Shown: positions 1-64,000 of the stretch, piece after piece
How positions within the stretch are numbered: position 1 is the first letter of the stretch
Layout: each line of letters starts with the position of its first letter
Assembly: GCA_030690415.1 (NCBI GenBank)
Contig: JAUYGZ010000003.1
Span: 62,001 to 126,000, forward strand
DNA length: 64,000 nucleotides
Reading direction: 5' to 3'
Source of the DNA: a bacterium
GTDB lineage: Bacteria > Patescibacteriota > Gracilibacteria > JAUYGZ01
Made by a program: the position numbers and the translations under genes
The notes under the pieces: model-generated
Told to the model about the DNA's origin: nothing
What the model saw: only the letters and a program-made list of their open reading frames with translations
Databases searched by the model: none

Positions 1-2
1 TT

Positions 3-164
3 CTCGCGAAGGGTGGTGAGCCGGAGGATCTGAAGAAAAAAATTTTGAAAGCTCTCTCAAGTTCTGAGCAGGTCAGAACAAACGCAAGAAGAGCAGCTCA
101 AGAAAAATTTGACCAGAAGAGAATGCTGGCAGAGTACGAGTCCCTTATTCTCAGAGAAGTATGA
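3..164 (+). CDS. C-terminal fragment of a glycosyltransferase-like protein (runs off window start)
   Basis: Open frame ...LAKGGEPEDLKKKILKAL...LILREV* ending in TGA at 162-164, overlapping the next ATG (ATGA); resembles the C-terminal tail of GT4 enzymes. Confidence 0.55.
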   Translation, partial: LAKGGEPEDLKKKILKALSSSEQVRTNARRAAQEKFDQKRMLAEYESLILREV

Positions 165-1258
165 AAAAGAAAATCCTTGCCATCGATCAGGGGGAGCACC
201 TCGGAGGTGCGGAACGTTTTTTTACGGAGATCCTGAGCAGGCTCGATTCCGAATACGAGATTCACCTCATTACGAGCAAGAATGAACAGTACCACAAGCT
301 TTATATGGGGTCGCTTGAAAAGATACATGAACTCGATCTGCCAAGCTTAAAACCATTTAGCTTGAAGACTTACCGCGAGTACCGGAAGACTCAGCGGGAA
401 CTTAAAAGGATCATTCAGGAAATATGTCCTGACCTGATTATTTCTAACACGGTCAGAACCCACCTCCTCATTTCACCGATTGCGAAAAAATTGAAGAAGC
501 CTCTCATCTGGATGGCCCATGACAAAACCTTTCCAAAGAAAATCCTGAAATGGTTTCTCTGTTACCCCCGGAAAATCATCATTTGTTCACGATACATCAA
601 AGAGTATTTCAGTTCCACGGGAGCGAAGGAATCCCAGATGGAAGTCGTTTATCCTTTTGGGATTGATGTCCGAATCATTGAAGAACTGAAAACCGTATCC
701 AAGAAGAAGTATGTCGGTATGGTCGGGAAGTTTATCCCTTGGAAAGGACAAGATACCTTCATTCGGGCAGTAGCCGCGCTTCACAACCAATTTTCCGACT
801 ACCGGTTCGTGATCGTCGGCAGCGCGTACGAGGGGAATACTGAATCAGAAGCGTATTTTAGCTCCTGTCAAAAACTCATTTCGGAACTTCATCTCGGGGA
901 GATGGTGACTATCACCAATAAGGTTCAAAATCTCATGGAAGAAATGGCCTCCTGGGAGCTTTTGGTGCACTGTTCGAATCAGCCGGAGCCACTTGGCAGA
1001 GTCATTTTGGAGGGAATGGCGGCCGGATGCGCAGTGATCACGAGTCGACTCGGTGGGCCCGAAGAAATTGTTGAACAGGGAGAGACGGGACTGCTCATCG
1101 ATCCCACCTCAAATGATCTGGAGAAGGCCATGAGAGAGCTCTTATCAGATGAAAAGCTCAGGAAAAGGCTTTCAAGACAAGCTCGAGAGCACATCAAGGA
1201 AGATTACGAGTGGAAGGGGGTGATGAAGCGCTTCAAAAAGATTCTCTTGGAAATATGA
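161..1258 (+). CDS. Glycosyltransferase family 4 (GT-B fold)
   Basis: GEHLGGAERFF, VGKFIPWKGQDTFIRA, EPLGRVILEGMAAGCAVITSRLGGPEEIV motifs. Confidence 0.9.
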   Translation: MKKKILAIDQGEHLGGAERFFTEILSRLDSEYEIHLITSKNEQYHKLYMGSLEKIHELDLPSLKPFSLKTYREYRKTQRELKRIIQEICPDLIISNTVRTHLLISPIAKKLKKPLIWMAHDKTFPKKILKWFLCYPRKIIICSRYIKEYFSSTGAKESQMEVVYPFGIDVRIIEELKTVSKKKYVGMVGKFIPWKGQDTFIRAVAALHNQFSDYRFVIVGSAYEGNTESEAYFSSCQKLISELHLGEMVTITNKVQNLMEEMASWELLVHCSNQPEPLGRVILEGMAAGCAVITSRLGGPEEIVEQGETGLLIDPTSNDLEKAMRELLSDEKLRKRLSRQAREHIKEDYEWKGVMKRFKKILLEI

Positions 1259-1374
1259 TAAGTGCTGTTTCCTCCGCGGAGATCCGAAAACGATTCATTT
1301 ATAAGGTGAAAACGAATACAATACAGCTACTCAACTTGAGAGACAATTATGCGTTTCACCTTTGAACGTGCGGT

Positions 1375-1716
1375 ATGAAAAATAGAGCCGATCAAAAAAT
1401 CATTATTTATCAGGCAAAAAGCGGAGCACTGGAGTTTCGCGGAGATTTTGAACATGAAACAATTTGGGCGTCGCAGGCTGACCTTGCATTGCTTTATGAA
1501 AAGGATCAATCGGTTATTTCCCGGCATATTAAAAGTATTTTGAAGGATAAAGAGGTGGACAAAAAAAGCAATATGCAAAAAATGCATATTCCAAATTCAG
1601 ATAAACCGGTTACGTTGTTTTCTCTCGATATTGTTTTGGCTGTGGGGTATCGTACCAATTCAGTGCGTGCTATTGAGTTCCGAAAATGGGCGACCAAAAC
1701 TGTCACAGAGAATTAA
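1375..1716 (+). pseudogene. Truncated RhuM-family (virulence protein RhuM-like) N-terminal fragment
   Basis: IWASQADLALLYEKDQSVISRHIKSILKDKEVDKKSNMQKMHIPNSDKPVTLFSLDIVLAVGYRTNSVRAIEFRKWATKTV is RhuM-like, but the ORF stops at 113 aa, right where that family normally continues. Confidence 0.7.
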
Positions 1717-2200
1717 TTGTCGAAGGCAATTCTTCTATCAATCTCTTAATATGTCTTTTGAGATACAATCCTTTATCTCCGTAATAAAAGACAATATCAT
1801 CCTCATATTCGTTTCCTAGAAATAGATTTTCACCTAATTGAATTGCCTGTGGGCATTTACCTTTAAACGTATTAAAAACGAATTTTACTTGGGTATTAGT
1901 AATATAATTTCTGATACTATCGCTATGGCAGGCGGCATTTCGCAAATGATTCAATAAATCCGTGATGTCATTGATTTTTTCATTTTGTCGCACATCATCC
2001 GACCATATAATTCTTTTTTTCTTCTTGTGTAATTCTTGAAGAATAAAATTTAGTCGAATTAGTATCTCAATAAAAGCCGATTGAGTAAACAGAGATCGAT
2101 CTTCTAAGACCTTAGAAGCAAAAAGCTCCACACATCTTTGTATTTCTTGTAAAAGTTCTCGTTTATAAAATTCAATATTAGTCATTGATGAGATATTCAC
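1703..2200 (-). CDS. Hypothetical protein (165 aa, helical)
   Basis: Intact ORF in an AT-rich segment; no family recognised. Confidence 0.55.
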   Translation of the reverse strand: MNISSMTNIEFYKRELLQEIQRCVELFASKVLEDRSLFTQSAFIEILIRLNFILQELHKKKKRIIWSDDVRQNEKINDITDLLNHLRNAACHSDSIRNYITNTQVKFVFNTFKGKCPQAIQLGENLFLGNEYEDDIVFYYGDKGLYLKRHIKRLIEELPSTINSL

Positions 2201-2201
2201 T

Positions 2202-2642
2202 TCAATTCGGCATGTACTTCTTTACTTCCTGATTCCACTTTTCACGTATATCCGGAGAATTTTGCTTATAGTTAGCAGATGAATTGTCGTATTTTTCACT
2301 TACTATCGTCTTTCCTGAGAAGTAATCAACTAGATTAAAACTGCCGATCTCATTAGGGGATTCACCCGCTAATAACAGTCCGTAGCTATAAAGACAACTA
2401 TCGGTAACTGGGCTATAGAAGATGTCATAAAAAAATGGTGTGGCCATTTTAAAATCACCCTCCATTTTTTTCATAGCCTCCTCTCTCAGAAGCACGCATT
2501 GTCTTTGTTTGTCAAAAACCAAATCAGAGTTAATCTTAGGCGGAACATTTTGTTTGGAAATATAAAACATGAAGTGAGCCCCACTAGTTACGAGAACCGT
2601 GATAACAATTGCTAGTGCAATTTTGAGGGTTTGTTGCTGCAT
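2202..2642 (-). CDS. Hypothetical protein with N-terminal TM/signal anchor
   Basis: Intact ORF with hydrophobic N-terminus (IALAIVITVLVTSGAHFMF). Confidence 0.55.
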   Translation of the reverse strand: MQQQTLKIALAIVITVLVTSGAHFMFYISKQNVPPKINSDLVFDKQRQCVLLREEAMKKMEGDFKMATPFFYDIFYSPVTDSCLYSYGLLLAGESPNEIGSFNLVDYFSGKTIVSEKYDNSSANYKQNSPDIREKWNQEVKKYMPN

Positions 2643-2917
2643 AATTATTGTTTAATTACCTAAATTTTATCATATCGAAATATTTTTTACAATTTTTCAT
2701 GAAGATTAACCCATAAGTTCGAACCACAAACCAAAAGGTCTTTCCGCTCTAATCTAAGCCATAAAAATTTCAAACTTTCATCAAATCGACCAAATGGTCT
2801 CTGAAGTGAGCCCCAAAGTTCGAACCGCACACACATCAACAAAACCGCTAACTTCTACAGCAAAAAAGCGCATCCCGCACAAAACAAAAGTTCCATCTCT
2901 TCGGTGGCACTAGGGAT

Positions 2918-2988
2918 GGTGGGCGATATCCCGCTTAGCGGGATGACCTCGACATTATGACGGATCGCACTCTAAGTCTTTTGAGTTG
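2918..2988 (-). pseudogene. Degenerate tRNA-Ile copy
   Basis: Shares the blocks ggtgggcgata, tgacctcgacattat and cgc(a/g)ctctaa with the intact tRNA-Ile at 2992-3068; the T-arm is replaced by tcccgcttagcggga. Confidence 0.7.
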
Positions 2989-2991
2989 AAA

Positions 2992-3068
2992 TGGTGGGCG
3001 ATACAAGACTTGAACTTGTGACCTCGACATTATCAGTGTCGCGCTCTAACCAGCTGAGCTAATCGCCC
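2992..3068 (-). tRNA. tRNA-Ile(GAT)
   Basis: Reverse complement GGGCGATTAGCTCAGCTGGTTAGAGCGCGACACTGATAATGTCGAGGTCACAAGTTCAAGTCTTGTATCGCCCACCA; CCA encoded. Confidence 0.95.
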
Positions 3069-3118
3069 GAACAGCCAAGCTATTATAGGTTTTGAGGCCT
3101 CAAAATCAAGACCTTTGG

Positions 3119-4528
3119 TCATGCCATCTCATAAGTCATCTTAGGCTCGGGCAAGATCACCTCAGCACCTGGATAAAAGGCTTCTACTCGCTTTGCAAAG
3201 GCCTGACGAGATGTCTCCTCACCATGGACCAGGAAGATTTTTTTCAGACCCCTGATATGCTTCACATAGGCATCCAGATCATTCATGTCAGCATGCGCGC
3301 TGAGTGATGTGAAGACATGAAGCTCGGCTTTCACGTCATATTCCCGGCCAAGGATCCGAACTCTCTTTTCACCCTTCACCAGCTTTCGACCCAAAGTCTC
3401 CTCAGCCTGATATCCGACAATGAGAATCGATGACATAGGATCTTCGATATGATTCTTCAAATGATGACGAATTCGGCCATTTTCACACATTCCTGACCCC
3501 GCGATGATGATGGCCGGACCTCGGAGATCATTCAGTTTTTTCGATTCATCGACGGATTCGGTGAAATCGAGATTGGCGAATGAAAAGACTTTTCCATGCT
3601 CTTCGGATCGCTTTTTCATCTCTTCATCATAGTATTCCGGATGCTGCTCAAAGACCTGGGTGAGTTTTCCGGCAAGGGGACTGTCTACATAGATTCGCAA
3701 TCCCGGGATATCTCTTTTGTGGATGAGGTTTTCCAGCCGAAGAATGATCTCTTGGGTCCTCTCCAGTGCGAAGGCGGGGATCAAGATCTTTCCTCCTCTT
3801 TTGGCCGTCCGGGTCACGATGCTCTTCAGGTCATCTTCTATTTCTGCAACTCTTTCGTGCATCCTGTCCCCATAGGTCGATTCGCAGATAAGAAAGTCCG
3901 CCTCATCCACCAGGGTTGGATCCTGAATAATGGGCATGTTGGGACGACCGAGATCTCCCGTGAAGACGAGTTTACGTTCGCCCTCGGGAGTTTTGATGAA
4001 CAGAACAATAATCTCAGAGCCAAAGACATGGCCGGCATCGTGAAGGATAGCGTCTACATCATCCGTGAGTCGAAAACGCTCATCATAGGGTTTCCCAACA
4101 AACTGTTTGAGGACCTTAATGACATCATCTTCGTCATAGAGTGGCACTTTCTTTTCAATCGGACTTTCGATGTGATGTTTATGTACGAATCGCTCGTCTT
4201 CCTGCTGAATATGAGCACTGTCCAGGAGCATTGGCTCGGAAAGGCTCTGGGTTCCTTTGCTCGTGTAAATTGGTCCGTCGTAGCCCTCCTTGCCCAGCTT
4301 GGGAAGAAGGCCGCTGTGGTCGATGTGAGCGTGTGAGAGGAGGACAGCATCAATGGTGGAGGGATCAAAACCAAAACAACAGTTCTTTTCCGTCGCGATC
4401 TCACGCCTGCCCTGAAACATACCACAATCCAAAAGAATCCGGGACCCCGCCGGAGTTTCGATGAGGTGCTTGCTCCCGGTGACTTCTCCTGCCGCACCAA
4501 AACAAGTAAGTTTCAACGATTGATTCAT
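3119..4528 (-). CDS. MBL-fold RNA-processing exonuclease (beta-CASP, CPSF73/YSH1-like)
   Basis: GAAGEVTGSKHLI, LSHAHIDHSGLLPKL, STYGDR, IIAGSGMCENGRIRHHL, SLSAHAD, VHGE motifs. Confidence 0.9.
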   Translation of the reverse strand: MNQSLKLTCFGAAGEVTGSKHLIETPAGSRILLDCGMFQGRREIATEKNCCFGFDPSTIDAVLLSHAHIDHSGLLPKLGKEGYDGPIYTSKGTQSLSEPMLLDSAHIQQEDERFVHKHHIESPIEKKVPLYDEDDVIKVLKQFVGKPYDERFRLTDDVDAILHDAGHVFGSEIIVLFIKTPEGERKLVFTGDLGRPNMPIIQDPTLVDEADFLICESTYGDRMHERVAEIEDDLKSIVTRTAKRGGKILIPAFALERTQEIILRLENLIHKRDIPGLRIYVDSPLAGKLTQVFEQHPEYYDEEMKKRSEEHGKVFSFANLDFTESVDESKKLNDLRGPAIIIAGSGMCENGRIRHHLKNHIEDPMSSILIVGYQAEETLGRKLVKGEKRVRILGREYDVKAELHVFTSLSAHADMNDLDAYVKHIRGLKKIFLVHGEETSRQAFAKRVEAFYPGAEVILPEPKMTYEMA

Positions 4529-4675
4529 AATAATAAAAGAGGTTAATCATTTCTGATACTATCACAGTCCCGATCTCTTCCGGGGAATTGATCTTGTATT
4601 CAGCCCTAAAAAATGATTTAAGTAAAGGAAGCAGAATCATGTAATGCTGAAATTACTTCTTAACACTTTTCACAG

Positions 4676-4981
4676 ATGGATGATATTTTCGATGAAGACA
4701 TCCCGACAGGCCCGGTGGACCAGGGAGGAGACGCCGGAGAACAGGACGGGGGAGGCTTTGCAAGTGCTGGTGGAGGCGGAAATTACAGCTCAGAGCTCGT
4801 TAGTAAGAAGATCAAGGGTCGACAGCGAACTTTTTTCGTTGACTTGAAAGAGAGTTCAAACGGAAAATTCGTGAAAGTATCGGAGCTTTCACGAGGGGGG
4901 CAGCGTTCGACGATTATGTTTGACGGAGAGGACATCGACAGCTTTATCGAAGCCTTCCAGGAGATCAAGGCAGCACTGTAG
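4676..4981 (+). CDS. PUR-alpha / DUF3276-like nucleic-acid-binding protein
   Basis: RTFFVDLKESSNGKFVKVSELSRGGQRSTIMFDGEDIDSFIEAF resembles PUR repeats; Gly/acidic N-terminal tail. Confidence 0.6.
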   Translation: MDDIFDEDIPTGPVDQGGDAGEQDGGGFASAGGGGNYSSELVSKKIKGRQRTFFVDLKESSNGKFVKVSELSRGGQRSTIMFDGEDIDSFIEAFQEIKAAL

Positions 4982-4997
4982 GGGGTAGTAGAGGAGT

Positions 4998-5031
4998 ATA
5001 AAAAAAGGGACACTCAGTGTCCCTTTTTTTG
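4998..5031. terminator. Bidirectional intrinsic terminator
   Basis: aaaaaaagggacactcagtgtccctttttttg between convergent genes. Confidence 0.85.
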
Positions 5032-5046
5032 TCTCAACATGGTTAC

Positions 5047-7737
5047 CTACTTCCTATTCCAGAGCCATTTGATTTTTTCCAGTCGGGTTCCTTCAAAGAC
5101 AAAGATGAAGGTCCTGGTGACAGCAATCGCAGTAAACATCGAGATCACAATACCTGCGGCCAGGTTGATGGCAAATCCCTTAATGATACTGGATCCAAAG
5201 GAGAACAGAATCGCACAGGTGATCAGAGAAGAGACATTGGAATCCAAAATAGAGCTCCAGGCTCTCTCAAACCCATCCGCAACGGCAGTGTGAAAGGATT
5301 TGCCTTCAGCAAACTCTTCTTTCATACGCTCGAAGATGAGGATATTGGCATCCACGGCCATTCCGATGGAGAGGATCAGACCGGCTACACCGGCAAGGGT
5401 GAGGACGATAGGATTCACCAGGACCTGGAAAACAAAGAGGACTCCCATCACGCTAAAGGCCAGGAAGAGGGCTTTGGCGATACCATCAATCTTTGCGGTA
5501 AAGAGCCTCAAAGAGAAGGCGATCCAGAGGACAAAAGTCATGGCAATCGCAATCAAAGGCATGACTTCCGACTGGATGACAAAGGTCAGGAAGAGTCCGT
5601 AAACCACAAGGGAAAGAAAAGCCAGAATTCCAAGAAAACGGTAGTAGAGGATCATAAACAGCGCCACAAGAAGCAGCCCGAGAGCGCCGGCCATAAGACT
5701 CTTTTGAAGCGATTCCTGCCCAAGAGTGGCTCCGATGTTCAGTTCATTGGGTTTCTTCAGAGGAGCCGGTACAGATCCCGCGTTCAGACTCTGGGATAGA
5801 TTATTAGCTTCCTGGAGAGCGACCTGGACATTTGTTTGTCCCAAAGTGATCTGAGCGATCCCACCAGCAATCTTTTCATTCACCACGGGTGATGAAATAA
5901 ACTCTCCGCCAACAAAAATTCCAATCATTTTTCCTACATTATCTCCTGTGATTTTCTCAAAGAGCTCCGCTCCCGTGTCATCAAACTGAACCTGAACATA
6001 TGGTCGAAAGGTTTGCTGATCGTAAGCGACATCTGCTCTCTTGAAATATCGTCCATCCAGCTCGGTCTCCTCCCAGGGGTAAGGGATGGTATTAAACCAG
6101 ATACGCTCAACCGTGTAGACATCTTCTTCACGAACCCGCTTGAGGAGCTCATCTGCCTTCTCCTGAGCCTCTTCCTGAGTGATGGTTGCTTCACAGTGAG
6201 TATTTCCTTCGAAACAGATCCGAATGGCTGAATATTGGTACAAGATCTCTTCAGGAGCCTTTGTGTCGACGAGCTGAATGATGTGATATCCATACTCTGA
6301 CTCCACGAGCTTAGGAGTTATTTCTCCTTTTGTCATGGAGAGAAGAGCGTCTTTGAAGGCGGGGACATATCCACCCGGATCGGCATACCCCAGATCACCT
6401 CCCTTTTCCGCGGAAGTATCTTCAGAGTTTTCTTTCGCAAGCTCAGCGAAGAGGGAAGGGTCCTCAAGGACCTGGTCTAGGACGACTTGAGCCTTCTTCA
6501 TGATTTCCTCATTAGCCGCGTCTGTCTCAGCATTTTGAGCCACCATTGAGGAGTTGTCAGCCCGAATCTGCTCATTCTCTTGTTCAAGATCAGCATTCTC
6601 TTGCTCGAGTTTCGTTCGTTCTTCTTCCGTGGCATCGTCAGGGATGGTCTTCAGCTCTTTTTCCGGCTTTGGAGGGACAGTAGCCTGGGTTTTGAAGAGG
6701 ATATGGGAAGCCCGGATCAAGGGCTTGGGGTCATCGCTGTCATCAGCAGCTATTTTTTCGCTCAGCTTCACGATGTAAAATCCGTCTCCCGAGTCCACCA
6801 CACTGCTGATCTCACCTGATCCCAGAGTGGTAACCGCGGAAACCAACCTGCTCGGCATGATGTCAGATTCCCTCAGGTAGTCATCAGAAGATGCCTGACC
6901 CAGCTCCGACATCACCTCGGAAAAATCCTCAGCATTGACAGGGTCTTTTCTCAGCTCTTTCTTCTTTTCGGTGACGCGAAACACATTAAATCCTTCCGGC
7001 TGGTAGTACTGGCCCGCATTGAAGATGTAGCCGGCTTCCTTCGCCCGAAGAACTCCGTCGTGGAAGACATTCATCTCCATGTCAGCAACGAGGTCACGGA
7101 ACTCGACGGGAAGCTCGTCCATATACTTGCCCTCTTCTTTCCGGAACTCGATTTGATTGGGTTGGAGGATATCCCCCGCGAAGTCTTCGAGATCATCAAT
7201 GCTTTCCTCATCTTTAATCTTCTCATAAAAGGCGTTAGCCTGGTCTTCAATAGCTTTAATTTCTTCATCCGAGACGGTATTCCCTTTTTCAGTCTTAAAC
7301 TCGAGCTGAACGACTTTTCCAACGCGATCCTTGGCTTCCTGAAGATTTTCTACTCCGGGTAATTCTACTACAATATGGTGTTCTTCTCCCGCTTGGGAAA
7401 GGTAAATATTCGGCTCAGAGACTCCCAGAGTATTGACACGACGGTCAATCACATCTTTTACCCCGGACAGGAGGGCGTCAATATCCACATCATTATCAGC
7501 GATATTGTCACTATTTCGTTCCCGGGCATCCCGAAGATCGATTTCATAATCCAGCTGGGTTCCTCCTTTCAGATCCAGTCCCAATTTCACTTCTGATGTT
7601 TGCATCCAATTCCAGAGACTGGACACCACGGGAATATCCGTTTCCATCAGGGGAAGCTTCCAGGGATTATCGGTAAAGCCCAAAAAGACGGCGAAAATGA
7701 GGATAAGGAAGAGATTTCTCCAGATGCGTTTTTTCAT
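5047..7737 (-). CDS. secD: SecD translocase subunit with embedded parvulin-type PPIase region
   Basis: SecD: LGLDLKGGTQ, VIDRRVNTLGVSEPNI, FRPYVQVQFDDTGAELFEKITGDNVGK, GMAVDANILIFERMKEE. Parvulin: IRASHILFKT...FAELAKENSEDTSAEKGGDLGYADPGGYVPAFKDALLSMTKGEITPKLVESEYGYHIIQLVD. Confidence 0.93.
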   Translation of the reverse strand: MKKRIWRNLFLILIFAVFLGFTDNPWKLPLMETDIPVVSSLWNWMQTSEVKLGLDLKGGTQLDYEIDLRDARERNSDNIADNDVDIDALLSGVKDVIDRRVNTLGVSEPNIYLSQAGEEHHIVVELPGVENLQEAKDRVGKVVQLEFKTEKGNTVSDEEIKAIEDQANAFYEKIKDEESIDDLEDFAGDILQPNQIEFRKEEGKYMDELPVEFRDLVADMEMNVFHDGVLRAKEAGYIFNAGQYYQPEGFNVFRVTEKKKELRKDPVNAEDFSEVMSELGQASSDDYLRESDIMPSRLVSAVTTLGSGEISSVVDSGDGFYIVKLSEKIAADDSDDPKPLIRASHILFKTQATVPPKPEKELKTIPDDATEEERTKLEQENADLEQENEQIRADNSSMVAQNAETDAANEEIMKKAQVVLDQVLEDPSLFAELAKENSEDTSAEKGGDLGYADPGGYVPAFKDALLSMTKGEITPKLVESEYGYHIIQLVDTKAPEEILYQYSAIRICFEGNTHCEATITQEEAQEKADELLKRVREEDVYTVERIWFNTIPYPWEETELDGRYFKRADVAYDQQTFRPYVQVQFDDTGAELFEKITGDNVGKMIGIFVGGEFISSPVVNEKIAGGIAQITLGQTNVQVALQEANNLSQSLNAGSVPAPLKKPNELNIGATLGQESLQKSLMAGALGLLLVALFMILYYRFLGILAFLSLVVYGLFLTFVIQSEVMPLIAIAMTFVLWIAFSLRLFTAKIDGIAKALFLAFSVMGVLFVFQVLVNPIVLTLAGVAGLILSIGMAVDANILIFERMKEEFAEGKSFHTAVADGFERAWSSILDSNVSSLITCAILFSFGSSIIKGFAINLAAGIVISMFTAIAVTRTFIFVFEGTRLEKIKWLWNRK

Positions 7738-7845
7738 AGGGAAAGAGTGGTAAGTATCGTAAGGCCTGTAAAAGAAGGAAGGAAAATCTTCCGTTTTTAT
7801 CGTGAAAACTGTAGGTGAAAAAGCCCGATCAGTAAAGAAATTATA

Positions 7846-8799
7846 TCAACCCCTGATCACGGCGCCTTCCCGAATCATTTTCCGGTCCAGGTCAACATCT
7901 TCGATGATACAATGCCGATCGACGATGCATCCGCGAAGGCGGGCATTCCGTATCACACAGCCCTCCATCACGATCACTTCATCCATCTCACAGTTGTCGA
8001 TCTCACAGTTCGCCGCGATGTCCACTGCGGCACCCAGATGAGAATTCGTTACCCGACTCGAAGGATCGATCTGGTTTTGCCGCATCAGGCTGCGATGAGC
8101 ACTGAGATAGCTTTCAAAGGACCCGATGTCGATCCACATTTCCTCAAAGGAAAATACCTCGACTTCTTCGCCCAGCTGAAGCAGGTACTCAAAAATCCCA
8201 CCGAGGTTGTCCGCGGCTGTTCGGGAATACTCCACAATGGCCGATAAATGATCCGGACTGAAGAGGTAGCATCCGGTGGAAATCAAAGTGGAAGGGGGAT
8301 CATGAGGTTTTTCGACAAAAGAGGTCATCCGCTTTCCTTCAACACTTAAAACCCCAAATTGCCGGGCCATCTCCAAAGACTTCGTGTCATAGCTTGCTAA
8401 GAGGGTTTTTCCCTCATAAGACTTCAGGAAGTCCACTAGCTCAAATCCGAAATAATTATCCCCAGCGATGAGCAGGAGGGGAGTGCTGATCTCAAATCGT
8501 TCGATGACCAGAGCGGTAGCGGCGAGGGCCCCAACCTTGCTGTTATCATTGGCGGAATCCTCAATAAAGACCTCAATTTGCTGATCTGGCAAGTCTTTTT
8601 GCAAAGCTGTAAAATCCTCTTCAAATGCCCGGTTCGTGGAAATAATCACCCGCATATCAGTCGGAATTTTGTCTAATATATGCCGAATAAGTGATTTCCC
8701 AGCCAGAGGAAGCAGGGGTTTGGCTCGTTTCTCGGTCAGGGGCCAGAGACGGGTGGCAAATCCACCAGCGAGAATCAGTGCTGTAGGATTCTTCATCAT
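7846..8799 (-). CDS. NDP-sugar pyrophosphorylase (nucleotidyltransferase)
   Basis: ALILAGGFATRLWPLTEKRAKPLLPLAGKSLI; C-terminal left-handed beta-helix-like repeats. Confidence 0.9.
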   Translation of the reverse strand: MMKNPTALILAGGFATRLWPLTEKRAKPLLPLAGKSLIRHILDKIPTDMRVIISTNRAFEEDFTALQKDLPDQQIEVFIEDSANDNSKVGALAATALVIERFEISTPLLLIAGDNYFGFELVDFLKSYEGKTLLASYDTKSLEMARQFGVLSVEGKRMTSFVEKPHDPPSTLISTGCYLFSPDHLSAIVEYSRTAADNLGGIFEYLLQLGEEVEVFSFEEMWIDIGSFESYLSAHRSLMRQNQIDPSSRVTNSHLGAAVDIAANCEIDNCEMDEVIVMEGCVIRNARLRGCIVDRHCIIEDVDLDRKMIREGAVIRG

Positions 8800-8869
8800 T
8801 GAAAAAATGGGCTTTCAGTGCTATAATAAGGGGAAACGGTTCAATTTTCAACTCTCAACCCTCAATCAA

Positions 8870-9397
8870 ATGACAAATTCCCACAAAAACTCCAATATCC
8901 CCACCGAGCTCAACAATCCCGAGCTAGGCCAATTCATAGCCTGGACGACCCTGGCCTACCGACAAACGGAAAAACCCTTGTCCTGGTACCTCCTGATGGG
9001 GGTCGTCGTGGTGTTATTCGTCCTCTACGGCTTTTTTTCTACTGATCCCTACGGCTGGGTGGTCTCGATCACCTTTCTGATCATGGCCGGGGTCTACTAC
9101 CTCAGCGAACTCAAGCGTGCTCCTGCTGTGCGGATCATCGTTTCGGAACGGGGAATTCGATTCGGCGGACGTTTTTTCCCCTACAACGACATCAAATCAT
9201 TTTGGATCCTCAATCTGGGTGACGAGCACAAGCTCCACATTAGCCTCTACAAGGGCACCCAACGGGAAATTGACATGATGATCGCCGCCGACATCAATCT
9301 CACCCGGCTTCGCAGCCTTTTGCTCCTGCACCTGGCGGAAGAAGAAGGCAAAAAAGAATCCTTTTCCGATCAGATTATTCGTAATTTGGGAATGTAA
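8870..9397 (+). CDS. Membrane protein, two TM segments plus PH-like cytoplasmic domain
   Basis: ATG at 8870; TM-TM followed by a beta-rich region; stop overlaps next start (TAATG). Confidence 0.6.
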   Translation: MTNSHKNSNIPTELNNPELGQFIAWTTLAYRQTEKPLSWYLLMGVVVVLFVLYGFFSTDPYGWVVSITFLIMAGVYYLSELKRAPAVRIIVSERGIRFGGRFFPYNDIKSFWILNLGDEHKLHISLYKGTQREIDMMIAADINLTRLRSLLLLHLAEEEGKKESFSDQIIRNLGM

Positions 9398-11478
9398 TGG
9401 GTGGACCAGAAGAACTAAAAACCGAGACTAAAGAAAAGCTTGATGAAAAGTTGAAGAGTTTGGATGGGGCGGTAAAGGAATATCAAAATGCCTATAAAAC
9501 AGAAAAAGAGAAAATAGAAGGAAAATTTACTGCAAGAGAAGAGTTTCAAAAGAAGTTACAGTCTATCTTAGGTTTACATCACAGACGATTTAGTGCTCAG
9601 CCTCTACTCACCTCCGAAGAGAAACAAAAGCTGATCCAGACTCTGGTCCTGGCAAACTATCAGGTTCAAACAGCCCGGGAACAAATCCTTAAGGGTTTCT
9701 TTGAAGGCATTAATACTCTCTCATACGAAGAACAGCAAAACGAAATACTTAAGCGATGGGAGATGATTGAGGAAAAAGGAGTTGCTGACATTATTCTCCT
9801 CGATCAGCTCTTGAAGGAGCGAATTCAGCAGGAGACGCAAATGCTGACAAAAGAACTCATGGGGGCAAGTATAAAACAGTTAACAATGCTTGGAAAGGTT
9901 CTTCCTAAGGAGAGGATCGAATTGTTAAAAAATACTAATGCCGAAAAACAAGCCTGGATCGAATGGCTGGAAAACAAAGGCGGCTTCCGCCCCGATGTCC
10001 TCAAAAACGTCCCCTCCCCTCAAGAAATGGCATTTGGACTCTTCATGTTTTCGACACTGATCCAGCAAAAAGACAATGAACTGGCAACAGCGTTGGAAAC
10101 TCACAATGAACAAAAACAATTTGAACTCTATCAGGCATTTTTGAATGAGCAGGGTCTGGACCCACAGGAATTTTGCGCCAACGTGAGCTGGTACGAAAAG
10201 CTTTACGAAGACCTGGGAGTCGAAGAGAGAGTACATCAGGCTACCGGCGTGAGTGCGAATGTGGAAATCAAGAGCTTTCCAACTTCAGCCCAATACCGAA
10301 AAGAGATATTAGTTCTCGAAGAACTGATCGAAGCAGCTCACGGTCAGGGCAAAGCTGATACCGATTCAGAGGTGAAAGCACTACTTGATCTCAAGAAAGC
10401 CTACACGCAGGTTGAGATTAACATACGACATCAGGAAGCGCTTTTCGGAAATCTCGCCTTCGATCTCAATGACGAAATTGACTGGGTTAGCTCCGGAGTA
10501 GGAAAACTGGCCGGCGAGAAGACAGGGATCACGGCCAAAGAAACCATGATGGATATCAAAGACTGGGTGAAAAAATCCCTGACTCCACCCTCCATGGGCG
10601 ACGATGTTGGGAAGTGGTTTGGCTTTACCGTAAAAGCCCTCGGAGCTGCCACAGCTGTGATCGGAGCCTTCAAAATGGGAAAATCTTTAATTCACGTGTT
10701 AACCGGAGGGGGGCAGGGACGCTGGGGGAGCTTTAAGGATATTCTAAAAACAGGAACCCTCACTACCCTGGTAGCCGGTGGCATGGTTGTGGCGGGAAAT
10801 GCGATATCGGATCCCAAAGCCGCGGAAAAGAAAGCTCGCGAATGGGCCGGGATTGTCAAAGGAGAAGGAGAGGCGGCTTATGAAACGGCACGTGCCCATC
10901 TCACGCCTGACGCGGCGGCAAATTTGGCCTTCGTATCTCTGAAAGTGACCGAAGCAGACAGAAAAAAGCTGATCGTGGAGAACCCAGCAAGATCAGATTT
11001 TGACAAGATGATGTGGAAAAAAGAAAATCTGGCTCTTAAACCGGAAGAATGGGAATCGCTTCACCGCCTTTTGGGACCATGGGTGAAAGAAAAGTTTGGG
11101 GTGGATGTGAAAGACTACCAGAAGCACCTGGAGTGCATGAGGGATTTTCAGCAGGAAGTCCTGAAAGGCATGAAAATCGATATAACAGCAGGATCAAATC
11201 GGGAAATCTCCATCGATTTTCAAAAATGGAATACATTCCTCTCGGACACCTATGTCCAAAGTAATGCGGATCCCAATAATCCTCAGGATTACCTCTTCAG
11301 TGTCGAGCAGCTGTCGGGGCTTGGATTCCTGCTTCCTGCTGAAAAAACTCAGGCGACAACGAATCGAATGGCCAGCTTCCGCCCATCACATGAGCTTCAA
11401 AAAACGATGATTAAACAGGGTCTCTGGCTGAAAAGGCTGAATACTCCCCCAACACCCCCCTCTCCTCCATCACCCTAA
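9397..11478 (+). CDS. Hypothetical coiled-coil protein with internal hydrophobic segments
   Basis: Translationally coupled start; Lys/Glu-rich helical N-terminus; hydrophobic stretches in the second half; C-terminus NTPPTPPSPPSP. Confidence 0.65.
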   Translation: MGGPEELKTETKEKLDEKLKSLDGAVKEYQNAYKTEKEKIEGKFTAREEFQKKLQSILGLHHRRFSAQPLLTSEEKQKLIQTLVLANYQVQTAREQILKGFFEGINTLSYEEQQNEILKRWEMIEEKGVADIILLDQLLKERIQQETQMLTKELMGASIKQLTMLGKVLPKERIELLKNTNAEKQAWIEWLENKGGFRPDVLKNVPSPQEMAFGLFMFSTLIQQKDNELATALETHNEQKQFELYQAFLNEQGLDPQEFCANVSWYEKLYEDLGVEERVHQATGVSANVEIKSFPTSAQYRKEILVLEELIEAAHGQGKADTDSEVKALLDLKKAYTQVEINIRHQEALFGNLAFDLNDEIDWVSSGVGKLAGEKTGITAKETMMDIKDWVKKSLTPPSMGDDVGKWFGFTVKALGAATAVIGAFKMGKSLIHVLTGGGQGRWGSFKDILKTGTLTTLVAGGMVVAGNAISDPKAAEKKAREWAGIVKGEGEAAYETARAHLTPDAAANLAFVSLKVTEADRKKLIVENPARSDFDKMMWKKENLALKPEEWESLHRLLGPWVKEKFGVDVKDYQKHLECMRDFQQEVLKGMKIDITAGSNREISIDFQKWNTFLSDTYVQSNADPNNPQDYLFSVEQLSGLGFLLPAEKTQATTNRMASFRPSHELQKTMIKQGLWLKRLNTPPTPPSPPSP

Positions 11479-11487
11479 TCTCACTCC

Positions 11488-14325
11488 ATGCCCAAAAACC
11501 AAAAAAAAGACAAAACCCCAAAAATCCGTGCCCGCCAAGGCCGTGGTCTTGATGAGCTGATGAAAAAGAGGGTTAGGGTGAGGTCGGAGGGAGCTGAGGC
11601 CAAACGCACCCTGCTTCAGCGCGTTTTCGGCAAAAACAAGGCCAAAAAACAGGTAGCCACAAGTTCAGCCCGTGAGCAGATAGCTGACCAAATGGCCCGT
11701 GTAGCCGGAGCCCGAATTGTCGGGACAGGAGCTATCGAAGCAGCCGCGGCTTTGGCGGCAAAAGCACAGAACGCGCCATCAGACTCCGGTACGGAAGAAG
11801 AACAGGTAACAGCACTGGGCGGGATCGAGAAAGTGGCAGGGGCCGTAGGAGGAGATCTTTCCCGTGAGTCAGTACAAGGTTTGGAAGAGTCGACGAAAAA
11901 GACCTTGGACGAACAGTCCCAGGCTGCCCAGGCGGCCAGGACAGCTGGGAAAAGACGAAAACAGCATCAGGCAAAGCTTAGTTCAGCCAAATCTCTTGTG
12001 AAAAAAGGATTATTTTCCACGCTGAGCCCCATGGACGCCACACTTCCCACCAGTATCGCTTCGCGGGGATTCAACTTTCTGTTTGGCAAAAAACTTTTTG
12101 GTTGGGCGATCGCTCTTCTCCTGGTCTCGGGAGGCTACGCTCTGCTCAGCCATTTATCCGGTGAGAGCTCTCTCGCCTTCATTCACCAGGCTTTCGCCAA
12201 GGAGCTAGGAGACCTGGGACAAGGCGCGGGAAATGTCATCGGCATTATCGCAACCTTCTTTGTCAAAATCATCGCAGGCGTGCTCTGGTTCGTTCTCTAC
12301 TGGATGGGAGACCTCATGGACAATACCTTTATCCTGGAGGGGGACATGGGCGAGAAGCTCCGCTCCGTCTGGGTCATCGTCCGAAATCTGGTCAATATAT
12401 TCTTCGCTTTGGCGCTGGTCATCGTCGCCTTCATGAGTGTGATCGGGTACGGCGATGAATCCGGCAACTATGCCATGAAAAAGTTTATCCCCAAGATGGC
12501 CCTCGCGCTCATCGCGGTCAACTTCACCTTTCTCGGTTGCAGACTGGTACTGGACGTTAATAACGTCCTGACCACAGCGATCTTCTCTATTCCCCAAAGT
12601 GTGACGACTCTGGCGGATATCGGCCCCACGGGGACGGCGGGAGTGAAGATTTTTAAAAAGTTTAAGTGTCTGGATACCCAGGGAAGTATAGAACTGGAGA
12701 CGGCAAACACTGTTGCGCTGACGAAGGAAGCTCCGGGGGTGATCAATCAGTTGGGAGGAGTGTGTTTTGCAACGGTGAGAGCGGCCAATTACAATAAAAC
12801 GACCGATGTGATCAATCTCGATGCCAGCGCGTTCAATAAAAAAGATTTTGTTTGGGCCATGGCCACCCAGTTTCAGGGTCTGCATAATTTGAACCAGGCC
12901 ACCCAGCTCACCAGTCCCAACTTCTCAACGCTGACGGTCAACGCACTTTTTTCGATCATCTTCGCCATCATCTATGCCACAGCCTACATCGCGATGTTCA
13001 TCATTCTGCTCGCGCGAATGGTCGTACTCTGGATCACCATTATGCTCTCACCCCTGGCTGCTATCGCCATTGTCTTGCCGGATCTTCTTCCGGATGACCT
13101 CAATATCACCAAAAAATTCCTGAGCCACGCCTTTGTCCCCGCCAAGATGGCGGTGCCGCTGGCTTTCGGATACATCCTGGTCTCCCAGATGAGCGTGGGG
13201 ATCAATACCGGTGATCCGATCTTTCAGCAAGGAGCCATTGATCTGACTGAGGGAGGCGAGCTGGCCCGTTCGATTACCATCCCGACCCTCATGTACGGCG
13301 CGGCCAGTATTGCCGTGATCTGGATGGGCGTCTTCACCGCCAGCAAGGACGTGGTGGGCAGTGAGTTCGTCGATCAGTGGATCAAGGACCCCGTCCAACG
13401 TGCCGGAGCGTCTGTGGCCAAGTGGCCGACTTATCTGAGGGTTATCCCCACACCGGCTGGTATGGCTTCATACAGCAATATTTCAGCGGCGGTGGAGGAG
13501 ATAGGGGATTTGAAAGCAAGGGAAAGAAGCGCGGCAGATCAAAAGTACGCGGACATCATTGCTCAACAGATGGGATATGGAAAGAGTGAAACGAGAGACG
13601 CTCTGAAGCAGCTGGAGGTCATACTCGAGTCAAAGAAAATTCAAAATCCCAAGGAGGTCAGAGCTCTTCTCAAAACAGTGGCTTCCGATGAGGGCTACAA
13701 AAAAGAGTTCCAGGACGTCATGATTCGTTATGCGGATACCGATTGGGATAATAAGAGGAAGGCAGCCCAGATCATTGATGGGAAATACACCAAGATTGAT
13801 GAGCTGAAGACAGATGTTGGTAAAGATAAAGATTCGGAAGCGATTCGCACAAAAGTGAAAAATTTCGCAGTTGGTGGTGGTGGTGACATGGGGGGAGGGA
13901 AGATCAATTATGATCCCACCGCCCAACACGAATTTGCAGATAAGGAAGTTGATATCGATGTTACCCAATTTAGTGAAGGCCTCAAGACTGAACTGAACCT
14001 TAATAAAGATGATACTAGTACGAAAGTAGGAATTGGTGATCTTGGGGCAAATAAATTTTTCACACTCTACAAAGAGAAGATGACCCCTGGTGAAAGGCAG
14101 GCAGTTGCAAGGAGTAATTTATTCACTGATATTGCTGCAGAGGGTAAATTTACTGAGTTTAAAAATCTGGCAAAAACTGATCCTGAATTACGCACAAAAA
14201 TTGAGACCTCCCTTTCTAAGACTGATTCTGTTGTTAATAACAATGTAATAACCTTGCTCAAGGCTATATATGGAATGACTGAAGAGGAAGGTAACACCCT
14301 TCGCGCAAGATACGAAGAAACCTAA
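11488..14325 (+). CDS. Polytopic membrane protein, VirB6/TrbL-like (T4SS-type)
   Basis: Long basic N-terminus, then multiple TMs including AMFIILLARMVVLWITIMLSPLAAIAIVLPDLLPD, a pattern typical of VirB6/TrbL-like proteins; hydrophilic C-terminus. Confidence 0.6.
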   Translation: MPKNQKKDKTPKIRARQGRGLDELMKKRVRVRSEGAEAKRTLLQRVFGKNKAKKQVATSSAREQIADQMARVAGARIVGTGAIEAAAALAAKAQNAPSDSGTEEEQVTALGGIEKVAGAVGGDLSRESVQGLEESTKKTLDEQSQAAQAARTAGKRRKQHQAKLSSAKSLVKKGLFSTLSPMDATLPTSIASRGFNFLFGKKLFGWAIALLLVSGGYALLSHLSGESSLAFIHQAFAKELGDLGQGAGNVIGIIATFFVKIIAGVLWFVLYWMGDLMDNTFILEGDMGEKLRSVWVIVRNLVNIFFALALVIVAFMSVIGYGDESGNYAMKKFIPKMALALIAVNFTFLGCRLVLDVNNVLTTAIFSIPQSVTTLADIGPTGTAGVKIFKKFKCLDTQGSIELETANTVALTKEAPGVINQLGGVCFATVRAANYNKTTDVINLDASAFNKKDFVWAMATQFQGLHNLNQATQLTSPNFSTLTVNALFSIIFAIIYATAYIAMFIILLARMVVLWITIMLSPLAAIAIVLPDLLPDDLNITKKFLSHAFVPAKMAVPLAFGYILVSQMSVGINTGDPIFQQGAIDLTEGGELARSITIPTLMYGAASIAVIWMGVFTASKDVVGSEFVDQWIKDPVQRAGASVAKWPTYLRVIPTPAGMASYSNISAAVEEIGDLKARERSAADQKYADIIAQQMGYGKSETRDALKQLEVILESKKIQNPKEVRALLKTVASDEGYKKEFQDVMIRYADTDWDNKRKAAQIIDGKYTKIDELKTDVGKDKDSEAIRTKVKNFAVGGGGDMGGGKINYDPTAQHEFADKEVDIDVTQFSEGLKTELNLNKDDTSTKVGIGDLGANKFFTLYKEKMTPGERQAVARSNLFTDIAAEGKFTEFKNLAKTDPELRTKIETSLSKTDSVVNNNVITLLKAIYGMTEEEGNTLRARYEET

Positions 14326-14377
14326 GAATAATCGGGTAATTAGATTCTGTTTCAGAAAAGGACAATCAAAAGGGGGA

Positions 14378-14410
14378 TTCATCCCGATCCGCCGCGGCGG
14401 ACGGGAATGA
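14378..14410. repeat. Imperfect palindrome
   Basis: ttcatcccgatccgccgcggcggacgggaatga. Confidence 0.6.
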
Positions 14411-14522
14411 CTCAGGAAAAAAAAGGGTAGAGGATACAAGACCGAGTGGGAGGGGCAGTCAAAAATACCTCTTTGAAGAACCTGAAAAACGTACTAGAAT
14501 AAATGAGTCATGACGATAACAC

Positions 14523-14735
14523 ATGAAAACACGCATTATTCCCGGATCAATCAGAAACGGAAAGATAATTCCTTCCCTCCCACTTCCCAAGGGGAGCAGA
14601 TTAGATGTTAAAATTCTCCTCATCCCTCGGGTTGGGACGGGCAGTCAGAGGGCAAAACATCGCGGCAGCATGCCTACACGTTGGGGGGACCCCATTAAAT
14701 ATCAGAAGATGACACGAAAGGAGATGGAACGATAA
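14523..14735 (+). pseudogene. Antitoxin-like N-terminus (AF2212/DUF104-like), degenerate
   Basis: MKTRIIPGSIRNGKIIPSLPLPKGSRLDVKIL resembles short VapB-type antitoxins; tail unrelated. Confidence 0.5.
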
Positions 14736-15012
14736 AGCGATTTCCATTATCTCCTGGATTGAGTTACTGGGAAAAAAAGACCTCACCGCCCTGGAGATCC
14801 AAAACCTCAAAGACTTTTTGGAGACTTTTATTATTCTGGAACTCGATAGCTCTATAGCCGAAAAGGCAGCAGTCCTGAGAAGAAAAGGAATCAAGATGGG
14901 AGACTCCATCATTGCCGCGACAGCCTGGCAATGGGCCAGTGCTTTGGTCTCACGAGACAGGGTATTTCAGGGAATCGAAGAGATTGAAGTCATTAACCCC
15001 TGGAAGAAATAG
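14731..15012 (+). pseudogene. PIN-domain (VapC-like) toxin lacking its N-terminus
   Basis: Frame DKAISIISWIELLGKKDLTALE...GIKMGDSIIAATAWQWASALVSRDRVFQGIEEIEVINP; no start region or first catalytic Asp segment. Confidence 0.65.
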
Positions 15013-15144
15013 ACCTTAAAAAACCCTGACCCCACCCCGCCCCATCTTTCTTCCCCTCGTGCCGCGTCCGCCGAATGGAGGAAGGGGCTAGGGATTGAAA
15101 AGAGCTTGATTTTTGACTCAATTTTGATAGTATAAAGACACAAG

Positions 15145-15243
15145 CCACGGGTGCCGTATTGAGTTACGGCTCTCCTGAGCGTCACAGAAGCTCTTCCGCA
15201 AGGGAGGGTTTTTCTGTATTATCGCTCAGTCTGGTGGATCTAT
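15145..15243 (+). ncRNA. Structured leader RNA upstream of the tRNA-like element
   Basis: Hairpin GCCGTA-ttgagt-TACGGC (15153-15170) and a long GCAA-capped hairpin with outer stem CTGAGCG/CGCTCAG (15175-15229). Confidence 0.5.
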
Positions 15244-15319
15244 GGGGCCGTAGCTTAAGAGTAGAGTGCCTGTGGTTGACGCTCAGGAGGTGCGGGTGCG
15301 ATTCCCGTCGGCTCCACCA
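15244..15319 (+). tRNA. Aberrant tRNA-like gene, best read as Val(GAC)-like with a 2-nt bulge in the anticodon stem
   Basis: GGGGCCG..CGGCTCC acceptor, D-arm GCTTaagagtaGAGT, T-arm GCGGG TGCGATT CCCGT, ACCA end; anticodon arm CCTG[TG]G TTGACGC TCAGG is 2 nt too long and T-loop position 55 is G. Confidence 0.55.
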
Positions 15320-15419
15320 GGCTATTTTGCCGATTCAAAAACCCCCCTCCTACTGGAGGGCTGATGGTGAAGAAGCGAGTCGGACGGGGTGACGCGGAGA
15401 CAAGTCATTTTGTGTTTTT

Positions 15420-15447
15420 GTAGAGACAATTCATGAATTGTCTCTAC
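15420..15447. repeat. Perfect 28-nt palindrome (GTAGAGAC family)
   Basis: GTAGAGACAATTCATGAATTGTCTCTAC. Confidence 0.85.
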
Positions 15448-15464
15448 GGAATTCTACTGAACTA

Positions 15465-15493
15465 TTGTTCTTCCCACCAAACTCAGGTACAAT
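15465..15493 (+). promoter_or_regulatory. Sigma70-like promoter
   Basis: TTGTTC - exactly 17 nt - TACAAT. Confidence 0.6.
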
Positions 15494-15499
15494 TACATT

Positions 15500-15563
15500 G
15501 ACTACGATCCCCTTGTTGGGATTCCGAGACCCCCCGATACTGCATCGGGGGGATCGTTTTTTT
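15500..15563 (+). ncRNA. Predicted compact small RNA ending in an intrinsic terminator
   Basis: acgatcc...ggatcgt outer stem, ccccccgat-actgc-atcgggggg inner stem, T7 tract; no ORF between promoter and terminator. Confidence 0.5.
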
Positions 15564-15948
15564 ATGGGATCAGTTGTTTCACAGCCATTCGGATGAGTAT
15601 CATATCCTCTTGTGAGATTTTGCCTACCTTCCTCCTGAGACGCTTGGCATCGAAAAGTCTCAATTGGGAGAGAATTGCATAGCTTTCACGGCCTTTATAA
15701 CACAAGCTATAGTGCTTACTGCTCTGTTTTTTTCGCGATGTCATGGGAATTCCCCAAAACATATTCCGGTTAAACTTACGGAGTACCAAAACCGGTCGCT
15801 CAAAATCCGAATGCTTTCCATCCTGCTCTCTTCCGACATTTGAACCAATAGAGCAGTACCAGATTTGCCTCTCATAAAAATAAATAGCCCGATCGCTGGA
15901 TTGAATTTCAGTCTTCTTACGATGCCATTCTGAGTAGTCTTTATTCAT
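15562..15948 (-). CDS. PemK/MazF-like protein (solitary toxin-like)
   Basis: RQIWYCSIGSNVGREQDGKHSDFERPVLVLRKFNRNMFWGIPMTSRKK; no adjacent antitoxin ORF. Confidence 0.75.
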   Translation of the reverse strand: MNKDYSEWHRKKTEIQSSDRAIYFYERQIWYCSIGSNVGREQDGKHSDFERPVLVLRKFNRNMFWGIPMTSRKKQSSKHYSLCYKGRESYAILSQLRLFDAKRLRRKVGKISQEDMILIRMAVKQLIP

Positions 15949-16070
15949 CTTTTACGGAGGTATCCATCACCATAAATACAGTATCACACTGTACAAAAAA
16001 ACATAAAGAAAAAACACCTTCACCGCTTCGGAGTGGGTTTCCTCCTGAAAAAGGGGCTAGGGGTTCACAT

Positions 16071-16096
16071 AAAAACCCCTCCTACTGGAGGGGTTT
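16071..16096 (-). terminator. Hairpin with U-tract on the minus strand
   Basis: AAACCCCTCC-TACT-GGAGGGGTTT, 10-bp perfect stem; minus-strand copy followed by TTTTT. Confidence 0.6.
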
Positions 16097-16099
16097 CTC

Positions 16100-16530
16100 G
16101 GAGTATCCTTTTCGGCTCAAGATTTGAAAGAAACGTGAGTCGAGGAGTCGTCCGATAAGAACAAAGTGACTAGCTCTTTGTTTTTGTATTTATTGCGTTT
16201 TGCTGGGGTAGTTTAGGTCTTACCCGGACCGTTACCTTCTCAGGGTTGTTCTAAGGCGAACGCGCGAGAGAAAGGCCATTGGGGTGTTTGGGCTCTCCTG
16301 AGTCGTCCCTTGAGGATTCAAGGGCAGGGGAACCGCTCGCAAAAGCAAAGAAGGAAAGGGGAGAAGATCAATACAAGATTAATCCGCTTCTCATGCCTCC
16401 TCCTTCCTTCTTCGCTTTTTCGATCATGTCAAGGTGCTAGCCCCCGAGGGGGAGACAGAGCGATGAGCAGAAGTGTCATCGCCCTGTCCGCTGTCCGTAC
16501 CGGTAAGAGTACGAACGTTTTTTGTTTTTT
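16100..16530 (+). ncRNA. Unassigned structured non-coding RNA candidate
   Basis: No credible CDS; stems include GGGTA/TACCC, CCCTTGA/TCAAGGG, GACAGxGCGATGA/TCATCGCxCTGTC and CGTAC-cggtaaga-GTACG; terminator at 16531-16556. Confidence 0.3.
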
Positions 16531-16556
16531 GCCCGATGAATCAGGCTTTTATTTTT
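16531..16556 (+). terminator. Intrinsic terminator candidate
   Basis: gcccgatgaatcaggcttttattttt. Confidence 0.55.
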
Positions 16557-16648
16557 GGAAGTCGTGAAAATCAAGACTTCAGAAAAGAATACTCCATGAA
16601 ATGAGTATGTGCAAACAAGAGATATGGACAAAAGAGGGGAATATTGTC

Positions 16649-19294
16649 TTACACCACCATCTTCTCCATGAGCTCAGCTACTTCAGATTTCACCTCATTC
16701 ATCCCTTTCTCGAGCTCTTTCGTCAGGTGGGGGATGAGTGAAACAGAAGCCACGTAGTCTCCGGAGCTCATCTTCATGAGTCGGACTCCCTGGGTCGCGC
16801 GGCCCTGCTCAGGGACTTCTTCGAGATCCATCCGGATGGTTTGTCCCTGCTTTGAGATCATGATGAGGTCCATTTGTCGTCCGGGATTGATGACCTTTCC
16901 CGAGACCAGTTTCCCCGTTTTAGCATTGATGCTTGCCGTTTTAACTCCGCTTCCTCCACGACTTTGTAGGCGGTATTCCTTCACCGCGGTACATTTTCCG
17001 ACCCCATTTTCCATCACCACCATGAGGCGGTCCTTCGATTCATCATGGACAATGCTCATGTCGACGACTTTGGAATCCTTCTTCAGTCGGATTCCCCGAA
17101 CACCTTGAGCGGAACGTCCCATGGGACGGACTTCCGTCTGCTGGAATCGGATCCCCATACCACTCGCGGTGACCAACATGACCTGATCATTGAAGTTGAT
17201 TCGGCGGACCCAGTTCAGCTCATCACCCGGAGAAAGTTTGATGGCGATCATCCCGCTTTTTCTCACGTTATCAAAATCTGCCAGAGAGGTTTTTTTGACT
17301 GTTCCTGCGGTGGTTGCCATAATCAAAAATTCGTTCACCTTGGGTTTCCCAATGATTTTCATCATGGTCATGACTCGCTCCTGTGGGTGCAGATTGAGCA
17401 AATTCACGATCGCCGTACCCCGGGCGGTCTTACTGGCCATGGGGATCTCGTGGACGGGAAGGCTAAAAACTCTTCCTTCATTCGTAAAGTAGAGGACGAC
17501 ATCATGGTTCCGGGCAAACATCAGCTCAATAATCTCATCTTCATCCTTGGTCTTGCTTCCAATGATGCCTTTCCCGCCCCGTCGCTGAGCCTTGAAGCTG
17601 GCGGGCTCCAGACGCTTAATGTAGTTCTGCTTGGACAGGGCCAGGATCATGGGTAGATTGGGGATCGTGTCCAATGAAGAGAAACGTCCCACCTGGTTCG
17701 CGTTCACCTCGGTTCGGCGATCATCTCCAAAGCGTTCCCGAATATCGACCATCTCATCCTTGATCACATCCATAATAAGCTTATCGTTGGCCAAAAGGGC
17801 CTTGAGGTCCGTGATGAGCTGACGCTTTTCTTTCAGTTCGTCTTCAATTCGCTTTCGTTCCAGTCCGGCCAGTGTCTGTAAGCGCATATCCAAAATAGCG
17901 TTTGCCTGAAGCTCGCTAAAGCTCCATTTTTTCATCAGGTTCGCCCGAGCATCATCACGGTCTTGAGAAGCCTTGATGACCTTGATGATCTCATCGATAT
18001 GATCCAAGGCCTTTTTCAGTCCTTCCAGGATATGAGCCCTGGCTTCCGCAATCTTGAGATCATATTGCGCTCTACGAATAACAACTTCCTTTCGGTGGGT
18101 CACAAAATGTTGAATGCAGGACTTCAGATTGAGCAGCTGGGGCTGGAGACCATCCACCAGAGCAATCATATTCATATTAAATTTTGTCTGGAGCTGGGTG
18201 TACTTGAAGAGCTGATTCAAAACCTTTTTCGGAAAGGCGTCTTTTTTCAGTTCGATCACGATACGGACTGCCTCCTTTCGTCCGGACTCATCCCGAAGAT
18301 CACTGATCCCCTGGATCTTCTTATCCCTGACCAGCTCGGCGATCTTCATGATGAGATTCGACTTGTTCACCTGATAGGGGATTTCGCTTACGATAATGCG
18401 AACCCGACCAGTTTTCATTTCTTCCAGATTTGTCTTAGCTCTCACCACGATACCCCCACGCCCCGTGGCGTACATGGTCTTGATGGCCTCACGATCATAT
18501 ATGATACCTCCGGTAGGGAAGTCCGGGCCCTGAATAAACTGCATAAGATCATCTAGATTTGCATCCGGATGGTCGATGAGGTGTACCGTCCCATCCACGA
18601 TTTCCCGAAGGTTGTGGGGAGGGATATTTGTTGCCATACCGACAGCGATTCCCAGCGTTCCATTCAGGAGGAGCTGAGGCACTTTCGAAGGTAGCACAAT
18701 CGGCTCGAAATGGTTTCCATCGTAATTGGGCCTAAAATTGACGGTTTCCTTATGGATGTCATCCAGCATTACATCGGCAATCTTGGTCAATTTTGCTTCG
18801 GTATAACGATGAGCGGCAGCGCTATCACCATCGATGCTTCCGAAGTTTCCCTGTCCATCCACGAGGGGATAGCGCATCGAAAAGTCCTGAGCCAGGCGGA
18901 CCATGGTTTCGTAAACGGCAGAGTCCCCATGAGGGTGGTATTTTCCCAAAACTTCTCCGACGACCGTGGCCGATTTCTTGTATTTCGCGCCTGAACTCAA
19001 TCCGGTGTCATGCATGGCGTACAGGATACGCCTGTGCACTGGTTTCAGACCATCTCTCACATCGGGAAGAGCCCGGCTGACGATAACGCTCATGGCGTAG
19101 GTCAGGTAGCTTTCTTCCATTTCAGTACGAATAGCGCGGGGAGTGACCGTCCCACCTGATCCAACGATAGCTTCTTCCACCTGATCCTGGTCTTCCGGGG
19201 TCATCTCAGCTTCATTCTGATCAGCTTCCTTTTTCAGAGATTTTTTAGCCTTTGGCTTGGAATCCTTATCATCCTTCTTCTTTTTGGGGGGCAT
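16649..19294 (-). CDS. gyrA: DNA gyrase subunit A
   Basis: [57 protein letters not shown]-like core, [10 protein letters not shown]-terminal blades. Confidence 0.97.
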
Positions 19295-19390
19295 GGGGAG
19301 AAATACAAAAATTCAGCAGAGGAACACTATCACAGTGCTCTCTTTTGATCCACCCGATTCCATGGTATTTTTTCGGTATATACCCCACCG

Positions 19391-20611
19391 ATGCTCAAAA
19401 AACTCTTCATCTTCGCTCTTTTCCTCACGGCTCTCTGGTATGTGGTTTCCAGCAATCCCAACCAGCCTTTTCAGGCCTCGGTTCTGCAAAACAAAGCTCC
19501 GGAAATCCATTTTTGGGGTATTTATGATCTTCCTGATATCTACAATCCCATCATTGATGCTTTCCAAAAGCAGCACCCCAGGGTAAAGATCTTCTACAAA
19601 CAGTTTCCCAATACCGAAGAATACCATCAGGTGCTCTTGGCACAGCTCGAAAAAGGCAGAGGGCCGGATATTTTTCTCTTCTCTGACCAAAATAAAGATC
19701 AGTATTGGCCCTATCTGACCCCTACGACCGCTGAGCTCAGTGAAGGGTTCACGCCCATCGCGAAGCGGGATTTTATCTCCAATCGGTTGCTCTACGCCCT
19801 GCCGTACTGGGTGGATAGCCTTATGCTCTACTACAACAAGCGATATTATCCCGAAGGAGTCCCCACACAGTGGTACGATCTGGCAGAACTCAGTCGAACG
19901 CTCAGTACCGGCGGGATTGCCATGGGACGTTTTGACAACCTCAAATCAGGCTGGGATATTCTGAAAACCCTTTTTCTTCAAAAAGATATAAAACTGGAAG
20001 GCAAACCTGAAAACAGTCTTTACGACACTCTTGAGTTCTTTACCCGGTTTGCGTACCCCATCGACCGCTACTTCAACTGGAACGAGAAGCTCAGCAAAGA
20101 CTATCCCGATCTGGAGATCGACAGTTTCGTGAGGAAAAAAGTAGCGGCCATCGCGGGGTACCCGTCTTTGTACTACCACCTCCTTCTCAAGATCGACCAA
20201 CTGGAAGCTCAGGGAATGACCCGAATAAAAAAGGAAGATATCGGCGTGTCGACTTTTCCTCAGTTCGATCCGGAAAATCCTGATTATCTCGCCAAATACA
20301 TGGCTATAGGAGTCTCCATGGCTTCCGAAAACACCACTCTCTCATGGGAGTTTATTCGGGCATTGACCAGTGAAAACAACTCGGCATACTACCAGCAGGT
20401 TACTGGAAGGACTCCGGGCAGGATTCTTCCGGTTCACGATGAAGAGAGCGAAATGACACGGGTACAAAAGGAGCAATTGATCAACAGTTCAACGCTACAA
20501 ATCAAGCCGGAAGCGGTTAAGATTATAGAGGATATTGTGAAGAGGGGCGTGTTGGATAAGAGGGTGCTTCTGGAAATACTGAATGTTGAGAATTTGAACC
20601 CTAAACCCTAA
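19391..20611 (+). CDS. Extracellular solute-binding protein (ABC sugar-binding-like)
   Basis: N-terminal hydrophobic signal; EIHFWGIYDLPDIYNPIIDAFQKQHPRVKIFYKQF, LPYWVDSLMLYYNKRYYPEGVPTQWYDLAELSRTL. Confidence 0.8.
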   Translation: MLKKLFIFALFLTALWYVVSSNPNQPFQASVLQNKAPEIHFWGIYDLPDIYNPIIDAFQKQHPRVKIFYKQFPNTEEYHQVLLAQLEKGRGPDIFLFSDQNKDQYWPYLTPTTAELSEGFTPIAKRDFISNRLLYALPYWVDSLMLYYNKRYYPEGVPTQWYDLAELSRTLSTGGIAMGRFDNLKSGWDILKTLFLQKDIKLEGKPENSLYDTLEFFTRFAYPIDRYFNWNEKLSKDYPDLEIDSFVRKKVAAIAGYPSLYYHLLLKIDQLEAQGMTRIKKEDIGVSTFPQFDPENPDYLAKYMAIGVSMASENTTLSWEFIRALTSENNSAYYQQVTGRTPGRILPVHDEESEMTRVQKEQLINSSTLQIKPEAVKIIEDIVKRGVLDKRVLLEILNVENLNPKP

Positions 20612-20649
20612 ACCCTAAACCCTAAACCCTAAACCCTAAACCCTCAACT
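20597..20649 (+). repeat. (AAACCCT)n heptamer array
   Basis: About six copies ending directly before the ychF ATG; the first copies encode the end of the upstream ORF. Confidence 0.95.
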
Positions 20650-21747
20650 ATGTCATTGCAAATCGGCATCGTCGGCCTCCCCAACGTGGGGAAATCAACT
20701 CTCTTCAACGCTTTAACCAAGTCAAAAGGCGCGGAAATGGCAAATTATCCTTTTTGCACGATTGAGCCTAATGTGGGAATCGTCGAGGTCCCGGATCACC
20801 GGTTGGACGAATTATCCAGAGTGGTCCATCCGGAAAAAGTCATCCCTGCTATTATCGAGTTTGTCGATATCGCCGGACTGGTAAAGGGTGCCGCGTCAGG
20901 GGAGGGGTTGGGAAACAAATTTCTTTCTCATATTCGAGAATGTGACGCTATTCTTCAGGTCGTTCGGGTCTTTGAAGACAAAGATATTCAACACGTCAAC
21001 GACAACGTCATAGATCCCAAAAGTGATGTCGAAGTGATCAACACCGAGCTTATCCTGGCCGACCTTGAGACCATTCAAAAACGGCTTGGAGAACTGGAAA
21101 AAAAGGCGAGGTCTCAGGACAAGGAGGCCGCGGTGAAGCGTGATCTGGTTCAACGAGTGCAGACATGGATTGAGCAAGAGAACCTGGTCATTGATATGAT
21201 ATTAAAGCCTGAAGAGAGAGCGCTCATCAAAGACCTGCACTTGCTGACCAACAAACCCTTCATGTACGCGGTGAACATGAGTGAAGGAGACATTGGGAAA
21301 GCAGATGTCCAGCAGCTTCGTCAAACACTGGGGGTTGGGCCTTCCGCCAAAATTATTCCCGTCTCCGCTCGAGTCGAACAAGAGCTCAACGATTTAAGTC
21401 CGGACGAAGCTCAGGTTTTTCTTGAAGATTTAGGACTCAAGGAGAGCACTTTGAACGCCCTGATTCGAGAAGGTTTCGAACTTCTCGGTCTCCAGACTTA
21501 CTTCACCGCGGGAGTTAAAGAAGTGCGGGCCTGGACGATCCACAAGGGGTGGACAGCACCCAAAGCGGCGGGGGTCATTCACACGGACTTCGAAAAGGGA
21601 TTTATTAGGGCGGAAATCTGCGCCTGGCAGGATTTCGTCGCCCTGGGTGGTGAATCCAAGTGTCGCGACGTGGGAAAGCTTCGTTCTGAAGGGAAGGAGT
21701 ATGTCATGAGGGACGGGGACGTGGTGCATTTCTTATTCAACAACTGA
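20650..21747 (+). CDS. ychF: Redox-regulated/ribosome-binding GTPase YchF
   Basis: MSLQIGIVGLPNVGKSTLFNALTKS, VDIAGLVKGAASGEGLGNKFL, C-terminal TGS domain. Confidence 0.97.
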   Translation: MSLQIGIVGLPNVGKSTLFNALTKSKGAEMANYPFCTIEPNVGIVEVPDHRLDELSRVVHPEKVIPAIIEFVDIAGLVKGAASGEGLGNKFLSHIRECDAILQVVRVFEDKDIQHVNDNVIDPKSDVEVINTELILADLETIQKRLGELEKKARSQDKEAAVKRDLVQRVQTWIEQENLVIDMILKPEERALIKDLHLLTNKPFMYAVNMSEGDIGKADVQQLRQTLGVGPSAKIIPVSARVEQELNDLSPDEAQVFLEDLGLKESTLNALIREGFELLGLQTYFTAGVKEVRAWTIHKGWTAPKAAGVIHTDFEKGFIRAEICAWQDFVALGGESKCRDVGKLRSEGKEYVMRDGDVVHFLFNN

Positions 21748-22590
21748 CCATTCCTGGCCATTGGAGCTGAGCGTGATGGTCCCCAAATCTTTCGTATTGA
21801 TCCAGGGAGTTGCCATCTGATCAAAGCGGAGTACCGTTTCGAGGTGAGGGTGATTGAACTGATTATCTCGACCCGATGTGATGACGATCTGTTCAGCCAG
21901 GATCGCATCCAGGAGTGGCTGGGTGTTGCTGGTTATCGAACCATGATGGCCTGCTTTGTAGACATCGGCTGTCAGGTCGAAGTCCGTCATGAGCAATTCG
22001 TGTTCCGTATCTTCTTCAATGTCCCCTCCGAGGAACATCGTGCTCTCCCCATAGATGAGCTTGAAGACAATCGAAGTATCGTTCACATTGTCCACTTCCC
22101 TCATGGCCACGGAATGAACAGGGTAGAGCATGTCCAGGTAGACCCCTGTATCGATCCGCCAATCCATGCTGGGATCTACGAGTATCACTTCCGGCGCGTT
22201 GTTCTCCAAAAGTCGCAAAAAAGTCTGATAGAGCGCTGAGCCGTGCATAACGCCGGTCATCATCACACGATCAACCTGGTATCGTTGAAGCACTTCCACC
22301 AGACCCTCCAGATGGTCCAGATCAGGGTGCGTGAGCAGCATGAGGTCAATCTTCTTCAGCCAAAAGCCCGTCTCCTCTCCGAGGCGCTCGAGAATCGTAG
22401 TCCCCGGTCCGCCGTCAATGAGAACGGTTCGCCCATTCGGCGTTGTAATAAGGATGCTGTCGCCCTGGCCGATATCGAGAAATTTCACGCTGAGGTTCGA
22501 GGGCAATGCCCAGACATGGTTGGCGTAGAAACAGAAGAGCAGTCCGACGAGAACTGGCAAATAATAAAAATTTTGACTGTTATCACCCAT
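21733..22590 (-). CDS. ComEC/Rec2-like MBL-fold hydrolase (secreted, stand-alone)
   Basis: SVKFLDIGQGDSILITTPNGRTVLIDGGPG, LTHPDLDHLEGL, VYKAGHHGS; no ComEC channel domain. Confidence 0.85.
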   Translation of the reverse strand: MGDNSQNFYYLPVLVGLLFCFYANHVWALPSNLSVKFLDIGQGDSILITTPNGRTVLIDGGPGTTILERLGEETGFWLKKIDLMLLTHPDLDHLEGLVEVLQRYQVDRVMMTGVMHGSALYQTFLRLLENNAPEVILVDPSMDWRIDTGVYLDMLYPVHSVAMREVDNVNDTSIVFKLIYGESTMFLGGDIEEDTEHELLMTDFDLTADVYKAGHHGSITSNTQPLLDAILAEQIVITSGRDNQFNHPHLETVLRFDQMATPWINTKDLGTITLSSNGQEWSVVE

Positions 22591-22593
22591 TGT

Positions 22594-22815
22594 TCATGGA
22601 TACATTTCTTTAAGAATGCGTTCCCAATTATGTTGACCACTCAAAGTATAATATGGTCCACAATATTTTGCTTGCCAATAAAAAATTCTACCCGCTTCTT
22701 CGTTCGCATCAGGGGCATCTGAGTTTGGAATCCTATTGCATTCCATAGAATAAGAAAATGTGCACAGCACAAGACCAACAATAATAAGTGATGTGAAAAT
22801 TATTTTCATATTCAT
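22594..22815 (-). CDS. Small exported hypothetical protein (73 aa)
   Basis: Signal-like N-terminus; start overlaps stop of upstream gene (ATGA). Confidence 0.5.
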   Translation of the reverse strand: MNMKIIFTSLIIVGLVLCTFSYSMECNRIPNSDAPDANEEAGRIFYWQAKYCGPYYTLSGQHNWERILKEMYP

Positions 22816-24257
22816 AAAAACTTTTTATACTCTGTATAGAGAATGTCCTGATGCTGATCTAGAACCTCAGATGGAGATCGAATGATATTCTCCTCGAAAA
22901 GAGCCTCTTCGAAAAGCTCTTCAGGGCTCCTGTCAGGATATTGGGTAGCATACTCACGGCCTTGTTTGTTATTCCACATGTCCATGATCGAGGATCGGGA
23001 AAATTCTTTTTTATTCTGAGCATAAGCCCAAAACAGTTCATGATTTGTAGTGATAATCTCTGCATTCTTCCTGTCAAATTTTCGGGTTAGGAGGACATTC
23101 CAAACAAAATGACGGAATGCATCGACTTCATTTTCAAGCCACAAAGGGTGTCTAACTCCTTTATCATCGACTCTGTAGAACCCTTTTTGATATGCATATT
23201 GAGTGGCTGCTTCTCTTGCCTGATGCATAATATTCCGAAGCTGATAAGCATTAATTTGAAGAACTGCAGGAAGATTAGCCAATTCTGCCAAACGAGACTG
23301 AATTGTATCAAGGTTGCCGTTCTGGGTATATTTCGAGCCAGCTTCAATTTCGACTTTTACCCGTATGAGCTCAGGAGTTTCGTCATACCAGAGCTCAACT
23401 GAAGAATCTCGATCCTGAAAGAGAAAATCTTCTCCAGAAATCATCAGTGATTCTCGTTGTCCTTTTAACTGGTCCCCTGAAAAAAAGAAGTGCTTGTACT
23501 TAAAAGACGTCGGTGCCAGGGGATTCATGATGATCTGTCCATTCGCGTATACTTTAATATTATCACCATCTGAGCTTCCTTTCTGAGCAGAGCTTTCACA
23601 GAGAGCAGTGATATCAATTAACTTTACCCGAAAAGGAGCGGTATTAAATGAACTCTGAAACACGAAACTTTTCCAGGGGATCCCGCCACGATCAGTTGTG
23701 ATACCAGGAGCTTTTTCTCCAAAATCAAAAATCGCATCTGCTATAGCATTACCCTTTTGATCCAGTTGGAAGAGTTCAATTTCTTTTATAATAGGTTTTC
23801 CGTCAGCTTTAAAAGAAAGAATATGCTTTCCCTTAGTCAGCTGCACAAAAAGAAAAACCGTCTTATTGCCACCTTTCAAGCTTGCTCCATCCCACGCCGC
23901 TGCTGTCCCAAACCCATGCCATGATACTTTTTCTTCATGAACTTCAGCTTTACCAAATTCAAATCCATCTAAAAGAACTCTTAAGTCGTCATCATCTCCC
24001 GTTTTATTCTGTTCTCCATTTTGAGCTGATGCCCTTATCTTGATGACATAAATAGCATCAGCTGTAATCTCAATGGAAGTATCCGCTTTCTTCCAATGGT
24101 AAAGATTGCCACCAGGTGCAGAGGGGAATTTAATCTTTCGGAAAATGGATTTCACATCAGGCTTAAAAAAATATAAAAAATTATATCCGTACCAGAGGAA
24201 GAAAGTCAATACGCCAGGAGCAAGGAAAAAGGAAAAGGGAGTAACTGCTTGCCACAC
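22812..24257 (-). CDS. Membrane-anchored exported protein with DUF6973-like C-terminal motif
   Basis: N-terminal TM; C-terminus ENEVDAFRHFVWNVLLTRKF...NHELFW...SIMDMWNNKQGREYA. Confidence 0.6.
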   Translation of the reverse strand: MWQAVTPFSFFLAPGVLTFFLWYGYNFLYFFKPDVKSIFRKIKFPSAPGGNLYHWKKADTSIEITADAIYVIKIRASAQNGEQNKTGDDDDLRVLLDGFEFGKAEVHEEKVSWHGFGTAAAWDGASLKGGNKTVFLFVQLTKGKHILSFKADGKPIIKEIELFQLDQKGNAIADAIFDFGEKAPGITTDRGGIPWKSFVFQSSFNTAPFRVKLIDITALCESSAQKGSSDGDNIKVYANGQIIMNPLAPTSFKYKHFFFSGDQLKGQRESLMISGEDFLFQDRDSSVELWYDETPELIRVKVEIEAGSKYTQNGNLDTIQSRLAELANLPAVLQINAYQLRNIMHQAREAATQYAYQKGFYRVDDKGVRHPLWLENEVDAFRHFVWNVLLTRKFDRKNAEIITTNHELFWAYAQNKKEFSRSSIMDMWNNKQGREYATQYPDRSPEELFEEALFEENIIRSPSEVLDQHQDILYTEYKKFL

Positions 24258-24260
24258 CCT

Positions 24261-25598
24261 TTACCCCAATAATCTCACCAATCCCGATATATCCTCAATT
24301 TTCCGGATCCTCAAAATTTCATTCTTGCTTTCAATATTCCCCCAAACTTCTTTGAATCCCAACTTTTCCAGCTCCTTCAACCTTCTCTGTTCCTGCGAAA
24401 CCGGTCGCACTTCACCGCTCAAGCCCACCTCGCCCATCACCACGACTCCTTCGGGCAGGGGAGCCTCCTTGCGCGACGAAATAATGGCGCTAACGACGGC
24501 CAGATCGATAGCCGGATCGCGAACTCGGAATCCACCGGTGATATTCACATACACATCCTGCTGATCCAGTTTCAACCTCGCGTGTTTATTCAGTACGGCC
24601 GTTAAAAGTTGCAATCGATTATTATCCACTCCATGAGCGGTCCGTTTCGGATAGTTGTAATCAGCGGCGTTCGTCAGTCCTTGCACTTCCAGGACAAATG
24701 GCCGGGTTCCCTCCAGGGTGACGGTGAGGGCCGATCCGATAGCCCCCTTTTTTCGCCCTTTCAAAAATACTTCCGAAGGGTTCTTCACTTCCTGAAGACC
24801 TTCCTCGACCATGGCGAAGACCCCCACTTCCATCGTGGATCCAAAACGATTCTTCATGGCTCGCAAAATGCGCAGGTCCTGATACCGTTCCCCCTCGAAA
24901 AAAAGAACCGTATCGACCAGATGCTCCAGCACTTTTGGCCCGGCCAGATCACCTTCCTTATTCACATGCCCGATGAGCATGACCGGGATTGCATCTTGCT
25001 TCGCCACGGACATCAGTTGTTCGGCAATGTGCCGGATCTGGACGATGCTTCCAGCCGAACCGGAGGACTGTTCAGCTGTAAAGGTTTGTACCGAATCAGC
25101 AATAACAAAATCCGGCTTCGCTTTTTTGATCGTCGCCAGAATCGATTCGAAATGATTCGCACTGACGAGTGAAAAGCTCGGGGGAATATCCCGTTTCCAG
25201 AGCCTTCGTGCCCGTAAAGAAAGCTGGTGAACCGACTCTTCTCCTGAAATATAAAGTACCTCTTTGCCCTGTTCCGCCAGCTTCAACCCGACCTGCAGCG
25301 CCAGCGTTGATTTGCCAATGCCCGGGTCTCCGGTGAGCAGCACAAAAGAATCATGCACCATCCCTCCGCCCATCACCCGGTCAAATTCTTCGATTCCTGT
25401 GTTCAAACGCTGCGCAAAAGCGTCTTCCAGGCTCACCTTGGAGATTTCAATGGTCTTGGCCTGGATTTGTTGAAATGCATTCGAATCCACCGCGTCTTCC
25501 TCGAGACTGTTCCACGCATGGCAATGCAGGCACTTGCCGGTCCATTTCGAGGCTTGCTCTCCACACTGGGCGCAGACGTAGATGGTTTTAATGGCCAT
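24261..25598 (-). CDS. radA: DNA repair protein RadA
   Basis: CAQCG..CLHCHAW zinc motif, GDPGIGKSTLALQ Walker A, KNRFGS motif, Lon-like C-terminus. Confidence 0.97.
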   Translation of the reverse strand: MAIKTIYVCAQCGEQASKWTGKCLHCHAWNSLEEDAVDSNAFQQIQAKTIEISKVSLEDAFAQRLNTGIEEFDRVMGGGMVHDSFVLLTGDPGIGKSTLALQVGLKLAEQGKEVLYISGEESVHQLSLRARRLWKRDIPPSFSLVSANHFESILATIKKAKPDFVIADSVQTFTAEQSSGSAGSIVQIRHIAEQLMSVAKQDAIPVMLIGHVNKEGDLAGPKVLEHLVDTVLFFEGERYQDLRILRAMKNRFGSTMEVGVFAMVEEGLQEVKNPSEVFLKGRKKGAIGSALTVTLEGTRPFVLEVQGLTNAADYNYPKRTAHGVDNNRLQLLTAVLNKHARLKLDQQDVYVNITGGFRVRDPAIDLAVVSAIISSRKEAPLPEGVVVMGEVGLSGEVRPVSQEQRRLKELEKLGFKEVWGNIESKNEILRIRKIEDISGLVRLLG

Positions 25599-25650
25599 AT
25601 TGACTTATATACATATATAGGTATAATGCAAATCTCATATTCTCCCCAGC

Positions 25651-27255
25651 ATGGAAATCTCCCTCTTCCTAAGCGTCCACGCCGATACGATAAATGAATC
25701 GGAGGCCAGTGTAAAACAGGAGCTCAGAAAGAGGCTTACTGACTGTCTTCAGTCGATTCGAACTTTCAATGGCTTCCAAAAAGGCGCTGAAATGATTCTC
25801 GAGTGCATCATAGCCGTGGAGGACTGGCAGACGAAAGTTTTTGGTTGTCCCCTAAAAGGAGAAGAAGAAAAGGAAGCCCTGGCATCAGTTTTGGGCAAAC
25901 AGGTGGAGAGATCAAAAAGATACAGTATCGATGGATTACTCAGCCGGACGATTGAGCGATTAGGCGTTCGATTGAGGAAGAAGATGAAGAGTGCCATCGA
26001 AGGCAAAAGTCCAGAACTGTTAAAAGATATTCTGATTATCCCAACCGATCAGATTTTCCTGCCACCCGGAGAAGGAGAGATCCAGCCGGGAAATGGTGGA
26101 CTGGAGACAAAGGAATTTCAATATCATAATCGACTCTCGGAGCTCATCTGGCTGCTCAATTCAAATGGAATTGATTCAGACGACATCATCATCGTGACGG
26201 GAAAGGTGAGTGAGAAACAGGTGAGACAAGAGCCTTACTACTTGGTTGAAATTCCGCGACTGAAGAGACAGGTTCTCATTTGCAATCAAGTTGGTGAGGC
26301 GACGTATTTGATACGAGGGATGTTTTCACGAAAAACACTTGCTCAGTGCAGCAAGAAAGAACTGCTGGAAAAGTATCCCGAGAAGGTGGTAAAGGTGCTA
26401 TATCGTGAAAAGAAAGAATGGGAAGCACAGATGAGCGTTGAGCTTTTTGCTCAAGGACCGGAAACTAAGCAGGATCTCAATAAACGGGAACGCTTCCGAC
26501 AAGAAATCCTGAAGCAAAAACTGACAGCGGAGGATTGGGTGGCGATGAAGGGGCAAGAGAAAAGCACCTTTTCAGTACGAGGCCAGAAGCTGAAAGCTCT
26601 CGTGAGACTTTTCGGAGTGGAGGGGAACCCGCTAAGCAATCACAGAATTCATCTGGAGTTGGGTTTGAGGGTCTATGGGGGTGAGAATGAGGACATTCTG
26701 AAAGCGATACAGGAATGGGAAAAAGCCCATCAGAATCTAAGCCAGGAAGAGGCAAAGACAGAAATCCTGAGTCAAAAACTGCATGCGGAGGATTGGGTGG
26801 CGATGAAGGTGCCAGAGAAACGAACCTTTTCAATCCGAGGCCAGAAGCTGAAAGCTCTCGTGAGACTTTTCGGAGTGGAGGGGGACCCGGTCGGCAATCA
26901 CAGGGTCCATCTGGAACTGGGTTTGAAGCTCTATGGGGAGGAGAACGAGGTTATTCTGAGGGCGATACTGGAATGGGAGGAGAGTCATCAGATTTTGAGC
27001 GAGGAAGAGGCGAGGGCGGAGATCCTAAAACAAAAACCGGCGGCAGAGGATTGGGTGGCGATGAAGCAGAAAGAAAAATTATCCTTTTCAGTACGAGGCC
27101 TGAAGCTGAGTGCTCTCGCCACACTTTTCAGAGTGGAGGGGAAACCGATCAACAAGCACAGGATCCATCTGGAGTTGGGTTTGAGGGTCTATGGGGGGGA
27201 GAACGAGCTCATAAAACAGGCATTGCTGGAACACGAAACCAGGAGGAGAAAATGA
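25651..27255 (+). CDS. Uncharacterised protein with three tandem 86-aa repeats
   Basis: Repeats start at 26503, 26761 and 27019 (258-bp spacing): EIL.QK..AEDWVAMK..EK..FS.RG.KL.AL..LF.VEG.P...HR.HLELGL..YG.ENE. Confidence 0.8.
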   Translation: MEISLFLSVHADTINESEASVKQELRKRLTDCLQSIRTFNGFQKGAEMILECIIAVEDWQTKVFGCPLKGEEEKEALASVLGKQVERSKRYSIDGLLSRTIERLGVRLRKKMKSAIEGKSPELLKDILIIPTDQIFLPPGEGEIQPGNGGLETKEFQYHNRLSELIWLLNSNGIDSDDIIIVTGKVSEKQVRQEPYYLVEIPRLKRQVLICNQVGEATYLIRGMFSRKTLAQCSKKELLEKYPEKVVKVLYREKKEWEAQMSVELFAQGPETKQDLNKRERFRQEILKQKLTAEDWVAMKGQEKSTFSVRGQKLKALVRLFGVEGNPLSNHRIHLELGLRVYGGENEDILKAIQEWEKAHQNLSQEEAKTEILSQKLHAEDWVAMKVPEKRTFSIRGQKLKALVRLFGVEGDPVGNHRVHLELGLKLYGEENEVILRAILEWEESHQILSEEEARAEILKQKPAAEDWVAMKQKEKLSFSVRGLKLSALATLFRVEGKPINKHRIHLELGLRVYGGENELIKQALLEHETRRRK

Positions 27256-27300
27256 GCATAAAATGCATGTCCGTTTCAATCGTATAAAAACCTTGTAAAC

Positions 27301-27319
27301 TATACGATACCATCGTATA
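27301..27319. promoter_or_regulatory. Inverted-repeat operator candidate
   Basis: TATACGAT-acc-ATCGTATA upstream of the ATPase; further half-site ATCGTATA at 27279-27286. Confidence 0.5.
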
Positions 27320-27336
27320 CTTATGACGATTTACCA

Positions 27337-28506
27337 ATGCTCATGGAAGAACTCCTGTATCGTTACAACCCCTGGTGGGAAAAGGCAATGAACCTGGAAG
27401 GCATCATTGAACGAAAAAAATACCTCGAAAAAATAATCCAATTCGTCCAAAGAAAGCAGATCTTCTTCCTGACAGGGCTTCGGAGAGTTGGTAAAACAAC
27501 CCTGTTGAAACTGCTGATCAAACACCTGATAGAAGAGCGGGAAATACCATCCAGACGCATCCTCTATATCTCCCTCGACGACTACAGGCTGAAGGAGACA
27601 AGCCTGCTGGAGCTTGTGGATCATTTTCGAAAGCTCCACAGCATTCCTTTTGAAGAAAAAATCTTCCTTTTCTTTGACGAGATCACCTTTCAAAAGAATT
27701 TTGAACAGCAGCTTAAAAATCTCTATGACACACAGCATGTCAGCGTATTTGCCTCTTCTTCAAGTGCCTCACTCCTCAAAGGGAAAAAACCCTTTCTAAC
27801 AGGGAGAAGTCAGATGCTTGAAATACTTCCTCTGGATTTTGATGAATATCTTGAATTCAAAGGCATACAGCATTCGAAGAGAGACAAACACCTGCTGGAA
27901 AATGACTTTGAAAGCTATTTGCAGACAGGAGGAATTCCAGAATATGTCCTCAATGGAGATATGGAATACCTAAAGGAACTGGTTGATGATCTGCTCATGA
28001 AGGATATCGTCGCCTATCACGGCATTCGGGATCCTCAAATCATCAAGGATTTTTTTCTCCTATTAATGGAACGAGTTGGGAAGCAATGCAGTATCAACAA
28101 AATGGCCAATATTCTGTCGATTTCACCGGATACAGCAAGGCGATACCTCGAGATGTTTGAGAACATTTATCTCATATACCTGATGCCCCGATGTGGAAAA
28201 ACGAATGAGCGGCTCTTGTCATCCAAAAAGATTTATGTGGCTGATCTCGGAATAAAAAACCTCTTTACGGGATTCCGTGACAAAGGAGCCGTCTTTGAAA
28301 ATTACATCTATCTCAAAATAAAAGATAAAAACCCCTGTTACCTGTCCCAGGATGGGAATGAAATTGATTTTCTAACAAACGAAAACACGCTTATCGAAGT
28401 CAAGTACGGAAGAGAAATGGGGAAAAAACAGCAAGCGCTCTTCGATCAATTTCCTGCGAAGCGAAAAAGGATCATCAGTTCGATCCATGATCTTGAAGAG
28501 TTATAA
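27337..28506 (+). CDS. ATP-binding protein, AAA/DUF4143-like
   Basis: FFLTGLRRVGKTTLLKLLI, IFLFFDEI, SSSASLL, C-terminal nuclease-like EIDFLTNENTLIEVKYG. Confidence 0.85.
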   Translation: MLMEELLYRYNPWWEKAMNLEGIIERKKYLEKIIQFVQRKQIFFLTGLRRVGKTTLLKLLIKHLIEEREIPSRRILYISLDDYRLKETSLLELVDHFRKLHSIPFEEKIFLFFDEITFQKNFEQQLKNLYDTQHVSVFASSSSASLLKGKKPFLTGRSQMLEILPLDFDEYLEFKGIQHSKRDKHLLENDFESYLQTGGIPEYVLNGDMEYLKELVDDLLMKDIVAYHGIRDPQIIKDFFLLLMERVGKQCSINKMANILSISPDTARRYLEMFENIYLIYLMPRCGKTNERLLSSKKIYVADLGIKNLFTGFRDKGAVFENYIYLKIKDKNPCYLSQDGNEIDFLTNENTLIEVKYGREMGKKQQALFDQFPAKRKRIISSIHDLEEL

Positions 28507-28695
28507 AACTTCATAAGCCGATCACCTGATCCGCCCGAACACTGTCCGTGAAGGTCTGGGAACTACTGGTTGAACATTCAAGGTGGCCAGCTTTATTCAG
28601 GAAACTTTCGATCTCTAAAGCTGATTTCGAAATCAAAAATATCATTGCGAGAGACGAAAAGCCTTGAATTGAACGTCGTCATCATGTATCATTAC

Positions 28696-28713
28696 ATTAT
28701 CATATATGATAAT
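28696..28713. promoter_or_regulatory. 18-nt perfect palindrome, candidate AbiEi operator
   Basis: ATTATCATATATGATAAT immediately upstream of the TA operon. Confidence 0.5.
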
Positions 28714-28722
28714 TAACTGATA

Positions 28723-29322
28723 TTGAATTTTATTACGTTTCACAGATTCTGTCAGCAAAGTGGACTAAAAGTGTTCACGATTCATGATCTCAAGGTTTTG
28801 TTTGCTGACTCCTCTTATGAGTACCTGCTTTTGAAGCTGAGCCGATGGAAGAAAAAGGGGCTTCTCATATCGCTTAAGAGAGGAGTCTATGTTTTCCCCG
28901 AAATTACCCTTGATGAATTTGAAATTTCCTCCCTGTTGCTAAAGCCCTCTTATATTTCACTGGAATCAGCTCTTTCCCATTATAGTCTGATTCCCGAGGT
29001 CAGCGCTGAGGTGACCGCGGTGACTTCGAAAAATACTCATCATTATCGGATTGGAAAAACCCGTTATCATTTTCATCACGTCAGGCAGGAGTTGTTCACA
29101 GGTTTCAGAAGCCTGGATGATGAAGTCTTTATTGCCGTTCCTGAAAAAGCTCTCCTGGATTACTGTTATCTGAGGCATCCCGGTTCGGATGATATGATCT
29201 TTGAGCGTTTTAATCGGGAAAAGGCTGTTACCCTCGACATTTCCCTTCTCAAACAAATGGCAGCACTTTATCCACCTTATGTTCAGCATTTTGTAATTCA
29301 TTTGCTTGATGTTATCACTTGA
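28723..29322 (+). CDS. AbiEi-like antitoxin / transcriptional regulator (TTG start)
   Basis: wHTH N-terminus (KLSRWKKKGLLISLKRGVYVFPE), PSYISLESALSHYSLIPE, PEKALLDYCYL; overlaps AbiEii-like gene. Confidence 0.8.
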   Translation: MNFITFHRFCQQSGLKVFTIHDLKVLFADSSYEYLLLKLSRWKKKGLLISLKRGVYVFPEITLDEFEISSLLLKPSYISLESALSHYSLIPEVSAEVTAVTSKNTHHYRIGKTRYHFHHVRQELFTGFRSLDDEVFIAVPEKALLDYCYLRHPGSDDMIFERFNREKAVTLDISLLKQMAALYPPYVQHFVIHLLDVIT

Positions 29323-30154
29323 GAACCTCCTTTATTTTGCTGCGTTGAAACAGATGCCAATTGAGAAACGGCGCGGCATTGTTCGTGAATATCTGCAAAC
29401 ACTAGCTCTCTCTTTTCTCCAACAGAGTTCTCTGGCACCCCGGATGATTTTTATTGGAGGCACCGCTCTGAGATTTTTCTATGATCTTAGGCGATTTTCA
29501 GAAGATCTGGATTTTAATTATCGGGGAACTCTGAAAGAACAAGAATTGTATGATCTGGGTGAATATCTGAAAAAAGCTTTCGCGGGGGAGGGGATTGCTC
29601 TCGAGTTCTCTGTCAGAAAGTCTCAGGAAAGTTATTTCCATTGGAAGGTTTATCTGAAGTTTCCCGATATCTTGCAGGTCTATGGATGTGCCGGCCGCGG
29701 TGGGCAGACTCTCCATCCGGGTGAAATGTTGTCGATTCAGATCGACTTTCATAATCTCGGTAAAGCAGCTTACCCTCTCCAAAAAAAGATTATTGCTCAT
29801 TTCGGGAAACGATTTCTGATGAATACGACCAATTTGGAGATGTTTTTGGCAGAAAAATCACATGCGATGCTCTTTCGAAAAAGCGCGCGTGGAAGGGACT
29901 TTTTTGATTTTATGTCTCTGATTGGTTGGGGGGCTCGTCTTGATCTTTCCTCTCTGAAGCAGAGAGCTGTCGATGTAAAAAGTTCACATGAGTATCGGAG
30001 GCTTCTCGAAAGGAAGGTTTCACATCTTAATTTCAAAAAACTGACGGATCAGCTCAGTCCCTTTTTATTTTCCGCTGAGGATGTGACGATCATGAGATCT
30101 TTTCCAGATCATCTGGGAGATCTGTTGAATGTTCAGCTCAAAGACACCACCTGA
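29309..30154 (+). CDS. AbiEii-like nucleotidyltransferase toxin
   Basis: FIGGTALRFFYDLRRFSEDLDFNYRG nucleotidyltransferase motif. Confidence 0.85.
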   Translation: MLSLENLLYFAALKQMPIEKRRGIVREYLQTLALSFLQQSSLAPRMIFIGGTALRFFYDLRRFSEDLDFNYRGTLKEQELYDLGEYLKKAFAGEGIALEFSVRKSQESYFHWKVYLKFPDILQVYGCAGRGGQTLHPGEMLSIQIDFHNLGKAAYPLQKKIIAHFGKRFLMNTTNLEMFLAEKSHAMLFRKSARGRDFFDFMSLIGWGARLDLSSLKQRAVDVKSSHEYRRLLERKVSHLNFKKLTDQLSPFLFSAEDVTIMRSFPDHLGDLLNVQLKDTT

Positions 30155-30732
30155 TCCGGATTCAAAAAACTAAACTCATCAGATTGATTCGTAAACACCA
30201 CAATCGTCGCCCCTCCATCCTTGGCCTCCCCCAACCTCTTCAAAAAATATTCCCGTGAAGCCCCATCCAGCCCCATAAAGGGCTCATCCCAAAGGATCAA
30301 TCGGGACTGGTTCACGAATGACCGTTCCAGCTCCAGCTTCCGTTGCTCGGTGAAGGACAAATCACGGACCAGCTGATCGGGGAGCAGATTCCAATGCCTC
30401 AATACGGCACCCAATTGTTCGGGAGAAGCCAGGCTGAGGACTTTCGACACCGTGTCATAGGCTCCAAAGGAAGGCGTTTGAAAGACAATGCCACTGGATT
30501 GAAGGAGGAGTTTCCTTTCCTTCCCGCTCAAAAATCGGCTGTCCCGATCGTCAATCAGCACCTGGCCACGCGTCGGTTTCAATCGTCCGATGAGGCACTC
30601 CAGGAGAGAACTTTTCCCGGAGCTGTTTACTCCCATGAAAATCACACAAGATCCTTTTTCAATGGTGGCCGAGAAGTCCTCGAGGAGCTTCCGATGGTTG
30701 CGGTAGATCGTGAGGTGTTGGAGTTGGATCAT
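30133..30732 (-). CDS. ABC transporter ATP-binding protein
   Basis: MGVNSSGKSSLLECLIG Walker A, LILWDEPFMGLDG Walker B; signature motif degenerate (LSFTEQRKLELER). Confidence 0.8.
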   Translation of the reverse strand: MIQLQHLTIYRNHRKLLEDFSATIEKGSCVIFMGVNSSGKSSLLECLIGRLKPTRGQVLIDDRDSRFLSGKERKLLLQSSGIVFQTPSFGAYDTVSKVLSLASPEQLGAVLRHWNLLPDQLVRDLSFTEQRKLELERSFVNQSRLILWDEPFMGLDGASREYFLKRLGEAKDGGATIVVFTNQSDEFSFLNPDQVVSLS

Positions 30733-30832
30733 GAAGGGAATGAGGAAACGAGGAAATGAGGAAACAAGGAAACAAGGAAACAAGGAAATAGCATTTTTTC
30801 TCTCTTTCGTTCCTCGTTTCCTCGTTTCTTTA

Positions 30833-32236
30833 TTATGAAAGCCGATGCGCGACCTGTAAAATTCTCCCTTCCCCAAAGTGCTGCCCAATAATTTGAAGCC
30901 CGAGCGGCATTCCCTTCAGCTCTCCGCTAGGAATGGAAATCGCAGGCACTCCAGCCACGCTCGCCGGCACCGTCATCACGTCTTCCAGATACATCTGAAT
31001 CGGATCACTGCCTTTCGAACCGGTTACAAAGGCAATGTTCGGCGTCGTGGGAGTAAAGATCACATCCACGGATTCAAAAGCCTTCTTAAAATCGTTCACA
31101 ATCAGCGTGCGCACTTTCAGCGCCTTTTTGTAGTAGGCATCATAATATCCCGCACTCAGGGCATAGGTTCCAATAATAATCCGACGCTTCACCTCGTCGC
31201 CAAAGCCTTTAGTTCTCGACTCGAAATAGGATTCAACCAGATTCGGCGCGTCACTTTTCGGTCCAAAACGAAGCCCATCATATCGGGCCATGTTGGCCGA
31301 AACCTCGCTTGGGCAGATGACATAGTAGACGGCCAAACCATACTTCGTCATGGGCAGAGAAATTTCCTGAATCTTCGCTCCAAGTTTTTTTGCCCGCTTA
31401 ACGGTTTCATCGAAGACCTTGCGGACCTCCGGTTCCAGTCCGTCCAGGTATTCTTTTGGAACGCCGATTGTAATGCCTTTGACCTCCTTGTTCAGCTCGG
31501 CAGGGTAGTCCTCTACTTCTTGCTGCGGCGTCGTGGCATCCATCGGATCATGACCGGCAATCACCTTGAGCACGATGGCCGCGTCTTCGGGGGTTTGGGT
31601 AATCGGACCAATGGTATCCAATGAGCTGGCCATGGACATCACGCCATATCGGGAGACTCGACCATAGGTCACCTTTAATCCCGTTAGTCCACAAAAAGAA
31701 GCCGGTTGTCGGATGCTCCCTCCGGTGTCAGTTCCCAAAGCCCAAGGCACCATGCCCGCTGCCACAGCGGCTGCTGATCCACCTGAGGAGCCACCGGGAG
31801 TTCGTTTCGGATCCAGGGGATTTCTGCTCGTCCCAAAACGAGAGGTCTCGGTTGACCCCCCCATCGTAAATTCATCCGTATTGGTGTGCCCGATGAAGAC
31901 GGCTCCCAGACCCCTCAGTTTTCGGAGGACGGTTCCCTCATACGGCGGCTTAAACCCCTTCAGGACATTCGAACAGGCTGTCGATTCCACGCCCAGTTCA
32001 CAAAAATTGTCCTTCACTCCCAGGGGAATACCGGTGAGTTCATTCCCTTCACCCTTCGCGATCATCTCATCAGCCTTTTTTGCCATCGTTAAAGCTCCTT
32101 CACGGTTCACGGAGATGAAAGCATTGAGCTTCCCGTTCTGTTCTTCTATCGCTTTCAAGCACTGCTCCGTCAGTTCGACAGAGCTCAGTTTCCCTGAACG
32201 TAATTTCTCCGACAAAACCTTAATCGTTCTATCCAT
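30833..32236 (-). CDS. gatA: Asp-tRNA(Asn)/Glu-tRNA(Gln) amidotransferase subunit A
   Basis: GVKDNFC, TPGGSSGGSAAAVAAGMVPWALGTDTGGSIRQPASFCG amidase signature. Confidence 0.97.
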   Translation of the reverse strand: MDRTIKVLSEKLRSGKLSSVELTEQCLKAIEEQNGKLNAFISVNREGALTMAKKADEMIAKGEGNELTGIPLGVKDNFCELGVESTACSNVLKGFKPPYEGTVLRKLRGLGAVFIGHTNTDEFTMGGSTETSRFGTSRNPLDPKRTPGGSSGGSAAAVAAGMVPWALGTDTGGSIRQPASFCGLTGLKVTYGRVSRYGVMSMASSLDTIGPITQTPEDAAIVLKVIAGHDPMDATTPQQEVEDYPAELNKEVKGITIGVPKEYLDGLEPEVRKVFDETVKRAKKLGAKIQEISLPMTKYGLAVYYVICPSEVSANMARYDGLRFGPKSDAPNLVESYFESRTKGFGDEVKRRIIIGTYALSAGYYDAYYKKALKVRTLIVNDFKKAFESVDVIFTPTTPNIAFVTGSKGSDPIQMYLEDVMTVPASVAGVPAISIPSGELKGMPLGLQIIGQHFGEGRILQVAHRLS

Positions 32237-32286
32237 AAACTCTGAGCTATAAACTATTAATTCTTAACTCTTACCCCTCACCCCCC

Positions 32287-32314
32287 GTACAGACGCATAG
32301 CTATGCGTCTCTAC
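32287..32314. repeat. 28-nt palindrome, GTAGAGAC family
   Basis: GTACAGACGCATAGCTATGCGTCTCTAC. Confidence 0.8.
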
Positions 32315-32374
32315 CCTATGCTCAACCCTCAACCCACAACCCTCAACCCACAACCCTTAACCCACAACCCTCAA

Positions 32375-32662
32375 CTAAATACTCTTCCTCACCTTAATCA
32401 TCCCTCGCTCATTCTCTCGTTCTGAGGTCTTTAAAACATCCTCCCGGTCAAGGCTTGGGAGGACGGGATCATCACGATCCACGTTCACGAGACCATTGAC
32501 CTGGGCAGTTTCTTCCACACCGTCGGTGTCCACTTCCGCAAGAGTATCGAGATGATGAAAAATAGATCCCAGTTGCCCGGTGAATCGATCCAGCTCTTCG
32601 TCCGTCAGGTGGAGACGGGCGAGTTTAGCGACGTGTCGAACATCATCTTTTGTCAAAGCCAT
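32375..32662 (-). CDS. gatC: Amidotransferase subunit C
   Basis: DDVRHVAKLARLHLTDEELDRFTGQLGSIFHHLDTLAEVDTDGVEETA. Confidence 0.95.
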   Translation of the reverse strand: MALTKDDVRHVAKLARLHLTDEELDRFTGQLGSIFHHLDTLAEVDTDGVEETAQVNGLVNVDRDDPVLPSLDREDVLKTSERENERGMIKVRKSI

Positions 32663-32767
32663 ATGATTCTCTTAGCGAGTGAGGAGAGTATATCTTTGGG
32701 GTTGTCGAGAGTCTAGAGTCGATAGTCCAAAAAGGTTCCTCTCAACTCTCAACTTTTAATCCTCACC

Positions 32768-32796
32768 GTACAGACGTTTTGCCAAAACGTCTCTCC
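32768..32796. repeat. Palindrome, GTAGAGAC family
   Basis: GTACAGACGTTTTGCCAAAACGTCTCTCC. Confidence 0.7.
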
Positions 32797-32817
32797 CTAA
32801 CCCTCAACCCTCAATCT

Positions 32818-33117
32818 ATGTCCTTCAAATTCAAAAACGTCGCCTTTTTCTTCTTCATTGGATTCGGGATCTTCTATCTCGGTGCCGATTTTCTTCTCCA
32901 TCAGGGCCGAAGCGGATCGGAGACCCTTAATCTGATCTACCAAACCTTTGATTTGCCATTCTTCTTTTCCGCCGGAATGTACGCACTGGCAGCAATCCAT
33001 GAGCAGATCAAGAAGAGAATGGCTTTCGTTGGTCTCAGTCCCATATTTTGGGGATTGGCGGTCATTTGGACGATCATACTCATCTATCTCAATCTCGGAT
33101 ATCAATCGTTTTTATAG
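32818..33117 (+). CDS. Small multi-spanning membrane protein (99 aa)
   Basis: ATG at 32818; about three hydrophobic segments. Confidence 0.6.
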   Translation: MSFKFKNVAFFFFIGFGIFYLGADFLLHQGRSGSETLNLIYQTFDLPFFFSAGMYALAAIHEQIKKRMAFVGLSPIFWGLAVIWTIILIYLNLGYQSFL

Positions 33118-33123
33118 GATATT

Positions 33124-33240
33124 GTCATTTCGACCGACTCGTGGGAATCGGTGTGGGAGGAGTGGAGAAATCCCTTATTAAAGAAGAGAGATTTCTCTGT
33201 GTGCCCCAAGCCACTTACACCTCAGCTTAGTCGAAATGAT
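33124..33240. repeat. Imperfect long inverted repeat (GTCATTTCGAC...GTCGAAATGAT)
   Basis: Outer arms 33124-33134/33230-33240, inner arms GAGAAATC 33165-33172/GATTTCTC 33190-33197. Confidence 0.75.
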
Positions 33241-33313
33241 GGAAGGAAGATAATTTCCAGCCATTTTCTTGCCACCCCATAATTTTCTCGTTACCCTCAC
33301 GCTTGTATTTTTT

Positions 33314-33330
33314 GTATACATTTTGTATAC
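33314..33330. promoter_or_regulatory. Inverted repeat upstream of topA
   Basis: GTATACA-TTT-TGTATAC, 23 nt before the topA start. Confidence 0.45.
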
Positions 33331-33352
33331 TATCTCATTGTCCTTCATCTCC

Positions 33353-35791
33353 ATGAGCAAAAACCTCGTTATCGTCGAGTCACCCGCGAAAGCCAAACTG
33401 ATCCAGAAGTTTCTGGGCCGTGATTATACCGTAAAGGCTTCCATGGGGCATGTCCGGGACCTTCCTGATCGAAAATCAGAGCTTCCACCCAGCAAGCAGG
33501 ACCTCCCATACGCCAGCCTAGCGGTGGATATTGAACATGATTTCGCACCCCTTTACGTCATTAAAGATGGCAAGCAGAAAGTCGTCAAAGAGTTGAAGGA
33601 TGCCATGAAGGACAAACCCCAGGTCTGGATCGCGACTGATGAGGATCGCGAAGGAGAAGCGATCGGGTATCACTTGGCCGAAATCCTCAAGGTAAAGCCA
33701 AAAAATGCCAAAAGGATCGTGTTCCACGAAATCACAAAGAACGCGATTCTCGAGGCTATGGAGCACCCACGACAGGTCAACGAAGACCTGTTTGATGCTC
33801 AACAGGCGCGACGTATCCTTGATCGTTTGGTGGGATACAAACTCTCGCCCCTTATTTGGACCAAGATTCGCTACGGCCTTTCGGCGGGAAGGGTCCAATC
33901 GGTCGCTGTTCGTCTGATTGTGGAGAGAGAAAGAGAAATCCAGGCCTTCGAATCAGATGAATTCTGGAAGCTGCGCAGTTTTTATGACCGTCCGGAGTTC
34001 GATGCTGAGCTCAGCTCGGTTCACGACAAAAAACTCGATCACAAGGCTAATAAAATTGGCTCTGGAAAGGAAATGGAGCAGATCCTTAAAGAACTGGAAG
34101 GTAAGGAGCACACCATCATCGGCATTGAGCAAAAAGACGCCAGTTCATCTCCACCTCCACCTTTTACCACCTCTACCCTCCAGCAAAGTGCTTCCAGCAA
34201 ACTGGGCTTCGGCGTCAAGCAGACCATGATGGTGGCACAACGACTCTATGAAGGGAACGTGAAAAAGAAGACCGGAGTGGAGGGGGGATTTATCACTTAT
34301 ATGCGTACTGACTCGGTCAGCTTGTCCAAAGAATCTGTCCTTCAGGTGAAGAAAATGATTACCGAACTCTACGGTAGTGAGTTCGCGCTTGAGAAGCCCC
34401 GATTTTTTAAAACTAATTCGAAAGGAGCCCAAGAAGCGCATGAAGCCATTCGACCGACCGATCTGACGATGACACCCCAAAAAGCGGCTCAGTATCTCGA
34501 CGCCAATCAGCTCAGGCTCTATACCCTGATTTGGAAGCGCATGATGGCATGTCAGATGGCAGCCGCCAAACTCAAGAAAACGACGGTCACGATTCAGGCG
34601 GGATCTCATGAGTTCACCGCCCAAGGCCAAATTATCGTTTTCCCAGGGCACCTAAAAGTGTCAGAGGAAGGATCCAGTCGAAAATCCGATCAACTCGATA
34701 GTAAAGAAAGATACCTTCCTCCGTTGGAAGTAGGGCAATCGCTTAAGTTGGCTTCAATCCAGCCTCAGATGCCGGGAGAGCTGGACGAAGAAGCGACCGA
34801 TGCCCAGCAACGTCAGTTCCAGGAACTTATGGCAGCTTTCAAACTGGAGCCAAAAGTCAAAGGCCTGATTCCGGTTCAAAACTTCACCAAGCCACCGGCG
34901 AGATATACTGAGGCGGCACTGGTCAAAAAACTGGAGTCTCTGGGGATTGGTCGTCCGTCGACCTACGCTCCGACCATTGGCACCATCCAGACCCGTCAGT
35001 ACGTTGAGAAAAAGGAAGACAAGAAGCTGTATCCCACAGACACGGGGATCGTAGTCAATGACTTTCTGGTGGAGCATTTCGAAGATATTCTCAGCTATGA
35101 TTTCACCGCCAGAGTAGAGGACAAGCTCGATGAAATCGCAGAGGGCAAGATGAATTGGGTAAAGATGCTTCGAGAGTTCTACACTCCATTTGCCAAGGGG
35201 TTGGAAGAAAAAAAAGAAGCCATCAAGCGATACGAGGTGATTACGGAGCAAACCGATATCAAGTGCCTGGACTGTGGAAAACCGATGGAAATCAAGCTCG
35301 GGCGATATGGGAAATTCTATTCTTGCACTGGGTATCCCGAATGCAAGGCGGCACTCCCGATTAATCCGGATGGCACTCCAGGAGAAGCCTTCAAGCCGGA
35401 ACCCACCGGAGAAAAGTGTCCCGAGTGTGGATCCGACCTGATCAAACGCCGAGGTCGATTCGGTGAGTTTGTCGGTTGCAGCAATTACCCCAAGTGCAAG
35501 TACATCAAGAAGGAAGAGGTCTTAATCGGCGTCAAATGTCCCAAGTGCGGCAAGGGAGAGATTGTTGAAAAAAAGACCAGGAGAGGGAAACTTTTCTTCG
35601 GATGCAGTGAATATCCCGAGTGCGAAAACGCCTTCTGGGACAAACCTATCAACAAAATCTGTCCGAAATGCGGACCGACTCAGCTCATGGTGAAGAAAAT
35701 CGACAAACGGAAAAAGGAAGTGAGAGAGGTTTGTCCGGTCTGTGATAAGAGGAAAAAGGGAAAGGAAAAAGAAACTGAAAAAGGGGAATGA
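33353..35791 (+). CDS. topA: DNA topoisomerase I with C-terminal zinc fingers
   Basis: MSKNLVIVESPAKAKLIQKFLG, ATDEDREGEAIGYHL, FITYMRTDSVSLS; several Cys4 modules. Confidence 0.97.
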   Translation: MSKNLVIVESPAKAKLIQKFLGRDYTVKASMGHVRDLPDRKSELPPSKQDLPYASLAVDIEHDFAPLYVIKDGKQKVVKELKDAMKDKPQVWIATDEDREGEAIGYHLAEILKVKPKNAKRIVFHEITKNAILEAMEHPRQVNEDLFDAQQARRILDRLVGYKLSPLIWTKIRYGLSAGRVQSVAVRLIVEREREIQAFESDEFWKLRSFYDRPEFDAELSSVHDKKLDHKANKIGSGKEMEQILKELEGKEHTIIGIEQKDASSSPPPPFTTSTLQQSASSKLGFGVKQTMMVAQRLYEGNVKKKTGVEGGFITYMRTDSVSLSKESVLQVKKMITELYGSEFALEKPRFFKTNSKGAQEAHEAIRPTDLTMTPQKAAQYLDANQLRLYTLIWKRMMACQMAAAKLKKTTVTIQAGSHEFTAQGQIIVFPGHLKVSEEGSSRKSDQLDSKERYLPPLEVGQSLKLASIQPQMPGELDEEATDAQQRQFQELMAAFKLEPKVKGLIPVQNFTKPPARYTEAALVKKLESLGIGRPSTYAPTIGTIQTRQYVEKKEDKKLYPTDTGIVVNDFLVEHFEDILSYDFTARVEDKLDEIAEGKMNWVKMLREFYTPFAKGLEEKKEAIKRYEVITEQTDIKCLDCGKPMEIKLGRYGKFYSCTGYPECKAALPINPDGTPGEAFKPEPTGEKCPECGSDLIKRRGRFGEFVGCSNYPKCKYIKKEEVLIGVKCPKCGKGEIVEKKTRRGKLFFGCSEYPECENAFWDKPINKICPKCGPTQLMVKKIDKRKKEVREVCPVCDKRKKGKEKETEKGE

Positions 35792-35831
35792 TAAAGAGCC
35801 TCTGAATTTTTTTATTTTTTTATTTTTTTCT

Positions 35832-36236
35832 ATGAAATCCTCCAGCACGTACCATGACCTTGCCCTTCTCTTTCTCCGCCTGGTGGTGGGAGCGGTCTTT
35901 CTCTGGGCAGGATACGCAAAATTATTTATATGGTCGGCTCCCATGGAGGGAATGACGGACAACATGATCCTTCTGATCAAGTTTCTCTCGATCGTAGAGC
36001 CACTTGGCGCCGTTGCCATCATTTTTGGATTCCTGACCCGATGGGCATCTGCCGGGTTGGCAGTCATCATGGCCGGATCACTTTACTTCGTGTACTTCGT
36101 CTATCACGTTCCTATTTTCACAGGCCAGACGAGCACCGGTATGGATTATAATCTGTTGCTCCTGGCCGGTTGCACCACTTTATTGGCCTTTGGAGCGGGG
36201 AACTGGGCAGTTGATAAAGTTCTGAAGAAGTCTTAG
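35832..36236 (+). CDS. DoxX family membrane protein
   Basis: LLFLRLVVGAVFLWAGYAKLF...FLSIVEPLGAVAIIFGFLTRWASAGLAVIM. Confidence 0.85.
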   Translation: MKSSSTYHDLALLFLRLVVGAVFLWAGYAKLFIWSAPMEGMTDNMILLIKFLSIVEPLGAVAIIFGFLTRWASAGLAVIMAGSLYFVYFVYHVPIFTGQTSTGMDYNLLLLAGCTTLLAFGAGNWAVDKVLKKS

Positions 36237-36372
36237 TTTCTCGAGAATGGGTCTTCTGAAGGAAATTCAAGGTTTTTTCAAATGAGCTTTTCTCAAAAAA
36301 GGAAAAATGCTATCATGGCTTCTGTTCCCGAACAGAAGCCCTTTTAGTTCGATCAAATAATTTATACAATAT

Positions 36373-37401
36373 ATGTTCAATTGGCTTACGCATTCCAATA
36401 CACGCCTGCGGATGCTCAAAATGTTCTTCAAAGAACCCAAAGGCTCTCTCTACGGACTTGAGATCGCCCAGTCGCTCAAGGCTTCCCCGGGGACCACGCA
36501 CAGGGAGCTAAATGCCATGCTGAAACAGGGGATTATCACCAAAAAGAGAGAAGGTGCCCTCGTGATGTACCGATTAAACACGGGACATCCCTATTTCGCA
36601 GAGCTCAAAAGAGCTGTTTTTCCCAAGAAAAAGAGCACCCGGATCCTCTTTGTCAGTGATCTTCATCTGACGGTGGACACTCCTCAGGATCTTATCGAGG
36701 ACTTTCTGCTCCTCTGCGATTACGCGGAAGAGAACGCCAGTGAATTGGTTCTGGTGGGAGATGTCATCGAAATGCTGAATTCCTGCAGCTTCCAGACCTA
36801 TCTGGTTCACAAGCCGGTCTTTGATCGTCTGGTAGAGCTCTCTCATGAGCTCAAGGTGACTTATCTGGTCGGCAATCACGATGGTTTCCTGAGCTTTTTT
36901 GCTGATCAGGGAGAGAAATTCTTTGATTCCCGTATCCATTTCGCGCACGACTATAGCCATTCCAAATTGGGTATCTATGCGACTCACGGACACCAGTACG
37001 ATGATTGGAGCGAGATGAAAGGATTCAAGGCAAAGAAAGTCAGTCCAATTCTCCAAAACCTTCAAAAACACTTGAGGTCTCTCAAGCGAGAGGGCTATTC
37101 CGTTCATCAAAACAAGCTTCTCGAGGTGATCAAGCATGCTGAAAAGGCAGCCCAGTTCGCCGAGTACGTTAGCAGCAGGAAAATCGATTTTTCCACCAAA
37201 TTTCAGGGTATTGCAAAGGACATCATCGCTGAAACGAAGGCAGGCTACGTGGTCATGGGCCACACGCACAAAGCGCAACTCAAGCAGTTTGATGAGGGTA
37301 TCTACTTCAACACCGGGTCCTGGCATTCCGAAAAAACCCGGCAATTTGTCGAAATCGACAACGAAGGTGGGGCATTGGTGCCGATTTCGGAGTTGAGATA
37401 G
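36373..37401 (+). CDS. Winged-helix domain fused to calcineurin-like metallophosphoesterase
   Basis: N-terminal wHTH (GSLYGLEIAQSLKASPGTTHRELNAMLKQGIITKKREGALVMYRLN) followed by LFVSDLHLT, LVGDVIEML, LVGNHDG, ATHGHQYD, VMGHTHKA. Confidence 0.9.
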   Translation: MFNWLTHSNTRLRMLKMFFKEPKGSLYGLEIAQSLKASPGTTHRELNAMLKQGIITKKREGALVMYRLNTGHPYFAELKRAVFPKKKSTRILFVSDLHLTVDTPQDLIEDFLLLCDYAEENASELVLVGDVIEMLNSCSFQTYLVHKPVFDRLVELSHELKVTYLVGNHDGFLSFFADQGEKFFDSRIHFAHDYSHSKLGIYATHGHQYDDWSEMKGFKAKKVSPILQNLQKHLRSLKREGYSVHQNKLLEVIKHAEKAAQFAEYVSSRKIDFSTKFQGIAKDIIAETKAGYVVMGHTHKAQLKQFDEGIYFNTGSWHSEKTRQFVEIDNEGGALVPISELR

Positions 37402-37467
37402 AGGAGCTTTTCAAATGGCCTTCACTTCGTTACAGTAGGCTCATCTTATGAGCTTATTTCGTCATTC

Positions 37468-39003
37468 ATGCCTACCAAACGAGCACTCATCTCCGTCTAC
37501 GACAAAACCGGCATCGTCGAATTTGCCACAGCTCTTCAAAACGAGTTCGACTACGAGATCCTATCTACGGGAGGCACCGAAAAGATGTTGAGAGAAGCGG
37601 GTTTGACTGTGAAAGCCGTCGAGGACTACACGGGCTTTCCGGAGATGCTAGATGGTCGGGTCAAAACCCTTCATCCCATGATCCACGGGGGGCTCCTGGG
37701 ATTACGGGAAAACGAGAAGCATATGGAGCAGCTCGTTCAGTACCAGATCGGACTCATCGACATGGTGGTGGTAAATTTGTATCCCTTTCAGCAGACCGTG
37801 GCGAGTGGAGCTCCCTTCGAAGACATCATTGAAATGATCGATATTGGAGGTCCTTCGATGTTGCGGTCAGCCGCGAAGAATCACCAGTCAGTAGCTATTC
37901 TCTCATCCATCAGCTGGTACGAACCCATTTTAGCCGAACTGAGAGGAAGTGGGGGAAAGATCAGTCCGGAAACGAGGAAAGAAATGGCTGCCGAGGTCTT
38001 TTGGCAAACGGCCCAGTACGACGCAGCCATCACGAAATATCTTTCAGAAGGGAATCGACAATTGTTTCCTGTCGAAAAAATCGAGGACCTGAGATACGGG
38101 GAAAACCCCCACCAGAAAGCAACGGCCTGGAGAGATCCGAACGCTGAACAGGCTGGGACCATATCCGGTTCCACCCAGCTTCACGGCAAGGAAATGAGCT
38201 TTTTGAATTATTACGACACCGACGCGGCTCTAGCTATGGTTCGCGAATATGACGATCCCGCAGCCGTTTTCGTCAAGCATGCAAATCCCTGTGGGATTGC
38301 CCAACATGAATCTCTGCTCGAAGCCTTCAAGAGAGGCTTTGCCTGCGACCCCCGCTCAGCCTTCGGAGTCATCATTGCGTTCAATCGTCCCGTTACCCCG
38401 GAAATCGCCAATGAGATCGAAGCTCAAAGGATGTTTGTCGAGGTCATCATAGCCCCTTCGTTCGAACAAACAGCACTGAAACAGCTTCAACAAAAGAAGA
38501 ACCTGCGTTTGCTGGAGATAGGCGAGATCGCGAAGCTCACCGAAGCCGACTTCGACATCAAAAAAATATCAGGAGGTTATCTCACCCAGGACATCGACAC
38601 CCAGCTCATCACCGAAGCCGATCTCCAGTTCGTCACCGAAAAGAAACCCAGTTCATCCCAGATCCAGGACCTGCTCTTCGCCTGGAAGGTCGTCAAACAC
38701 GTCAAATCCAACGCCATCGTTCTCGCTAAAGACGAAGCCACTGTTGGCATAGGAGCCGGTCAGATGTCCCGCGTCGACTCCACTGAGATCGCGGTTCGTA
38801 AGGCAGGGGAGAGGGCAAAAGGCTCTGTCCTCGCCTCAGACGCCTTCTTTCCCTTTCCCGACTCCATCGAAGAGGCCGCCAAACACGGCATTGCCGCGAT
38901 CATCCAACCGGGCGGTTCGATAAAAGACGATGAAGTCATCGTCAAGGCTAATGAACTTGGTATTCCAATGGTGTTTACGGGAAAGAGGGCGTTTAAGCAC
39001 TGA
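37468..39003 (+). CDS. purH: Bifunctional AICAR formyltransferase / IMP cyclohydrolase
   Basis: ALISVYDKTGIVEFA, LSTGGTEKMLREAG, VKTLHPMIHGGLL, VKHANPCGIAQ. Confidence 0.97.
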   Translation: MPTKRALISVYDKTGIVEFATALQNEFDYEILSTGGTEKMLREAGLTVKAVEDYTGFPEMLDGRVKTLHPMIHGGLLGLRENEKHMEQLVQYQIGLIDMVVVNLYPFQQTVASGAPFEDIIEMIDIGGPSMLRSAAKNHQSVAILSSISWYEPILAELRGSGGKISPETRKEMAAEVFWQTAQYDAAITKYLSEGNRQLFPVEKIEDLRYGENPHQKATAWRDPNAEQAGTISGSTQLHGKEMSFLNYYDTDAALAMVREYDDPAAVFVKHANPCGIAQHESLLEAFKRGFACDPRSAFGVIIAFNRPVTPEIANEIEAQRMFVEVIIAPSFEQTALKQLQQKKNLRLLEIGEIAKLTEADFDIKKISGGYLTQDIDTQLITEADLQFVTEKKPSSSQIQDLLFAWKVVKHVKSNAIVLAKDEATVGIGAGQMSRVDSTEIAVRKAGERAKGSVLASDAFFPFPDSIEEAAKHGIAAIIQPGGSIKDDEVIVKANELGIPMVFTGKRAFKH

Positions 39004-39255
39004 GCCAACCCTTCTCCTTGCCAAACCACCCAACAAATAGCCTAAACACTTGATAAAAAAGCCATTTTCGAATAAAATTTCTCCGATGAGCAGAGCCTGG
39101 TTTTCTCGATACTCGCTCACGGTTCCTTAAGAAGACCTATCGATCAGTTTATCCGCCAGCTTCATCGTAAGCGCAGATCCAAATTCTTTTGGTTCAGAAG
39201 GATCTACAACCGGCTTTTCTCTCCTGCCAGAAGGCATCGGAAAAAGGCTATATTG

Positions 39256-40287
39256 ATGGATTTTGAGGAAGAATTAGTCGATCGGACCCACCGCAGTTTC
39301 GTGAATCAGATCAGACATCGTATCGTCACGCGTTCGGTGATGGTTTTTCTGCTGATCTTTGTGGTGGGCTCTTTGTCACCCAATTTCCTATCCGTCAGTG
39401 ATTCTTCCTTTGATTATCCGGTCGCCAGCGCAGATTTTGAAGACCAGTATGCCGAATCCGTGCTTCTCTCAATCGATGGATTCCTCACCAAGACCTACAC
39501 CCCTACCCAAGAGAGTAAGGGGGCCAATGGAGTCTTTAGCGTCACGATTGAGTCGGGAGACACGCTTTCGGGTATCGCGGAGAGGTACGGAGTGACCGTT
39601 CGGGACCTGATTGTCAATAATAACCTGCCCAAGAACCCTATCCTCAAGCCAGGTCAAAAACTCAATATCGCCAATGGTATTATTCATCAGGTAGGTGACA
39701 AAGATTCGCTGGATTCCATCGCGAAGGCCTATGGCGTTGAAAAAGAAAAAATCCTGGCAGCCAATGAAATCCTGGAAAAGGAGCTCAAATCAGGTATGCA
39801 ACTTGTCATCGTAGGGGCGAAGAGAACCCTCCCAACCTTCAGCACGCCGAATTCCTATAATCCGGCCAATATCGCTCTATCGCCAGAAAACTTACTCACT
39901 CCTCCACTGACTGGAGTAGCGGGAAAATTACTCTTTCCTTCAATTGGACAGTATACCCAGTACTTCCGCGCAGGACACTACGCGGTTGATATTGCCAATA
40001 ATCAGTCTCCTGCCGTGGTCGCAGCAGAGTCCGGCATTGTAAAAAAAGCTGCATGTGGATGGAATGGAGGCTATGGATGCATGATTGAAATCGACCATGG
40101 TGATGGTGTGGTGACCCTCTACGCGCATAATAGGAAGCTTTATGTCACTGTTGGAGAAGCTGTTCAGCGAGGACAAACCATTTCTCAGATGGGAAATACC
40201 GGAAGGGTGTACGGAAAGACAGGTATTCACCTCCACTTTGAAGTGATCGTGAATGGAGTGAAGAGAAATCCGCTGGCGTTCTTCTAA
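39256..40287 (+). CDS. LysM-domain M23 peptidase
   Basis: Two LysM motifs (VESGDTLSGIAERYGVTVRDLIVNN; VGDKDSLDSIAKAYGV) and HYAVDIAN...GIHLHFEVIVNG. Confidence 0.93.
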   Translation: MDFEEELVDRTHRSFVNQIRHRIVTRSVMVFLLIFVVGSLSPNFLSVSDSSFDYPVASADFEDQYAESVLLSIDGFLTKTYTPTQESKGANGVFSVTIESGDTLSGIAERYGVTVRDLIVNNNLPKNPILKPGQKLNIANGIIHQVGDKDSLDSIAKAYGVEKEKILAANEILEKELKSGMQLVIVGAKRTLPTFSTPNSYNPANIALSPENLLTPPLTGVAGKLLFPSIGQYTQYFRAGHYAVDIANNQSPAVVAAESGIVKKAACGWNGGYGCMIEIDHGDGVVTLYAHNRKLYVTVGEAVQRGQTISQMGNTGRVYGKTGIHLHFEVIVNGVKRNPLAFF

Positions 40288-40302
40288 AGCAGTTCGTAAT
40301 TC

Positions 40303-40704
40303 GTGTACATGAAAAAGCTGATTCAGGCGCTATCACGACTCGTGATTCCAGGCTGTATTTTCAGTTTTTTTTCAATCCCAACAACCTATGCCCAGAGAAG
40401 CCTGACGATTTTACCAGGGGGAACAACAGACGAACTGGTCAGAAAGATCCAAACTGGACGCATCCAACTTTCTGATATTCCTCTTTTCATCAGTTCTTTC
40501 ATCGAGCTGGGAATTCTTCTCGCGGGGAGCATCGCCTTCATCATGATCCTCGTTGGAGGCTATCAATATATCATTGGAGGAGTCTATAGCGATATGCGAG
40601 AGAAGGGGAAAACCACCCTGACGTATGCCATTTCAGGATTCATCCTCTGCATGCTCGCTTACGCGATCGTGACCCTTGTCCAGCTCGCCGCCACCTCGTT
40701 TTAA
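40303..40704 (+). CDS. VirB2/TrbC pilin-like small membrane protein
   Basis: Signal peptide ending TYAQ, two TMs (LGILLAGSIAFIMILVGGYQYIIGG; AISGFILCMLAYAIVTLVQLAA). Confidence 0.5.
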   Translation: MYMKKLIQALSRLVIPGCIFSFFSIPTTYAQRSLTILPGGTTDELVRKIQTGRIQLSDIPLFISSFIELGILLAGSIAFIMILVGGYQYIIGGVYSDMREKGKTTLTYAISGFILCMLAYAIVTLVQLAATSF

Positions 40705-40794
40705 ATTCTCATCCTTCATTCTTCATCTTTCTCCATTCTCCGAACTCCGAACTCCGAACTTTTTCTTCTTCATCTTCATTCTTCATTCTTATTA

Positions 40795-41580
40795 TTGTTC
40801 CCCATCCTCTTTCAGCTCGACTCCTTTTCACTCTTCGGCATGGAAATAGGTCCCGTAGCACTTTTTTCGCATGGAGTTTTTTCCGCCATCGGGTTTTTAA
40901 TTGGGGTCCTCTGGTTCGTAAAAGTCGCGCAAAAAAAGCATTTGCACCTGGAATTCATTGCTGACCACTTTTTTTCTCTCATTTTCTGGGCTGTCCTGGG
41001 TGCTCGGTTGGGATACGTTTTTGTTTTCTATCCCCGGTACCAGGATAATCTTCTCTCCGTCTTTTCTCTCTGGGACGGGGGATATTTTCTCTGGACGGGG
41101 ATCGTTTTCTTTTTGTTGGCTTTGCTGTACCACTGTTCCAAGCAAAAGGAAAAAATCGGCCAATGGTTGGACGTGATCATTCCGGCAGGAATTATTGCCT
41201 TTGTTCTGGAGACTTTTGGGGCCTTCCTGGGAGGAAATCACTTCGGAAAACCGACCGAAATGGCTTGGGGGGTAGTATTTGAAAACGCTGAAGTGCCTTT
41301 CACCATTCCGATCCACCCTGTTCAGCTCTATCTCCTGGGATCCCTTCTCATCCTTCTCGTGATCATCCAAATTTTGCACCGAAGAAAGGTTCGGGAATCG
41401 CTGGTGGGACTCGTAAGCCTTGCGTTGTTTTCACTTTTCTCATTTTTGACAGAATACTTCCGTGGAGACGAAATGATTTTGTATTTTAATCACCGATTTA
41501 CTCAGATTCTCGAGTTGATGGTGTTTATTTTTTCCGTTATTCTCATTCTGGTCTATAAAAAGAGGGCGAGGATACACTAA
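40795..41580 (+). CDS. lgt: Prolipoprotein diacylglyceryl transferase (TTG start)
   Basis: SHGVFSAIGFLIGVLWFV, GARLGYVFVFYP, GGNHFGKPTEMAWGVVF, HPVQLY. Confidence 0.9.
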   Translation: MFPILFQLDSFSLFGMEIGPVALFSHGVFSAIGFLIGVLWFVKVAQKKHLHLEFIADHFFSLIFWAVLGARLGYVFVFYPRYQDNLLSVFSLWDGGYFLWTGIVFFLLALLYHCSKQKEKIGQWLDVIIPAGIIAFVLETFGAFLGGNHFGKPTEMAWGVVFENAEVPFTIPIHPVQLYLLGSLLILLVIIQILHRRKVRESLVGLVSLALFSLFSFLTEYFRGDEMILYFNHRFTQILELMVFIFSVILILVYKKRARIH

Positions 41581-41589
41581 TCAGTCTGC

Positions 41590-42102
41590 ATGGAAATCAT
41601 CGACAAACTCATCGCTCTCTCTGAATCTCCTTTTGTGGATATTGCAATAAAGGGATCACTCATTTATCTTGCGGCGCTCTGGTTTGCCATGGTGGTCTGG
41701 GTTGCCAGAGACATCATTCATCGGAGCAACAATATTCTCTTCCAGGTCAGCATGATTTTGCTCAACCTGGTCATGCCGGTCTTTGGACTCATCCTCTACA
41801 TGATCATTCGGCCATCCAAGACGCTTTTGGAAAAATACTATGACGAAATGGAATACAGTTTTCTTTCTGAACAAGCGGGAGAACATCAGGATGAAAACTG
41901 TCCCCGCTGTGAAAAAAAAGTGTCACAGGATTTCCTCTATTGTCCCTCCTGCACGGAACAGATTCGAAACAGCTGCTGGAGCTGCAGCCACATCTACCTC
42001 CATGAATACCTGGTCTGTCCGTACTGTGGGAAAAAGGAAAAAAGCCGGCCCCTAAAAACCACAAAAAAGACAGAGGAACTGGTGGAAACGGTGAAGAAAT
42101 AA
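41590..42102 (+). CDS. Membrane protein with C-terminal double zinc ribbon
   Basis: Two TMs; CPRC..CPSC and CWSC..CPYCG. Confidence 0.75.
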   Translation: MEIIDKLIALSESPFVDIAIKGSLIYLAALWFAMVVWVARDIIHRSNNILFQVSMILLNLVMPVFGLILYMIIRPSKTLLEKYYDEMEYSFLSEQAGEHQDENCPRCEKKVSQDFLYCPSCTEQIRNSCWSCSHIYLHEYLVCPYCGKKEKSRPLKTTKKTEELVETVKK

Positions 42103-42126
42103 AGGTGAGGGGTTCTTCCGTTTACG

Positions 42127-43428
42127 CTATTTCACAAGAGTTATCAATTCCTCAATCGGAAGCTTCTTCTGATCTCCTGTCATCATATTTTTCACCGAAC
42201 ACATCCCACCGGTCATTTCATCGTCTCCGACCACGACCACAAAAGGTATCCCGAGTGTGTCAGCATAGGCGAAATTCTTTCCAATGCCCCTCTCAAGCAT
42301 GTCCAGATCGGTATTGATTCCTTCACCGCGAAGCTGTTGAGCGATCTGAAGCGCGTAAGCCCTTTCATTTCGACTTACGGGAACAACAAAAACACGTGTT
42401 AACGATCTGGTTTTACCTTCACCTTTCTCCCGGAGGGCATCGCAAATCACACTCACCCCGAAGCTGATGCCAACCGCGGCGAATTCCTGTTTGCCTCCCA
42501 GGAACTGGCCAATCATCTTGTCATAGCGACCGGTTCCCACCAGAGAGGAGCTGATTTGACTGGAATTCAAAACAACCTCAAAGAAAAAGCCGGTGTAGTA
42601 TTCCAGTCCACGAGCCAGAGTGGGGTCAAAAACGAGGTTTGGAACCTCCTTCAGGATCTCCAAAATTTCCCTGATTCGAGCACAGCCTTTGCTGTCCGAA
42701 AGGATCTTCTCGAGGCTCTGGAGACGGTCTTCATTACTCCCTTCAAGGTCGGTCATGCTCATGAGTCGCTCGGCTTGTTCAAAGCTCACTCCTGTCTTCT
42801 TCATTTCAGCGATGACGCCATCCTTTCCAATCTTCTTTAGCTTATCGAGTGCGATAATGGTTTTTCCCCGCAGCGATTCCTCAATATCAAGAGCATCCAT
42901 AAGCTCTCGAAGAAGCTCCCGGCTACTCATCAGGATGGTGACATCGAGATCCAGAGCCGTGAAGAGATCCCGAGCCATAAAGACTCCCTCAGCGTCTGCC
43001 AGAGCACCTGGCGCACCGATGATGTCGGCATCGGCCTGCCAAAACTCCCGATACCGGCCCAGCTTTATGGGGCCGTCCCGGAATACTTTCCCCATCACAT
43101 AGCGTTTGAAAGGAAGCTTAATCGTCGGATTCATGGCCACATATCGGGCAAGAGGGACGGTCATGTCAAAGCGAAGACCGAGCTCACGTTCACCCTGATC
43201 AGTGACCTGGAAGATTTCCTGAGATACATCTGTTCCCTCACCGGCGGCGAATTTCGCCTTCAAAACATCCATTCGTTCTACCAGAGGGGTCTCGAGGGGA
43301 AGGTATCCATAGCTCTCAAAAATACCACGAATTGCGTCCAGGACACGGAGCTGGAGGATTTTATCAGGAGGATCCAGATCACGCATACCCTTGGGGAGCA
43401 TCAGTTCCATTTGAGATGACTCAGACAT
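42127..43428 (-). CDS. hisS: Histidyl-tRNA synthetase
   Basis: PKGMRDLDPPDK, TDQGERELGLRFDMTVPLARYVA, YREFWQADADIIG, ARGLEYYTGFFFE. Confidence 0.93.
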   Translation of the reverse strand: MSESSQMELMLPKGMRDLDPPDKILQLRVLDAIRGIFESYGYLPLETPLVERMDVLKAKFAAGEGTDVSQEIFQVTDQGERELGLRFDMTVPLARYVAMNPTIKLPFKRYVMGKVFRDGPIKLGRYREFWQADADIIGAPGALADAEGVFMARDLFTALDLDVTILMSSRELLRELMDALDIEESLRGKTIIALDKLKKIGKDGVIAEMKKTGVSFEQAERLMSMTDLEGSNEDRLQSLEKILSDSKGCARIREILEILKEVPNLVFDPTLARGLEYYTGFFFEVVLNSSQISSSLVGTGRYDKMIGQFLGGKQEFAAVGISFGVSVICDALREKGEGKTRSLTRVFVVPVSRNERAYALQIAQQLRGEGINTDLDMLERGIGKNFAYADTLGIPFVVVVGDDEMTGGMCSVKNMMTGDQKKLPIEELITLVK

Positions 43429-43450
43429 GTGGAAACAAGAAAAAGCTGAA

Positions 43451-44248
43451 TTAGAATAGGGATTTTTTCCGGGAAATCAAAATTTTCCAGGGGAAGACTA
43501 CGGTCGCATTGAAAATGCGTTTAATTCTCCGGGGCTCGATCACCAGTCGGAAAAGCCATTCCAGACCACTTCTACGCATCCACAGGGGAGCTCGTTTTCG
43601 CTCGCCAGCTAGAAAATCAAAGGCACCCCCGATCCCCATGGCGACCTGAACGCTTTTCAGATGGGGAAGATTGCGTGCGATCCAGCGCTCCTGTCGTGGT
43701 GCTCCAAAAGCAACAAAGAGCACCTCAGCTCCTGAATTCTGGATCATTTTTCGGATTCCAGGCTCCTTCGCCGCGGAATCATCCCCACTGAGATGGCCTA
43801 CGATATTCACCCCGGATTCCCTCAGTTGATCAGCCAGTTTCTGACTCACCTTTTCAGAAGCACCGAGCAAAAAGACCTTCCGTTTCGGAAAGCGTTTAAA
43901 AAACGCCTGCATAATGTCTGTGCCGGTGACCCGTTCAGGGAATGGGGAAACCCGAACAGTTTTTCCGGGGCTGAGCAGCGTTCCCATCCATCGGAGGAGA
44001 GAAGGCTTCCCAGCCAGATACCGTCCGGCCCAAAGGACCCCAAATCCATCGGGAAGAGAAAGCTGGGCGGTGTTCAAAAGCTCTGCGAATTCAGGATCCC
44101 TCATGGCAATCAGACAAATTTCTGGATTAGGGGTGACACAAAAGAGCTGTTGACCATTATTCAGTGCTCTGTCCAAGTGATCCAGAACCTGCTCGCGAGT
44201 CAGAGGGTGAAAGGGAACAGTGGCGATGGTGATCGTTTTCATCTTCAT
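43451..44248 (-). CDS. WecB/TagA/CpsF family glycosyltransferase
   Basis: TPNPEICLIAMRDPEFAELLNTAQLSLPDGFGVLWAGRYL, FVAFGAPRQERWI, GIGGAFDFLAGERKRAP. Confidence 0.95.
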   Translation of the reverse strand: MKMKTITIATVPFHPLTREQVLDHLDRALNNGQQLFCVTPNPEICLIAMRDPEFAELLNTAQLSLPDGFGVLWAGRYLAGKPSLLRWMGTLLSPGKTVRVSPFPERVTGTDIMQAFFKRFPKRKVFLLGASEKVSQKLADQLRESGVNIVGHLSGDDSAAKEPGIRKMIQNSGAEVLFVAFGAPRQERWIARNLPHLKSVQVAMGIGGAFDFLAGERKRAPLWMRRSGLEWLFRLVIEPRRIKRIFNATVVFPWKILISRKKSLF

Positions 44249-45039
44249 GATGGGCCTTTACAGGTAGCAATAGGGGAAGCATTTCGCAAAGGGCGGGAAA
44301 AGATTTTTTCGGAGACTGGTATGGGGCTGGAAACTCCTTTCAGGAGGCGAGGTCGACAGACAAAGAGGAAGTTATGGCCCGAGACCCGAAACTCATTGAT
44401 TTCAAAGGATTGCTGAGATAGAAGACTTCTGACCTCAAAGGGAAGAAACGCGTAGTAGTAGCGTTTGATCTTTTCTGGTCCAAAAGGAATCATCAAATCT
44501 CGGGGACTTCCACGAAATCCCGACAGGATCCACCGAAAAAATGACCTGATAAAACAACCGGCATACTTCCACTGCCAGAGATTCCACACACTGAGCAGGA
44601 AGACCCCGTCCGGCTCGAGGTGTTGAAGCACCAGTTTGAGGGTTTTTTTCCGAAGTTTGGTCGAGGGGATGTGATGAAAAGCCGCAATGCAGAGTATCAC
44701 GTCAAATGAATTGGGGAGATCAAGCTCGGTGATATCCTGTTCGAGAAAAGTCTGTTTCGGATATCGCTTGTGGGCTATCTCCAGAAGCTCCGGACAAAAA
44801 TCAATGCCGGTATAATCCGGATTTTTATTTTGTAAAAAATCATACAATCTTCCGTTTCCACAGCCAAGGTCCAGCACTTTGCTTTCTTCAGAGACAAGGG
44901 AGCCAAAAAACTCAAATTCAGGCCAGGGATGAGATCGGGTTTGAGAAAATGAAGCAGCAATCTGACGGTAGGTCTTCTTAAGCTGTTGACGAATCTGCGA
45001 CGGAGATTGGTAAGACATACGAAGGGATAACAAGGACAT
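44245..45039 (-). CDS. Class I SAM-dependent methyltransferase (Trm9-like)
   Basis: KVLDLGCGNGRLYDFL, FDVILCIAAFHHI; start overlaps GT downstream (ATGA-type). Confidence 0.8.
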   Translation of the reverse strand: MSLLSLRMSYQSPSQIRQQLKKTYRQIAASFSQTRSHPWPEFEFFGSLVSEESKVLDLGCGNGRLYDFLQNKNPDYTGIDFCPELLEIAHKRYPKQTFLEQDITELDLPNSFDVILCIAAFHHIPSTKLRKKTLKLVLQHLEPDGVFLLSVWNLWQWKYAGCFIRSFFRWILSGFRGSPRDLMIPFGPEKIKRYYYAFLPFEVRSLLSQQSFEINEFRVSGHNFLFVCRPRLLKGVSSPIPVSEKIFSRPLRNASPIATCKGPS

Positions 45040-45125
45040 TGTATCCTATTCCAATCCATCAGCTCAACTTGCCAAAAAAGGGCAAAGAGTCTAGACTTAT
45101 CCGGTATTTCATAGAAGATTCGCTT

Positions 45126-46481
45126 ATGAGGACCTTTAAGATCATCGTCATTTCTGCACTGCTCATCATTGCGGCTGCGGTACTTCTGATCATTATCAGA
45201 GGCGCCATGCCCACGAGTGTAGGCCCAAGCGACGAGGAGTTTGCGGATATCTATGAGGAAAATGAGCATGATCTCGGAGATGACCAAGATCTGTACAGCC
45301 AACAAATGAAGCAGCTCGAAGGGACCGTAAAGGTTTTGGGGGTATCGATCTATGGAGAAGGGACTCATCGATTGGAAAAAGACAACACATTGGTTGCAAT
45401 TCTCGAGAGTACGGATGAAAAGGTTAATCTTCAGGATTTTATTGAGAAGGAAGTCAGGGTGCGGGGATTTGTCCGAGATACGATTGAAGGCGGGCAAAAA
45501 ATTATGGACGCGTCCTATCTCGAAGTACTGGAAGAGTCAGGCGTGAAACGCTTTAGTGAGGTTTCCTACGAATTCAGTTTTTCCTACCCTGGTGACTGGG
45601 ATCTGAAAAAAGAAAGTGACAAGGTGACTTTTTCACGACAAGTGGGAGACACCACTGATAACCTCATGATCGTCTACCAGTTTAAAGATGTGAACCAGTC
45701 ACTGGAACAATGGCTAACGGATCGAGATCAAAACCTTTCTTTCGATGAAACTCAGGTGAAAGTGGGATCGGTGACAGGTGTTCGTCGTGTTATCACAAAC
45801 GGGGATGAGAAGATCGTCAAAACTTATGTAAAAGAAGGAAAGAACGCCTACGAGATTCGATTGGTTTCACAAGACGAGGTGATCCGAAACCAGTATTATT
45901 CCATTGTTGATTTTTTTCAGACCACGTTTGTGGGGTCTGATGAAGAGCCACAGATGGAGCCGGCTGACACGGTAGATGACAGTATGAAGTTGGAGATGAC
46001 TGATGATGAGGAAGTAATGGATCAGGAAGACAGTATGACGAAGGAAGAAGACACGAAGAAAGAGGATTCGATGGAAGAGGCAACACAACCGGAAGAGACA
46101 GTAAAAGCTGACACAACAGTAGAATCGGAACAATCCTTCACCGAGCTTGAGCCCCTTTCGCCAGAGGAAGTGAATCAGGTCATGGAAAAGGGATTTTCAT
46201 CGTTCGAAGGGCGAAGCCTCTCTTTTGAGTACCCTAAGGTGTGGTACTTCTCTTATCTCGGGAATGGGAAATATGGATTCACTGATGACGTGACCTACAA
46301 GGCAAACGAAGAACAAATTGACGAATCTACCAGCAGGATTCTTCTGATAGCCGGTTCGGTTGATGTTCCTTGTGCCTACAAACAAGAAACGACGCTCGAA
46401 TCCACCCGTTATACCGTCTGTGCCCGTGAGCCGGGGCTCGACCAGATATCGGATCGGGTGGCTGAAAGCATCAAGAAATAG
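45126..46481 (+). CDS. Membrane-anchored protein with acidic linker and PsbP-like segments
   Basis: ATG at 45126 followed by TM; EFSFSYPGDWDLKKESDKVTFSR; Asp/Glu-rich linker. Confidence 0.6.
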   Translation: MRTFKIIVISALLIIAAAVLLIIIRGAMPTSVGPSDEEFADIYEENEHDLGDDQDLYSQQMKQLEGTVKVLGVSIYGEGTHRLEKDNTLVAILESTDEKVNLQDFIEKEVRVRGFVRDTIEGGQKIMDASYLEVLEESGVKRFSEVSYEFSFSYPGDWDLKKESDKVTFSRQVGDTTDNLMIVYQFKDVNQSLEQWLTDRDQNLSFDETQVKVGSVTGVRRVITNGDEKIVKTYVKEGKNAYEIRLVSQDEVIRNQYYSIVDFFQTTFVGSDEEPQMEPADTVDDSMKLEMTDDEEVMDQEDSMTKEEDTKKEDSMEEATQPEETVKADTTVESEQSFTELEPLSPEEVNQVMEKGFSSFEGRSLSFEYPKVWYFSYLGNGKYGFTDDVTYKANEEQIDESTSRILLIAGSVDVPCAYKQETTLESTRYTVCAREPGLDQISDRVAESIKK

Positions 46482-46516
46482 AAGGCAATTCTTATTTTAT
46501 TCGAGGAGAGTAAGAA

Positions 46517-46591
46517 TGGTGGCCAGAGGCGGAATTGAACCACCGACACAAGGATTTTCAATCCTCTGCTCTACCACTGAGCTACCTGGCC
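46517..46591 (-). tRNA. tRNA-Phe(GAA)
   Basis: GGCCAGGTAGCTCAGTGGTAGAGCAGAGGATTGAAAATCCTTGTGTCGGTGGTTCAATTCCGCCTCTGGCCACCA; CCA encoded. Confidence 0.93.
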
Positions 46592-46686
46592 ATGGTGAGA
46601 TTCTTTTTTGCTTTTTGTATACGCTTTTTAAAGCTCTAGCTTTCCATAGCTTGTGAGGGATTTTGGAGGGGGCGAAGAAGGAAGAT

Positions 46687-46701
46687 GAGCTACCTAGCCA
46701 T
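46687..46701 (-). repeat. 15-nt copy of the tRNA-Phe 5' end
   Basis: gagctacctagccat vs gagctacctggccat at 46579-46593 (one mismatch). Confidence 0.6.
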
Positions 46702-46966
46702 TCAAAAAAGCTAATGGAATCCATTGGCCTGAAAAAGGGTATCTTAGCTTGAAAGGGAAATCAACACAGAAAGGATACCATCTACAACAAGAGGTGAATG
46801 ACGTGAAAGATGGGGGTTATTTTTTTTGATATGAAGATGATATCGTTAATAGCTTTATGGTGATGAAGGTAATAACAGATTCCCTGTTCGTAGAGATGGA
46901 TCAGGCGATGAGCCATAATTTAATGAGAATGAAGGATAAAAGACCGTTAAAAAAGACTCGAAACCC

Positions 46967-47650
46967 CTAGTGGGTGGAGGCTTTTTTTAGCCTGAGAGGT
47001 GGGAGGGCTGGAGAGGGAAGAGGTCTACTTTGGCTATGGACCTCGTCGAAATGAAGGAAGACAATAAGGACAATAAGGAGAGGGACCACGAGATAAGACA
47101 TTTCCCAGTGGTGCAGCAGATTGAAGAGACTGTGGCAAGAGCCGGCAATGAGGAGACCTAGGAGGTAGTACCAGGTTCGGGTTTTTCGAGTTCCTTTCTG
47201 AATAAAGTGGGTGATCAGCGAAGTAAACAGAGCATGAGCGGTACTGACGGTAAAGAGGCGGATGATGGCAATGCTTAAAAAGGTGATGGTAAATTCAAAG
47301 CCCATCAGATATGAAATGTTCTCGAAGAAGGCAAAGCCAAGACCGACCAAGATCGGGTAGTAGTACTGATGCTTCAGCTCATGGTCGAAGTACAGGGCGA
47401 CGGACTTCACAAACTCTTCAGAAAAGGCGAGAAGAATCATCGCGTAGAGCGGACCCAAGAGTGAGCTGAAGAGTGCCTGATTTATACCAAGCATCTGTAA
47501 ACCAAAAAAAGGCACCGTTGAGAGACCCGCAAGCAGAAAAATTCGAAGCAATCGAGAAAACTTCTGATCATACTGCTTCCTCAGGACTACAATGAGTCCC
47601 AGATAAAAGGGCAGTATCCCTCCGGCGGTAATGGCAAGGTCAAGAAGCAT
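46967..47650 (-). CDS. PrsW-family intramembrane protease
   Basis: FSEEFVKSVALYF, GLGFAFFENISYL, HALFTSLI, CHSLFNLL. Confidence 0.85.
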   Translation of the reverse strand: MLLDLAITAGGILPFYLGLIVVLRKQYDQKFSRLLRIFLLAGLSTVPFFGLQMLGINQALFSSLLGPLYAMILLAFSEEFVKSVALYFDHELKHQYYYPILVGLGFAFFENISYLMGFEFTITFLSIAIIRLFTVSTAHALFTSLITHFIQKGTRKTRTWYYLLGLLIAGSCHSLFNLLHHWEMSYLVVPLLIVLIVFLHFDEVHSQSRPLPSPALPPLRLKKASTH

Positions 47651-48161
47651 GCCAAAAGCAGGTTAAAAAGAGTGCGGTTCAGAACGGAAAGAAATTCAGA
47701 ATTTTCACTCGTCATCAGCTCTGCCCGTCGGCACACCCTTGAAGGATTCGCACAAGAGTGCTATACTTAAAAGGTGAAAAAAGCTTCTCATTCTTTGGCT
47801 GGCGGCTAGAGACGGGTGGTTTTTTTCACATATCCGGAGGATCACAAGGCAGATTTATCTTTCATCCCGATTGAGGTCGAAAGGTGCTTTCAGAAAGGCA
47901 AAAACCAAAAAGCCCATGATCCATGGAGTGTGAGTCGATATTTTAGAAGACGACCATAAAAGAGGAGGAGAAGAAAAAAACAAGAAATAGTTTTTCTTTC
48001 ACAGGTCCTCACCTCTTTTTGATATTCGATGGTATATATATAATAATACTAATAAGATAAAAAGTCAATCATATTATTGGGAGGGATTTTAGCCACTCAG
48101 AAAACCTGATAAACTATAAATTACCGCTAAAAGAGCCTAAATATCTAATCCTGAGGAGCTG

Positions 48162-51100
48162 ATGAGTGCCCCTGAAAATCAGAAAAATGGCAGAAGAAAA
48201 AGGAAAAATCTGCTTTTTTATGTGTCATGGGGTGTCATTATCCTCGTGGTATTACTCTTGGCTCTGGCTCGATACGGGCTCTACTCTTTTTTCCCTAACC
48301 CGAGGGTGATCAGCCCGAGTCTTCAGAAGGAAATCAATAGTATTAGTCCGGAGGGAGCCTTTGTGATCTCATTTGACCAGCGCATGAGAAGAACTTCTGT
48401 TGAAGAAGCGCTGAGCATCGTTCCTCAGATCGATTACAAGGCGTCCTGGGAGGGCAATACCCTTTTTCTGAGACCGCTGAAAACTCCGGAGAATTCGTTC
48501 CAGTATAGACTTTCTCTTACGAAGAAGGCCATGAATTTCTTTGGGAAACCGCTGGATCGTTCGTATTCCTTTATCTATATGGTCGGGAATAAACCAAGTA
48601 TTGTGGCGGTTTTTCCCCGGCAAGGGGAGATCGAGCCAGATGAGAAGGTGATTATTCTCTTTTCCCATGCCATGGTGCGGGAAAGTGAAGTGGGGCATCC
48701 GGTAGAGGCTGGCTTTGTTCGCATGAGCCCTGCTGTTCAGGGTGACTGGATCTGGTATAATGACAAAACACTGGTTTTCAGGCCTTTAAATGGATTTCCA
48801 CTCTCCAGTCGATTTTGGTTGAATAGTCCTGAGCCCATCCAGACGCTCGATGCCACCGTACTCGATGATACTATTGACGTGACTTTCGAGACCGAGAGGC
48901 TAGAGCTGATGAAAATGATTCAGGAGAGGAGCGAAGAAGATTCGTATGGTGTTAGAGATCCATTTCCGGTTCAGTTCAGCCAAGCGGTGGACTCGACCTC
49001 ACTCACGAAAGCATCGACTTTGAGAAGCTCAAAAGGAAGTCTTGTGAATGGACTGCGCTTTGAGGTAGACCGTAATGATCCAAGCCGATTTGAGCTCAGG
49101 GCTGAAGGGGACAAGTGGTGGTATAATGAAGATTATACATTAAGTATCTCAGAGGACCTCATCCCTCAGGGGGGAAATCTCGCTCTTGAGGAACCTATAG
49201 AAATCACTTTTCGTACAGAATCTTTCTTGGTCTTCGATACCGAGTGGAGTGTCATTCAGAAAGACATCATCCTGACTGAGGACGGATCTTTTTATCTCGG
49301 AACAATGGAAAACTGGAAATCAGACAGGCTGCTCCGTTCGCTCAGGTTGGATCCTCCTGGAGAACTGGTAATAGGAACACAAAGAGGAAGGTTTTTCAAT
49401 ATCCAGCTGGATGAAGATTCTCAAAAAAGAGAAAATATATTGCTTGTCCTCGAAGACAAGGGTGGAGAAAATGAAAAGGCGGTCGTGAGAGAACCCTCTG
49501 TTTACACCCTCAAACACGCTCCGTCCTTACGGCTGACGATGAACGATCGTGATGAACAGGTCTGTTTTTACAGCAACAACGCGTTGGGGCAAAAGACATT
49601 CTTGGAATCTACTTTGGAAGGAGTCGTAAAGAGCAATAGTCTGACCTGGGATGAAGGCTCCGATTGTTCGAAACGAGAAGAATATGCCTTTCAGTACTCG
49701 TTCGGAAAAAACGTGTTGGAGCCCCAGAAAAGTCATACGATTTATCTCCATGCTTATGATATCTATGGACAACAAGAGACCCAAAAATACATCGTACAGG
49801 CAAGAGCTCTGAATCCTACGGAGAGAGTACTGCTGCGACAGGAATCTGAGTTTTATCAGTTTTTCCATAGCGCGGAGGATCTGGTCTTTCCATATGATGT
49901 AGAGAATATCCCTGAGGTAAAGGTTGAGATCTGTCGGCTGAGTGCGGGACAGGCAGTCCAGATCGAAACCACCTACGAGCAGCGCTGGTACAGCTTCACC
50001 CCCTCGACTGAAAAGTGTTTGGGATACAGTGCTTTTAGTCAAACCTTGAAATCAAACTGGGGCACTCAAATACAGGAAGAGGTTCGGCTGGATCAAAATA
50101 TGAAGGAGATTGTTCAGGGACTCTACTATGTCAGGATCTCACTTCCCAGTCGGAGTCTTAAGGAAGATGCTGAGCTAATGGCTGACGGGGTATTAGAGTA
50201 TACACACTGGAATCTCATGACCAAACGAGGAGAGTCCACCTTAGCCTGGTTGATAGATTCAGATGAAAACAAGCCGATCAGTGGCGCCGACATTACACTT
50301 TTTGGCGGAGATGGGGAACGTCTTTACGGAGGGAAGACGGATGATCGAGGAATACTCTTAGTAGATAAAAATCGGTTCAAGCATGAGTTTGTTATGGCCA
50401 AGATCAATGAGAAGGAAATTCTTCTCAATGCTTTTTCTCAACAAGGTTTTGAGCCGGAACGATTTTCAATTCTCTTCAACGCTGACGAATCACCTTACCG
50501 GTATCAGTTTTATATTCAGGAACCAAGCATAAGCCCAAACCTGATCAAAGGTGCTTTCATGATTCGTGAGAAAGATTATGATCAGTTGAGAGTACCCTCG
50601 GTCAGTACCGCTGTAGTCTCACTCTACACCGAAGATGAACATATGATCTGGAGACAGTATGAGACGGTCAACGAGGGGGGAGTGTTATTTTTTGATATTG
50701 CCCCCAAGCTTCCACTTCTTGAAAATCATTATAATCTCAGCGTTTGTTTAGGCCTGCACGAAGGAGTTTGTCAGGGAATCAATTTTTGGACAAGGGTAGA
50801 GATGGGAGGTAGTCATGAAAGCACGCCAGATCATTCTAAGCTCCTGACGGAAAACCAAGACCCGTCTACTCTGAACTTCGACTTCGACGAAAACAAAATT
50901 TATTCGTCTGGTGAGGAGCTAAAGGCTAGGATTTCAGGACTTATTCCTCACCATCCCATACTCATCACGCTCGAAAGAAATGGGGTACTCTATCACGAAA
51001 TAAGAGTATCTGATTCCACATCAGATCAGATCAGCATACCGATCACTGAGGAAATGGTGCCAGAGGTTTTTCTTGGAGGAGTTCAGTTCAATGGTTCACA

Positions 51101-53462
51101 AGTCAACTATCAGCTTAAGAGAGTAAAGATTTCAACAAGTCAGAAGGAGATCATCTGGGATGATAGAGAGGGGTTATCAGAGAATCCTCTTCTGATCAGA
51201 GCTCGGGACGGATCTCCTCTGGAAGACTACAGCTTGATTGCGTTTCGGGTAGATTCCAATCAGTATCCACCTTCAGAAGACCTTCTCAAGGGCTTTTACC
51301 CCTCTCTCGGCACCAGTGTCCTCACAGCATCATCGAGTCAGACAGAGGAAATATCGGATGCTATGATGAGAAGTGATTATCAATACGTCCAACCTTCGGA
51401 TTCCGTAGTATGGGTGAGGGGAGTTTTGGATACTGAAAATAGGCCACGGTCGATCCGGGATCTGAACCCCGAAGCCCCATATTTTTTGGCAGTCTCTGAT
51501 AAGCTTGGTGATTTTGGAAATCTGACCCTCAAGAGAAATCATATTCGGGAAAGTCTCAAGGTATCGGTCACAACCCCCCATTTTCTCCGACCAGATGACG
51601 AATTCTATGTTGAGACACAGCTCATCAATAACGGAACAGCTCAGATTAATGTTCAGATTCAGGGCATCTCATCATCACTGCAATTTCCTCTGGGTGGAGG
51701 TTTTTTCATAGGGCTTCCACCCCAAGCCACAAGAACCATCACGCTGCATACTAAGACATTGGCCCCATCCAATACAGTCTCAGTTCCTTTCTCCATTCGG
51801 GTCAATGAATCTGATGAGAACCCTATTGAAAGCTCATTCGATATCCCCTTGGTCAGGTATAAGCCTCCAGTCAATCAAAGACAGCTGGTGCTGTTTCAGG
51901 AGCGAACTCAGCAAGCGACTCTTAAACTTCCTCCACTCAAATCCGGAGAATGGGATGTGGAAATCTTTATCTCCCCATCTCCAATTAGCTTTGTCTTGTC
52001 AGAGCTCAGGTCACTTCTATTGACAGATTCACTGACCCTCGATCAGGCACTCTTTCAGCTTGCTATTTCAGCCGAATACTCTGATCTCCTCACCTCTCCA
52101 TCGCTGGAGAGCAATGATTGGCCAGATCTTCTGGAGAGGAGCGACAAGACACAGCAAGATCTGGAGTATCTGGGTGAAATGCAAAAATCAGATGGAGGAT
52201 GGAGTTACGACAGTAAAGATACCCAGGGCCACTTCAGGCTGAGTACCCGAATCGCCAAAGCACTGGCCTTATTGAGTCAGGTGACACGAGATATCCCCGA
52301 TAGCCTCAAGTCAAAGCTGAGTCAATTTCTCAAGCAAGGTTTGGATAATCGGGTGAATGCTCGAATACGGGAGCAGATTGACCCAGGCGCTTTAGATCAG
52401 GTTTCGATCTTTGAAGAAATTCAGATCCTCAATGCGCTTTCTTCTCTGACCCCATCCGGTATCAGCTACGCAAATGCCTGGTATCAGATGGTGGATCATC
52501 TATCGAATCCTTCCCGGGTGCTTTTACTGCTCACACTTGAAGACTATCGCGATGCTGGTATCCAGGGTGTGAGCTACAAGATTGAAGAGCTCATTCAACT
52601 CTTAAAGCAGGAAAGGGTTCAGATTGATGGTCGCATCTGGTTGCAGAGTAATCTGGACTCAGAAAGCCTGGCAACTGATTTTCTCACCACTTCCTGGTAC
52701 CTGGAGTCCTTGGTTCGTCAGGCGAGCGCGCGCAGTGATCTTCCCGCAGTCATCACCTGGCTGGTGGAGAACAGCCAAAACGCATCCTATCAAACACCCT
52801 ACCAACAGTTTAATTTCCTTCAGGCCATGTCAGCGTATCTCAGAATATTTCAGGAAGAAGTTCCGGACCAACAGGAGCTCACCGTACAGTTTTCTAGTGG
52901 TGAAAAAAGACATATCACATGGGACCCCAATAAAATCTTTCAGTCGTCTGTATTTCATCAGATCATTCGGGTAGGAGATGAAGCGGATGCCATCCCCTCG
53001 CTGACGATTACCAGCGTACAAATCCAACCACTTTTTGTTGAAGTGAGCTGGGAATCCAAATCAGATTTAAAAATGGCTCATAGTAATGGACTCTCGCTTT
53101 ATCAGGAGTTGGAAATCCCCAAGAAAGTCAAAATAGGCGATCATATTACGGGAAGAATCAGTATCATCAGCCCGGTAGAGCGAGAACAGGTCGTGGTCAT
53201 TCATCCTCAAATTGCAGGGGCCGAGTTCAAGGCTGTGGCAAGTCAGGATGGGATGATATGGAAAACTCGCATTCAGGGTGACCATGAGAGACGATATCTG
53301 ATCGATATTCTCCCTGAGGGAGAAACGGTCATTCCTTTTGAGTGGGTGTTCACTCATTCCGGAGTATTCACTCTTCCCCCTATCTTTGCGTATCTAACAG
53401 ATCAACCACAAGTCTCCGGAAGCACGTCGGAAAGAAAGATCACTGTTGGAGAAACAGAGTAG
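48162..53462 (+). CDS. Alpha-2-macroglobulin-like (YfaS-like) giant protein, no CxEQ thioester seen
   Basis: MG-domain-type repeats, LAWLIDSDENKPISGADITLFGGDGERLYGGKTDDRG, helical toroid-like region, single N-terminal TM. Confidence 0.85.
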   Translation: MSAPENQKNGRRKRKNLLFYVSWGVIILVVLLLALARYGLYSFFPNPRVISPSLQKEINSISPEGAFVISFDQRMRRTSVEEALSIVPQIDYKASWEGNTLFLRPLKTPENSFQYRLSLTKKAMNFFGKPLDRSYSFIYMVGNKPSIVAVFPRQGEIEPDEKVIILFSHAMVRESEVGHPVEAGFVRMSPAVQGDWIWYNDKTLVFRPLNGFPLSSRFWLNSPEPIQTLDATVLDDTIDVTFETERLELMKMIQERSEEDSYGVRDPFPVQFSQAVDSTSLTKASTLRSSKGSLVNGLRFEVDRNDPSRFELRAEGDKWWYNEDYTLSISEDLIPQGGNLALEEPIEITFRTESFLVFDTEWSVIQKDIILTEDGSFYLGTMENWKSDRLLRSLRLDPPGELVIGTQRGRFFNIQLDEDSQKRENILLVLEDKGGENEKAVVREPSVYTLKHAPSLRLTMNDRDEQVCFYSNNALGQKTFLESTLEGVVKSNSLTWDEGSDCSKREEYAFQYSFGKNVLEPQKSHTIYLHAYDIYGQQETQKYIVQARALNPTERVLLRQESEFYQFFHSAEDLVFPYDVENIPEVKVEICRLSAGQAVQIETTYEQRWYSFTPSTEKCLGYSAFSQTLKSNWGTQIQEEVRLDQNMKEIVQGLYYVRISLPSRSLKEDAELMADGVLEYTHWNLMTKRGESTLAWLIDSDENKPISGADITLFGGDGERLYGGKTDDRGILLVDKNRFKHEFVMAKINEKEILLNAFSQQGFEPERFSILFNADESPYRYQFYIQEPSISPNLIKGAFMIREKDYDQLRVPSVSTAVVSLYTEDEHMIWRQYETVNEGGVLFFDIAPKLPLLENHYNLSVCLGLHEGVCQGINFWTRVEMGGSHESTPDHSKLLTENQDPSTLNFDFDENKIYSSGEELKARISGLIPHHPILITLERNGVLYHEIRVSDSTSDQISIPITEEMVPEVFLGGVQFNGSQVNYQLKRVKISTSQKEIIWDDREGLSENPLLIRARDGSPLEDYSLIAFRVDSNQYPPSEDLLKGFYPSLGTSVLTASSSQTEEISDAMMRSDYQYVQPSDSVVWVRGVLDTENRPRSIRDLNPEAPYFLAVSDKLGDFGNLTLKRNHIRESLKVSVTTPHFLRPDDEFYVETQLINNGTAQINVQIQGISSSLQFPLGGGFFIGLPPQATRTITLHTKTLAPSNTVSVPFSIRVNESDENPIESSFDIPLVRYKPPVNQRQLVLFQERTQQATLKLPPLKSGEWDVEIFISPSPISFVLSELRSLLLTDSLTLDQALFQLAISAEYSDLLTSPSLESNDWPDLLERSDKTQQDLEYLGEMQKSDGGWSYDSKDTQGHFRLSTRIAKALALLSQVTRDIPDSLKSKLSQFLKQGLDNRVNARIREQIDPGALDQVSIFEEIQILNALSSLTPSGISYANAWYQMVDHLSNPSRVLLLLTLEDYRDAGIQGVSYKIEELIQLLKQERVQIDGRIWLQSNLDSESLATDFLTTSWYLESLVRQASARSDLPAVITWLVENSQNASYQTPYQQFNFLQAMSAYLRIFQEEVPDQQELTVQFSSGEKRHITWDPNKIFQSSVFHQIIRVGDEADAIPSLTITSVQIQPLFVEVSWESKSDLKMAHSNGLSLYQELEIPKKVKIGDHITGRISIISPVEREQVVVIHPQIAGAEFKAVASQDGMIWKTRIQGDHERRYLIDILPEGETVIPFEWVFTHSGVFTLPPIFAYLTDQPQVSGSTSERKITVGETE

Positions 53463-53467
53463 CAGGA

Positions 53468-55306
53468 CTACAATCCGATACTCGGTTTGATTTTAGCTTT
53501 GCTAAAGTACTCCTCAAATTCTTTTCGAGAAATGGTCTCTTTCTTGATGAGATCGTCCGCAATTTCTGCCAGGACCTTCTTGTATTTGGTCAAAATATCC
53601 TTGGCCATCTTGAGAGCGTTCTGAAGCAGTTTGGACACCTCGGCGTCAATCAGTTTCGCAGTATCATCACTAAAGGTTCGTTCATGCATGATATCTTTCC
53701 CGAGAAAAGGATTAGCGTGATGCTCTCCAAACGTAATCGGTCCAAGGGGACTCATTCCATACTTGGTAACCATATCCCGGGCGATTTTGGTAGCTTTCTC
53801 CATGTCATTCGAGGCGCCGGTCGTGACAGATGCCGATCCGAAAGTAATATCTTCAGCAGCTCTGCCCCCCATAAGAGAAACGAGCTCGGATTCAAATTTC
53901 TTTCGCGACTTCAGGACAGAGTCTCTATCCGGCAAGAACCAGGTGACACCCAGTGCCATCCCACGTGAGACAATAGAAATTTTATGCACGGGGTCAGTGA
54001 AGGGCATAATGTATCCAGTCAGGGCATGACCTACTTCGTGGTAGGCGGTGACCTTAATCTCTTCCTCAGACATCAGCTTGCCGGACTTCTCTGGGCCAAG
54101 GAGAACTTTTTCCAAACTTTTTTCGAGGTGGTGCTGGGTGATCGTTTTCTTTCCTTCACGCGCGGACATGATGGCAGCCTCGTTGAGGAGGTTCTCCAGA
54201 TCTGCCCCCGAAAAACCTGGTGAGTGTTTCGCCACTACTTCCAGATCAGAATCCTTGGCGATGGGTTTGTTGCGCGCGTGCACTTTCAGTATTGCCAGAC
54301 GATCTGTGAGATCTGGATTGTCAATAACTACCCGACGATCAAAACGTCCTGGTCTGAGTAGTGCGGGGTCCAGAACATCCGGACGGTTCGTAGCCGCCAT
54401 TACGATCACATTCGTATCTTTTTCAAAACCATCCATCTCACTCAGAATTTGATTGAGGGTTTGTTCGCGCTCGTCGTGACCACCACCAAGCCCGGCTCCA
54501 CGGTGCCGCCCCACAGCATCGATCTCATCGACAAAAATAATACAAGGCGCGTTTTTTCTCGCTTTTGAGAAAAGGTCGCGAACGCGACTCGCTCCCACAC
54601 CAACAAACATTTCGACAAATTCAGAACCCGAAATGGAAAAGAAGGGGACATCAGCTTCTCCTGCAACTGCTCTTGCCATGAGAGTTTTTCCGGTTCCGGG
54701 AGAACCGATCATCAGCACTCCGCGAGGGATCTTGGCACCCATTTTGAGGTACTTTTTGGGGTGCTTAAGAAAGTCAACGATCTCCGTGAGCTCTTCTTTC
54801 GCAGTTTCAGATCCCGCGACATCATTGAATGTAACCTTATCCTTTTGACTCTTATCAAATTCCTTGGCTCTACTCGTTCCAAAGCTCAGGGCGGTTCGGT
54901 TGCTAGCGGATACAGATCGAAGCATAAAGAAAAGAAGTCCCAAAATGAGGAAGAAGGGGATCACGGAAAGGGCAAGATCTGTCCAGAACGCCTGATTCGC
55001 GGTATCCTTTATGGTCAGAGGAACGAGATCGGGACGGTCAAATCCCAGGTCTTTTGCGGTATCTGAGGGTGCCTTAAAAGCCTTTTTCAGTTCGCCGTCA
55101 GTCAGTGTTGCGGTCACTGTATTCCCTTCGATTTCGAGACTGGCCACCTTCCCCTGAGTATAGAAATTTTGAATTTCCGTAATGCTGACTTCCTCAGCTT
55201 TTATATCACTCGTTGTGCCAAAAAAGGTCGAATAGACGGCCGCGAACAACAAGGCTGCGATCAAGAGATAAATCAGATTTGAGCGGGGTTTTTTTTGTGG
55301 AGGCAT
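53468..55306 (-). CDS. ftsH: ATP-dependent zinc metalloprotease FtsH
   Basis: [47 protein letters not shown]. Confidence 0.98.
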
Positions 55307-55366
55307 GAAAAAAGATCAAAGAATGCGGACTTCAGTGTAGCAGATCGAGCGCAGAGCGTACATCAT

Positions 55367-56005
55367 TTAGCTTGGCTTTGCGACGGCATAGTTGATCGGT
55401 ATACCTTGTAGTACAAAGTTTCTTTCATAGGCGGATTGCTCATCTTCAGGGGTCCGAAAATTTTTGTTTTCTTCAAGAATCCTCCAGTCTTTCGAGCGGA
55501 GTGATTCGAGTGAAAACCCAAAAAGATCTGAGTTGTCCGTTTTCAGAACAAGCTGTCCGGATTCTCCTAAAAGAGGATGATAGAGAGTAAGGAACCGTTC
55601 GGAAGTCAGTCTTCTCCGGGCATGTCGTTTCTTGGGCCAGGGGTCAGAAAAAAGGAGGTAGAGGGACTCAAGGAGAGGAAAATTATACTGAATCAGATTT
55701 CTGGCATCAGTCTGAAGGAACGCAATATTATTGATCCCTTCCGCCTGGGCTTTTTTGAAGGCCTTGTAGATGCGGTCTTTTTTGATCTCGAGTCCCAAAA
55801 AAAAACGGTTCGGGAACAATTTAGCCTGACTGATGAGAAAGTCACCGGTTCCCATGCCAATCTCGACGCTCAGGGCTTGTTCAGTTCTCTGTTCATTCAG
55901 CCAAGAGACGAATTCCGAGGGGTCACGATTCCATACGAAAATCCGTTCCGGGTATTCACACGCGAGCTGATTGTTTACATGCTTCTTCCTCATTTCTACA
56001 GACAA
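55367..56005 (-). CDS. trmB: tRNA (guanine-N7-)-methyltransferase
   Basis: VEIGMGTGDFLISQAK, FLGLEIKKDRI, LFSDPWPKKRHARRRL. Confidence 0.95.
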   Translation of the reverse strand: MSVEMRKKHVNNQLACEYPERIFVWNRDPSEFVSWLNEQRTEQALSVEIGMGTGDFLISQAKLFPNRFFLGLEIKKDRIYKAFKKAQAEGINNIAFLQTDARNLIQYNFPLLESLYLLFSDPWPKKRHARRRLTSERFLTLYHPLLGESGQLVLKTDNSDLFGFSLESLRSKDWRILEENKNFRTPEDEQSAYERNFVLQGIPINYAVAKPS

Positions 56006-56051
56006 TAACCATTATAGAAATCCTACTTCTACCACCTCACCTAAGGAACTC

Positions 56052-56408
56052 CTAACCCAATACCTCATCATCCTCATCAAAATCTTCATCCGGAGGTGTT
56101 TTCTTCTGGCGCGTAGGAGCTGCCGGTATTTCAGGGGCTGCTTCCACACCCTGTACCACAGGAGTGCCGAGGAGATCCTCTTCAGCCATTCGACTCTTTT
56201 CCTTCGCAATTTCTACAGAGTACAGCATGGCGAAAAATCCAATTAAAAAGCCTAGAATAGCTGATAGGAGGATGATGATGGTGCTGTTTGCGTTAAACTG
56301 GAAAAACAGTAAATAATACTGCTGCTGCGTCAGGATATTTTCAAAAGCAATAATGAGGGTGAGTACGATGAGGAAAATGGCCAAGCTGAGAAAGATTTTT
56401 TTTCGCAT
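56052..56408 (-). CDS. LapA-like small membrane protein
   Basis: Two hydrophobic segments, ILLSAILGFLIGFFAMLYSVEIAKEK, acidic tail. Confidence 0.6.
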   Translation of the reverse strand: MRKKIFLSLAIFLIVLTLIIAFENILTQQQYYLLFFQFNANSTIIILLSAILGFLIGFFAMLYSVEIAKEKSRMAEEDLLGTPVVQGVEAAPEIPAAPTRQKKTPPDEDFDEDDEVLG

Positions 56409-56453
56409 GAGAAGAACAGTTAAAATCACAGAAGAGACGAAGTCTTCGTCAGT

Positions 56454-57743
56454 TTACTCCTTTGGTAAAACTTTCTCGAGGGTTTTTTTCATCTTTACCT
56501 GATACTGCATCGCTTGATAGGCCATGGTACCGGGCTGGTACTGAGCTTTGATGGGTTTTCGCTGCTCTTCGGGATAACGCTCCAGGAGTTCATTCAGGCG
56601 TTCTTCCACATCCATGTCTGTCACCTCGATGGATTCTTTTTCAGAGATGACTTCCAGAGCTAGGCGAAGCTTGAGCCGGTCGGAAGCCTGCTGATCATAG
56701 CTTTCCAAAAGCTGTTCCTCGGTCTTACCATTTGCCTCCAGATATTTTTCGTAAGAAAGACCTCTCTGAATAATCTGCTGTTTAATTTCATTCAGAATAG
56801 CCTTTTTTTCCTGTTCAAGGAGGGTTTTCGGCAGATTAACGGATGAGATACTGATGAGCTGGTCATAAAAGGATTCCTCTCGTTTCCGTTCAGTAGCTCG
56901 ATCGTGCTCAACCTGTATCTGCTCCTTGATTTGGGTTTTCCACTCCTCGAGTGACTGCTTTTGACCCGTTACTTTTTCAATAAAGGCCTCATCTAGCTCA
57001 GGAGAGAAGGGTTCTTCGACCTTGAGCAGAGAGACATGAAAGCTGGCTTGCTTTCCAGCCAGTTGCTCAGCGTGGTAGTCCTTGGGAAAGGCAATGGGAA
57101 ATGTCTTTTCCTCACCTTTTTTCATCCCTTCCAGGGCCTCTTCAAAACCCGGAATCAGCATATTACTGCCCAGGACTACCGGATGATTTTTCGAGTGAGC
57201 GTTTTCCATGGGCTTCCCATCGGGATCAAAGCCTTTGAAATCCACTTCCACCTTATCTTTTTTCTGAGCGGCTCGGTCAATTTCCCGATACTCTGTCATC
57301 CTTTCTTTAATATTCTCCAGAGCCGCTTCCACTTCAGCGTCCTGAGTCACTTTTTTCTCAACCTTCACCTTGATTTCCGAGTATTCGCCGACAGAGACCT
57401 CAGGAAATATATCAAATTCGATGATGACCTTGAGGGGATCCAGACTTTCTATATTCATCAGGGGTTGACCGATGATCCGGAGTTGTTGGTCCTGAATAAG
57501 TTCGTTCGCGACATCAGGAATGGCATTTTCCAGTGTTTTGGCTTTCAGGTAAGCCGCATCAAGATGTTCTCGAACAATATTTTCGGGAATATTCCCCGGT
57601 CTGAATCCCTTCAACTTGAGGCTTTTGGAGGCTTCGGCAAGGACTTTTTTTTCAGCCTTCACGAGGGCTGAAGGATCGATTTCAGTAATGACCAACTGTT
57701 TTCGAGAGTGTTCAAGATCGGAGAGGATATGATGGTGGGGCAT
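56454..57743 (-). CDS. tig: Trigger factor
   Basis: SRKQLVITEIDPSALVKAEKKVLAEASKSLKLKGFRPGNIPENIV, FKBP-like FKGFDPDGKPMENAHSKNHPVVLGSNMLIPGFEEALEGMKKGEEKTF. Confidence 0.95.
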   Translation of the reverse strand: MPHHHILSDLEHSRKQLVITEIDPSALVKAEKKVLAEASKSLKLKGFRPGNIPENIVREHLDAAYLKAKTLENAIPDVANELIQDQQLRIIGQPLMNIESLDPLKVIIEFDIFPEVSVGEYSEIKVKVEKKVTQDAEVEAALENIKERMTEYREIDRAAQKKDKVEVDFKGFDPDGKPMENAHSKNHPVVLGSNMLIPGFEEALEGMKKGEEKTFPIAFPKDYHAEQLAGKQASFHVSLLKVEEPFSPELDEAFIEKVTGQKQSLEEWKTQIKEQIQVEHDRATERKREESFYDQLISISSVNLPKTLLEQEKKAILNEIKQQIIQRGLSYEKYLEANGKTEEQLLESYDQQASDRLKLRLALEVISEKESIEVTDMDVEERLNELLERYPEEQRKPIKAQYQPGTMAYQAMQYQVKMKKTLEKVLPKE

Positions 57744-57957
57744 GACATGAAGAATGAAGGATTAAGCTTTCGATTTTGCTCAAGCGAGCGATGAAGCCCC
57801 GCCATGCGGGGTAAAAAGAAGGAAGGTTTTTGACTTATTCCAAAAGAGAGAGTATAATAAAAGGATAGAATCTACTGAAGAACCATCTTTTTGAGTATTG
57901 TAAGCTTATCGGGTTTTCTCAGAAGTTCAACCATTCTTCACCTCTTCACTGCTTGCC

Positions 57958-58371
57958 GTGAACTACCGCATTTCATTTCCCGCCGATTTCAAAAATATCC
58001 CACCGCTTCGTGATCTGGTCGTCCATGCCGCGCGGCTGCAGGGATTTTCTGAGCATCAGGCCGAACAGCTTCGGTCCGTAGTGGATGAACTTTGCAATAA
58101 CGCTATAGAATTCGGTTCTCAGCCCACCAGTGAAGTCATTCTGGAGCTCCATGTCAATGAGAACGCCGTGAAAATTGCTTGTCATGACCAGGGCCATGGG
58201 AATAAATTGAAAGCTGAAGATATCCTCAGTCAGCTCAACAAAACACCAGACCCAAATGACAAAAGAGGAAGAGGTGTGAGAGTCATTGTGAAGTCATTCG
58301 TTGACGAACTGAGCGTGAGTGACAATCCCCATGGCGGCATCACCGTGACGGCCATCATGAAGAAGAAGTAA
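57958..58371 (+). CDS. RsbW/SpoIIAB-like ATP-binding anti-sigma factor (GTG start)
   Basis: QLRSVVDELCNNAIEFG, DQGHG, GRGVRVIVKSFVDEL HATPase motifs. Confidence 0.85.
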   Translation: MNYRISFPADFKNIPPLRDLVVHAARLQGFSEHQAEQLRSVVDELCNNAIEFGSQPTSEVILELHVNENAVKIACHDQGHGNKLKAEDILSQLNKTPDPNDKRGRGVRVIVKSFVDELSVSDNPHGGITVTAIMKKK

Positions 58372-58402
58372 TAAATAACTCCTAACTCCTAACTCCCAAC
58401 TT

Positions 58403-58765
58403 ATGTCCACCATCTCCCTTACCTTTTCAGAGCTTCAAGTCGATCCCGGCAAAGGGAAAACCATGCTCGCAATCTTCAATGGGCAGCTGGACGAGACAAA
58501 CATCGAAGGAGAAGCTCAAAAATTTTATCAAATGCTTGAGATAGAGAAGCCGAAGAACTGCGTATTTGATTTCACCGGCCTGGTGTACCTCAACTCCAAA
58601 TCGATCGGATACATTGCTGACTGGCAGGGAAAAGTCGCTGGTGGGGGAGGGAAGCTCATCATTTTTGGTGTTCAAAAAAACATCTTTGATATTTTGGATG
58701 TGGTCGGATTGACAAAGATTATCGACCTCGTGGAGCATGTCGATGAGGCGAAAGAGGCACTGTAA
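58403..58765 (+). CDS. STAS-domain anti-sigma factor antagonist
   Basis: FNGQLDETNIEGEAQKF, NCVFDFTGLVYLNSKSIGYI. Confidence 0.85.
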   Translation: MSTISLTFSELQVDPGKGKTMLAIFNGQLDETNIEGEAQKFYQMLEIEKPKNCVFDFTGLVYLNSKSIGYIADWQGKVAGGGGKLIIFGVQKNIFDILDVVGLTKIIDLVEHVDEAKEAL

Positions 58766-58771
58766 TGGGTT

Positions 58772-58821
58772 GTCATTACGAGTATTCCACCCCAACTCCA
58801 TCCCGACTCCCTCGCAATGAC
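58772..58821. repeat. Inverted repeat GTCATTACGAG...CTCGCAATGAC
   Basis: 11-bp arms with one mismatch. Confidence 0.7.
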
Positions 58822-58862
58822 ATGGGACTTCCGCTACAATCGTCCCGATCTCTTTTTTCAGC

Positions 58863-60698
58863 ATGGAAAAAATTCGCAATTTCTGTATCATCGCTCACAT
58901 CGACCATGGGAAATCAACCCTCGCGGATCGAATGTTGGAAATCACCGGAACCGTTCAAAAGCGAGACATGAAGTCCCAGCATCTGGACACCATGGATATA
59001 GAGCAGGAGAGAGGGATTACCATCAAGCTCTGTCCGGTCCGCATGGATTGGAAGGGCCACCAGCTCAATCTGATTGATACCCCCGGACACGTGGACTTTA
59101 CCTATGAAGTGTCTCGTTCCCTGGCCGCTTGCGAGGGAGCCATCTTAGTTGTCGATGCGAGTCAGGGAATTCAGGCCCAGACCCTGGCGAATACCTACCT
59201 GGCGTTGGAACACAATCTGGAAATCATTCCCGTGCTGAATAAAATAGATCTCCCTGCTGCGGATCCGGCTCAAAGGGCTAAGGAGTTGTCGAACACCCTG
59301 GGAATCAACCCGGATGACATCATCTGTATTTCGGCGAAGACAGGAGAAAACGTGGAGCAGATTTTAGAGGCGGTTATTGCAAAAATCCCTCCTCCTTCGA
59401 TCACCGATGAACTCGTGGAAATGGGAGTCGACACTACGGAGAAAATTGCAAAGCTTGAAACCAAGGCCCTTATTTTTGATTCGAACTACGATGCTTATCG
59501 GGGGGTCGTTTCCTATGTTCGGGTTGTTCAGGGACAGCTGAAAAAAGGAGATTCCGCGTATTTTATCTCCAATGAAAAAAAGATCGAGATCATTGAAGTC
59601 GGATGCTTCAAGCCCCAGTACCATACCATGCCCAGTATCAATGCCGGTGAAGTCGGTTATGTGGTGACAGGTTTGAAGACCGTCGCTGAAGCCAGAGTGG
59701 GAGACACCCTCTGGAAACCGGGAACGAATAATGCGGATATCAAAAAAGTACAGCTCCTCGCCGGTTACAAAAAAGTCACACCCTTCGTCTTTGCCTCCGT
59801 CTTTACGGTTGATGCCGATGACTACAAAATTCTGCGGGAGTCTCTCGAAAAACTTTCCCTCAACGACTCTTCTCTCACCTTCGAACCTGAGCGGTCCACT
59901 GCGTTGGGCTTTGGGTTTCGCTGCGGATTCCTCGGCATGCTCCATCTGGAGATTGTCCAGGAGCGTCTCGAGCGAGAGTACGACCTGGATCTCATCATTA
60001 CGGCTCCTTCGGTCAACTATAAGATCATGATGCTTAATTCCGGTGAGGTCAGAGACCTTTCCAACCCTGCGGAACTACCCCCTCGGGAGACCATTCAGGA
60101 AATCCAGGAGCCATGGGTGAAGGTGGAGCTGATGACTCCAACCGAGCATATCGGTGCTCTCATGGAGCTCTGCACGGGACGTCGGGGCATTTACAAAACC
60201 ATGGCCCATATCGATGAAAACCGGGTTATCATCACCTTTGAAATGCCCCTTGCTCAGATTATTGTCGATTTTTACGATGCGATTAAGAGTATTACTTCCG
60301 GCTACGCATCCCTTTCATACGAATTCCTCGAGTATCGAACCGAAGACCTTGTGAAACTGGACCTTTTAGTCGCGGGAGATGTTGTTCCTCCACTCTCACA
60401 AATGGTTCACCGAACGGAGGCTCAGGGAAGGGGGCAGGCAATCGTGAAAAAGCTCAAGGAAATTATTCCCCGGAAAAATTTCGTTATCGCTCTCCAAGCG
60501 GCTATAGGAGGCAATGTTATTGCCCGCGAGACCCTTTCCGCGTACCGCAAAGATGTCACGGCAGGGTTGTATGGGGGAGACGTCAGCCGAAAGAAAAAGC
60601 TGCTGCAAAAACAGGCCAAAGGAAAAAAGAGAGCAAAGATGATGGGAAGGGTTGAGATCCCTCAGGAGGCCTTTTTGGCGGTGCTTAAAAAAGACTAG
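58863..60698 (+). CDS. lepA: Elongation factor 4
   Basis: NFCIIAHIDHGKSTLADRMLE, DTPGHVDFTYEVSRSLAACEGA, AIGGNVIARETLSAYRKDVTAGLYGGDVSRKKKLL. Confidence 0.98.
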   Translation: MEKIRNFCIIAHIDHGKSTLADRMLEITGTVQKRDMKSQHLDTMDIEQERGITIKLCPVRMDWKGHQLNLIDTPGHVDFTYEVSRSLAACEGAILVVDASQGIQAQTLANTYLALEHNLEIIPVLNKIDLPAADPAQRAKELSNTLGINPDDIICISAKTGENVEQILEAVIAKIPPPSITDELVEMGVDTTEKIAKLETKALIFDSNYDAYRGVVSYVRVVQGQLKKGDSAYFISNEKKIEIIEVGCFKPQYHTMPSINAGEVGYVVTGLKTVAEARVGDTLWKPGTNNADIKKVQLLAGYKKVTPFVFASVFTVDADDYKILRESLEKLSLNDSSLTFEPERSTALGFGFRCGFLGMLHLEIVQERLEREYDLDLIITAPSVNYKIMMLNSGEVRDLSNPAELPPRETIQEIQEPWVKVELMTPTEHIGALMELCTGRRGIYKTMAHIDENRVIITFEMPLAQIIVDFYDAIKSITSGYASLSYEFLEYRTEDLVKLDLLVAGDVVPPLSQMVHRTEAQGRGQAIVKKLKEIIPRKNFVIALQAAIGGNVIARETLSAYRKDVTAGLYGGDVSRKKKLLQKQAKGKKRAKMMGRVEIPQEAFLAVLKKD

Positions 60699-60802
60699 AT
60701 CATGGTAATGGGAAGTTTTGTGTGTCTGGGGTTGTAGGATAAGAGTGAGCGATTACATCTAATATCCTTGACCAGACACCAATAATCCCTAAACTATCTC
60801 CT

Positions 60803-60933
60803 GTCAGAGACCGTAGGCATTCTTAGCTCACGCTAAGTCAGAAGACCTACCGAGACATCAATGCGCACAGGTATACCCCGAGTTTATCGAGGGGGTGGTC
60901 GATATACACAAAAGCCTGATGTTCATCTCTGAC
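60803..60933 (+). ncRNA. Ribosomal protein L10 leader
   Basis: GACCGTAGGC...GACCTACCGAGACATC typical L10-leader core; closing helix GTCAGAGA (60803-60810)/TCTCTGAC (60926-60933) just before rplJ. Confidence 0.8.
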
Positions 60934-60956
60934 GAGATGCTATTTCACAATTTATC

Positions 60957-61478
60957 ATGGCAACATCTCGTCAACAGAAAGAGGAAATCCTCAAAAGAAT
61001 TACCGACAGCATGCGTGACGCGAAAAGCGTTGTTTTCGCGGATCTCCACGGAATGAGCGTCGAAGATAGCCAGGCACTCCGAAACGTCCTTCGGGAACAC
61101 GGGGTCCGCACTCAGGTCGCCAAGAAAACCCTTATTGTCTTGGCGGGCAAAGAGAATGGCTATGAGATCGACAAGGCCATGCTGGACGGACAGATCGCTA
61201 TCGCCTTCTCCATGGACGACGAAGTAGCGGCTGCTCAGCAGCTCTACAAGCTCGGCAAGAAGAACGAGAAGATCAAACTCGTCGGGGGAATTTTTGAAGG
61301 CAAAGTAGCCAGCAAGTCCCTTATCATGGAAGTGGCCCAGATGCCTTCGAAAGAAGAGCTTCTTGCTAAACTGGTGGGATCCATGCGAGCACCGCTGGCC
61401 GGATTCCAGGGAGTACTTCATGGCACTCTCCGCGGATTCGTTCAGGTTTGCAAACAGATTTCTGAGAAATCAGGATGA
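60957..61478 (+). CDS. rplJ: Ribosomal protein L10
   Basis: SRQQKEEILKRITDSMRDAKSVVFADLHGMSVEDSQALRNVLREHG. Confidence 0.95.
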   Translation: MATSRQQKEEILKRITDSMRDAKSVVFADLHGMSVEDSQALRNVLREHGVRTQVAKKTLIVLAGKENGYEIDKAMLDGQIAIAFSMDDEVAAAQQLYKLGKKNEKIKLVGGIFEGKVASKSLIMEVAQMPSKEELLAKLVGSMRAPLAGFQGVLHGTLRGFVQVCKQISEKSG

Positions 61479-61594
61479 TGGTTCATCAATGCTGGTTTAT
61501 TCAGCAGGGGAGTGACAGAGACTCTTGTCTCTCGATAAACCACCACGAAGAACCGACAAATCATTTTTCAATTTTACATTTTTAATTTCTCATT

Positions 61595-62083
61595 ATGTCA
61601 GATGAAGATACCACTACCGAGGAGGTAGCTGAAGAAGCAGCTGCTCCTGCGAAAAAGGCGGCACCTGCGGCAGAAGCCGCTGCTGAGCCTTCAGTTGAGC
61701 TTTCAAAAAACGCACAAAAAGTGCTTGATATGGTCAAAGAACTGCCTGCCCTCGAGCTGGCCAACCTGGTCAAGGCCATGGAAGAAGTCTTCGGAGTCAG
61801 CGCTGCTGCTCCAGTGGCTATGATGGTTGCAGGAGGTGGAGGCGGTGGAGGAGGAGAGGTTGCAGCTGAGAAAACAGCGTTCAACGTGGAGCTGACCTCT
61901 GCCGGAGGCAGCAAGATCAATGTCATCAAGGTGGTCCGTGAAATCACGGGTCTTGGACTGAAAGAAGCCAAGGACCTCGTCGACGGAGCTCCTAAGATGG
62001 TCAAAGAGAACGTGAAGAAAGCGGATGCCGAAGAAATAAAGGCGAAGCTCGAAGCAGCCGGTGCTTCTGTAGAGCTCAAATAA
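61595..62083 (+). CDS. rplL: Ribosomal protein L7/L12
   Basis: [71 protein letters not shown]. Confidence 0.97.
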
Positions 62084-62108
62084 GTCTCTTATTTTCTTGA
62101 AGCAACTT

Positions 62109-62141
62109 AATAACCCTCGTCCCGATGTGGCGGGGGTTATT
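62109..62141 (+). terminator. Hairpin downstream of rplL
   Basis: AATAACCC...GGGTTATT with inner GC-rich stem. Confidence 0.55.
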
Positions 62142-62268
62142 GATTATGTATTGAGTTCGCAGCAAAGTGTTGCAATTTGCCCGAGAATTGAGCAATGAGT
62201 AGCGGAAAAATTAAAAAATATTCCTAAAAAACGTCAAGCACTGAGGACTCCCATGAAAGGCCTTTTTC

Positions 62269-62277
62269 TGCTATAAT
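62269..62277 (+). promoter_or_regulatory. Extended -10 element
   Basis: TGCTATAAT directly upstream of the following CDS. Confidence 0.5.
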
Positions 62278-62280
62278 GAA

Positions 62281-64000
62281 ATGAAATTCAAACAAAAAAT
62301 CATGTTCAATATGTTCAAAAAAGCTTTCGCCATTCTTGTCGTAGTCCAGATGCTCATCGCCTCTGTCCCCAGCGTATTCGCGCAGAGCGGGGGAGTGCTG
62401 AGAGTCATGAATATCACGGCTGGAAAGCCAGCACTCATCATGTTGCAGGGTAAACCCGGTGAAGTGGTCAATCTGCGGATCACGAACCCCTTCAAATCAA
62501 CCGTGACTCAAAAATTTCAGCTGGATAAGACTGGAGTACTGCAATACTTGTACTCTCAGGCAGTGATCGCGGGTCAGTACAGCGTCAGTTCTGGCGACCA
62601 AACGGCCACGTTCAGCGTGAGTGCCGGACAACCGGACACTCAAAAATCATACGTTGAATTGAGTGATTATACTGCCTTCACGGGCGAAGAGATCCAGGGA
62701 TCACTTCTGCTCCAGGATCATTATGGCAATAAAATTGGACAGCGTTTGATCAGCATTCAGACCAAGGGGTCCGCTCAGATCAGCTGCGCGCAGATCTGTC
62801 AGACCAATGCTCAGGGATTGCTCACGTTCAGTGTCTACTCCAGGAACGCCGGACTGGTTCAGCTCGACTTCATCGACCAGAAGACAGGATCTCCCATCTT
62901 CCATGAAGACATCGGGTTTTTGCCTCAGGTGCAGCAGACCGTTCAGCAGCCCTTTTACAATCCCTACGGACAAATGAGCACCTCACCCTACCTCTTGCCA
63001 ACCCAGCCGGTGAATAGTTTCCTTCCGGTTCAGCCAAACGTGGCTAATCTCAACCAACTGTTGAATATTCCGTCGAATTTTCAGTATCAGTCCAGTCCTT
63101 CTCTCGACTACATCCCCGTCTTCGACCCAACCCGGGCTACGACCAATTCTGAAGGAGGGGATGATGATGGTTTTTTCTCAACTTTTTCCTACGACCAGGG
63201 ATTGAACGACTTTTTCGGAGCCGATCTGATAGGCACTCCCGAAGCGGTCGCTCAGAGCAATGGAGGGACAGTTGATTCATTTGAAATCATTTTTGGTGAT
63301 GATCCCGAAGGCGAGTTTCAGAATCAGGTAAGTTTCCCCGCTCAAAGCGCGCAGGATTTTTATATCCGAGCCGTGGATCAAAATGGAGCGGTGGTGATGG
63401 ATTATACTGGAGAAATCACCTTTGATATCAGTCCTGAGGGCCCGCTATTGCCTCCTGACTACGAGTTTGCTCCCTTGGACCAAGGTGTCACCCTCTTTGA
63501 GCTCGCACTAGTATTACCGGCGGGTGAATACACCCTCAAGGTGGAAGACACTCTGAACAGCAGTATCGAAGGAGAGGTGGAAATCAACGCTCTTCTCGGA
63601 GGAGCCCCTACGCTGAATAATACAAATATTGAGCTGATCCTGGATTCACCGGTATCAGGCAGTGTCTATACCGGGACCATCGCAGTTCAGGGGTCCACTA
63701 ATACCGAAAACACAGAAGTGATCGTAAAAGAAGGCGATCAGGAGCTGGCCAGAGCGGAGGTGGACAACAATCGCGGATTCAATTTCCCGATCGTTCTCGC
63801 CGATGGATCTCATCATCTGGAGATTATCGCCAACTACCTTCCCGACGGGTCACAAACCACGACGACGGTAAATGTGGACATCGATCAGACCCCACCTGTG
63901 ATCATCAGTGTCGACGACCAAATCGACCCCGTGAGGGCAGGGGATAATTTTACAATGCGTGTAGAAGCGGAAGCGGAGAGCAAGCTTGAGGCCATAATCG
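62281..64000 (+). CDS. Large secreted Ig-like/adhesin-type protein, C-terminally cut by window end (start possibly 62302)
   Basis: Signal peptide FKKAFAILVVVQMLIASVPSVFA; beta-sandwich repeats (e.g. ELILDSPVSGSVYTGTIAVQGSTNTENTEVIV); open to the window end and absent from the supplied ORF track. Confidence 0.8.
   Translation, partial: MKFKQKIMFNMFKKAFAILVVVQMLIASVPSVFAQSGGVLRVMNITAGKPALIMLQGKPGEVVNLRITNPFKSTVTQKFQLDKTGVLQYLYSQAVIAGQYSVSSGDQTATFSVSAGQPDTQKSYVELSDYTAFTGEEIQGSLLLQDHYGNKIGQRLISIQTKGSAQISCAQICQTNAQGLLTFSVYSRNAGLVQLDFIDQKTGSPIFHEDIGFLPQVQQTVQQPFYNPYGQMSTSPYLLPTQPVNSFLPVQPNVANLNQLLNIPSNFQYQSSPSLDYIPVFDPTRATTNSEGGDDDGFFSTFSYDQGLNDFFGADLIGTPEAVAQSNGGTVDSFEIIFGDDPEGEFQNQVSFPAQSAQDFYIRAVDQNGAVVMDYTGEITFDISPEGPLLPPDYEFAPLDQGVTLFELALVLPAGEYTLKVEDTLNSSIEGEVEINALLGGAPTLNNTNIELILDSPVSGSVYTGTIAVQGSTNTENTEVIVKEGDQELARAEVDNNRGFNFPIVLADGSHHLEIIANYLPDGSQTTTTVNVDIDQTPPVIISVDDQIDPVRAGDNFTMRVEAEAESKLEAII

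What the first reader, a model, noticed from the sequence alone, without database searches (positions are those of the whole stretch)
25651..27255. Uncharacterised protein with three 86-aa tandem repeats at an exact 258-bp period
The C-terminal half contains three repeats of EIL.QK..AEDWVAMK..EK..FS.RG.KL.AL..LF.VEG.P...HR.HLELGL..YG.ENE starting at 26503, 26761 and 27019. Repeats 1 and 2 share an approximately 47-bp identical DNA block (gaggccagaagctgaaagctctcgtgagacttttcggagtggagggg). The N-terminal domain is unrelated to any family I recognise. The Arg/Lys/His-rich helical repeat suggests nucleic-acid or protein binding, and the protein sits divergently beside radA at the edge of an accessory island.
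Basis: partly seen in the sequence, partly recalled or inferred. Interest (0 to 1): 0.72.

Follow-up and report, generated by a model that had tools for sequence, protein, structure and literature searches.

The report
Constant head with swappable repeat arrays
The gene encodes one member of an undescribed family of proteins in ultra-small (candidate-phylum) bacteria that share one conserved head but carry quite different, interchangeable tandem-repeat tails that look built to read DNA or RNA, so it may be a natural, re-targetable recognition system.

Summary
In detail: a 534-aa ORF (25651-27255) with three in-frame 258-bp repeats at 26503, 26761 and 27019. It matches nothing in Pfam, NCBIfam, PHROGs or PADLOC, nor in the PDB by sequence or predicted fold. 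The surprise is the family. The N-terminal half is a conserved domain found in 37 of 357 genomes of the window's class (which includes Peribacteria and TGA-recoding genomes) and a few other Patescibacteria. It carries about ten kinds of C-terminal tandem array: the window's repeat (2-8 copies), helix-turn-helix arrays, Helicase-associated (HA, PF03457) arrays, and others. Arrays are swapped between close relatives. L085 and L051 share 79% DNA identity across the head, and similarity stops where unrelated arrays begin. The window's repeat also sits on several SF2 helicases and beside a sigma-region-4-like tail. Arrays are mostly basic and heads mostly acidic. Best reading: a constant head plus an exchangeable nucleic-acid-recognition array, in a small defence-like island absent from two related genera. 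Binding is inferred, not shown, and target and biological role are unknown. Interest 0.72.

The parts
25651..27255 (+). whole gene: constant N-terminal domain plus three-repeat array, 534 aa
   Evidence: ORF; one copy in the genome; homologues
25702..25998 (+). N-terminal helical region (aa 18-116), variable between relatives
   Evidence: AlphaFold2 model, medium confidence
26032..26445 (+). conserved alpha/beta core of the N-domain (aa 128-265); R192, Y196, K235 invariant in 46 members; PP at 138-139, G184 and the CNQVGEATYL hairpin strongly conserved
   Evidence: alignments and conservation; model; profile survey
26503..26760 (+). repeat unit 1 (86 aa)
   Evidence: repeat profile
26761..27018 (+). 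repeat unit 2 (86 aa); shares a 48-bp identical run with unit 1
   Evidence: single-repeat model pLDDT 93.1
27019..27252 (+). repeat unit 3 (78 aa, shortened by the stop codon)
27337..28506 (+). neighbour in the same inserted segment: AAA_14 + DUF4143 ATPase (PADLOC candidate PDC-S01)
28723..29322 (+). neighbour: AbiEi-type antitoxin
29306..30154 (+). neighbour: AbiEii-type toxin (nucleotidyltransferase, type IV TA)
25627..30151 (.). segment absent from two related genera, in which radA lies directly beside the gene for the FtsE-like ABC ATPase (30136-30915 here)
   Evidence: L109 (G001) and L110 (G002) synteny

Best explanation
The protein is a two-part recognition protein. Its N-terminal half is a constant domain shared by the whole family. 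Its C-terminal half is a tandem array of about 86-aa helical modules that most likely bind nucleic acid, DNA more likely than RNA, each module adding to the length or sequence recognised. Arrays change in evolution by unit duplication and by wholesale replacement with an unrelated array kind, while the head stays. The head lacks a conserved acidic or histidine set expected of a nuclease, so it probably acts by oligomerising, recruiting a partner or blocking access, i.e. as a sequence-directed silencer, repressor or targeting factor. Shown here: repeats, family, constant head, array exchange, insertion of the window copy as part of a defence-like island. Inferred: nucleic-acid binding, the DNA preference, the action of the head.
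For: (1) The same head carries arrays of known nucleic-acid-associated types: HA domain PF03457 on L062 (E 1.9e-52) and L066 (1.9e-14); helix-turn-helix families on L098, L105, L100 and weaker on L085, L082. (2) The window's own repeat type also occurs without the head on SF2 helicases: C-terminal on L086, L143 and L149, and between the two RecA halves of L148; also beside a sigma-70-region-4-like tail on L144, the latter below the Pfam cutoff. (3) Array exchange with the head kept: L085/L051 head 70% aa identity and 79% DNA identity over 784 bp, ending where the arrays begin, arrays unrelated (HTH versus another kind); L064/L066 78% aa, L062/L065 62%; changes of array kind on well-supported branches of the head tree; L053 carries two array kinds in one protein. 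(4) Arrays net positive in 37 of 45, window array pI 9.3, heads mostly acidic. (5) Single-repeat model pLDDT 93 with helices 42-48 and 59-70 split by a turn; columns 60, 61, 63-65, at the turn and start of the second helix, are among the most variable, the core among the least. (6) Repeat number 2-8 in relatives, with independent recent expansions.
Against: No repeat of the window type matches a known DNA-binding family, and Foldseek finds no significant relative of the repeat or of the whole model in the PDB (best E 5.0 and 0.26). The net charge of the window array is modest (+6 over 257 aa), and 8 of 45 arrays are neutral or acidic. HA-domain biochemistry is itself poorly known. HTH E-values for repeat proteins are inflated because many weak copies add up (most have no single stretch that passes). 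Nothing shows DNA rather than RNA.
Confidence: 0.6

Rival explanations
1. The array binds RNA, not DNA: a modular RNA-recognition protein, like PUF or PPR proteins in kind, acting on transcripts or ribosomal RNA.
For: Four SF2 helicases carry the repeat. Weak, recurring resemblance to CTE_SPB4, the C-terminal extension of rRNA helicases (L148 1e-5, L142 5e-4, P0002 2e-4, all below the Pfam cutoff).
Against: The resemblance has no single stretch that passes and is inflated by repeat number. The sister arrays on the same head are HTH types, which usually bind DNA. The helicase cores are ResIII/SWI2-SNF2-like and resemble restriction and defence helicases.
Confidence: 0.18
2. The array is a protein-protein interaction scaffold, for example a host- or prey-directed effector of an epibiotic bacterium, like ankyrin or TPR proteins.
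For: Exchange of array kinds and expansion of units would also fit a scaffold under an arms race; members of this phylum are mostly thought to live as symbionts (general knowledge).
Against: No signal-peptide-like N-terminus is evident by eye; the arrays are HTH and HA types in relatives and fused to helicases; arrays are mostly basic.
Confidence: 0.13
3. The gene is chiefly cargo of a mobile or defence island and acts together with its neighbours (PDC-S01 ATPase, AbiE toxin-antitoxin).
For: It lies in a segment absent from two related genera together with those genes; PADLOC matches for the neighbours.
Against: Homologues elsewhere lie singly among housekeeping genes with no shared neighbour. 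P0001 itself matches no PADLOC family. No relatives in phage, plasmid or IMG/VR collections at the sensitivity used.
Confidence: 0.09

Closest known systems
TAL effectors and TALE-like repeat proteins (e.g. Burkholderia TALE-likes PMC4066763; STAR proteins PMC11417379)
   Same: bacterial protein with a tandem array of helical modules, variable unit number, variable positions in a fixed core; a working analogy for modular recognition
   Different: 86-aa, six-helix units instead of short helix-loop-helix units; no repeat-variable diresidue code; array kinds are exchanged wholesale; no sequence relationship
KRAB zinc-finger proteins (analogy from general knowledge)
   Same: constant N-terminal head plus quickly changing C-terminal recognition array
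   Different: the array there is always C2H2 fingers, here about ten array kinds; no sequence relationship
HA-domain (PF03457) helicases
   Same: tandem HA arrays on SF2 helicases parallel the window repeat on SF2 helicases, and HA arrays sit on this same head in L062 and L066
   Different: the window repeat is not an HA domain by Pfam
pTERF and other DNA-binding tandem-repeat proteins of Hu et al. 2024 (PMC11417379)
   Same: newly found prokaryotic helical tandem-repeat proteins, with DNA binding shown for pTERF
   Different: pTERF units are three-helix and mTERF-like; searches of the paper's main text for Patescibacteria, Peregrinibacteria and Candidatus gave no match

Membership tests
TAL effector / TALE-like | tandem units of about 33-35 aa in a two-helix hairpin with variable residues in the loop | tested here: not met
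   unit 86 aa, six helices
TAL effector / TALE-like | sequence or fold match to known TALE repeats | tested here: not met
   no match by Pfam, PDB sequence search or Foldseek
HA domain PF03457 | match to the Pfam model above its cutoff | tested here: not met
   no window repeat matches; met only by the arrays of relatives L062 and L066
helix-turn-helix DNA-binding domains | HTH motif detectable by profile or fold | tested here: inconclusive
   two helices split by a turn in the model, but no Pfam HTH match for the window repeat and only a non-significant Foldseek match to the TP901-1 CI domain, E 8
helix-turn-helix DNA-binding domains | binding to DNA | not testable with these tools
   needs an experiment
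CTE_SPB4 (PF13959) | match to the Pfam model above its cutoff | tested here: not met
   sub-threshold in some relatives only: 25.9 bits against 27 in L148; absent for the window protein
the family described here | conserved N-domain with invariant R, Y, K followed by a tandem array | tested here: met
   R192, Y196, K235; three repeats

The most novel reading that the evidence does not exclude
A natural, re-targetable nucleic-acid recognition system of ultra-small bacteria: one constant effector head onto which about ten kinds of tandem array are exchanged and expanded, each array reading its own target, probably to silence or mark foreign or selfish DNA. The window's 86-aa module would then be a new kind of recognition repeat.
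Probability: 0.33. Interest if true: 0.9.

Novelty: new variant of a known kind. Interest (0 to 1): 0.72.

Why it matters
Known modular DNA-recognition proteins use one repeat type each (TALE, zinc finger). Here one conserved head appears with many different array kinds, exchanged between close relatives with the DNA similarity ending at the start of the array. That gives a natural experiment on how recognition arrays are born and replaced, a candidate source of new programmable binding modules (an 86-aa, high-confidence predicted fold with no detected relative in the PDB), and an entry into gene control or genome defence in a phylum where genetics is very hard.

Tried and rejected
Rapsyn_N (E 0.0012) and PRK14555 (0.0017) for the window protein: below cutoff, treated as chance. 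PHROGs and PADLOC single weak matches, same reason. PRS2_N above cutoff in L017: no single stretch passes, an inflated sum over repeats. Phage origin: no relatives in the phage and plasmid collections or IMG/VR. Conserved operon: none, neighbours are mixed housekeeping genes. Nuclease head: no conserved acidic or histidine set; only one column reaches 70% D/E (82%), own residue 178 (numbering corrected). Two phylum hits at E 4e-4 and 9e-4 (L103, L104) read like a U32 peptidase and TsaD and are treated as false, so outside the class five genomes remain. The search for related loci with the 10-row alignment had no stretch conserved enough; the 3-row alignment worked. Literature searches for tandem-repeat proteins in these lineages found no description of this family.

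Full report
THE OBSERVATION. The ORF at 25651-27255 (+) encodes 534 aa. Three copies of a 258-bp unit follow each other at exact spacing, and Tandem Repeats Finder gives score 935. In frame the units begin at 26503, 26761 and 27019. The identical block shared by units 1 and 2 is 48 bp. dS between units is 0.42-0.55 and dN 0.14-0.31, so the array is an established feature under purifying selection.

FAMILIES. Pfam and NCBIfam give only sub-threshold chance matches; PHROGs and PADLOC nothing credible. A profile of the full protein finds nothing in the PDB, a profile of the single repeat nothing credible, a profile of the head nothing credible.

WHERE IT OCCURS. The window lies in a 1.45-Mb genome, 98.8% complete, with one copy of the gene. 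Its class includes genomes that read TGA as glycine, and relatives named in public records are Peribacteria, Uhrbacteria and another Patescibacteria bin. A profile of the N-terminal domain finds it in 37 of 357 genomes of the class. A phylum-wide sample of 382 gives 16, of which five outside the class look real. A profile of the window repeat finds it in 26 of 357 class genomes and in no other class of the phylum sample, although Uhrbacteria records carry it (L090, L091). One MAG labelled delta proteobacterium (L095) may be mis-binned.

THE HEAD IS CONSTANT. Across 46 family members R192, Y196 and K235 are invariant, and a 'CNQVGEATFV'-like hairpin and a proline pair are strongly conserved. 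The model shows an alpha/beta core at aa 128-265 behind a helical region.

THE ARRAYS ARE NOT. Read by eye and checked by pairwise BLAST of the C-terminal parts, the same head carries about ten array kinds: the window's kind, helix-turn-helix kinds (L082, L085, L098, L100), HA domain arrays PF03457 (L062, L066), an array resembling integrase repeat units (L084, L099; resemblance recalled, not tested), and several unnamed. A profile search showed that two kinds that look different (window kind and the G024 kind) are related, so the count is an upper estimate.

ARRAYS ARE EXCHANGED. L085 (a one-contig genome) and L051 share 79% DNA identity over 784 bp of head; similarity ends where the arrays begin, and the arrays are unrelated. 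L064/L066 (78% aa head identity) and L062/L065 (62%) show the same; the HA-bearing contigs end inside the array, so those two cases are less secure against assembly error. On the head tree the array label needs at least 14 changes for 11 labels, several on well-supported branches. L053 holds two array kinds. Near-identical units in L062, L095 and L051 show separate recent expansions.

DOMAIN COMPANY OF THE WINDOW REPEAT. Without the head it occurs on SF2 helicases (L086, L143, L149 at the C-terminus, L148 between the two RecA halves), beside a sigma-70-region-4-like tail (L144, below cutoff), and as a repeat-only protein of 307 aa (L142). This parallels HA domains, which also come in tandem on SF2 helicases (general knowledge). 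Arrays are net positive in 37 of 45 members, heads mostly negative.

STRUCTURE. The full-length model has mean pLDDT 83, about 90 in the array; the single repeat has 93.1. Foldseek finds no significant relative in the PDB or BFVD for the whole or in the PDB for the repeat. Among the most variable columns are those at the turn and start of the second of two adjacent helices, as expected for a recognition helix but not proof.

SURROUNDINGS. In two related genera radA lies directly beside the gene for the FtsE-like ATPase; in the window 25.6-30.15 kb is inserted between them, holding this gene, an AAA_14/DUF4143 ATPase (PADLOC PDC-S01, 5e-76), AbiEi and AbiEii. Elsewhere in the family the gene stands alone among housekeeping genes.

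CONCLUSION. The best reading is a recognition protein with a constant head and an exchangeable nucleic-acid-binding array. Binding, the choice of DNA over RNA and the action of the head are inferred. It works like TALE or KRAB zinc-finger proteins in outline, but is a member of neither family.

Noticed in passing
window 20597-20648: 7.4 copies of AACCCTA between two genes; searched in the whole genome, this is the only place.
   Followed up: partly
window 32321-32375 and 30734-30789: Two more short tandem arrays (CTCAACC-like 7-mers; AGGAAACA 8-mers) near gene boundaries.
   Followed up: no
window 22597-24260: A second insertion next to radA, absent from L109 and L110: a small ORF and a 481-aa protein with DUF6973.
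   Followed up: partly
L079 (G024:C1:1-12000): Tandem cluster of several family paralogues in one genome, with related arrays of different length.
   Followed up: partly
L148:272-3532: SF2 helicase with two window-type repeats inserted between its RecA halves.
   Followed up: partly
L052:3846-5978: Window-type array interrupted by in-frame stops: some units in one ORF and more in the next; a decaying copy or a sequence error.
   Followed up: no
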